Source: Bacillus sp. J33
Lineage (GTDB): Bacteria; Bacillota; Bacilli; Bacillales; Cytobacillaceae
DNA: 35,193 nucleotides
NCBI RefSeq assembly: GCF_000518885.1
Contig: NZ_JAEL01000056.1
Location: forward strand, 1 to 35,193
Direction of reading: 5' to 3'
Both the position numbers and the translations under genes were made by a program. Below, piece by piece: positions 1 through 35,193 of the stretch. How positions within the stretch are numbered: the first letter of the stretch is position 1; the number at the start of each line of letters is the position of its first letter. Under the pieces are notes generated by a model. It worked only from the letters and a program-made list of their open reading frames with translations, searched no databases and was not told the DNA's origin.

Positions 1-450
1 GATTAAAGAGATCGACAAAGACACATACGTAATTCCATTTTTGATTGACTCTTACGTATGTCAAATCGCTTACGATTGCTGTCATTTCTTTTTCCTGGCT
101 GAACTCACGCTTCAGTTCGTTTTTCTGTTCGGATTCATTACAGGATTTCGCATGTGGCTTAAATTGAGCTACTGTATATGAAGACACAAGACCCTGCTCC
201 TGCATAATGCGCCCAATTCTTCTTCTTGAAACGATGAGACCGCGTTTCTTTAATTCTATTTTGATTTTACGTGTCCCATAATTTTGACGGCTGGCATGAA
301 AAATGTCGATTACATCGGAGGTAATATTATCCTCTGGGTTTCTTTCTTTTGCTTCATAATAATAGCTGCTTCTAGGGATTTGTAGGACTTTGCACATTGC
401 TGATATCGAGTATTTGTTTTGGTTATTCTTGATTACATTTACTTTCGTCC
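1..450 (-). CDS. IS3-family transposase OrfB, partial (C-terminus outside window)
   Basis: Reading leftwards from about 436, the open frame starts VIKNNQNKYSIS, then has IPRSSYYYEAKERNP, RQNYGTRKIKIELKKRG, RRIGRIMQEQGL and SDLTYVRVNQKWNYV. These are the HTH_21 segment and the start of the DDE (rve) integrase core typical of IS3/IS150 OrfB. The first catalytic Asp is probably in SDLTYV. No good ATG lies at the start and the frame is -1 to orfA, so the active transposase is probably an OrfAB fusion made by ribosomal frameshifting near the AAAG at the end of orfA (family knowledge; not provable here). The rest runs off the left edge. Confidence 0.85.
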
Positions 451-723
451 TAGTATCAGCGCGGCTTGCTTTAAAATGTCATTTTCCATTTCTAGTTGCT
501 TGTTTCTCTTACGGAGTTCAATCAGTTCCGTTTGTTCACCTGTTAAATTGTCTTTTTCCTTAAAAGAACCAGAGTTCTGACTCTGATTCACCCACTTATC
601 AAATGATGAAGGAGTAAGGTCATACTCACGAATAATCTCTTTTCTTGGTTTCCCATTTTGGTACAACTGCACGATCTGTTGTTTGAAATCTTCAGTAAAT
701 GTTCGCCGTTCTCTTTTGGCCAT
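439..723 (-). CDS. IS3-family transposase OrfA (helix-turn-helix subunit)
   Basis: This 94-residue protein binds the ends of the insertion sequence. It begins MAKRERRTFTEDFKQQIVQL, the standard HTH_Tnp_1 start, and has a helix-turn-helix at about residues 10-50 (KEIIREYDLTPSSFDKW). A leucine-zipper-like coiled coil follows at about 60-92 (ELIELRKRNKQLEMENDILK). The length is normal for OrfA of the IS3/IS150 group. The C-terminus overlaps the start of orfB. Nothing in it looks broken. Confidence 0.93.
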   Translation of the reverse strand: MAKRERRTFTEDFKQQIVQLYQNGKPRKEIIREYDLTPSSFDKWVNQSQNSGSFKEKDNLTGEQTELIELRKRNKQLEMENDILKQAALILGRK

Positions 724-811
724 GTAGATTCTCCTCTAATGTGTTATCTGTAGTCTACTTGACCTTAAAAATTCTGTCCAACTAAGTGTAGCCTGTTCAA
801 AAACGTTGATT

Positions 812-908
812 TGGCGGGACCGCCTGGGAATCGAACCCAGCTGACCACACACGGTGGTCACAAGCGGTTTTGAAGACCGTGGAGGGCACCAGCACCCCAA
901 TCAGCCCC
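812..908 (-). tRNA. selC: tRNA-Sec (anticodon UCA), selenocysteine tRNA
   Basis: On the minus strand this 97-nt gene folds as a class II tRNA with an anticodon loop CUUCAAA (anticodon UCA, reading UGA). It has a 6-bp D stem closed by a 4-nt loop (CUGG), a long variable arm (GUGACCACC…GGUCAGC), a standard T arm with GGUUCGAUUCC, and an encoded 3' CCA. These are tRNA-Sec hallmarks. The acceptor stem has seven pairs including two wobbles, and the eighth position is an A·G mismatch. It accepts serine, which SelA converts to selenocysteine. Its own promoter lies just upstream and an IS3 element just downstream. Confidence 0.95.
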
Positions 909-923
909 GTAAAGACTCTTCTT

Positions 924-952
924 ATTATAAGGGCAAAAACAGCTGCTTTCAA
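924..952 (-). promoter_or_regulatory. SigA promoter of selC
   Basis: On the minus strand TTGAAA (952-947) and a perfect TATAAT (929-924) are separated by 17 bp, putting the start within about 10 nt of the tRNA 5' end. Confidence 0.75.
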
Positions 953-969
953 GACTAATGCTTACTTTC

Positions 970-998
970 TTGTCGAAAAGGTGGACAAGGATTATAAT
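970..998 (+). promoter_or_regulatory. SigA promoter of yneK, with a Spo0A-box-like match over the -35
   Basis: TTGTCG (970-975), 17 bp, then TATAAT (993-998). The -35 overlaps TGTCGAA, the core of the Spo0A box, so phosphorylated Spo0A could act here. That is an inference from a 7-bp match. Confidence 0.6.
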
Positions 999-1031
999 AG
1001 GGACAGGAAAATATGTTTGTAGGTGAAGGAA

Positions 1032-1460
1032 ATGCAACTTGAAGGCTGGTTTTTGTGGTTTATTTTATTCTGGGTTGTGATTCTGGTTTCGTTTTTTGCA
1101 ATCGGCGGCTTTTTTATGTTCCGGAAGTTTTTGAAACGGATGCCGAAAGAGGATGGCAAATCGGATTTGGATTGGGAAGAGCATTATGTGAACGAGACGC
1201 GCCACCTTTGGCAGCAGGAGGAGAAGGATTTGCTGGAGGATCTGGTAAGCCCGGTTCCTGAGCTGTTCAGGGATGTTGCAAGAATGAAGATTGCCGGGAA
1301 GATTGGCGAGCTTGCCTTAAAGGAAAAGGCAACAAAGATTGACCAGGACCTTTTGATTCGGGGATATATCTTAGCAACTCCAAAACGGGATCACAAATTC
1401 CTGCGCAAAAAATTAACAGAGAAGCAGATAAGTATGACGCCATATGAGCATCTGTTTTAG
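1032..1460 (+). CDS. yneK: YneK-like membrane protein (DUF2621)
   Basis: A 142-residue protein with one N-terminal membrane helix (about residues 5-30, GWFLWFILFWVVILVSFF) followed by a charged cytoplasmic part. It resembles B. subtilis YneK, and the location beside ccdC matches B. subtilis. Its function is not known. A GTG at 1023 is in frame, but AGGTG at 1021-1025 stands 6 nt before the ATG at 1032, so I take the ATG. It converges on the ccd genes and has its own promoter and terminator. Confidence 0.85.
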   Translation: MQLEGWFLWFILFWVVILVSFFAIGGFFMFRKFLKRMPKEDGKSDLDWEEHYVNETRHLWQQEEKDLLEDLVSPVPELFRDVARMKIAGKIGELALKEKATKIDQDLLIRGYILATPKRDHKFLRKKLTEKQISMTPYEHLF

Positions 1461-1489
1461 GCCATTTCGGGTAACCGAAATGGTTTTTT
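1461..1489 (+). terminator. Rho-independent terminator of yneK
   Basis: Nine-bp perfect stem (CCATTTCGG / CCGAAATGG) with a 4-nt loop, followed by six T, directly after the yneK stop. Confidence 0.9.
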
Positions 1490-1530
1490 ATTTACAAAGT
1501 ATGAAAGCTTATTGATGATATTGGCACCTG

Positions 1531-1734
1531 TATTATTAAAGCAGAAGGCGCGAGATCCTCGAAAATTTATTCGCATTTTCTTACGACGAAGTATTTACTC
1601 AAGGATGATAATTCAACGTCCTGCGGGAAGCGCAAGTCAAAGAGAGCCCCCCAGGCGCGGATACGCTGAGCAGAGGCTCCCGGACCGCCCGCAGTTCGCT
1701 GAGCGCCTTCAGCAGAAATCAACAGGCCAATGCG
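1531..1734 (+). repeat. Bacillus intergenic repeat, family 1, copy A (interrupted)
   Basis: GC-rich repeat running from GCAGAAGGCGCGAGA through CCTGCGGGAAGC, CAAGTCAAAGAGAG, GAGGCTCCC to AGCAGAAATCAACAGGCC. Copies B (3941-4079) and C (20601-20728, inverted) share this order. Copy A carries about 60 AT-rich bases (about 1556-1618) where the others read straight from GAGACT into CCTGCGGG. With these bases it fills most of the 1490-1739 gap. The 90-codon open frame across it is not a gene. Confidence 0.75.
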
Positions 1735-1739
1735 TAAGT

Positions 1740-1771
1740 AAAAAAGCTACCGAACCCATGCCCGGCAGCTT
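1740..1771 (-). terminator. Rho-independent terminator of ccdC
   Basis: On the minus strand AAGCTGCCG…CGGTAGCTT pairs and is followed by six T, starting just after the ccdC stop. Confidence 0.85.
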
Positions 1772-1776
1772 CCATC

Positions 1777-2268
1777 TTATATAGTCGTCTTCGGATTCCC
1801 CGCTCCATACAATTCCTGATGCAGCTTGCGATAATTCAAATACATCGCAATCCTCCAAGGCACAATCATGGAAAAAGCAAGTATCCAGAACATGCCGCTC
1901 AGTTCTCCATAGTCGATCGTGGAGCTGAGGACCAATTTTCCGATAATCCGAATCACAAGCAATCCTATTAGGATAAAAGCAAATGCTTTAGAACGCTTTA
2001 GGTAGATTTCGTTGTCCCTGATTTCAAAGGAAGATGTTTTAATCAGCAGGATGGAAAACAGCATTCCCACTGTAGCAGCTTCCAGTATCTCCATTGGAGT
2101 TACGCGGAAATATGGGAAGACAAACATGAGCGCACCTGTGCTCATGAAAATCGGCGGCAAGATGATTTTCTTGGCGGAAGCCGGCTTTTTGGCTGCCTTC
2201 ATGCGGATGAACATCGCGAAGATTGCCATAAAAACGGCACCGATTGATGAAATTAATACAAAGTCCAT
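1777..2268 (-). CDS. ccdC: CcdC (YneJ), membrane protein linked to cytochrome c biogenesis
   Basis: A 163-residue polytopic membrane protein with about five hydrophobic segments (about residues 3-20, 37-52, 63-78, 95-115 and 125-145). It resembles B. subtilis CcdC/YneJ (DUF1453), encoded downstream of ccdA and yneI as here. Family knowledge: CcdA moves reducing equivalents across the membrane for cytochrome c maturation; B. subtilis CcdC is not essential for this and its exact role is unknown. A strong terminator precedes it (2356-2420), so it is probably expressed partly on its own. Confidence 0.85.
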   Translation of the reverse strand: MDFVLISSIGAVFMAIFAMFIRMKAAKKPASAKKIILPPIFMSTGALMFVFPYFRVTPMEILEAATVGMLFSILLIKTSSFEIRDNEIYLKRSKAFAFILIGLLVIRIIGKLVLSSTIDYGELSGMFWILAFSMIVPWRIAMYLNYRKLHQELYGAGNPKTTI

Positions 2269-2355
2269 TCGATTTCATCCTCTATTTCATTAGATTCCTC
2301 TACCTATTATATCTTAATGGGCTTGATTTAGGTACACTTAAGGCAATTTGTTCAT

Positions 2356-2420
2356 ATAAAAAAGCTAACTCCATCTGATACCCGGACACATCCTTATGTC
2401 CAGGGTACCTGAGTCAGCTT
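2356..2420 (-). terminator. Rho-independent terminator of yneI
   Basis: Minus-strand long hairpin: AAGCTGACTCAGGTACCC pairs imperfectly with GGGTATCAGATGGAGTTAGC and six T follow. It lies between yneI and ccdC. Confidence 0.85.
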
Positions 2421-2421
2421 C

Positions 2422-2781
2422 TTAGCTTAATACCCGATTAACCGCTTCCAGTACTCGGCCTTCATCAAAAGGCTTAACAATAAAGTCCTTTGCGCCTGCT
2501 TCAATGGACTCGACCACTACCTTCTGCTGGCCCATCGCAGAGCACATGATGACTTTTGCGCTTGGATTTTTCTTTTTTATTTCCTTCATGGCATCCAGTC
2601 CGCTCATTTCAGGCATAGTGATATCCATCATGACGAGATCCGGCTGCAGATTTCCATACAGTTCTACGGCTTCCCTGCCGTTCTCCCCTTCTCCCACTAT
2701 CTCATGGCCGGCTTTTTTTAAAATCGTGCCAAGAGTGACTCTCATAAACTTTGCATCATCGACTAATAAAATTCTTCCCAC
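2422..2781 (-). CDS. yneI: YneI (CcdB), single-domain CheY-like response regulator
   Basis: A 119-residue stand-alone receiver domain. The acid pocket is D8-D9, the phospho-acceptor is D53 (MMDITMP), the switch Ser is in MCSAMG and the conserved Lys is in VKPF. There is no output domain. I chose the GTG at 2781 because AAGGGGG precedes it with about 7 nt spacing and MGRILLVDD fits the family; the longer frame from GTG 2799 would start inside that ribosome site. It resembles B. subtilis YneI, encoded between ccdA and ccdC. The partner kinase is unknown. Confidence 0.9.
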   Translation of the reverse strand: MGRILLVDDAKFMRVTLGTILKKAGHEIVGEGENGREAVELYGNLQPDLVMMDITMPEMSGLDAMKEIKKKNPSAKVIMCSAMGQQKVVVESIEAGAKDFIVKPFDEGRVLEAVNRVLS

Positions 2782-2820
2782 CGCTTTTCCCCCTTGCACT
2801 GCATTGGAACCCTTATCTCT

Positions 2821-2826
2821 ATTATA
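2821..2826 (-). promoter_or_regulatory. Candidate -10 of the yneI promoter
   Basis: A perfect TATAAT on the minus strand about 40 bp before the yneI start. No convincing -35 lies at the right distance. The terminators upstream mean yneI needs a promoter here. Confidence 0.4.
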
Positions 2827-2882
2827 CTTCTATCATAGTAAAAAATACCCAAAAAGCCAACTATAAAAAACTATCATCTAGC

Positions 2883-2917
2883 AAAAATGGATGATTTCCA
2901 TATAAATACAATCATCC
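2883..2917 (-). terminator. Second hairpin with T run downstream of ccdA
   Basis: On the minus strand GGATGATT and AATCATCC form an 8-bp perfect stem with a 13-nt loop, followed by ATTTTTGC. It may back up the ccdA terminator. Confidence 0.45.
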
Positions 2918-3020
2918 ACGCTGAAAGAACACATCTTACAATATAGCGAAATATCAGATAAATTTCAATTTAAAGAATACGACAAATTTCGACCGATCCC
3001 TAGCCCTTTTTACTTATATC

Positions 3021-3056
3021 AAAAAAGCAGCACATTCGCAATATGAATGTGCTGCT
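3021..3056 (-). terminator. Rho-independent terminator of ccdA
   Basis: Perfect 12-bp stem AGCAGCACATTC / GAATGTGCTGCT followed on the minus strand by six T. Confidence 0.92.
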
Positions 3057-3061
3057 TCATT

Positions 3062-3769
3062 TTAAAAACCCATAAACCCGCCGAATAACGGAGATAAAAC
3101 CGCGATGATTTTTGTCATCCAGTCAAAGAACAGGACAACACCCATGATCATCATTAACACGCCGCCGATTTTCATAATCTTGGCGCTGTTTCGCTTGATC
3201 CACTGCATTCTTCCAATAAAGAATGAAAGAACAAAGAATGGAATAGCAAATCCAAGAATATAAGCAATCATATAAACCATTGCTGAGTTTGGATTTGTTA
3301 CAGCTAATGACCACACAGCTCCCAGGATGGGGCCGGTACAAGGAGTCCAGCCAGCTGCGAAAGCCATGCCAATTAGCGTTGATCCAAGAAGACCTGATGG
3401 ACGGTTCTTGAATTCAAAACGCCTTTCCTTCATTAGAAATTCCGGTTTAATAACACCCACAATCAATAATCCAAAGAAGAAGACAAAAATGGCTCCGATT
3501 TGCCTGATTAAGTCCTGGTATTGATAGAAAAACTGGCCGAGCAAGGTTGTGCCAAACCCAATTGCAATAAAGATCGCTGAAAAACCAAGCAGGAAGAATA
3601 ATGTATGCAGCATGCTCCGCCTTTGCAGCATCGCATTCTCTTCTTTAATCTCCCCTACTGACATTCCTGTAATATAAGATAAGAACGCTGGATATAATGG
3701 CAGGCAGCAAGGAGAAACAAAACTTAAGAAACCTGCTCCTAACGCAATAAATACATTTAAATCCGTCAT
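3062..3769 (-). CDS. ccdA: CcdA, thiol-disulfide membrane transporter for cytochrome c maturation
   Basis: A 235-residue, six-helix membrane protein of the DsbD/CcdA family. It carries the two conserved Cys-Pro signatures, SPCCLP (C21-C22) and TPCTGP, whose cysteines pass electrons from thioredoxin in the cytoplasm to extracytoplasmic thioredoxin-like proteins. Family roles are keeping apocytochrome c haem sites reduced and helping spore synthesis. The start is the ATG at 3769, which has AGGAG 8 nt upstream; the GTG at 3775 is only 2 nt from that site. A terminator separates it from yneI and ccdC. Confidence 0.95.
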
Positions 3770-3940
3770 AGTCACAACTCCTGATACACATTCGTTCCTA
3801 TTTATTCTAACAAATCCCTATTTGAAAAGATATTGGATAGAATGTGAACGTTTTGTGTCCTAATTAATACTCCTATAAGTATACTGTTGAATTAGATTTT
3901 TTAAATAGCTGTATTAAAGCAATGTTGATTTATAGCACCC

Positions 3941-4079
3941 TGTTGATTGAAGCAGAAGGCAAGAGACTCCTGCGGGAGAAGCAAGTCAAAGAGAGAGCCC
4001 GCTAACGCGAAAGCGACGAGGAGGCTCCCTGACCGCCCACGGAAAGCGAGTACTGGAGCGGAGATTAGCAGGCCTATGT
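3941..4079 (+). repeat. Bacillus intergenic repeat, family 1, copy B
   Basis: About 139 bp: TGTTGATTGAAGCAGAAGGC, GAGACTCCTGCGGGAGAAGC, AAGTCAAAGAGAGAGCCC, GAGGAGGCTCCCTGACCGCC, then CGGAAAGCGAG and GGAGCGGAGATTAGCA. The ends are roughly complementary and the middle has paired GC blocks, so it could fold as RNA. The rest of the 3770-4378 gap is AT-rich DNA carrying the promoter of the Spo0E-like gene; I see no other gene there. Confidence 0.8.
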
Positions 4080-4236
4080 AACAGAGACAATATATCCTAA
4101 ATTTATAAGCCCCACTGAAACTCCCTTACATCTCTGGAAAAAATCCCTAAACAAGCCTATAATAAACAATATTAACTTTCAACATAAAACATGTTTTTTT
4201 AATGTAAATGTTATTAAAGTTTAAAAGAAGTTTCTT

Positions 4237-4276
4237 TTGAATTAATTACCATAATTCGATATACTATAGTATATCT
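4237..4276 (+). promoter_or_regulatory. Promoter of the spo0E-like gene with an 18-bp palindromic operator
   Basis: TTGAAT (4237-4242), 17 bp, TATACT (4260-4265). The -10 lies inside GATATACTATAGTATATC (4259-4276), a perfect 18-bp palindrome that would suit a dimeric repressor. The regulator is not identified. Confidence 0.6.
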
Positions 4277-4378
4277 TAACAAATTCTGTTATTATCTTTC
4301 AGCATTTAACATGGAACATAATTGGCAGCTGAATTGTACATAATGTAACGAGAAACCACCAGAGAGGAATTATTGGCC

Positions 4379-4549
4379 ATGTGTAAACAAGAACTGCTTA
4401 CATTGATTGAACAGAAGAGAACAGAATTAATTAAAGTGGCCATGAAAAGCGGCTTAAACTCTTCGGCGGCAATCCGGTACAGTCAGGAACTTGATGCCCT
4501 ATTAAATGAATACAATCGTACCTTTATAAAAAAAGTGCAGACACAATAA
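4379..4549 (+). CDS. Spo0E-like aspartyl-phosphate phosphatase
   Basis: A 56-residue protein, MCKQELLTLIEQKRTEL…SSAAIRYSQELDALLNEYNR. It has the Spo0E-family signature SQELD, whose Asp is needed to dephosphorylate Spo0A~P, set in a two-helix hairpin. Length fits the short YnzD/YisI-type members. By family, removal of phosphate from Spo0A~P delays sporulation. GAGAGG stands 11 nt before the ATG, a little far. The gene is monocistronic, with its own promoter and terminator. Confidence 0.88.
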   Translation: MCKQELLTLIEQKRTELIKVAMKSGLNSSAAIRYSQELDALLNEYNRTFIKKVQTQ

Positions 4550-4603
4550 TAAACTTTTCCGCTATGCCAATCACTTCAATAAACGATTCGCAATAGCAAG
4601 AAG

Positions 4604-4638
4604 AAAGCTCGCCACATGATGGCGAGCTTTTCTTTTTC
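4604..4638 (+). terminator. Rho-independent terminator of the spo0E-like gene
   Basis: Perfect 11-bp stem AAAGCTCGCCA / TGGCGAGCTTT with T-rich tail. It also stands downstream of the converging lrp gene and could serve both. Confidence 0.88.
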
Positions 4639-4681
4639 CCTTGGACCGCTTCCTGATAAATAACACTTGTCATGGAGCAAA

Positions 4682-5092
4682 CTATTTATTAATCACAATC
4701 GTCAATTTATAGTTCGCATGCTTATTCAAGTCTATCAAAAATTGATCCAGCCGTTCATTGGATGGAAATTTGCATTCAAGAAGATAACAGCCATCACCGC
4801 TGATTTTATAGTTATTGATTATGTATTCTGCCTGTTCCTTTATATAAGTTAAATAAGGTCGGTGATCAGGGCTTTGTGTATAGATATTGATGAAAGCATG
4901 GATAGAATATCCAAGCTTTGCTTGATTCAATTTAATGGTATATCCCTCAATAATGCCATGATCCTCTAATTTTTCCACTCGGGCTGCTGCTGCCTGCCCA
5001 GTCAAATGGACTTTCTCACCCAATTCCTTCATTGTTATACGGCTGTTCTCTGAGAGGACTACCAAGATTCGCCGATCCGTGTTATCTAACAT
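4682..5092 (-). CDS. Lrp/AsnC-family transcriptional regulator
   Basis: A 136-residue regulator with an N-terminal winged HTH (about residues 4-50, DNTDRRILVVLSENSRIT…GQAAAARVEKLEDHGIIEG) and a C-terminal RAM ligand-binding domain (about 65-136). The ATG at 5092 has AAAGGAG 8 nt upstream; an upstream in-frame ATG lies before that site. It is divergent from the MBL-fold hydrolase at 5211, so it may control that gene as well as itself. The effector is unknown, though amino acids are usual in the family. Confidence 0.92.
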   Translation of the reverse strand: MLDNTDRRILVVLSENSRITMKELGEKVHLTGQAAAARVEKLEDHGIIEGYTIKLNQAKLGYSIHAFINIYTQSPDHRPYLTYIKEQAEYIINNYKISGDGCYLLECKFPSNERLDQFLIDLNKHANYKLTIVINK

Positions 5093-5210
5093 GTATTCAA
5101 CTCCTTTCATAAATCAAGTCAAACGGCAAAAAGACTTGATTTATTCTATGTAATTGTCAATTGGTCATAGTATAAACTATATGTAAATCCAAGAAAAGGA
5201 GTTAATAACT

Positions 5211-5969
5211 ATGAATTTACAACATATACGTAATGCAACACTAGTTGTCCAATATGCAGGGAAAAAGTTTTTAATTGACCCCTTTTTGGCAGATAAGGGG
5301 ACTTACCCGCCATTCCCCAATTCATTAAGGCAAGACCAGAATAATCCTTTAGTGGAATTGCCAATATCCATTGATAACATAATTGCTAATATAGATGCTG
5401 TCATTTTAACACACTTGCATTTAGATCACTGGGATGATACAGCCAAAGGTGCGCTGCCTAAGGATATAAAAATGTTTGTGCAAAATGAAGAAGATGCTAG
5501 AGAAGTTAAAAAGGACGGCTTTCAAAATGTAGAAGTTTTACAGGAAGATTCAGTCTTTGAAGATATTCAGCTAATCAAAACCAAAGGGGAGCATGGAAGA
5601 GGAGAAATATTAAAACTAGCTGGTCAAGTTTGTGGTGTTGTCTTTAAACACCCGAATGAAAAAACTCTATATGTGGCTGGGGATACAGTTTGGTACGAAG
5701 CTGTTCGGGAAACTATTAAAACACACAAACCAGAAATAATTGTCGTAAATGGCGGGGATAATCAATTCCATGAAGGCGGTTCCCTCGTCATGGGAAAAGA
5801 GGATATCTATGAAGTGTGCAACGCTGCCCCTAACGCCAGGATTATTTCTGTCCATATGGAAGCCGTCAATCATTGGACATTATCAAGGGAAGAATTAAAG
5901 AGCTTTATAAATGAAAAAGGAATTTCTACTGTTTTAATCCCGGATGATGGAGAATCATATTCGTTTTAA
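5211..5969 (+). CDS. MBL-fold metal-dependent hydrolase (UlaG-like)
   Basis: A 252-residue metallo-beta-lactamase-fold enzyme. The metal-binding motif is THLHLDHWD (H68, H70, D72, H73). Further likely ligands are GEHGRG (about 128), the Asp of YVAGDTVWY (about 158) and the His of ISVHMEAVNHW (about 220). It is closest in layout to the UlaG-like/YtkL group that hydrolyses lactones and related esters; the substrate cannot be told. AAAGGAG stands 9 nt before the ATG. Transcribed divergently from the Lrp-family gene, which may regulate it. Confidence 0.85.
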   Translation: MNLQHIRNATLVVQYAGKKFLIDPFLADKGTYPPFPNSLRQDQNNPLVELPISIDNIIANIDAVILTHLHLDHWDDTAKGALPKDIKMFVQNEEDAREVKKDGFQNVEVLQEDSVFEDIQLIKTKGEHGRGEILKLAGQVCGVVFKHPNEKTLYVAGDTVWYEAVRETIKTHKPEIIVVNGGDNQFHEGGSLVMGKEDIYEVCNAAPNARIISVHMEAVNHWTLSREELKSFINEKGISTVLIPDDGESYSF

Positions 5970-5973
5970 GATA

Positions 5974-6006
5974 GAAAAGACGTGTGAGCACTCACACGTC
6001 TTTTCC
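5974..6006. terminator. Bidirectional terminator between the MBL hydrolase and ABC genes
   Basis: GAAAAGACGTGTGAG / CTCACACGTCTTTTC, a nearly perfect long stem with a 2-nt loop; A and T flanks allow use on both strands. Confidence 0.9.
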
Positions 6007-6012
6007 GATTTA

Positions 6013-7806
6013 TTATCCAACTGCATCCTCCACTTTATCAGCAGAACCATTCTGCAGCAGGTACATTTTATGATACAAGCCACGCTTGGCAAGCAGCTCT
6101 TGATGAGTACCTCTTTCAACGATTTCCCCTTGATGAAGAACCAAGATTAGCTCTGCATCCTGAATCGTAGACAAACGGTGGGCAATCGCAATTGTCGTGC
6201 GGCCCTTTCGCATTTTTTCCAATGCAATTTGGATCGCTTCTTCCGTTTCTGTATCAATATTCGCAGTTGCTTCGTCCAGGACCAGAATTTTAGGGTTTGC
6301 GGCAATCGTTCTCGCAAAGGCGATCAGCTGCCTTTGCCCGCTTGAAAAAGTAGACCCGCGTTCCACCACCTGATGATCATAGCCATCCTCCAATTTATCA
6401 ATAAACGTATGTGCCTGAACAAATTTGGCTGCTGCATCTATCTCTTCATCGGTCATGTCCTTATTATGAAGCTTGATGTTATCCTTAATTGTTCCGTAAA
6501 AAAGAAACGGATCCTGAAGAACAAGCCCCATTTTTGTCCGCAGCTCATCCTTTGGATAGGATTTAATGCTTTTTCCATCTATTAAAATATCGCCGCGCTC
6601 ATATTCATAGAAGCGCATCATTATATTAATGATGGAGCTTTTGCCGCTGCCTGTATGGCCAACGAGGGCGATGGTTTCTCCCGGCTTCGCTGTAAACGAA
6701 ATATTTTTTAAGACATCCCGTTTGCCGTCATAAGAAAAGCTGAGGTTACGGAACTCAATTTCCCCATCCTTGATTTCGACAGCACTCTGATCCTCCTGTG
6801 CCGGTGCAAGCTCCTTTTCATCCAATAGCGCAAAAGCCCGTGAAGCCGCAATGATAGCCTGCTGATACATGGAAAGCCTCATCATAATCTGGTTCACCGG
6901 CTCAAAGAACCGGTCCAAATAGCTGACAAACGCATAAAGGACCCCAATCTCAATCGGGCTATTAAAGGAAGAAATCCCAAAGAAGCTCAATACAATGATC
7001 AGTGCCAGCACATAGACAAGATCAATGGCAGGCCGCAGGAGCAGCCCATCCATTTTGATATTCCGCATCCCGGCATTATAATGCTGCTCATTAATATCGC
7101 CAAATTCCTTCCGCAGCCTTTTTTCCTGCCTGAACACCTGAATGATTGACATCCCCTGCAATGATTCGCTCAGCTTCGCGTTTAGCTGGCTCAGCCTTTC
7201 CCTTAAATCCTTATAAAAAACGGAACTATATTTCCGATACGTTCTCATAATCATAAAAAGAATCGGCAAAATGACCAGACAGAACAATGCAAGCTTTACA
7301 TTTAAAATAAACATCGCCACAAAGATCCCCGTCAGAAGGAAGGCTCCCTGTATAAATGTGACCAATACACTGACGAACATATCTTTGATGGCTTCCGTAT
7401 CATTCGTAACCCTTGAAACAATGCTTCCTGCAGGCGTTTTATCGAAGTATTTTAAGCCCAATGACTGTACTTTTGAAAAAACGTCAACACGCAGCTGCTG
7501 GATGATTTTTAAGGCGATCTCCTGGAACTTCAGCAGCTGAAAATAGGAAACAAGCACATTCATGATTTGAATACCCAGGTAGGCTGCACCCAAAGCAAAT
7601 AACGGCTCAAAGGCCAGATTTCTGGGTGTTAAATAATCGTCAATAAAGATTTTGACCAGAATCGGTCCCAGTATGTCTCCTATCGTTGTTAACAGGAGCA
7701 AACTGAAAGCGAGCAAGATGGTCTTCTTATGCGGTTTTGTATAAGAGAGCAGCCGGAACAGGACCTTCCTCTGCTCTTTCCCTTTCATTACTGGTGTTTT
7801 TTCCAT
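6013..7806 (-). CDS. ABC exporter half-transporter, catalytic subunit (BmrD/YfiC/YknV type)
   Basis: A 597-residue half-transporter: six membrane helices (about residues 25-320) then an ATPase domain. The Walker A is GHTGSGKSS and Walker B is ILVLDEATANID with the catalytic Glu. The signature is degenerate (FSSGQ in place of LSGGQ). The neighbour has the opposite pattern, so the two form a heterodimer with one working and one degenerate ATP site. The start is the ATG at 7806, with GGGGG 8 nt upstream, 4 nt after the stop of the upstream gene. Substrate unknown; multidrug export is usual. Confidence 0.93.
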   Translation of the reverse strand: MEKTPVMKGKEQRKVLFRLLSYTKPHKKTILLAFSLLLLTTIGDILGPILVKIFIDDYLTPRNLAFEPLFALGAAYLGIQIMNVLVSYFQLLKFQEIALKIIQQLRVDVFSKVQSLGLKYFDKTPAGSIVSRVTNDTEAIKDMFVSVLVTFIQGAFLLTGIFVAMFILNVKLALFCLVILPILFMIMRTYRKYSSVFYKDLRERLSQLNAKLSESLQGMSIIQVFRQEKRLRKEFGDINEQHYNAGMRNIKMDGLLLRPAIDLVYVLALIIVLSFFGISSFNSPIEIGVLYAFVSYLDRFFEPVNQIMMRLSMYQQAIIAASRAFALLDEKELAPAQEDQSAVEIKDGEIEFRNLSFSYDGKRDVLKNISFTAKPGETIALVGHTGSGKSSIINIMMRFYEYERGDILIDGKSIKSYPKDELRTKMGLVLQDPFLFYGTIKDNIKLHNKDMTDEEIDAAAKFVQAHTFIDKLEDGYDHQVVERGSTFSSGQRQLIAFARTIAANPKILVLDEATANIDTETEEAIQIALEKMRKGRTTIAIAHRLSTIQDAELILVLHQGEIVERGTHQELLAKRGLYHKMYLLQNGSADKVEDAVG

Positions 7807-7810
7807 ATTC

Positions 7811-9559
7811 TTATCCCCCATGCTCCACAAGCTCTTCCAACTGCTGGCGCAAATACATATTCTTATACCAGCCTTCTTCAGTCATCAATTCATCATGCGT
7901 TCCCCGCTGGACGATTCTTCCTTCATCCAGTACCAGTATGAGATTTGCATGCTGGATGGCACTCAGGCGATGAGCCGTAATGATTGTTGTTTTGCCTTCA
8001 CGCTCATCTTTTAATGCAGTGAGGATAGCTTCCTCTGTCTTGGCATCAACCGCAGAAAGGGAATCATCCAAAATCAGCACTTCCGGATTCATCAGCAATG
8101 CTCTCGCAATGGAAATCCGCTGTTTTTGTCCGCCGGAAAGGGATACCCCTCTCTCCCCAACAACCGTTTGATATCCGTCTGTAAATTCAAGAATATCATC
8201 ATGGATGTTTGCAAGTTTAGCTGCAGCATAGATTTCCTCAACCTCGGCATCCGGCCTTGTAAACGCAATATTATCAGCAACGGTGGCAGAAAACAGAAAG
8301 TGCTCCTGCGGCACATAGCCAATCGCTTCCCTCAGCTTCTCCATTTTATAGCGGTCAATAGGGTGTCCTGCAAAAAGGATTTCTCCTTTATAGCCTTCAA
8401 ATTCACGAATGAAAAGTTTAAGCAGAGTTGTTTTACCAGCACCGGTTTTACCGACAATTCCAAGAGTCTCTCCTCTTCGCAGCCTAAAATAAATTTCCTT
8501 AAGCATTTCTTCATTTTCTCCCGGATAAGCGAATTCTTCAATCTTGTATTCAATATCTCCGCTTGGCACTTCATTAATGCCAGCCTGATCATCTTTAATC
8601 TCAATTTTTTCTGCAAGCAGACCAGAAACACGATCATAAGAAGCACGGCCTCTTTCAACGATATTGAACAGCCATCCAAAAGCAAGCATTGGCCAAATCA
8701 GCAGCCCAAGATAAGTTGTAAATGAAACAAGCTGCCCGATCGTCAATTCTCCTGCCAATACATATCTGGATCCAAAGGCAATGGATAGAAAGAAAGAGAT
8801 CCCGACAATGATGGAGATGGTAGGATCGAATAAAGAATCCACTCTGGCAACAGAGATATTCTTCTGAACCACATCTTCAGACTGCTTGCGGAAATCTTCA
8901 ATATCTTCTTTTTCCTGGCCAAAAGTTTTAATAACTTTAATCCCGGACACACTCTCCTGCGTTTTATCATTCAGTGATGAAAATGCCTCCTGCGCCTTGT
9001 GGAAACGTTTATGCAGGAGCGACCCATACCAGCTTGTCAGCAGTGCCATGAATGGCATTGGAATCAGACTGATCAGCGTTAGCTTCCAGCTGATCGTGGT
9101 AGCCATGGCGATGATAACGAACCCGCCTGTTGCCAAGGAATCCACAAATGTCAGAACCCCTGCTCCCGCAGTCTGCTGTATGGCCTGTAGATCGTTGGTC
9201 GCATGGGCCATCAAATCGCCAACCCGCTTTTTCTGGTAAAAAGACTGCGACATATTAGTAAAGTGATGGTAAAGCTTGTTTCTCAATAACTTGGACAACT
9301 TAACGGCAGAGCCGAAAATCATGATGCGCCAATAATATCGCAGCGCATACATCATGAGCGCAACAGCAGCCAGGAGCCCAATCCACATCAATAATGTTTG
9401 CCCTGTCAGCTCTCCATTTTTTATTGAGTCGACCACAATTCCGACAACCCTAGGCGGAACCAGCTGCAGCAGCGCCACAAACAATAGGAGAATAATGCCG
9501 TTCACATACGCCTTTTTCTCCTGTTTAAAAAACCACATCAAATCCAAAAAGACCTTCAT
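7811..9559 (-). CDS. ABC exporter half-transporter, degenerate-site subunit (BmrC/YheI type)
   Basis: A 582-residue half-transporter with six membrane helices and an ATPase domain. Walker A is GKTGAGKTT and the signature is the standard LSGGQ, but Walker B reads LILDDSLSAVD: Asp replaces the catalytic Glu, as in BmrC. The sequence resembles B. subtilis YheI/BmrC more than YknU by eye. GGAGG stands 8 nt before the ATG at 9559. It is the first gene of a two-gene operon with the next gene 4 nt away. In B. subtilis bmrCD is induced by ribosome-targeting antibiotics; I see no clear leader ORF here. Confidence 0.93.
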   Translation of the reverse strand: MKVFLDLMWFFKQEKKAYVNGIILLLFVALLQLVPPRVVGIVVDSIKNGELTGQTLLMWIGLLAAVALMMYALRYYWRIMIFGSAVKLSKLLRNKLYHHFTNMSQSFYQKKRVGDLMAHATNDLQAIQQTAGAGVLTFVDSLATGGFVIIAMATTISWKLTLISLIPMPFMALLTSWYGSLLHKRFHKAQEAFSSLNDKTQESVSGIKVIKTFGQEKEDIEDFRKQSEDVVQKNISVARVDSLFDPTISIIVGISFFLSIAFGSRYVLAGELTIGQLVSFTTYLGLLIWPMLAFGWLFNIVERGRASYDRVSGLLAEKIEIKDDQAGINEVPSGDIEYKIEEFAYPGENEEMLKEIYFRLRRGETLGIVGKTGAGKTTLLKLFIREFEGYKGEILFAGHPIDRYKMEKLREAIGYVPQEHFLFSATVADNIAFTRPDAEVEEIYAAAKLANIHDDILEFTDGYQTVVGERGVSLSGGQKQRISIARALLMNPEVLILDDSLSAVDAKTEEAILTALKDEREGKTTIITAHRLSAIQHANLILVLDEGRIVQRGTHDELMTEEGWYKNMYLRQQLEELVEHGG

Positions 9560-9645
9560 ATAAATTTCCTCCGAAAACCGTAACATAATAATAGCTTAAA
9601 TAGTTTATCAAATATTTCAAAAATAAGGAAGATTTTTATTGGCAA

Positions 9646-9672
9646 AGAAAAAGCACCCTGGTGGATGCTTAT
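9646..9672 (-). terminator. Rho-independent terminator of the lipoprotein gene
   Basis: Minus-strand stem AAGCATCC / GGGTGCTT with five T; it begins at the stop codon of the lipoprotein gene. Confidence 0.8.
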
Positions 9673-10109
9673 TGTCCTAATGCTTCAATTCGGTTCATCA
9701 GACTGGTTACTTCATTAATCGTGATAAAGAGCTCGGAGTTCTCCAGCTTATCCAGTGCCAGGTTCCCGCTCTCTAAAACATTATTAATTTCTGCAAGCAG
9801 CGCTTCATTTTGATTCACTAATTCCTGATGGACATCTTCAGCTAAAGCTGGGACATCCTTCAATGCAATGAATTCCTCTACATCCTGTTTAAGAGTAATC
9901 AATCGGTCCTCAAGCTCTTGTTTTAACGCTGGATCTGCCGCTGCTTCCTTCAGCATCTGCGGCGCCTCATCAGCAAAGTCATTTAAAGTATTTATATGCT
10001 CTGTCGCCTGATTTACATAATCAACGGAATTATTCACTTCCCCTAAAAACGAACAGCCGCTTAATAGCATCGTGATAGCAAGGAGTCCTGTTAAAAGATA
10101 TTTTTTCAT
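9669..10109 (-). CDS. Small lipoprotein, DUF6376-like
   Basis: A 146-residue protein with a lipoprotein signal peptide: MKKYLLTGLLAITMLLSGC, lipobox LSGC with acylated C19. The mature part is acidic and almost wholly helical (about residues 30-146), probably a coiled coil on the outer face of the membrane. It looks like the DUF6376 lipoproteins of Bacillus, but I am not certain of the family. Function unknown. GGGGAAG precedes the ATG. It has its own terminator, so it is probably not part of the ABC operon. Confidence 0.75.
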   Translation of the reverse strand: MKKYLLTGLLAITMLLSGCSFLGEVNNSVDYVNQATEHINTLNDFADEAPQMLKEAAADPALKQELEDRLITLKQDVEEFIALKDVPALAEDVHQELVNQNEALLAEINNVLESGNLALDKLENSELFITINEVTSLMNRIEALGQ

Positions 10110-10181
10110 TAGCGCTTCCCCTTCTTTATTTTGTCATAATACCTTTACGATTGGCTAAGTGTAAGGTTTCAATTTGAGCAT

Positions 10182-10220
10182 AAAAAAACCACCTTTCTGC
10201 TTTTTCAGAAAAGTGGCTTT
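10182..10220 (-). terminator. Rho-independent terminator of yneF
   Basis: Minus-strand stem AAGCCACTTTTCTG / CAGAAAGGTGGTTT followed by T run. Confidence 0.85.
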
Positions 10221-10241
10221 GGATGGGATGCTTAGTCCTGA

Positions 10242-10457
10242 TTACTTGCCAGTCTGCTTGTTCATGGCATTCATCATTTGGTTGATCTTCTTTTGTGAAG
10301 GCTTCATGCCCATTTGCATCATCATCATTTTAAGCATTTGTTCGTTAATTGGCGGATTTTTCTCTAGGTAGCTCATCATGTATTTTCGAGCAATGAAAAA
10401 TCCTAGTGCTACACCAGCAAGAAGCGCCAGTATACCGACTAGAATGTACATCCACAT
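10242..10457 (-). CDS. yneF: YneF, small membrane protein (UPF0154)
   Basis: A 71-residue protein with one N-terminal membrane helix (about residues 3-22), followed by a basic Met-rich cytoplasmic tail ([20 protein letters not shown]). The pattern matches the UPF0154 family of Firmicutes, and it lies beside sirA as in B. subtilis. Function unknown. GGAGGAAG stands just upstream of the ATG. Confidence 0.92.
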
Positions 10458-10544
10458 AAGTTACTTCCTCCTTCATGTTGTCTATCATACAGTGTACTAG
10501 ACCAAAGGCTATTATACAATATTTGCTTCATTTTTTCTCTGATT

Positions 10545-10982
10545 TTAGACGAATTTTCTTTCTTTTATGGGTTTTAGCCAGCCATAGCGCTGATGCTGGA
10601 GGTCAATAGCCAGGAAGGAAGACTCGCTTTTTCGGAGCACCTCGAAAAAAACCGTCTCAGCCTCATAGCTGCCCGCCGCTTCTAAAACCAGGCACCGATC
10701 AAATATTTCAAGCTTCGCCCTGCTTCTTTTGCTCATCTCTATATAGTATGCACCATTTTCTCTTAAAAAGCCCTTTTTTCGCTGAAGCTGCTGATGAATA
10801 TATTGATGTAATTTTAATCCCGGTATTGGTTTTGTGACAAAATCGATCTGTTTGGAAAGAATAGACTTCATTTCACCGGTCGAATGCTCATGCTCCTCAA
10901 ACAACTGAAAAAACATCCGCTCTCTTCCAAAATAATGAGACGCAAACTCATCTTCTATTAAATACAATTGATAAGCTCTCAT
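10545..10982 (-). CDS. sirA: SirA (YneE), sporulation inhibitor of replication
   Basis: A 145-residue protein, MRAYQLYLIEDEFASHYFG…YGWLKPIKERKF. It resembles B. subtilis SirA, which binds domain I of DnaA and blocks new rounds of replication once sporulation starts. The ATG at 10982 has GAAGGAGGGG upstream; the longer frame from 11069 would place coding sequence across that site and is rejected. A Spo0A-box core lies 94 bp upstream. In B. subtilis sirA follows tkt; here a repeat array and a group II intron separate them. Confidence 0.92.
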   Translation of the reverse strand: MRAYQLYLIEDEFASHYFGRERMFFQLFEEHEHSTGEMKSILSKQIDFVTKPIPGLKLHQYIHQQLQRKKGFLRENGAYYIEMSKRSRAKLEIFDRCLVLEAAGSYEAETVFFEVLRKSESSFLAIDLQHQRYGWLKPIKERKFV

Positions 10983-11075
10983 TGGCCCCTCCTTCCGGGA
11001 CGATCCATTTCTTTCAATTATAAAAAAACAAAAATAAGGAATGTGTCTGAAGATGTAAAAAACTTTCACTAATTT

Positions 11076-11082
11076 TGTCGAA
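11076..11082 (+). promoter_or_regulatory. Candidate Spo0A box upstream of sirA
   Basis: TTTTGTCGAAT contains TGTCGAA, the core 0A box. B. subtilis sirA is directly activated by Spo0A~P, so the match is expected, but it rests on 7 bp. Confidence 0.55.
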
Positions 11083-11149
11083 TGCGTGCAATTCGGTTCA
11101 TTATGAGGATTCTTGGTGAGAGAATAAATGATGTTATTGAGAGATTGAC

Positions 11150-11265
11150 TGTTTTTGTTGATTAAGTTGGAAACTAGATATATTATGCTGATTTCCGGGA
11201 GAAACTTTGTGGGTAATCCTGCTGATTGGGGATTATGGGGGTTTTTTGGCTATTTTCGGTTCCAT
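11150..11265. repeat. Degenerate AT-rich repeat units
   Basis: Phrases such as TTTTTGTTGATTAAGTTGG, AACTTTGTGGGT and GCTGATTGGGGATTA resemble those at 25555-25680 (GTTTTGTTTATTAAGTTGGG, GACTTTGTTTGCTGA). This suggests decayed members of one short repeat family. No gene is visible in 11083-11296. Confidence 0.4.
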
Positions 11266-11296
11266 TATCAGCTCTGATTGCCACTTCTTTTTAGAA

Positions 11297-11789
11297 AAAT
11301 GTCATGAATTCTATATGACGGCCTTTTTACCTGACTTATTTCCCTTTGAGGCTTCATGAACGCTACATGACGACCTTTTTCTCTGACTCCCCTCCTTTTC
11401 CGGCTTCATGAACACTCTATGGCGACCTTTTTCTCTGGCTCCTCCCCTTTTCCGGCTTCCTGAACACGCCATGGCGACTTTTTTCTCTGGCTCCTCTCCT
11501 TTTCCGGCTTCATGAACGCTTCATGGCGACTTTTTTCTCTGGCTCCTCTCCTTTTCCGGCTTCATGAACCTTCCATAGCGACTTTTTTCTCTGGCTCCTC
11601 TCCTTTTCCGGCTTCATGAACCCTCCATGACGACCTTTTTCTCTGGCTCCTCCCCTTTTCCGGCTTCATGAACCCTCCATGGCGACCTTTTTCTCTGGCT
11701 CCTCTCCTTTTCCGGCTTCATGAACGCTTCATGATGACCTTTTCTTTGACTCCTCTTCGTCTGCGGCTTTATGAAAGCCCCATGAATAG
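11297..11789. repeat. Tandem array of a 52-bp unit, nine copies and a partial
   Basis: Units begin at about 11297, 11349, 11401, 11453, 11505, 11557, 11609, 11661 and 11713, with a partial one from 11764. The central units are most alike and the outer ones have drifted. Each contains GGCTTCATGAAC, then NCTNCATGGCGAC, then TTTTTCTCTGGCTCC and TCTCCTTTTCC. CATGAA and TTCATG within a unit are complementary, so each can form a small hairpin. The unit length is not a multiple of three and no frame stays open, so it is not coding. It lies between sirA and the intron. Confidence 0.93.
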
Positions 11790-11821
11790 CTCAATAAAAC
11801 TATATTCCACTCCCAAACAAA

Positions 11822-13661
11822 ATCGAGTAGAGGGAAAATAAATTTGTTTTATTTTCGCCCCTCTCACAACACCGTACGTACGGTTCGCGTATACGGCGTT
11901 TCAATTTATATTGCAGTGTGTACTTTTAGGTAATGTTCTAGCGCAGAGGGGAGTCCCCTCTGCTGTAGTCTTTTGTTTGAGATAGCTCTTTGGACGACTT
12001 TCGATAATCCTGTATACCGGTAACCTTTTCGACAGAAAGTTAATCCTTTTGCTTCTTCTTTCGGAATCCCGAGCTGAATAAGCGATTTGATTTGCTTTTT
12101 CGGTATCTTCCATTGCTTCCAGATGATTACCCTAATTCTGGAGCGAAGCTTCTGATCTATTTTTTGAGTCACTACTTTCATATTTGCAATCCTGAAGTAA
12201 TTTACCCATCCGAATATGACCTGTTTCAGTTTCAATATTCTATAGTCCAGAGAAACACCCCAGTTTCGCTTTGTCAGTCTTCGAAGTTTTCTTTGAAATT
12301 TCTGTATTGAAATTGGATGGGGTTTTACTTGATATCTCTTATTTTTGGTGTCGTAATAATAAGCGAATCCTAAGAACTTTAGTTCTTTTGGACGAGAGAT
12401 TTTACTCTTCTCTACGTTAACTATTAGTCCCAATTTATTTTCTATAAACTTCACGATAGATTTCATTACTCTTTCCGCTGCTTTCTCGCTCTTTACAAAA
12501 ATGAGGGAATCATCAGCGTATCTCACGAATCGCAATTCTCTACTACCTAGTTCTTTATCAAGTTCATTTAACATAATGTTACTCAATAATGGGCTGAGGT
12601 TACCTCCTTGCGGAGTCCCAACTGGTGTTTCTTCATAATTTCCATTCACCATAACACCACTAACTAAGTATTTTCTGATTAGCGAAATAACGTCTCCATC
12701 ATCTATTGTCTTGGCAATAAGCCGCATGAGTTTATCGTGGTGGACCGTATCGAAGAATCTTTCAAGGTCAATATCTACTACCCAATCATTTCCATCATTT
12801 AGAAATTCCAAACTTTTTATAATCGGTCTGAAGCCGTAACTGAATTCGCTGAACTGCTCTTCAAATATCGGGCTGAGCACTTGATGAATAGCTTGTTGAA
12901 CTACTCTATCCACTACTGTTGGTATTCCCAATTTGCGCATCTTTCCATTTTCTTTTGGGATTTCCACTCTTAAGGCAGCTTGTGGTTGGTATTTTCTTGT
13001 TCTGATGCGCTTGCGAAGCTCATCCTTGTTCTCATTCAGATATTTCTTCAGCTCGTCGACTGTTACTCCGTCGACACCACTTGCACCTTTATTTCTATAG
13101 ACACGCAAGTAGGCTTCATTCATATTTTGATTACTTAGAATCTGTTCTAAAAGTTCCACACTCGTTTCTCCTTCCCTCTCACGTAGTAAGTGATAGCTCC
13201 ATTTTGATTTATCCTTTGAGATACGCTCATACTTTCACCATTAACACATTCGGAGTACGTCACTTACGCATTCGTGGGGTTGAAACACTATAAATTGTTC
13301 AGCCCTTCATGAATTTGTTCCATTACTATGGCTTCTGCTGACTTCTTGCGATTAACCTTTTTCGACTGTACTTTTGTACATCCGCAAGACCTCCCAGGGT
13401 AAGACACCTATCTTTCCTCTTTTACTCGTCTGATTTACTCTACAAAGTTACGTACATCTTTAGGACTTTGATTTGTTGTGGAATCTCATCCCTTTATAGA
13501 GCCTTAGTATCAGATTTCTGTTCGTCGAGCCAAGATTTTATTCCACGCTTCCTCCAGCCCTTGCCTCACGGTAAGTACCCTGCGCTTCCTTAGTGGTTGG
13601 TTGATGTATACCCCCACAGTGGACTTTCACCACCTAGATAGTTGCCATGCCTGGCACACAC
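11822..13661 (-). mobile_element. Group IIC intron, full length, inserted after the tkt terminator
   Basis: On the minus strand the element starts GTGTG (13659-13661), continues CCAGGCATGGCAACTATC and TAGGTGGTGAAAGTCC, as in bacterial class C introns, and encodes a maturase-reverse transcriptase. It ends with a domain V hairpin (about 11868-11902, GCCGTATACGCGAACCGTAC) and a domain VI-like stem ending CTACTCGAT at about 11822. The 13160-13661 part is the structured 5' RNA (domains I-III). The intron starts directly after the T run of the tkt terminator and reads in the tkt direction, the known target preference of class C introns. Exact ends are good to a few bases. Confidence 0.9.
11906..13159 (-). 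CDS. Group II intron reverse transcriptase/maturase (class C)
   Basis: A 417-residue protein encoded inside the intron. It shows RT block 1 (KLGIPTVVDRVVQQA, residues 77-91), the first catalytic Asp in VVDIDLERFFD (D129, D131), TPVGTPQGGNLSPLLSN, the YADD box (214-217), the thumb/X maturase domain (about 290-340, GWVNYFRIANMK) and no endonuclease domain, as in class C. The start of RT block 2 is odd: YGFRP (residues 108-112) runs straight into IIKSLEF, where relatives I recall have about 7-8 more residues (NRSCEMA-like). This looks like an in-frame deletion at about 12823, so the enzyme may be inactive. Confidence 0.93.
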   Translation of the reverse strand: MELLEQILSNQNMNEAYLRVYRNKGASGVDGVTVDELKKYLNENKDELRKRIRTRKYQPQAALRVEIPKENGKMRKLGIPTVVDRVVQQAIHQVLSPIFEEQFSEFSYGFRPIIKSLEFLNDGNDWVVDIDLERFFDTVHHDKLMRLIAKTIDDGDVISLIRKYLVSGVMVNGNYEETPVGTPQGGNLSPLLSNIMLNELDKELGSRELRFVRYADDSLIFVKSEKAAERVMKSIVKFIENKLGLIVNVEKSKISRPKELKFLGFAYYYDTKNKRYQVKPHPISIQKFQRKLRRLTKRNWGVSLDYRILKLKQVIFGWVNYFRIANMKVVTQKIDQKLRSRIRVIIWKQWKIPKKQIKSLIQLGIPKEEAKGLTFCRKGYRYTGLSKVVQRAISNKRLQQRGLPSALEHYLKVHTAI

Positions 13662-13694
13662 AAAAAAAGAAGAGCCTCTCAGCTCTCCCTCTTA
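13662..13694 (-). terminator. Rho-independent terminator of tkt (intron insertion site)
   Basis: Minus strand: GGGAGAGCTGAGAGGCTCTTC then seven T, starting 10 bp after the tkt stop. The group II intron follows the T run at once. Confidence 0.8.
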
Positions 13695-13704
13695 ATTCAA
13701 AAAA

Positions 13705-15711
13705 TTATCCCTGCAGCAATGCTTTCACACGTGCTACAACGTTTTCTACAGTAAAGCCGTATTCTGCCATAATCTTTTCTCCAGGTGCAGATGCTCCGAA
13801 TGTATCGATGGCAAGAACGTCACCTTCGTCTCCTGCATAGCGGTGCCAGCCAAGAGAAGATCCCATTTCAATGGCAAGTCTCTTCTTAACAGTCTTAGGA
13901 ATTACGCTTTCTTTATACTCTTTTGATTGAGCTTCGAAGCGGTCCCAAGCAGGCATGCTGACCACAGATGCATGGATGCCTTCACCTTCAAGAACTTTTT
14001 GAGCTTCAACAGCCAGGCCAACTTCAGATCCTGCAGCTAGCAATAGGACATCTGCCTTGCCGTTTGCCACCGGTGATACAACATAAGCACCTTTCTGAAC
14101 GCCTTCGTATGCCGCTGCATCTGTTCCTTTTAATGTAGGAAGGTTTTGGCGAGTCAATACTAATGCAGTTGGCTTGTTTGTTGATTCGATGGCTGTTTTC
14201 CATGCAGCTGCTGTTTCATTTCCGTCAGCAGGGCGGACAACAGAGATGTTAGGCATTGCACGCAATGCGGCAAGCTGTTCAACCGGCTCATGTGTAGGGC
14301 CGTCTTCTCCAACAGCGATACTGTCATGTGTGAATACATATGTTACAGGCAGATTCATAAGTGCAGCCAGACGAATAGCCGGACGTAGGTAATCAGAGAA
14401 TACAAAGAATGTTCCGCCGAATACTTTTAATCCGCCATGAAGGGCCATGCCATTAAGCGCAGCGCCCATTGCAAATTCACGGACACCGAACCAGATGTTG
14501 CGGCCTTCAAATGATTCAGGAGTGAAGTCGCCTGTGCCCTTAATCATTGTTTTGTTGGATCCTGCTAGGTCAGCAGAACCGCCAAAGAATGAAGGAAGAT
14601 TTTGAGCGATTGCATTTAGCACTTCTCCAGAAGAAGCACGGCTAGCAAGACTCTTTCCTTCTTCATATACAGGAATGTCTTTATCCCATCCTTCAGGTAG
14701 CTCGCCATTAATTGCCTGTTCCAGCTGCTTTCCTAACTCAGGGTGCGCTTCTTTATATTGAGCAAAAAGGTCTTCCCATTCCTGCTGCTTTTTCGCGCCA
14801 TTTTCAGCAACTTGCTGTTTGAAGTGATCATATACTTCCTGTGGTACATGGAAGTCTTCTTCGAAAGTCCACTTATAAGCTTCCTTTGTTAGCTTAAGTT
14901 CGTCAGCACCAAGCGGAGCACCGTGCACATCAGATTTACCTGATTTGTTTGGTGAACCGTAGCCAATTACTGTTTTAACCTCGATCATTGTTGGACGGTT
15001 TTCGTCTTGCTTCGCTTCTTCAATGGCTTTTGCAATTTCATGAAGATCGTTGCCATCTTCTACGCGGATGTATTGCCAGCCATAAGATTTGAAGCGCTGC
15101 TCTACACTTTCAGAGAAGGACTTGTCCAGGTCTCCATCAAGCGAGATATCATTTGAATCATAAAGAACAACCAATCTGCCAAGTTTTAAATGCCCTGCAA
15201 GGGAAGCAGCTTCCGCAGAAACACCTTCCATAAGATCTCCGTCTCCGCAAATGCTGTATGTATAGTGGTCAACCACATTGAAATTGTCTTTATTGTAAGT
15301 TGCAGCCAGGTGGCGTTCTGCCATAGCCATACCAACAGCCATCGCAATACCTTGTCCTAATGGGCCTGTTGTGGCGTCAACGCCAGGTGTGTGTCCATAC
15401 TCAGGATGACCAGGAGTTTTGCTTCCCCATTGTCTAAATTCTTTGATGTCATCCATAGATACATCATAGCCAGAAAGATGAAGCAGGCTATATAAAAGCA
15501 TTGATCCATGTCCCGCTGAAAGGACGAAACGATCACGGTTGAACCACTCAGGGTTTTTCGGATTATGGTTCATGAAGCGTGTCCAAAGTGTATAAGCCAT
15601 TGGCGCTGCCCCCATCGGCATGCCAGGATGGCCGGAATTCGCCTTTTCAATAGCATCAATTGATAAAGTACGAATGGAACTGATGGAAAGTTCATCTGTT
15701 TGATTAAACAT
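13705..15711 (-). CDS. tkt: Transketolase
   Basis: A 668-residue thiamine diphosphate enzyme of the pentose phosphate pathway that moves two-carbon units between sugar phosphates. The N-terminal part has [11 protein letters not shown] (28-38) and the ThDP motif GDGDLMEG (156-163). The pyrimidine-binding domain starts near 350, with [10 protein letters not shown] and [12 protein letters not shown], and [20 protein letters not shown] follows. Full length for the family. GAAAGG precedes the ATG. It lies next to ynzC as in B. subtilis. Confidence 0.97.
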
Positions 15712-15750
15712 TCAATACATCCTTTCGAGAGTAATTATTACTCTTTTAAT

Positions 15751-15777
15751 ATTATAGGGTGTCTGTTTTTTTCACAA
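15751..15777 (-). promoter_or_regulatory. Candidate SigA promoter of tkt
   Basis: Minus-strand TATAAT (15756-15751) with TTGTGA (15777-15772); the 15-bp spacing is short. The rest of the 15712-15948 gap holds GC-rich inverted segments (ATGCCGG / CCGGCAT at about 15803-15880) of unknown role. Confidence 0.4.
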
Positions 15778-15948
15778 CCAGTAGGGTTAGAAAAAGATAT
15801 AAAATGCCGGTTTGTTTACTATTTTGACACAAACAGGGCCGGCATATGTAAGAAAAGCGGAGGCTGCCGGCATTTAGCCTAACAAAATCATCTTCGCTTT
15901 CTATTAAAAGAAGGAATACATAAAAGTGTATCCCTAACAATTACAATA

Positions 15949-16182
15949 TTAATGAAGGCGGTTTTTATTTTGGTATTCTTTCAGCTTTTTCGGAGTTACG
16001 TCATTCCCTTTCGGATCAACAATCGTAACGCCTTTTAGCGTGTTTAGCATCGAAGAACGGAATGTCTCCAAATATTCCTTGCGAAGAGACGTCTGTTCTT
16101 TCGCTTCTTCTTCTGTTAAACGGGATTCTTTCGCCTTCTTTGCCAGTTCATTAATTCGTGCAAGTTTTTCTTTTGGCAGCAT
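15949..16182 (-). CDS. ynzC: YnzC, small SOS-region protein (DUF896)
   Basis: A 77-residue helical protein: MLPKEKLARINELAKKAKES, a helix-loop-helix hairpin, then KGVTIVDPKGNDVTPKKLKE and a basic tail. It resembles B. subtilis YnzC, third gene of the LexA-controlled yneA-yneB-ynzC operon. Function unknown. GGAG (AAAGGAGCTTAAGC) stands upstream of the ATG. A hairpin with a T run at the end of yneB may reduce read-through into it here. Confidence 0.93.
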   Translation of the reverse strand: MLPKEKLARINELAKKAKESRLTEEEAKEQTSLRKEYLETFRSSMLNTLKGVTIVDPKGNDVTPKKLKEYQNKNRLH

Positions 16183-16294
16183 GCTTAAGCTCCTTTATAT
16201 CAAAAGTTTACCCTTGGATACTCTATTGAAGAAAATATTATTATACAACAAGCATCAAGTAAAAACTATACTGAAACTTAAATGCCATCATACT

Positions 16295-16325
16295 AAAAAA
16301 GAGCACTTTTGACAAGTAAAGTGCT

Positions 16326-16327
<2 letters not shown>
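16295..16327 (-). terminator. Rho-independent terminator after yneB
   Basis: Minus strand AGAGCACTTT / AAAGTGCTCT, a 10-bp perfect stem with an 8-nt loop, then six T. It overlaps the yneB stop codon and would uncouple ynzC. Confidence 0.88.
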
Positions 16328-17328
<1,001 letters not shown>

Positions 17329-17345
17329 AATATAACACCTCTTTT

Positions 17346-17359
17346 AGAATGTATGTTCG
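17346..17359. promoter_or_regulatory. SOS (LexA) box 1
   Basis: AGAATGTATGTTCG; reverse complement CGAACATACATTCT fits the Bacillus consensus CGAACRNRYGTTYC except in the right half. It lies within the yneA leader. Confidence 0.7.
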
Positions 17360-17373
17360 CATTTGTTGTTTTT

Positions 17374-17403
17374 ATTATAGACCGAACATTTGTTTTGTGT
17401 CAA
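17374..17403 (-). promoter_or_regulatory. SigA promoter of yneA-yneB(-ynzC)
   Basis: Minus strand TTGACA (17403-17398), 18 bp, TATAAT (17379-17374). SOS box 2 fills the spacer, so LexA would block RNA polymerase. Confidence 0.9.
17383..17396. promoter_or_regulatory. SOS (LexA) box 2
   Basis: CGAACATTTGTTTT; good left half and GTTT right half. Between -35 and -10 of yneA. Confidence 0.85.
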
Positions 17404-17411
17404 CAAAAATT

Positions 17412-17425
17412 CGAACTTATGTTTG
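17412..17425. promoter_or_regulatory. SOS (LexA) box 3
   Basis: CGAACTTATGTTTG, matching CGAAC-N4-GTTYG; it abuts and overlaps the lexA -35. Confidence 0.9.
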
Positions 17426-17451
17426 TATGTGCTGGTAATTGATGCTATAAT
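17423..17451 (+). promoter_or_regulatory. SigA promoter of lexA
   Basis: TTGTAT (17423-17428), 17 bp, TATAAT (17446-17451). SOS box 3 overlaps the -35, giving autoregulation. Confidence 0.88.
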
Positions 17452-17484
17452 AAGGACAAGAAAATCATATGAGGTGCGTTAAAG

Positions 17485-18108
17485 ATGGTGAAATTATCTA
17501 AAAGGCAGCAAGATATATTAGAGTTTATTAAAGAAGAAGTTAAACTTAGAGGCTATCCGCCTTCTGTTCGAGAGATTGGAGAAGCTGTCGGGCTCGCATC
17601 AAGCTCCACTGTTCATGGGCATCTTGCAAGGCTCGAGAGCAAAGGATTAATCCGAAGAGACCCTACCAAGCCGCGAGCTATTGAGATTTTGGATTTAGAC
17701 GAGTCCTCACATATCCCAAAAGTGAATGCTGTGAATGTGCCGATTGTAGGTAAGGTTACAGCAGGCCAGCCTATTACAGCAATTGAGAATGTTGAAGAAT
17801 ACTTCCCTCTTCCTGAAAGGATGGCTCCAGCTGATGAGCATGTTTTCATGCTTGAGATTATGGGAGATAGTATGATTGAAGCTGGTATTCTTGACGGAGA
17901 CTATGTAATTGTTAAACAGCAAAGCACAGCCAATAATGGAGATATCGTGGTTGCCATGACAGAAGAGGATGAAGCGACAGTCAAGAGATTTTTCAAAGAA
18001 AAAGATTACATTCGCCTTCAGCCTGAAAACTCCACAATGGAACCTATCATCCTTCGAAATGTTTCCATCCTGGGTAAAGTTATTGGTGTATACCGCCACT
18101 TACATTAA
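17485..18108 (+). CDS. lexA: LexA repressor
   Basis: A 207-residue repressor of the SOS regulon. The winged HTH covers about 1-65 ([20 protein letters not shown]). The self-cleavage site is A93-G94 (VTAGQP). The catalytic pair is S129 (MGDSM) and K167 (ATVKRFF). Full length and intact. RecA filaments on single-stranded DNA trigger cleavage. GAGGTG stands upstream of the ATG. It is divergent from yneA. Confidence 0.98.
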
Positions 18109-18119
18109 AATAGATGTAC

Positions 18120-18153
18120 AAAAAGCAAGCATATTTGTTTGCTTTTTATTTTT
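18120..18153 (+). terminator. Rho-independent terminator of lexA
   Basis: AAAAGCAA / TTTGCTTTTT with T-rich tail, 12 bp after the lexA stop. Confidence 0.82.
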
Positions 18154-18317
18154 GTCAAAAATAAAACAGGAACAGGCCTTATTACCTGGTGCTATGAACA
18201 AATTCATACAATAGTATCAGTTACCTTTCATTTGGAAGGAAGTTACAGTAATGTTTAACTATTTATGATTCAGAAAATTCGGTATTTTTATGCATACTAA
18301 TTAATATCACTTTCCTA

Positions 18318-18377
18318 TATAATGGTAATACACCGAGAATCAACCTAAGGTCGCTTGTCCAAAATCTCGACTTTAGG
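18318..18377 (+). promoter_or_regulatory. -10 element and leader hairpin that can cover the ribosome site
   Basis: TATAAT at 18318-18323 without a clear -35. Downstream, CCTAAGGTCG (18344-18353) pairs over 10 bp, with one G·U, with CGACTTTAGG (18368-18377). The 3' arm includes the start of AGGAG (18375-18379), the ribosome site of the next gene. This suggests translational control of an unknown kind. Confidence 0.5.
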
Positions 18378-18391
18378 AGTGTGAAGAAAAA

Positions 18392-18676
18392 ATGTTTTTG
18401 AACATTACCTTCGCTTTGTTGATTGGTGGGCTGGTTGGTGTCGTTGGACATATTCGGAAAGAAGGAAAAATGGTAAAACCTCGCAAGACTAAGAAATTCA
18501 TCTATCTTGGGGTTCTGGAAGAAGTGATCATGGGGGCTTTGGCGGCTGTTTTTTTGGTCGTATCTTCAGATCCTGAATCAACTTTAAAGGTTGTACTCCT
18601 TTCGGTTATTGCAGGATTTGGAGGAGATGCACTGCTGACATGTCTCGAATTCTTAAAGATCAGGCATAAAGAATAG
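18392..18676 (+). CDS. Small two-helix membrane protein, DUF4257-like
   Basis: A 94-residue protein with hydrophobic segments at about residues 2-20 (FLNITFALLIGGLVGVVGHI) and 40-60 and a third weaker one at about 65-82, separated by a very basic loop (RKEGKMVKPRKTKKF). It looks like the DUF4257 proteins of Bacillus; I am moderately sure. Function unknown, and a holin-like fold is possible. Single gene with its own leader hairpin and terminator. Confidence 0.7.
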   Translation: MFLNITFALLIGGLVGVVGHIRKEGKMVKPRKTKKFIYLGVLEEVIMGALAAVFLVVSSDPESTLKVVLLSVIAGFGGDALLTCLEFLKIRHKE

Positions 18677-18703
18677 AGGGATGCAGGAAAATTAAATATA
18701 GAC

Positions 18704-18738
18704 AAAACCTCGTTCACTAATCTGTACGGGGTTTTTTG
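18704..18738 (+). terminator. Rho-independent terminator of the DUF4257-like gene
   Basis: AACCTCGT / ACGGGGTT, 8 bp with one G·U, then six T. Confidence 0.82.
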
Positions 18739-18828
18739 TGTTACTTTTCTCATTGAATCACTGTGCTTTCCTATTACAAATTCCGGTAATCAATGATTTT
18801 TCATCCATTTTATGATATTATTTCAACT

Positions 18829-18903
18829 GGGCAAATTTCACGAAAGTGGGAGACGCAAAGCCACGGGCCTAAAGCGATAAAAAGTCATGGCAGCCGGGCT
18901 GCA
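18829..18903 (+). ncRNA. Cyclic di-GMP-I (GEMM-I) riboswitch, copy 1
   Basis: The sequence has the GEMM-I order: GGGCAAA, P2 with the GNRA loop CACGAAAGUG, GACGCAAAGCCAC joining region, GGGCCUAAAG tetraloop receptor in P3, then UCAUGGCAGCCGGGCUGC closing P3 and P1. This class binds cyclic di-GMP. P1 is short. Downstream, CCTTC (18919-18923) can pair with GAAGG (18947-18951), the ribosome site of the next gene. AATTTGCC (18925-18932) is perfectly complementary to the P1 strand GGCAAATT (18830-18837). Control of translation is therefore likely; on/off direction is not clear. Confidence 0.95.
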
Positions 18904-18959
18904 TTTTAAAAATAAATACCTTCCAATTTGCCTAATACAGCTATGAGAAGGGTGCAGAC

Positions 18960-19145
18960 ATGATTTATCCAACCGTTATCAGCAAAGAGTCGAATTTGGT
19001 GCATATCGTAAAGGATCAAAATACCTGTGTATGCGGATTCAGATATAATGCCTTTACCACCTTCACCAGGAAAGACCTTAAAAAGATAAAATTTAAGCCG
19101 GAAAAGGTTGTTACCTGTCCGAACTGCAAATCCACCATTCAATGA
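18960..19145 (+). CDS. 61-residue CxC/CxxC protein under c-di-GMP riboswitch control
   Basis: A small protein starting MIYPTVISKES. It has C23-x-C25 (NTCVCGFRY) and C53-x-x-C56 (VTCPNCK), with FTTFTRKDLKKIKFK between, so it probably binds one zinc as a small ribbon. It is soluble and basic, with no signal peptide. AAGGGTG stands 7 nt before the ATG. The protein at 34080-34301 is a gapless paralogue (34 of 61 aligned residues identical by my count) behind a second copy of the riboswitch. I do not recognise the family; possible roles include RNA or protein binding as a c-di-GMP output. It converges on glnA. Confidence 0.85.
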   Translation: MIYPTVISKESNLVHIVKDQNTCVCGFRYNAFTTFTRKDLKKIKFKPEKVVTCPNCKSTIQ

Positions 19146-19159
19146 TGGATTTTTATTTT
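19128..19159 (+). terminator. Rho-independent terminator of the CxC/CxxC gene
   Basis: AAATCCA / TGGATTT with an extended stem across the stop codon, then a T-rich run. Confidence 0.82.
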
Positions 19160-19166
19160 TTGCACA

Positions 19167-19198
19167 TAAAAAAGCCTTGGCACAGAGGCCAAGGCTTG
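19167..19198 (-). terminator. Rho-independent terminator of glnA
   Basis: Minus strand AAGCCTTGGC / GCCAAGGCTT, 10-bp perfect stem with a 6-nt loop, then six T. Confidence 0.93.
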
Positions 19199-19206
19199 AT
19201 TGTTTA

Positions 19207-20541
19207 TTAGTACATGCTCAAGTACTGCTCGCGCTCCCAAGGATGCACTTGCGTACGGAACATATCCCACTCAATTTCTTTTGCTTCAATGAAGTGTTCG
19301 AAGATGTGATCCCCAAGAGCAGAAACCATAACTTCATCCTTTTTAAGCTCATCAAGTGCAGCAGCCAATGTAGCCGGAAGATCCTTGATGCCTTCTTCCA
19401 CACGTTCTTGCTTGTTCATTACATAGATGTTGCGGTCAACTGGTGCTGGAGGAGTCATTTTGTTCTTGATTCCGTCGAGTCCAGCTTTTAATAGTACAGC
19501 CATAGCAAGATATGGGTTTGCAGCAGGGTCAACGCTGCGGACCTCAACACGTGTACTTACACCGCGGGAAGCCGGGATACGGATAAGCGGTGAACGGTTT
19601 TGTGCAGACCATGCAACATAGCAAGGTGCTTCATAGCCAGGTACCAGACGCTTATAAGAGTTAACGATTGGGTTTGTAACAGCTGTGAATGCAGTCGCAT
19701 GGTTTACGATACCTGCAATGAATTGGCGTGCAGTCTCACTTAACTGAAGATCGCCAGTTTCTTCAAAGAATGCATTTTTGCCATTCTTGAATAAGGAAAC
19801 GTTACAGTGCATTCCAGATCCGTTTACACCGAATAATGGCTTTGGCATGAATGTTGCGTGCAATCCGTGTTTGCGGGCAATTGTTTTAACAACAAGCTTG
19901 AACGTTTGGATTTGGTCACAAGCTGTTAAAGCATCCGCATATTTGAAGTCGATTTCGTGCTGGCCAGGTGCAACCTCATGGTGGGAAGCTTCGATTTCAA
20001 AGCCCATTTCTTCAAGCTCCAGCACGATATCGCGGCGGCAGTTTTCACCAAGATCAGTTGGAGCAAGATCGAAATATCCGCCGTTATCATTTAGTTCAAG
20101 AGTCGGCTCACCAGCCTGGTCAAGCTTGAACAGGAAGAATTCTGGCTCAGGCCCAAGGTTGAAATCAGAGAATCCTAATTCTTCCATCTCTGTTAAGATA
20201 CGCTTTAAGTTGCTGCGTGGATCGCCAAGGAATGGCGTTCCATCCGGATTGTAGATATCACAGATTAGACGTGCAACTTTTCCTTTTTCCGCTGTCCAAG
20301 GGAATACCACCCATGTATCAAGGTCAGGATATAAGTTCATATCGGATTCTTCAATTCGTACAAAGCCTTCGATTGAAGAGCCGTCAAACATCATTTTATT
20401 ATCAAGCGCTTTTTCAAGCTGACTGATTGGAATTTCAACGTTTTTAATTGTACCTAGAATATCCGTAAACTGTAAGCGGATAAATTTTACGTTTTCCTCT
20501 TCTGCAATGCGTTTAATATCATCTTTAGTGTACTTTGCCAA
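19207..20541 (-). CDS. glnA: Glutamine synthetase, type I
   Basis: A 444-residue enzyme that makes glutamine from glutamate, ammonia and ATP. It has the beta-grasp N-terminus (about 1-100), [18 protein letters not shown], the metal site [21 protein letters not shown], and [13 protein letters not shown]. The length and sequence are those of the Gram-positive GSI-alpha class, which is feedback-inhibited and, in that state, controls GlnR and TnrA. Second gene of glnR-glnA; a GC-rich repeat lies between them. GGGAGG precedes the ATG. Confidence 0.98.
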
Positions 20542-20600
20542 TGGTATTTCCTCCCTTAAATTACATGAGTGTTTTTATTTTTTTGCTCTGTTAACTTGTC

Positions 20601-20728
20601 TGTTGATTTCCCTTTAGGCGGTCGCTTTCGGCGGTCCGACGCTCCTCGGCGCTAAACGCCTTTGGGGCCTTCCTTTGACTCGGTTTTAAAAGCTGGAGTC
20701 TCTCGCCTTTCGCTCGTATCAACAGAGT
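20601..20728 (-). repeat. Bacillus intergenic repeat, family 1, copy C, inside the glnRA operon
   Basis: Inverted copy: TGTTGATTTCC, CCTTTGACTCGG, GGAGTCTCTCGCC and TATCAACAGA match the reverse complement of copies A and B. It fills nearly all of the 20542-20764 gap between glnR and glnA, so it is transcribed with the operon. Confidence 0.78.
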
Positions 20729-20764
20729 GCAAAAATCAACAATGAGCTTTAAAAATAGCCTTTA

Positions 20765-21172
20765 TTAATGGAAAAAGCGGTGCATGCTGCCTTGACGCAG
20801 AGATGAACGATTGAATCGGCCAGCCTGCACAATTTCTTTGCGAAGGAGCTTCCGAATTTCTTCATCAGATAAATCGCGTCTAGCTTTTTCTTCTTGCTTC
20901 TTCATATTTTCTGTGATTGCTTGCTGTTCTTTTACGAAAAATAGCTGCTTGATTCCGGCCATGTTGACACCCTGATCAATTAAATCTTTAATTTCCAAAA
21001 GGACATCAATATCATTTAAGGAAAAAAGTCTTCTATTTCCGTCGGTTCTAGCTGGAGAAATTAATTGGTGCTCTTCATAGTAGCGAATCTGCCTGGCGGT
21101 CAGGTCAGTAAGCTGCATAACAGTACCAATCGGGAAAAGCGGCATGGAACGTCGAATTTCACTTCCAGTCAA
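20765..21172 (-). CDS. glnR: GlnR, MerR-family nitrogen repressor
   Basis: A 135-residue regulator with an N-terminal MerR-type HTH (about 12-80, [25 protein letters not shown]) and a helical C-terminal tail that senses feedback-inhibited glutamine synthetase. It represses glnRA and other nitrogen genes when nitrogen is ample. Two matches to the GlnR box lie at its promoter. Upstream of glnA, as in B. subtilis. Confidence 0.96.
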
Positions 21173-21207
21173 CTATTTCTCCCCCTTTTCAATTACTTCT
21201 TGAGTTT

Positions 21208-21236
21208 ATTATATGTAATGTAAGATAATCTGTCAA
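21208..21236 (-). promoter_or_regulatory. SigA promoter of glnRA
   Basis: Minus strand TTGACA (21236-21231), 17 bp, TATAAT (21213-21208): consensus at both hexamers. Confidence 0.93.
21219..21235. promoter_or_regulatory. GlnR/TnrA box 2 (overlaps promoter)
   Basis: Minus strand TGACAGATTATCTTACA fits TGTNA-N7-TNACA with one mismatch and spans the -35 and spacer. Confidence 0.65.
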
Positions 21237-21241
21237 CTAGA

Positions 21242-21258
21242 TGTTAGCTTTTATCACA
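21242..21258. promoter_or_regulatory. GlnR/TnrA box 1
   Basis: Minus strand TGTGATAAAAGCTAACA, a perfect match to TGTNA-N7-TNACA, just upstream of the -35. The paired-box layout is that of B. subtilis glnRA. Confidence 0.9.
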
Positions 21259-21325
21259 TGATTTTTTCAAAAAATTTTTTCCTTTCATATTTTCATATAA
21301 TTCTCAAAGAACAACAATAGCAACA

Positions 21326-21358
21326 GAAAAGGACAACTAACTAAGTAGCTGTCCTTCT
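21326..21358 (-). terminator. Rho-independent terminator of ynbB
   Basis: Minus strand AAGGACAGCTAC…TAGTTGTCCTTTTC; stem of about 10 bp with a G·U, short T run. Confidence 0.7.
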
Positions 21359-21368
21359 TACTATTCAC

Positions 21369-22640
21369 CTAATTTATTTGAATTAAACCTTTTTCAAGCA
21401 AACGGTTTAGAGCAATGCAAACCGCGATCTTTACATGGGAGTAGGTTAGCCCGCCCTGCACATAAGCGACATAAGGAGGCCTGATTGGGCCGTCAGCTGT
21501 CAGCTCAATACTGGCCCCCTGGATAAATGTACCAGCAGCCATGATCACATCATCCTCATATCCAGGCATGTACGCTGGATATGCAGTGACATGGGAATTG
21601 ACAGGCGAAGCAAATTGGATGGCCTGGCAAAATGCCACCATTTTATCCCGATCATCAAATTGAACGGATTGGATTAAATCAGTCCTTTTGCTGTCCCACC
21701 TTGGATTGGAATTCATTCCAATCCGTTCGAGCATGGCTGCGGTAAAAACAGCCCCTTTTAGCGCTTGGCCGACGACATGCGGAGCCAGGAAAAACCCCTG
21801 GTACATCTCTTGCAGGCTATAAAGGGATGCACCTGCTTCAGCTCCTATTCCCGGTGATGTCATCCGGTAGGAACAGGCCTCAACCCACTCCTTTTTACCA
21901 ACAATATAGCCCCCCGTCTTGGCAATGCCGCCGCCCGGATTTTTAATTAGGGATCCGGCCATCAAGTCTGCACCCACATGGCATGGTTCTCGGTCCTCAA
22001 CAAATTCCCCGTAGCAATTGTCTACAAATACAACGGCATTAGGCTTAATCTCCTTTACAAATCTGATCATTTCTTCGATTTGATCAATTGTAAAAGAAGG
22101 CCTTGTTGCATACCCTTTGGAACGCTGAATTCCAATCATTTTCGTATTGGGCTTGATGGCTTTTTCAATGGCAGGATAATCAATGGCACCCTCTTTTGTC
22201 AGCGGGACACTATTGTAGCCAATCCCAAATTCTTTTAAAGAGCCGTTCCCTGTTCCGCGTATACCCACAATCTCTTCCAATGTGTCATATGGCTTTCCAG
22301 TGATATACAGCAATTCATCACCAGGGCGCAAAACGCCGAATAATGCAATGGAGATAGCATGGGTGCCCGAAATAATTTGCGGACGTACCAACCCGGCTTC
22401 CCCGCCGAAAACATCTGCATATATTTCCTCTAGCGTATCTCTTCCTATATCATCGTAGCCGTATCCGGTCGATGGAATAAAATGCGAATCGCTCACTTTA
22501 AAATGTTGAAAGCTGTTTAATACACGGAATTGATTTTCATCAATTCGCTCATCAATGCTTTGCAGTACTTCTGATATTTGCTGCTCCACTTCCTTTACAA
22601 TCGGCTGGAGCTTTCCCCCTTGTGATAACTGTTGAAACAT
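21369..22640 (-). CDS. ynbB: YnbB, PLP-dependent Cys/Met-metabolism-like lyase
   Basis: A 423-residue PLP enzyme of fold type I, often annotated as a methionine gamma-lyase family or aluminium-resistance protein. It has ISGTHAISIALFG, VVFVDNCYGEFVE (PLP Asp) and SLIKNPGGGIAKTGGYIVG with the likely PLP lysine. Full length; the true substrate is not established. It overlaps no neighbour and lies 13 nt after hflX, matching the B. subtilis order hflX-ynbB-glnR-glnA. Confidence 0.92.
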   Translation of the reverse strand: MFQQLSQGGKLQPIVKEVEQQISEVLQSIDERIDENQFRVLNSFQHFKVSDSHFIPSTGYGYDDIGRDTLEEIYADVFGGEAGLVRPQIISGTHAISIALFGVLRPGDELLYITGKPYDTLEEIVGIRGTGNGSLKEFGIGYNSVPLTKEGAIDYPAIEKAIKPNTKMIGIQRSKGYATRPSFTIDQIEEMIRFVKEIKPNAVVFVDNCYGEFVEDREPCHVGADLMAGSLIKNPGGGIAKTGGYIVGKKEWVEACSYRMTSPGIGAEAGASLYSLQEMYQGFFLAPHVVGQALKGAVFTAAMLERIGMNSNPRWDSKRTDLIQSVQFDDRDKMVAFCQAIQFASPVNSHVTAYPAYMPGYEDDVIMAAGTFIQGASIELTADGPIRPPYVAYVQGGLTYSHVKIAVCIALNRLLEKGLIQIN

Positions 22641-22653
22641 GCTGTTCTCCTAA

Positions 22654-23910
22654 CTATACGGTATATTTCTTTAAAGGTCCTGAAATAGCGTGGTCCTCAA
22701 GATAATAGCCTTTGCAGACATACAATTCTTTTTCTTCATGGAACGCCAGCTCGCGCAAAATTGTTTCGTTCTTAAGCTGTGATAGAAGCTTTCCTTCTGT
22801 TGAAGGCACTTCTACATGATAGTGCTTCATCATCCCAAGGATCATATGCTCAATTTTGCGTTTTAGCTCATTGCGGTCCCCTTCATCAAATGCGCTCATT
22901 TGGATGGTTTCTGTTCTGGCTGTCGGGACAAAATCAGGATGCCTTAAATCTCTCTTATTATATACTGTCAATTGCGGAATTTTATCGTTTTCCAAATCTT
23001 CTATTAGTTTATTGACTGTCTGCTCATGCTGGAAATAGTCCGGATTGGACATATCCACAACATGAAGGAGAAGATCAGCTTCCCTTACCTCTTCAAGGGT
23101 GGAACGGAATGCCGCAATTAACGTTGTCGGCAAATCCTGAATAAATCCAACGGTATCTGTAACAAGGGTGATAAATCCGCTAGGCAAGATCAGCTTGCGC
23201 GTCATCGGGTCCAGCGTGGCAAACAGCTGGTTTTCTTCATAGGACTCTGCCTCGGATAGCCTGTTAAAAATGGTTGATTTTCCAGCATTCGTATAGCCGA
23301 CCAGCGCTATTTGAAATGCTTTGTTTTTCTTCCTTCGCTCACGGTATCTGTCCCGATGCTGGACGATGACTGACAGCTGCGTCTTAATATCATCGATCCG
23401 GCGGCGAATATGGCGGCGATCAGATTCGAGCTTGGTTTCACCTGGACCTCTTGTGCCAATTCCCCCGCCTAGCCTTGAAAGCTGAACACCCTGCCCGGCC
23501 AGACGCGGGAGCAGGTATTGAAGCTGGGCCAATTCAACCTGCAGCTTCCCTTCCTTGGAGCGTGCCCTCTGGGCAAAGATATCCAGAATCAGCTGTGTGC
23601 GGTCAATGATCCTGGCATCCAATTCTGCAGAAAGATTGCGAACCTGGCTCGGTGAAAGCTCATCATTAAAAATGATAATATCAGCTTCCATTTCTTCCTG
23701 CAGGGCAGCCAATTCCGCCACTTTCCCTTTTCCTATATATGTAGACGGATGAATCCGTTCCCTTTTTTGCGTAACCGAGGCTAATACTTCACCATTTGCC
23801 GTTTCAGTTAGCGATGCCAATTCCTCCATGGAATATTCAAACCGCTGATCATCTTCATCTGTGTGGCAGCCGACAAGAATGACTTTTTCGTATTCTGACT
23901 TTTGTTCCAA
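22654..23910 (-). CDS. hflX: HflX, ribosome-associated GTPase
   Basis: A 418-residue GTPase. The N-terminal HflX domain covers about 1-195, including [15 protein letters not shown]. The G domain starts near 200 with G1 GYTNAGKS (205-212), G3 DTVGF and G4 YNKRD. HflX binds the large ribosomal subunit and splits stalled ribosomes under stress. Full length. Upstream on this strand lies a family 2 repeat whose GCGC hairpin could affect transcription entering the gene. Confidence 0.96.
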
Positions 23911-23937
23911 TCAGCATCCCTCTTTCATATACGTATT

Positions 23938-24085
23938 TAAAAAGCGCAAAGGCGCGCTTTGGTGGAACGCAGACGAAATCCCCGCGTACTGTGGCACCGT
24001 TTGCATAACCCGCTCCCTGTAAACCTGCCCTGCCATTCTTTGACTTCAGAAGCGAATGGCCATGGCGCCTGAGCTAGACAGTTAT
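23938..24085 (-). repeat. Bacillus intergenic repeat, family 2 (decayed)
   Basis: On the minus strand the element runs CTGTCTAGCTCAGGCGCC, GAAGTCAAAGAATGGC and ends GCGCCTTTGCGCTTTTT, the order of a widespread Bacillus repeat I recall (TGTCTAGCTCCAGCGCC … GCGCTTGCGCTTTT). AAAGCGC / GCGCTTT near the end forms a hairpin with a T run. The 85-codon frame across it is not a gene. The remaining 24086-24381 part is AT-rich and holds the promoter of the TRIC gene. Confidence 0.7.
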
Positions 24086-24381
24086 TTAAATTTAAAGTTA
24101 AAAGCTTAATACTATAGAAAGCCGGAAGCAAATCATTCCGATCAGCTATATCCCGCTTTCTGATTGCTAACATCATACCAAAAAAAATGGGCAAATACTA
24201 TTTATTCCCGCTTGAGTAATGCTTTCTCGAGCTTCTTTGTAAAAAAGCCGAAACATCCTGAACAAAAGTGTTGTAATTCTTTTTTTCCGTGTTAAAATCA
24301 TATTGTTTGGAAAGAATTTACCTACATTAATAGTGTGTAAATATATAGATTGCGAGATTTTCAACAAGAGGAGAAATGCTT

Positions 24382-24999
24382 ATGACGTGGGAAGTTTTAA
24401 GTATGATTGGCACCATTGCCTTTGCAGTCAGCGGCGCAATTGTTGCCATGGAAGAAGAATACGATATTTTAGGTGTATACATTCTGGGAATTGTCACCGC
24501 TTTTGGCGGAGGGGCGATCCGGAATTTATTAATAGGTGTCCCAGTCTCTGCCCTTTGGGAACAGGGGTTATTTTTTCAAATTGCTCTTTTGTCCATCACA
24601 GCAGTAATGCTTTTCCCAAACAACCTGCTTAAACACTGGCAAAGATGGGGCAATTTCTTTGATGCAATCGGGTTATCCGCATTTGCTATTCAAGGAGCGC
24701 TTTACGCCACGGATATGAGCCATCCTTTAAGTGCTGTTATTGTAGCAGCAGTATTGACAGGAAGCGGCGGCGGAATTATCCGCGACCTTCTTGCCCGCAG
24801 AAAGCCGCTCGTATTGCGATCAGAAATCTATGCGGTCTGGGCGATCCTTTGCGGTGCTGCTGTCGGCCTCGGAATCGCCGTTTCTTCATTTGAACTGTAC
24901 TCATTGTTTATCATTATTACTGCATTAAGGGTTTTATCATACACTTACAAATGGAAGCTTCCGGTTAAAAGACTTGGAACAACAAAAGCATCGGTTTAG
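24382..24999 (+). CDS. TRIC-family cation channel (UPF0126)
   Basis: A 205-residue membrane protein with seven helices arranged as a tandem repeat. Each half has the glycine-rich pore motif: AFGGGAIRNLLIG in the first and TGSGGGIIRDLLA in the second. Family: trimeric intracellular cation channel, potassium-permeable. I chose the ATG at 24382, 8 nt after GAGGAG, over the ATG at 24376. Single gene with its own terminator. Confidence 0.93.
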   Translation: MTWEVLSMIGTIAFAVSGAIVAMEEEYDILGVYILGIVTAFGGGAIRNLLIGVPVSALWEQGLFFQIALLSITAVMLFPNNLLKHWQRWGNFFDAIGLSAFAIQGALYATDMSHPLSAVIVAAVLTGSGGGIIRDLLARRKPLVLRSEIYAVWAILCGAAVGLGIAVSSFELYSLFIIITALRVLSYTYKWKLPVKRLGTTKASV

Positions 25000-25018
25000 G
25001 CCGTTGCTTTTGTTATTT
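24984..25018 (+). terminator. Rho-independent terminator of the TRIC gene
   Basis: AAAAGCATCGG / CCGTTGCTTTT, 11 bp with one mismatch, T-rich tail; the stop codon lies in the loop. Confidence 0.82.
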
Positions 25019-25028
25019 ATTTAGACTC

Positions 25029-25460
25029 TTAAAATGACAGCATCGCTCCCCGTTCATCAAAGACGGAATCAGGATTCCAGGCAAGCTCCCATAAATTATT
25101 TTCCGGATCGGCAAAATAAGCTGTCCGCCCTCCCCAAAAGGCGTCACTTGGTTCACGAAGAATTTTACCCTCTGCTTCCCGGATCTTTTCAATCGTTGAA
25201 TCAACTTGTTCAGGAGAATTTACGTTAATAGCCAACGTAATATTGTTATACCCAGCCGATGAAGGCTTAATTTCAACACCTGCATCCTTTGCCAATTCTT
25301 CAACAGGAAATAACGACAGCAAAACACCTGCCGTTTTAAACACAGCATAATCATCTGAACTGATGCTGGTTTCTTCCCAGCCCAATTTTTGATAAAACCT
25401 TCTTAAAGCGGGTAAATCATATGCGCCAACTGTAACCAAACTGACTCTTTGCGGAACCAT
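25029..25460 (-). CDS. VOC/glyoxalase-fold protein
   Basis: A 143-residue protein of the vicinal oxygen chelate fold. It shows two beta-alpha-beta-beta-beta modules: VSLVTVGAYDLPALRRFYQKLGW and, after about residue 70, ITLAINVNSPEQVDSTIEKI, ending GGRTAYFADPENNLWELAWN with a family-type Glu metal ligand. Substrate unknown; lactoylglutathione lyase-like or antibiotic-binding roles are both possible. The ATG at 25460 has GGGAGG 8 nt upstream; the 28 extra residues of the longer frame are rejected. Confidence 0.88.
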   Translation of the reverse strand: MVPQRVSLVTVGAYDLPALRRFYQKLGWEETSISSDDYAVFKTAGVLLSLFPVEELAKDAGVEIKPSSAGYNNITLAINVNSPEQVDSTIEKIREAEGKILREPSDAFWGGRTAYFADPENNLWELAWNPDSVFDERGAMLSF

Positions 25461-25549
25461 TTCGAATGCCTCCCAAATTGTTTTTTGACTATATTCGGTA
25501 AATGTAGCAGCAATCCTTCTTTTCTGAACCGCTTCCGGAATCATATTTA

Positions 25550-25680
25550 CCCTTTATTTGCTGATTTTGGGTATTTATCCGCCAGATTAGGGACTTTGTT
25601 TGCTGAAATTCCAGTTTTGTTTATTAAGTTGGGGACTTTATTAGCTCATTTTCACTGTTTATTAGTAAAGTTCATAATTC
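25550..25680. repeat. Degenerate 41-bp direct repeats
   Basis: GGGACTTTGTTTGCTGAAAT then TTTATTAAGTT, followed by GGGGACTTTATTAGCTCATT then TTTATTAGTAAAGTT, with a weaker unit before. Similar phrases occur near 11150-11265. Confidence 0.5.
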
Positions 25681-25681
25681 C

Positions 25682-25711
25682 AAAAAAAAACCTGCTCAAC
25701 AAGTGAACAGG
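25682..25711 (-). terminator. Rho-independent terminator of the glutaredoxin gene
   Basis: Minus strand CCTGTTCA / TGAGCAGG then nine T. Confidence 0.9.
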
Positions 25712-25721
25712 CCCATCTCCG

Positions 25722-25955
25722 TTATTGCTTTACATTTGCCATAATGCTGTTCGGGTCATATCCCAATACCCATTTTCCATTGACATTAATCTGCGGTACG
25801 CCCATTTGGCCAGTTGTTTCAACCAGCTTTTGTGCTTCACGCTGGTCATTCTGGACATTTACCTCTTTGTATGGAAGGCCTTGCTGATCCAAGAAGTTTT
25901 TTACCATTGTGCAATAAGGACATACATTGGTTGTGTAAACAGTAATATCGTTCAA
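25722..25955 (-). CDS. Glutaredoxin-like protein (CPYC)
   Basis: A 77-residue protein with the thioredoxin-like fold: active site C12-P-Y-C15, cis-Pro GVPQINVNG (about 52) and GYDPNSI near the end. It reduces protein or small-molecule disulfides. Start is TTG at 25955, with GGAGGAGG 9 nt upstream. It could belong with a bacillithiol-dependent system (bacilliredoxin or NrdH-like), which I cannot decide. Confidence 0.9.
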   Translation of the reverse strand: MNDITVYTTNVCPYCTMVKNFLDQQGLPYKEVNVQNDQREAQKLVETTGQMGVPQINVNGKWVLGYDPNSIMANVKQ

Positions 25956-25979
25956 CTCTGAATTCCTCCTCCATATAAA

Positions 25980-26006
25980 TTAATAAAATACCCCTTATGG
26001 TATTTT
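25980..26006 (-). terminator. Hairpin with T-rich tail after spoVK
   Basis: Minus strand AAAATACC / GGTATTTT, 8-bp perfect stem, 6-nt loop, then ATTAATTT. It is about 60 bp after the spoVK stop. Confidence 0.5.
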
Positions 26007-26063
26007 GGCTTAGTAAAAAAACAATATCTACATGCCACTGTCTTTTTACATCATAATCTTCCC

Positions 26064-27014
26064 CTAATCGTCTTCTTCAAACACTAAATCATTGCTCCTG
26101 ATTGTCATTAAGTCGTGGCGGTCATAGCTGTTTTGCATAAGAAGGCGCATGGCTTGTGCACGGATGGATTTTTCAATGATGTTCCTTATATAGCGCCCAT
26201 TTGAGAAGCTGTTCGGACTCAGATTATTTTTTACATGGTGTAAATGCTCTCTCAGCTTCTTTTCGGACTCATGGCTTAATGTATATTCCCGCTCCTGCAG
26301 CATTCGCTGTCCAATTTCCATGAGCTGATCAATTGAATAATCCGGAAAATCAAAAACGAGCGGGAACCGGGAGTGAAGGCCGGGGTTCAGTGTAAGGAAA
26401 TAGTCCATTTCCCTTGAATATCCTGCAAGAATCAGGATAAATTCGTGCTGGCGGTCTTCCATATGCTTTACAAGTGTGTCAATGGCTTCTTTTCCAAAAT
26501 CTTTTTCTCCTCCGCGGCCTAACGAATAGGCTTCATCGATAAAGAGAATACCCCCTATTGCTTTTTTCACCAGGTCTCTTGTCTTTTGGGCTGTATGGCC
26601 AATATATTCCCCAACAAGGTCTGCCCTCTCTGCTTCTATCAGATGCCCTTTGGATAATACATTCATTTTTTGAAAAAGCTTGCCAATTATTCGGGCAACC
26701 GTCGTTTTGCCAGTGCCGGGATTTCCTTTAAACATCATATGCAGTGCTTGCTTCCCTGCTTTTAGCCCGGCTTCTTCCCGCTTTTTATTCACATAAATCC
26801 AGGCATAAATCTCCTTGATCATCTTCTTCATTTCTTCCATTCCCACAAGAGCGCCAAGTTCTTCTTCAATATCCTTTAGGGCTGCATGCTCAGGCGGAAT
26901 GGCCTTTGGAACCACTTTAGATTCAGGAAGTTCTTTTGTGTATGTTTTTCGCTTTTGTGAATTAAGCACGATGCTGATCTGTCCGTTATTTTTCAAGCGA
27001 ATCGGCTGTTCCAA
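26064..27014 (-). CDS. spoVK: SpoVK, AAA ATPase of sporulation
   Basis: A 316-residue CbxX/CfxQ-type AAA ATPase. Walker A is GNPGTGKT (97-104), Walker B is GGILFIDEAYSL, and the arginine finger is in GLHSRFP. It resembles B. subtilis SpoVK, needed for late spore maturation in the mother cell. It sits between hflX and hfq as in B. subtilis, though the nrd genes found nearby there are missing here. Confidence 0.93.
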   Translation of the reverse strand: MEQPIRLKNNGQISIVLNSQKRKTYTKELPESKVVPKAIPPEHAALKDIEEELGALVGMEEMKKMIKEIYAWIYVNKKREEAGLKAGKQALHMMFKGNPGTGKTTVARIIGKLFQKMNVLSKGHLIEAERADLVGEYIGHTAQKTRDLVKKAIGGILFIDEAYSLGRGGEKDFGKEAIDTLVKHMEDRQHEFILILAGYSREMDYFLTLNPGLHSRFPLVFDFPDYSIDQLMEIGQRMLQEREYTLSHESEKKLREHLHHVKNNLSPNSFSNGRYIRNIIEKSIRAQAMRLLMQNSYDRHDLMTIRSNDLVFEEDD

Positions 27015-27054
27015 AAGCTATCACCTCACATTCTTAGCACAGTATACGCATTGA

Positions 27055-27481
27055 AGTAATCGTTGTGACAAAAGCCTATATATTTCCGGTTATATACAGT
27101 CATTAGGCTATTCAGCGACAAAATCCCGCACTTTTCAGCAGCGAATGCCATGGGGTGTCGTTTCATGCGGTTTCCCGAGAAATAAGGTGAAAATTCCATC
27201 GGTCGAAGCGCTTAGGCTAGGTAATGCCCGCACGATCCAGATAAATCAGATGCAGCCACAATAACGTACATTTTAGCCTGAGCTTTAATCACCGGGCTTT
27301 TACGGGCGGTGCTAGATTTCTCTTGGTTCTCCAAACCCATGAAGCGGGGGAAATTATGCCCGTTCATGGGGGTTAAGGAAAATAAAGCCCCCGCCTAAAT
27401 AGCGCATATTCCCATACCTATATGTATTCAAGCTATCAGCATTTCATTAAAGGTTTTTGACTTCGGTATGCTTATCACCAT
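27055..27481. other. Gene-free 430-bp stretch with several short inverted repeats
   Basis: No convincing gene on either strand. CCCATGAAGCGGG (27340-27352) can pair with CCCGTTCATGGG (27359-27370). Other GC-rich blocks (GGGCTTTTACGGGCGG, TAATGCCCGCACG) could pair too. I tested it by eye against cobalamin, T-box and RNase P motifs without a match. In B. subtilis the nrd operon lies in this neighbourhood, so it may be a scar. Confidence 0.4.
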
Positions 27482-27511
27482 AAAAATAGCCCGCTCTATC
27501 AAAGCGGGCTC
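27482..27511 (-). terminator. Rho-independent terminator of hfq
   Basis: Minus strand AGCCCGCTTT…AGAGCGGGCT then ATTTTTA. Confidence 0.88.
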
Positions 27512-27531
27512 CCTCTTTTTAAAACTTGTAT

Positions 27532-27765
27532 TTATTGCTGGTTATCCAAATCCAGCTGAACATTGCGCTGCGGAACGAATGTTGAAATGGCATGCTTATA
27601 TACAAGCTGCTGCTTGCCTTCTGATTCAAATAGAACAGTAAAATTATCAAAGCCTTTAATTTGGCCTCTAATTTGGAATCCATTTAACAAGAATACCGTA
27701 CAATTCGTATTATCTTTGCGTAGCTGGTTAAGAACCTGATCTTGAATATTGATTGCTGATTTCAT
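27532..27765 (-). CDS. hfq: Hfq, Sm-like RNA chaperone
   Basis: A 77-residue Sm-fold protein. Sm1 is [22 protein letters not shown] and Sm2 is the conserved YKHAIST (KHAIS), followed by a short acidic tail typical of Bacillus. It forms a hexamer that binds small RNAs. It follows miaA in one operon; GGAGGA precedes the ATG. Confidence 0.98.
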
Positions 27766-27792
27766 AATAATCCTCCTCTTTTATCTCTATCA

Positions 27793-28755
27793 TTATGTAT
27801 TCGATTTTATTTTCAGCTTTCCTTCAATATGAGAAGAAATTTCCGCGAATTTTTTTTCAAACTCATCGGGGTCAGCTGTATCGGACATATCAAACCATTC
27901 CACATTCATCTTATTTCGAAACCAGGTTAGCTGCCTTTTTGCATATCTCCGTGAATTTTGCTTCAGATTTCCTATGGCATCTTCCAAGGAAACACGCCCA
28001 TTGAAGTATTCATACAGCTCTTTATACCCGATGGCCTGGATGGACTGGCAATCCTTTAATCCCTGGTCAAACAAGGATTTAACCTCTTCCAGCAAGCCTT
28101 GTTTCATCATGATGTCGACACGGAGATTGATTCGCTCATACAATTTTTCCCGGGCCATCGTCAAACCAATCAATGCTGTATCATAGAGGAGTTCGGGGCT
28201 CTGGTTCTCCTGAAACTGGGACATTGCTTTGCCTGTACAATGATAAATCTCCAATGCGCGAATGACTCTGCGGATATTATTTGGATGGATTTTGCTTCCG
28301 CTTTCCGGGTCTATTTCCATCAGCTCTTTATATAGCGCCTCATTGCCTTCCCTTTCCGCCCGTTCCTCCAAAGTCTGTCTGAAATCATCATCTGAAGGAG
28401 CCTCAGAAAATTGGTAATCGTAAATGACTGACTGGATATACAATCCTGTGCCCCCTACGATCATTGGGAGTTTGCCTCTTGAAATGATTTCCGAGATTTT
28501 GCTTCGGACCAACTCCTGAAATTCAGCTGCTGAAAAAGGTTCTTCTGGATGTTTGATGTCAATCAAATGATGTGGAATCCCTTCCATTTCTTCTTCTGTA
28601 ATCTTGGCGGTTCCTATATCCATACTCTTATAAATCTGCATGGAATCGCCGCTGATAACTTCAGCATTGAACTTTTTGGCAAGAAGAATGCTTAATTTTG
28701 TTTTTCCAACTGCTGTAGGCCCAATCAGCACTACAAGCTTTTCTTTTTCACTCAT
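27793..28755 (-). CDS. miaA: MiaA, tRNA dimethylallyltransferase
   Basis: A 320-residue enzyme that adds the dimethylallyl group to A37 of UNN-reading tRNAs. It shows the P loop GPTAVGKT (12-19), SGDSMQIYK, the tRNA-binding segments PMIVGGTGLYIQ and QAIGYKEL, and the C-terminal RRYAKRQLTWFRNK. Start is the ATG at 28755, which fits the family N-terminus; a longer frame from 28794 lacks a ribosome site at proper distance. First gene of miaA-hfq. Confidence 0.97.
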   Translation of the reverse strand: MSEKEKLVVLIGPTAVGKTKLSILLAKKFNAEVISGDSMQIYKSMDIGTAKITEEEMEGIPHHLIDIKHPEEPFSAAEFQELVRSKISEIISRGKLPMIVGGTGLYIQSVIYDYQFSEAPSDDDFRQTLEERAEREGNEALYKELMEIDPESGSKIHPNNIRRVIRALEIYHCTGKAMSQFQENQSPELLYDTALIGLTMAREKLYERINLRVDIMMKQGLLEEVKSLFDQGLKDCQSIQAIGYKELYEYFNGRVSLEDAIGNLKQNSRRYAKRQLTWFRNKMNVEWFDMSDTADPDEFEKKFAEISSHIEGKLKIKSNT

Positions 28756-29001
28756 TTGTTCACTGCCTTTACTGCCGTTGTTTTTACCCCGCATTTACGG
28801 GCAGCAACTCCCTGATGGAAGTTTCACTTTATTATCCTACCATAAAGAAGGAAAAATTTTCAGGTATCATCTTCCCATTCTTTATAAAAACAGAACATTT
28901 AAGCAGTATGAACAAATTTACCCATACCTATTCGACAAGTTTCCTAAAATTTTCATAAAAGATTACATTTTTTTAACGTTTTTATAACAATTAAAGGTTG
29001 G

Positions 29002-29029
29002 CCCCCTTATTCATGTTAATTTATTAGAA
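29002..29029 (+). promoter_or_regulatory. Possible SigI-type promoter of mreBH
   Basis: GGCCCCC (29000-29006) and AGAA (29026-29029) loosely match the ACCCCC and CGAA elements reported for SigI, which drives mreBH in B. subtilis. Both elements deviate, so this is weak. Confidence 0.25.
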
Positions 29030-29073
29030 GGTTGTATTGTGACAATATAAATGGAGAATTGGGTGAATAATCT

Positions 29074-30081
29074 ATGTTAAATACATCTGAAATTGGAATT
29101 GACTTAGGGACTGCTAATATCCTTGTATATAGCAAAACAAAAGGAATTATTCTAAATGAACCATCTGTAGTAGCAATTGATACAGAAACGAAAAAAGTGT
29201 TAGCTGTTGGTAAAGAAGCAAAAGAAATGATCGGAAAAACGCCAGGGCGAATCGTTGCTATCCGCCCGCTTAAAGATGGCGTTATTGCTGATTATGACAC
29301 CACGACTGAAATGCTTCGCCAGGTAATGAGAAAGGCGTCGAAAAAAGTAGGATTCGCGATCAGAAAGCCGAATGTCGTTGTGTGTACACCATCTGGCTCT
29401 ACAAGTGTGGAAAGAAGAGCCATTCATGATGCCGTTCGCAATGCCGGCGCTAAAAAAGTTCATCTAATCGAAGAACCGGTAGCAGCCGCAATCGGTGCCG
29501 GCATGCCGGTTGATGAGCCAGTTGCCAACGTTGTCGTTGATATTGGAGGCGGTTCAACTGAAGTTGCGATTATCTCTTTCGGAGGCGTTGTAGCATGCCA
29601 TTCTATCCGCATCGGCGGTGACAGATTGGACGACGACATCATTCAGTATGTCCGCAAAGAGTATAATGTTCTAATCGGTGAAAGAACAGCAGAGCTAATT
29701 AAAATGGAAATTGGCTATGCCTTAGTAGACCACGAAGAATTAACAATGGAAGTGAGAGGACGTGACCTTGTCACAGGTCTTCCTAAGACTATTTCATTAT
29801 CATCCTATGAAATTCGCGACGCGATCAAAGAGTCACTTCTTCATATCCTTGAAGCAATCCGTGCAACATTAGAAGACAGCCCAGCTGAACTAAGCGGTGA
29901 CATCGTAGACCGCGGTGTTATTCTATCTGGCGGCGGAGCCCTATTAAATGGCATGCAGGATTGGCTATCACAGGAAATCGTTGTACCAGTTCACCTTGCC
30001 CCAAGCCCGCTGGAATCTGTAGCAGTCGGAACAGGCAAAGCACTTAAATTTATTGATAAACTGCAGACTGCAGTAAGATAA
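29074..30081 (+). CDS. mreBH: MreBH, actin-like cell-shape protein
   Basis: A 335-residue bacterial actin. It has phosphate 1 motif [14 protein letters not shown], connect/phosphate 2 [15 protein letters not shown], and adenosine motif [14 protein letters not shown]. The length and details ([25 protein letters not shown]) match B. subtilis MreBH rather than MreB or Mbl. It guides lateral wall synthesis and autolysin LytE. Monocistronic. Confidence 0.95.
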
Positions 30082-30094
30082 AGTTATAGAATCA

Positions 30095-30126
30095 GAGCAC
30101 CCATTTTACGGAATGGGTGCTTTTTT
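30095..30126 (+). terminator. Rho-independent terminator of mreBH
   Basis: GCACCCATT / AATGGGTGC, 9-bp perfect stem with six T. Confidence 0.93.
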
Positions 30127-30129
30127 CTG

Positions 30130-30375
30130 CGCGAATGAATCTGAGAGGAATCCCGCCAGTGGACGACCGGAATTGCCACTAATCGGACGGAATTGTGATG
30201 ATGAAAACGTGAATTTGATTTTGAGCGGAACTAATCATTTGTATGAATGACGATCAGCTAAAGAATTTGGTTTTTACGGGTACTTATCAGGCTTGTTATT
30301 GCCATTGGGCTGAAGGTATTAACCCTAACCGCAACTAATCAGGTGGAATAGTGACGACAGCTTAGGAATTTTGTT
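30130..30375. repeat. Degenerate direct repeat in accessory DNA
   Basis: CACTAATCGGACGGAATTGT then GATGATGAAAACGTGAATTTG is echoed by CAACTAATCAGGTGGAATAG then TGACGACAGCTTAGGAATTTTG about 130 bp on. No gene in 30127-30590; the remainder is AT-rich without recognisable structure. Confidence 0.4.
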
Positions 30376-30590
30376 ATTTTCGATTAAGTACCATTTTCTC
30401 TTCACTCAGCCACTTTTCGGTTTTAATCCCTTATTTTCGAACATCGGATCCACGTCTTACAAAAATCCCAGGCAGTTAGTTTACATAATTAAATTATTGT
30501 CAATTTTCCCAGCAATAGGTACGTTCACTCATATAAAGTTCCGAATAGACTTGATAATTTTATAATGAATAATTCCTTTATCCTATTCAT

Positions 30591-30785
30591 TCAAAATTCG
30601 TCCCCCTCATTAAACTTAACTCGTTTTACTATCCCTTGACGAATAATGACTTTAGTCTCACTATATGAAGGCAGCTCCGTCAAATGAGCCATTCCGTTAC
30701 ACACCACCACAGCAAAGCTTCCATTTTGTTCCCTTATATCAATTTCTAGCTTCAATGTACCAGGATCTATTTTTATATATTGCAG
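30591..30785 (-). pseudogene. XtrA/YqaO-like phage protein, probably start-codon mutated
   Basis: A minus-strand frame of 64 codons reads (L)QYIKIDPGTLKLEIDIRE, then SFAVVVCNGMAHLTELPSYS and IIRQGIVKRVKFNEGDEF. The VVxCNG, TELPxYxET, xKxxxxGxVKR and GDEF elements resemble XtrA of PBSX and YqaO of skin, about 64 residues long. The codon at the expected start is CTG (30785), preceded by an in-frame TAG, so expression is doubtful. It is a likely phage relic; function of the family is unknown. Confidence 0.55.
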
Positions 30786-30839
30786 CCTCTATGTGGATCC
30801 CTCATATAAAAAATATTAATTGTGTCATTTTCATTACAG

Positions 30840-30887
30840 TTTTGTCGAAACGGTTTCGCTTTATTGTATTAATTTAGATAATAAATC
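30840..30887 (+). promoter_or_regulatory. Candidate Spo0A box and promoter of the sda-like gene
   Basis: TTTTGTCGAAA contains the 0A core TGTCGAA (30843-30849). It overlaps CGAAACGGTTTCG, an odd-centred palindrome. GATAAT at about 30878-30883 could be the -10. Confidence 0.5.
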
Positions 30888-30932
30888 TTGTGTGTTTCTT
30901 ATCATCATTTCGAGATTTAAGGAGGGCGAAAA

Positions 30933-31088
30933 GTGACACTTCAAACAATGTCAGATGAGTTATTAATTTCTTCGTATCTTAATGCTGTCAAGCTTAATAT
31001 AAACCTTGCTTTTATAGAATTATTGTATTGTGAAATTAAACGAAGAAATATTCAACATCTTCTCCCGGTTGAACAGTCTAGATTATGA
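30933..31088 (+). CDS. Sda-like sporulation histidine-kinase inhibitor
   Basis: A 51-residue protein: MTLQTMSDELLISSYLNAVK, LNINLAFIELLYCEIKRRNI, then QHLLPVEQSRL. It matches B. subtilis Sda (46 residues; SDELLIESY, DFIELIENEIKRR) along the helical hairpin that binds KinA and KinB and blocks their autophosphorylation. GTG start at 30933 with AAGGAGG 7 nt upstream; ATG at 30948 is an alternative. In B. subtilis sda is under DnaA control, but here a Spo0A-box-like site is upstream. It is probably an accessory paralogue of a chromosomal sda. Confidence 0.88.
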   Translation: MTLQTMSDELLISSYLNAVKLNINLAFIELLYCEIKRRNIQHLLPVEQSRL

Positions 31089-31102
31089 CAATGTCTCTAT
31101 TT

Positions 31103-31163
31103 AAAAAGAGCAGGGCCACTTCTCCATCATCCACCTGCAGCACGAAATGGGCCTTGTTCTTTT
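31103..31163 (+). terminator. Probable terminator of the sda-like gene
   Basis: AAAGAGCAGGGCC pairs with GGCCTTGTTCTTT around a long loop, ending in four T. It is inside the duplicated block. Confidence 0.5.
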
Positions 31164-31844
31164 AAGAAAACGAATATCTCTGCGAATCCAACTAGGTGTC
31201 CATTTTGTATCTAAAAGGATGTTCATTCCAGTTTACTGCAACGTAACAGATCCTCTTATCCAAAAATTTAGCAATATATTTACTCTAATACCCTTCCAAT
31301 ATGTGCTAAGTTTAAATTAACTGGTTGAGAGTCAAATTAATTTTTCGCATTTGGCGTCAAGTGTATATTTTCGCTAGGACAGAACAAGATAATTCAGAGA
31401 GTAATGGGCGGAGTTCCTCCTTTTTTTAGTCAGAAAGTTTTTAGCCCTTACTCGCTCTAAAATGCATAACGCAAATATGCTTTTTTATTGTTAATATGGG
31501 GTAGTATGCATTATACATGTTTTATCTGGGAACTTTTTTGTTACCGAGCAAGGCTTACCCTCCACTATTAAGACTACTTCAAAACTTCACACCTTACTCG
31601 TGATATTTTCATGTATATAGGACATGATACCCTCCAGAATAAGGGCCTTGACTTTTCTCTTTTCGAAGTTATGCTCTTTGCGTCCTTTTTTGTAAAAAGA
31701 GGTGTTTTATAATACTAAGTTGGATTTTCCAAAATAAAATCAATTTTATTTTTGTCCTCACAAATTACTATTATGCAAATAGAGGACGCAGCTTGTTAAC
31801 CCCCTCCCCGTCCTGCCTTCAAGTTTAGCAAGCAGATTTATGCT
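31164..31844. other. Gene-free AT-rich stretch
   Basis: About 680 bp with no frame I can support on either strand. Short hairpin-like parts occur, such as GGCGGAGTTCCTCC with a T run at about 31408-31427. The area lies between phage-derived relics and is probably decayed prophage DNA. Confidence 0.5.
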
Positions 31845-32238
31845 TTAGCAATTTCGTATGGAATCTTTAATACGTCCAATATGGGAGTGAGATAACCCCA
31901 TATGCATAGCAATCCAACGATTACTTTTCCCTTCAAGCAACCAATGAAGAACCTCAATTTCTCTATCATCTGAAATGAGATGCATCCAATCCTGAATAAC
32001 AGAAATCTTAGCCTCGTACTTATGAATAACTGAATATCTTCTATCTCTGCGTACACACTCTCAAAACTGGATCATTTTTGGTACCCTTAGCTTTTGGCAT
32101 CTCAGCTGCATCTCCATATTGAGCTGTGAGCCCTTCCCCTGCATCTTTCATTGAGTGCCTTAGAACCTTTATAGAGTTCATCATCCAATGATAATCTTTA
32201 AGAATGGATTCTATTTGTTTGCTGGCAGCTTCTTTCAT
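31845..32238 (-). pseudogene. Phage-type HTH regulator (ArpU/sigma-70 region 4-like), frameshifted
   Basis: Frame 1 from ATG 32238 (ribosome site GGGAGGGG) reads MKEAASKQIESILKDYHWMM, then PKAKGTKNDPVLRV and stops. After a shift at about 32050 the frame resumes RRDRRYSVIHKYEAKI, EIEVLHWLLEGKSNRWIAM, LSHSHIGRIKDSIRNC and stops at 31845. The second part is a C-terminal HTH as in phage late regulators. The break lies in GTGTGT, so a 2-bp loss or 1-bp gain is enough. Exact family uncertain. Confidence 0.72.
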
Positions 32239-32302
32239 CCAAGACCCCTCCCATGGTAAAATTAGTATGGGTGCCGGGAGAGATCCTGACTTTTTCATTT
32301 CA

Positions 32303-32860
32303 TTATTCTACTATTTTTTCAAAGCTACTCCTTCTGCTAAACCAATGGGCAATTAAGTAAAGTGAAACTAATATAATAAAGGAATATGTATATGCCCAGT
32401 CAATTTTTTTATATAAGTGCAACATTGACATAATAGGCATTCCTATATAAGCGCCAAACACACCGAACAAAACAGCCTTAATTATTGGATTAATACTTGG
32501 TTTAATTTGAATTAAAAACATAATAGTTACTGGAACAACTGCATATCGAAATGAGTAGCTGATTGTTGGTATTGGAATAACCTTAACCGGATAAGCCCAT
32601 TTTCCAAAGTCAACACCTAATCCATCTATGGTTGTAGAGATTATCATTACAATAAATGCCGAATATAACAGACGGGCTGAACTCTCCTTTTTGCGAAAAA
32701 TCGCCCACAAAACCCAGGGAACAATTAACATTGCTAATGCTACCCACCAACTTAAAGTAAATAAAAAAGTGTTTAGATTAACATCGGTAATTAATTTATT
32801 TGATTCAATAATAATCTTATTAGCCTTTTCAAGTTGATTTAATCCTTCATGGAATGTCAT
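32303..32860 (-). CDS. CBO0543-like five-helix membrane protein
   Basis: A 185-residue membrane protein with about five helices (about residues 32-52, 63-80, 95-115, 120-142 and 150-170). The helix 1-2 segment SWWVALAMLIVPWVLWAIFR and the loop GVDFGKWAYPVKVIPIP recall the CBO0543 family of Bacillus and Clostridium. Function unknown; members are often near spore or accessory genes. GAGGTGGG precedes the ATG. Intact, unlike its neighbours. It lies between the two copies of the sda duplication. Confidence 0.72.
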   Translation of the reverse strand: MTFHEGLNQLEKANKIIIESNKLITDVNLNTFLFTLSWWVALAMLIVPWVLWAIFRKKESSARLLYSAFIVMIISTTIDGLGVDFGKWAYPVKVIPIPTISYSFRYAVVPVTIMFLIQIKPSINPIIKAVLFGVFGAYIGMPIMSMLHLYKKIDWAYTYSFIILVSLYLIAHWFSRRSSFEKIVE

Positions 32861-32982
32861 GATTCACCCACCTCTTACATTCCTTTCTTCACCTCTTATG
32901 CTTAATATTTCATTTTAAATCTCCTATTATTCTTTCCTGTCCCGGTTTGCATTAACAATTTCATGATTTTAGCACAAATAAT

Positions 32983-33312
32983 CATTTCATTTTTATTACA
33001 TTTTTGTCGAATTGGTTTCGCTTTCTTGTTTAATTTGGATAATAAATCTTGTGTGTTTTTTATCACTAATTCGAGATTTATGAAGGACGAAAAATGACAC
33101 TTCAAACAATGCCATATGATTTATTAATTTCTTTGTATCTTAATCTGTTAAGCTTAATATAAACCTTGATTTTATAGAATTATCGTCTTGTGAAATTGAT
33201 TGGTTAAACATCTTCTCCCGACAGAACAATACAGGTAATATGCCTGTATTCAAAAGGAGCATGCCACTTTTCAACCTTACACATCCACTACGCAATGGGC
33301 TTTGTTCTCTAC
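32983..33312 (+). repeat. Segmental duplication, copy 2
   Basis: Degenerate partner of 30821-31163, in direct orientation. It retains TTTTTGTCGAATTGG and GATAATAAATCTTGTGTG upstream and the same downstream blocks. Direct repeats flanking about 1.8 kb could allow deletion or amplification of the interval. Confidence 0.85.
33094..33240 (+). pseudogene. Broken duplicate of the sda-like gene
   Basis: ATG 33094 reads MTLQTMPYDLLISLYLNLLS then LI and stop at 33160-33162. Relative to the intact copy one base is missing around AATCTGTTAAGC (intact AATGCTGTCAAGC), which shifts the frame. A further block is lost near 33190 where the intact copy encodes EIKRRN. The ribosome site is GAAGG in place of AAGGAGG. 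Confidence 0.85.
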
Positions 33313-33387
33313 ATATGATGAAATTAAGGATCAAATTAAATCTGATATTAAGCATTTAAGCAAAGCAATAATGTTATGCGATACACT

Positions 33388-33640
33388 CTAAAATACATCC
33401 TCTTGTTCGGCTTCTAGCCATCTATTGATTTTAGAAACAAACACCTCTAATCCTAGCTTTTCATCAATATGAAGAGCGTATCCAGAGAAACCTTCAGAAT
33501 GGTAATAGCAAACACCCTGGTACTTCTCATGCTTCCGGATGCCGTTCCTTTACCTCTAAAAAACTCTAGCTCCTTGCCCTGTTTTATATCAGCGATTTGA
33601 TCTTCAAGGGCTAAGGAGAATAAGTCTAACTGCTTCTTCC
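33388..33640 (-). pseudogene. Decayed unknown gene
   Basis: Two minus-strand frames join to give LALEDQIADIKQGKELEFF and, after a shift, KYQGVCYYHSEGFSGYALHI then EVFVSKINRWLEAEQEDVF stop. Residue usage looks protein-like but the frame is broken near 33530-33540. I do not recognise it. Confidence 0.4.
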
Positions 33641-33741
33641 CTCACCGCCTGGGAAAATTCTTTTGATTATCTTTTAAAAAAACTGAACTTTTTCTGATCT
33701 CATTCGTTATATATATAGACCCTATAAAAGGAGATGTATAT

Positions 33742-33819
33742 ATGGACCTTGCACTCTGGCTTCCTGTTGCAATTTGTGTTTTTATAGCAATTTATTATGA
33801 TCGGCCAAAGAAAAATTAA
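33742..33819 (+). CDS. 25-residue single-helix membrane peptide
   Basis: MDLALWLPVAICVFIAIYYD then RPKKN: one membrane helix (about 3-19) and a basic tail. AAAGGAG stands 8 nt before the ATG, TATATAT-rich promoter-like DNA lies upstream, and a hairpin with a T run follows at once, so a complete small transcription unit is likely. Function unknown; it is not next to a visible antitoxin, so a toxin role is only a guess. Confidence 0.6.
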   Translation: MDLALWLPVAICVFIAIYYDRPKKN

Positions 33820-33831
33820 ACAGTACTCGGG

Positions 33832-33857
33832 ATGGCACCTCATGGGTGTCTTTTTAT
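33832..33857 (+). terminator. Terminator of the small membrane peptide gene
   Basis: GGCACC / GGGTGTC with one bulge, then TTTTTATTTTTG. Confidence 0.75.
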
Positions 33858-33901
33858 TTTTGTAAATATCTTTTTATTTTAATTACAAATCACGACAAAA
33901 C

Positions 33902-33928
33902 ATGACGCAATATCTAATTTATGCTAGT
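33902..33928 (+). promoter_or_regulatory. Candidate promoter of the second c-di-GMP riboswitch
   Basis: ATGACG (33902-33907) about 17 bp before an extended -10, TGCTAGTAT. The start would fall just before the aptamer. Confidence 0.45.
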
Positions 33929-33937
33929 ATTTCCTCT

Positions 33938-34012
33938 GGGCAAATTTTACGAAAGTAAAAGACGCAAAGCATCGGGCCAAAAACAGCTTAATGTCATAGC
34001 AGCCGGGTTGCA
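33938..34012 (+). ncRNA. Cyclic di-GMP-I (GEMM-I) riboswitch, copy 2
   Basis: GGGCAAAUU, P2 UUUUACGAAAGUAAAA with a GAAA loop, GACGCAAAGCAUCGGGCC, then GUCAUAGCAGCCGGGUUGC. Same order as copy 1. P2 changed on both sides (CAC/GUG to UAC/GUA), keeping the pairing. The tetraloop receptor is less standard (CCAAAAA), so affinity may differ. Downstream, AGTTTGCC (34042-34049) pairs with the P1 strand (33939-33946, one G·U), and CCTT (34036-34039) pairs with AAGG of the ribosome site (34067-34070). Confidence 0.92.
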
Positions 34013-34079
34013 CAAGTATATTACCTATACACTACCCTTCTAGTTTGCCTGTACTTTTAGCTATGAAAGGTTGAAAAAT

Positions 34080-34301
34080 ATGATTTTCCCGACAGTTAAC
34101 AGCAACGATTCTGGTTTAAGACATGTAATTAAGGATCAAAACTATTGCTTATGTGGCGTTAAATACCATGTCTTTTCTACATTTACAAAAAGTGATTTTA
34201 AGAAGATTCAATTTAAAAAAGTAGATAATGTCACCTGCCCTAAGTGTAAAGCCATTATATCTGCTCATCACTCTAAGACTCCTTCACATCGATTTTATTA
34301 A
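34080..34301 (+). CDS. 73-residue CxC/CxxC protein under c-di-GMP riboswitch control (paralogue)
   Basis: MIFPTVNSNDS, HVIKDQNYCLCG, FSTFTKSDFKKIQFK, VTCPKCK, with a 12-residue extra C-terminal tail (AHHSKTPSHRFY) relative to the 61-residue paralogue at 18960-19145. The four cysteines and H15 are kept, with no gaps. Start ATG 34080, AAAGG 9 nt upstream; TTG 34071 is possible but overlaps that site. It lies in accessory DNA near a phage integrase and converges on the FbpA-like gene. Function unknown. Confidence 0.83.
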   Translation: MIFPTVNSNDSGLRHVIKDQNYCLCGVKYHVFSTFTKSDFKKIQFKKVDNVTCPKCKAIISAHHSKTPSHRFY

Positions 34302-34303
34302 CT

Positions 34304-34735
34304 TCAGACGGCATTGTGTTTTTCTGAAAAACATTTCACGTATGGACCCTCCACATAGTAATAATTGGGCTTTCCACAAGTCTTACAGGTCATAGAGTAA
34401 GTATTCCAACGCTTGTTGCAGTCTCTGCATTCCACCAATAAGATGTTATTGCGATGTCCTATTACCATTCCGTTGGCCAAACATTTCGGGCATCTTGTAA
34501 CCGGCTTAACATTTGTAATGCTCATGTTTATTCTCCTTTCAGAAAACCAGGTGTTTTCGGCAGCCTCTGTGTCAATATCACGGAAAGACGCAACTACAAG
34601 TTCATATTTAAGTTCCTCGTAATAGCATTCATGGATTCTCTTTCCCGATTGAGTTTTAGAAATATTCAATTCTGCTAATCTCTTGATGAGGATATTCCTT
34701 TTCTGCTTCATAACGGATTCATAAAGGATCCCCAT
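34304..34735 (-). CDS. FbpA-like domain joined to a zinc ribbon
   Basis: A 143-residue frame. Residues about 1-64 (MGILYESVMKQKRNILIKRL…YYEELKYELVVASF) resemble Fur-regulated basic protein A-like peptides. Residues about 71-143 form a cysteine-rich part (RCPKCLANG, ECRDCNKRW, TCKTCGKPNYYY, VKCF) that looks like a zinc ribbon. ATG 34735 has GGGGAG 8 nt upstream. AAAGGAG also stands 7 nt before an internal ATG at 34525 (MSITNVKP), so the ribbon may also be made alone. Divergent from the integrase. Function unknown. Confidence 0.65.
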   Translation of the reverse strand: MGILYESVMKQKRNILIKRLAELNISKTQSGKRIHECYYEELKYELVVASFRDIDTEAAENTWFSERRINMSITNVKPVTRCPKCLANGMVIGHRNNILLVECRDCNKRWNTYSMTCKTCGKPNYYYVEGPYVKCFSEKHNAV

Positions 34736-34778
34736 AGAATCAACTCCCCGATATAAGCATATAGAGGTGAGATTATTC

Positions 34779-35193
34779 ATGGCTAGTTTCAAAAAAGGGG
34801 TAATTCATGGCAATACAGAATTAAATATATAGACCCTGCTACTGGAAAACCGAAAGAAAAAAGTAAAAGTGGATTTAGAACGAAAAAAGAGGCACAGATT
34901 GAAGCTGCTGAAGTGGAGAAAAAGTTTTATCTCCGGCAACATTCTGTTATTGCGAATAGCGAAACTATACTAAAGGATTGGCTTACAGAATGGTTAGAAA
35001 TTTATGGAGCCCAATGCGCAGAAAGAACATTATTTAATCGATCTTGGTATATCAATAATCATATTATCCCAAGCCTTGGAAATTATAAAATGAATCAGTT
35101 AACACGGATAGAATATCAAAAATTTATTAATACCTTAGTTGAAAAAGGATACGCTAAAAAAACCATTCAGACGATTCATTCTATTTTTTGTAC
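34779..35193 (+). pseudogene. Phage-type tyrosine integrase, N-terminal part, frameshifted at AAAAAAGGGG
   Basis: ATG 34779 with GAGGTGA 8 nt upstream encodes MASFKKG, then the frame is lost and stops at 34830-34832. In the -1 frame the protein continues GNSWQYRIKYIDPATGKPKE, SGFRTKKEAQIEAAEVE (AP2-like arm-binding domain), LKDWLTEWLEIYG, RSWYINNHIIPSLGNYKMNQ (core-binding SAM-like domain) to the window edge. A -1 slip or one added A gives MASFKKRGNSWQYRIK, the usual integrase start. The catalytic domain is outside the window, so the element continues rightwards. Frameshift, slippage or sequencing error are all possible. Confidence 0.82.

Follow-up and report, generated by a model that had tools for sequence, protein, structure and literature searches.

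To our knowledge, few c-di-GMP outputs are known in Gram-positive bacilli. Class I c-di-GMP riboswitches of either direction are described, the functional ones of C. difficile acting by transcription termination (excerpts of PMC6366702). In Bacillus methanolicus such a riboswitch stands before sinI, and the excerpted text names as targets, besides sinI, a single signalling operon and two functionally uncharacterised genes (PMC4342826). Phage carriage of the riboswitch is not new either, since the C. difficile c-di-GMP-I riboswitches Cdi1_4 and Cdi1_5 lie in prophages, where, in the passages of PMC3649979 drawn on here, they belong to a host-lysis module. On the protein side, one-domain zinc finger micro-proteins have been reported from Haloferax volcanii, several of them important for biofilm formation and swarming (abstract openings of PMC6562870 and PMC10716476).

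We analysed a 35,193-nucleotide stretch of the Bacillus sp. J33 genome (the window), which holds two c-di-GMP-I aptamers, each in the 5' leader of a same-strand microprotein gene with platform strands between RNA and gene, the platform being weak for copy 2 (Table 1). Both aptamers cover all 87 positions of the RF01051 model (gathering score 35 bits; cmscan of the window with Rfam) and are ordinary full-length members of that known class, predicted to bind its ligand. Where they depart from other RF01051 switches is in their target, a microprotein family below every Pfam and NCBIfam cut-off, and from the C. difficile switches in a mode of action predicted to be translational. The aptamer class is known, whereas the target family and the cassette were not found described in the literature searched. 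A preliminary description of this DNA knew of no such protein among c-di-GMP-I targets, and the search agrees: no matching title or abstract opening among the open-licence papers listed describes this protein with a c-di-GMP riboswitch. Our reading, to which we give about an even chance, is that the gene encodes a small, basic zinc-ribbon regulator or adaptor, made at low c-di-GMP from a one-gene riboswitch cassette with a translational off-switch. The aptamers, the leader strands that recur, the purifying selection, the conserved ligands and, in two clades, the SinR-type and ECF-type sites are computed results, to which zinc, the direction of the switch and a regulatory function are added by inference.

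Table 1. Positions of the riboswitch, leader and gene features in the window.
Feature	Position	Strand	Basis
c-di-GMP-I (GEMM-I) aptamer, copy 1	18820..18906	+	RF01051, 73.3 bits, E 9.9e-13
Aptamer strand a, GGCAAAUU, copy 1	18830..18837	+	sequence; can pair with 18925-18932
Putative anti-Shine-Dalgarno strand c, CCUUC, copy 1	18919..18923	+	CCTTC:GAAGG pairing; 9% of shuffles equal
Putative anti-aptamer strand a-prime, AAUUUGCC, copy 1	18925..18932	+	sequence; complement of strand a
Shine-Dalgarno region GAAGG, copy 1	18947..18951	+	sequence; pairing with strand c
Gene for 61-aa basic zinc-ribbon-like microprotein, copy 1	18960..19145	+	ORF; homologues; dN, dS
Terminator-like stem between copy 1 gene and convergent glutamine synthetase gene	19172..19197	not assigned	
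c-di-GMP-I aptamer, copy 2	33929..34015	+	RF01051, 63.5 bits, E 2.4e-10
Putative anti-aptamer strand AGUUUGCC, copy 2, one G-U pair	34042..34049	+	sequence; leader motif
Gene for 73-aa microprotein, copy 2, ATG at 34080	34080..34301	+	ORF; in probable prophage remnant
Phage integrase N-terminal part, cut by window end	34913..35193	+	PF14659, E 3.5e-16

The covariance models bear out what had been proposed from the letters alone, a GEMM-I aptamer before a 61-residue protein and a second one before a paralogue (Table 1), with 53 nt between aptamer and ATG in copy 1 and 64 nt in copy 2. The paralogue had been given as identical at 34 of 61 residues; the identity stands (56%), the length does not, copy 2 having 73 residues. 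Likewise the unit is present twice in the window, as had been said, and the genome has a third microprotein copy, on contig C168 (locus L009), for which an Rfam scan gave no RF01051 match upstream; its leader still has CCTTTC...AATTTGCC...GAAGG. Only seven RF01051 sites occur in the 5.56 Mb of the genome (196 contigs), two of them before a microprotein gene, and by simple arithmetic the chance of a site less than 160 nt before a given gene on the same strand is about 1 in 10,000. Chance or artefact as the origin of the pair is ruled out by the covariance matches, this site density, the recurrence of the pair and purifying selection on the gene. Another of the seven, at 1501-1589 of L004 (contig C5:5538-5626), lies directly before a 48-aa SinI-like gene adjoined by a convergent SinR-like gene, the arrangement excerpted above for B. 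methanolicus, with c-di-GMP leading into the SinI/SinR circuit, and c-di-GMP may thus feed the biofilm switch in Bacillus sp. J33. At L009 an aptamer (1743-1825) follows the third copy's stop by 47 nt and precedes a response-regulator receiver gene standing on its own; its platform, judged by eye, is of the same kind as those of the microprotein leaders. Three more aptamers (L002 1501-1584, L005 1501-1585, L006 1501-1585) have no obvious known target, those of L002 and L006 being followed by tiny ORFs without a Pfam match.

A single-protein search of the same bacterial family found the microprotein at 74 places in 60 of 193 genomes and 12 of 25 genera. Since RF01051 occurs in 189 of the 193, its presence in a genome is uninformative and its position is what informs: Rfam scans placed a same-strand aptamer fewer than 160 nt ahead of the gene at 42 of the 74 loci, a count of trials that are not independent, the loci being related by descent. 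A profile search of the order matched 16 of 397 genomes, two already counted, and gave 15 new places, eight with the aptamer upstream. The arrangement thus extends over 11 genera in two families, and is missing from 32 of the 74 and seven of the 15 places (39 of 89). Homologues do not, then, generally lack the aptamer, and the real riboswitch-gene pair argued for in the preliminary description is backed by its position. L040-L042 are the same records as L011-L013 and were excluded from the counts, and L085 repeats L024; L045 (in-frame stop) and the incomplete L081 and L082 are within the 74 and outside the protein tree, as is the fragment L100. The nearest named relatives, at 90-93% identity, are Cytobacillus oceanisediminis and an isolate that bears the name Pseudomonas sp. 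ISL-84; a phylum-wide profile search of 398 genomes matched the organism's own genome only (1/398). By eye, the leaders of L044 and L064 look like decayed aptamers that have retained the platform motif.

Copy 1 follows genes for LexA and for a DUF4257 protein and precedes a convergent glutamine synthetase gene; L102, L104 and L105 have in common a stretch with sigma-54, CggR and GAPDH genes (by clusters, Pfam being run on L102); and L106, L108, L109 and L116 are in prophage-like regions, with RecT, YqaJ and ORF6N/ORF6C domains at L108 (Pfam). With surroundings as different as these, RNA and gene evidently keep together. Two gene clusters next to copy 2 recur at L108 and L109, and because of these and the integrase domain at the right end we read 32-35 kb of the window as a probable prophage remnant that includes copy 2, the tRNA-modification and MreB-type genes at 27793-30081 being host-like. 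The two window copies, cited earlier as one unit at two loci 15 kb apart, are therefore not simply two chromosomal units. Cdi1_4 and Cdi1_5 are likewise in prophage regions, although in a lysis module, as excerpted, where the prophage copies here are near recombination genes and encode a zinc-ribbon-like protein. At L094-L097 we also noted members that lack the aptamer and converge with a gene for a ribosome-hibernation factor beside fliS, that is, at a motility locus (Pfam on L094 only).

It might be supposed that the microprotein is a passenger of mobile elements, a prophage moron useful to the phage whose expression c-di-GMP merely times, the chromosomal copies being old prophage remnants. 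The integrase part beside copy 2, the RecT- and YqaJ-like neighbours at L108 and L109 (Pfam on L108, shared clusters), the variety of contexts and two IMG/VR viral contigs with aptamer and gene (L122, L123) all speak for such an origin, as does the fact that the third copy's contig and a gene-bearing IMG/VR contig are both 25720 long. Yet copy 1 and L102 adjoin housekeeping genes, sinI-like genes are associated with one clade, purifying selection holds outside prophages too, and searches with one query protein matched none of 50,697 phage records and one of 72,556 plasmid records (39% identity with no listed gene beneath, left out of our counts). Overall we consider the passenger explanation rather unlikely.

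Our case for a regulated cassette is drawn from 50 leaders, 42 from the family and eight from the order. A TTGCC-type motif complementary to the GGCAAA strand of the aptamer is present in 46, on which the pairing and accessibility tests were run, and absent in four short leaders (L032, L037, L060, L073). It is flanked by a CCUUUC-type strand upstream and by the Shine-Dalgarno region downstream, giving the order a, c, a-prime, Shine-Dalgarno. Helices a:a-prime and c:Shine-Dalgarno would cross and so be mutually exclusive, and together with the strand order this predicts shut-off by c-di-GMP; as no U-run was seen after the hairpin, the predicted switch is translational. With c-di-GMP bound, the aptamer would retain its 5' strand GGCAAAUU, the CCUUUC-type strand would pair with the Shine-Dalgarno region and translation would be off. 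In its absence, GGCAAAUU would pair with AAUUUGCC, the crossing helix would be lost and the Shine-Dalgarno region freed, such that the protein would be made, accumulate at low c-di-GMP and in effect report that state. The small effector suggested earlier, which might pass on the c-di-GMP signal by zinc-dependent binding, would with this direction signal low c-di-GMP. The proposed cassette would comprise, in order, a promoter, the aptamer, the translational platform and the gene for a basic protein of ~61-75 aa. A promoter-like TGnTAnnnT (extended -10-like) motif precedes the aptamer in 47 of the 50 leaders, against 314 of 7261 control windows; since it lies just before GGCAAA, at 16-20 nt (once 31), transcription would start near the aptamer. 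A consensus promoter scan had no plus-strand hit at the two window copies, and a single search pattern for a Sigma-D-like promoter matched before none of the 50 aptamers.

Folding of the platform alone gave a mean Shine-Dalgarno accessibility of 0.12 versus 0.32 in shuffles, with 40 of 46 leaders under their shuffle mean and 21 of 46 significant singly at the 5% level. When the alternative helix was enforced the mean rose to 0.46 (0.24 for the unconstrained whole leader), accessibility being raised in 43 of 46 and not in L011, L090 and L093, a rise that is partly by construction because an enclosing helix blocks upstream pairing. Strand c can form at least 5 bp with the Shine-Dalgarno region in 44 of 46, over 24 sequence combinations and with a mean score of 15.2 versus 11.3 in shuffles; tested individually, it outscores its shuffles at the 5% level in just 14 of the 46 leaders. 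In window copy 2 (L007) it pairs over 4 bp, not better than shuffles, and in two close relatives of copy 1, L011 and L012, strand c finds its best match beside the Shine-Dalgarno region, not over it.

Genus g18 has no upstream aptamer at any of its 11 loci. In ten of them GTTCT-N6-AGAAC, one mismatch being allowed, stands ~40 nt ahead of the start; in L081, where the start is uncertain, the distance is 73 nt. The other 64 of the 74 loci have no such box and control windows have it in 10 of 1300. This is the form of the inverted repeat bound best by B. subtilis SinR, a repressor of biofilm-formation genes (excerpts of PMC3163267), and we regard it as a candidate SinR-type operator. A scan of up to 1.5 kb found a sinI-like motif downstream on the same strand at eight of the 11 g18 loci, all eight with the box, and near none of the other family-set loci; Pfam SinI exceeded its cut-off in all four that were run out of the eight. 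At five of the eight an aptamer stands between the microprotein gene and the sinI-like gene, RF03167 (c-di-GMP-I-GGC) in L065, L067, L069 and L072 and RF01051 in L070. These resemble the sinI riboswitch excerpted for B. methanolicus, here following a microprotein relative, and a hairpin drawn by eye from the aptamer 3' end over the Shine-Dalgarno region suggests that this sinI leader is an on-switch. Within 150 nt of either window copy no SinR box was found at up to one mismatch, and the whole window, at up to two, has 22 versus 16.0 expected, no clear excess (9 of 100 shuffles had as many). In a second clade, of five loci, GNAAC-N16/17-CGTC stands upstream at 67-68 nt (in 1 of 910 control windows), which we take to be an ECF-sigma-type promoter, again a candidate. 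In the protein tree the SinR-type and ECF-type groups are each set apart by a single branch (100/100 and 100/97), and control-type labels require 10 changes versus 31.7 in shuffles, on 65 columns that leave many forks open.

The SinR-type clade brings a conflict of polarity with the predicted switch, the main clade being off at high c-di-GMP and the SinR-repressed clade on in matrix-producing cells; either the clades may differ in role or the predicted switch direction may be wrong. If the latter, the riboswitch would turn translation on and the protein would be made at high c-di-GMP as part of the sessile programme, matching the SinR-type control seen elsewhere. Since SinR represses biofilm genes, the ten genes with a SinR-type box would be expressed in sessile cells; class I switches of both directions are known from the sources excerpted above, and six of the 46 leaders hide the Shine-Dalgarno region no better than shuffles. 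However, the a, c, a-prime, Shine-Dalgarno order makes the two helices exclusive and predicts shut-off by the ligand, and we therefore think an on-switch improbable and keep to translational shut-off, as predicted from the strand layout in 46 of 50 leaders.

The microprotein is conserved and under purifying selection, including copies outside prophages. Copy 1 compared with L011-L013 gives dN of 0.042-0.068 and dS of 0.60-0.90, and across 18 pairs dN/dS is 0.04-0.46, at most 0.16 in 17 of them and weakest as a sign of constraint for L007 (window copy 2) and L024. P4, C25, I43, F45, C53 and C56 are invariant in 45 members; at H15 there are 44 His and a single Cys, which would still supply a zinc ligand. 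The CxC...CxxC motif first put forward as the zinc site was rejected in part: C25, C53 and C56 hold throughout, C23 is kept in 35 of 45 rows, and H15 becomes the probable fourth ligand. H15, C25, C53 and C56 are likely zinc ligands, four conserved potential metal ligands being what one expects of zinc ribbon proteins. The isoelectric point is over 7.9 in all 77 translated rows, with a median of 9.4.

Pfam had nothing over cut-off for either window protein (for copy 1 the best was PF05207, 17.4 bits versus 29.2), NCBIfam gave none for copy 1 and two below cut-off for copy 2, and Pfam on the 45 members reached a best E-value of 8e-4, any one family matching at most four members. A sequence search of the PDB found no solved relative (best E-value 0.31), and a fold search with a moderate model (pLDDT 73, 8 sequences) gave no useful match to a solved structure. 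PHROG 15583, 9859 and 4864, all of unknown function, matched 13, three and one of the 45 members, and were set aside as the family because the best E-value, 2.6e-05, was too weak. The H. volcanii micro-proteins offer an analogy only: they too are very small with a predicted zinc site, but they are archaeal, have two C(P)XCG motifs, and come without mention of a riboswitch in the titles and abstract openings.

Given its size, charge and probable single His-Cys-Cys-Cys zinc site, the likeliest role is that of a regulator or adaptor in the motile-sessile change, with nucleic acid or another protein as its binding partner. A role in handling zinc, as a store, chaperone or redox sensor whose control reflects changed needs for zinc or in the envelope, would suit a protein with one probable zinc site and little else, the ECF-type promoter at five loci, and the CxxC motifs and weak, below-cut-off HypA match of copy 2's neighbour at 34304-34792, but seems quite unlikely to us, as the invariant non-ligands P4, I43 and F45 and the strong basic charge suit a binding domain better and no metal-uptake gene was seen among neighbour clusters common to at least three of 22 stretches.

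For the regulator or adaptor, the predicted inputs c-di-GMP and SinR/SinI concern lifestyle, and the third, ECF sigma, concerns envelope state. A wider and tentative proposal, which we hold to be rather unlikely as a whole, is that this family of zinc-ribbon microproteins, apparently undescribed until now, serves as a movable regulator or adaptor in the motile-sessile change, made at low c-di-GMP, with its self-contained cassette in hosts and prophages and its control re-wired, in whichever direction, among c-di-GMP, SinR/SinI and an ECF sigma factor. A conserved one-gene c-di-GMP output with a readable predicted off-switch and SinR- and ECF-type relatives gives a direct handle in one small gene, and c-di-GMP-sensing cassettes are shown here in prophage-like regions of this group of bacilli. 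Elsewhere in the window, the minus strand has a selenocysteine tRNA match at 816-908 (58.3 bits versus a gathering score of 47) and parts of a group II intron at 11822-13575, with a reverse transcriptase/maturase ORF at 11906-13159.
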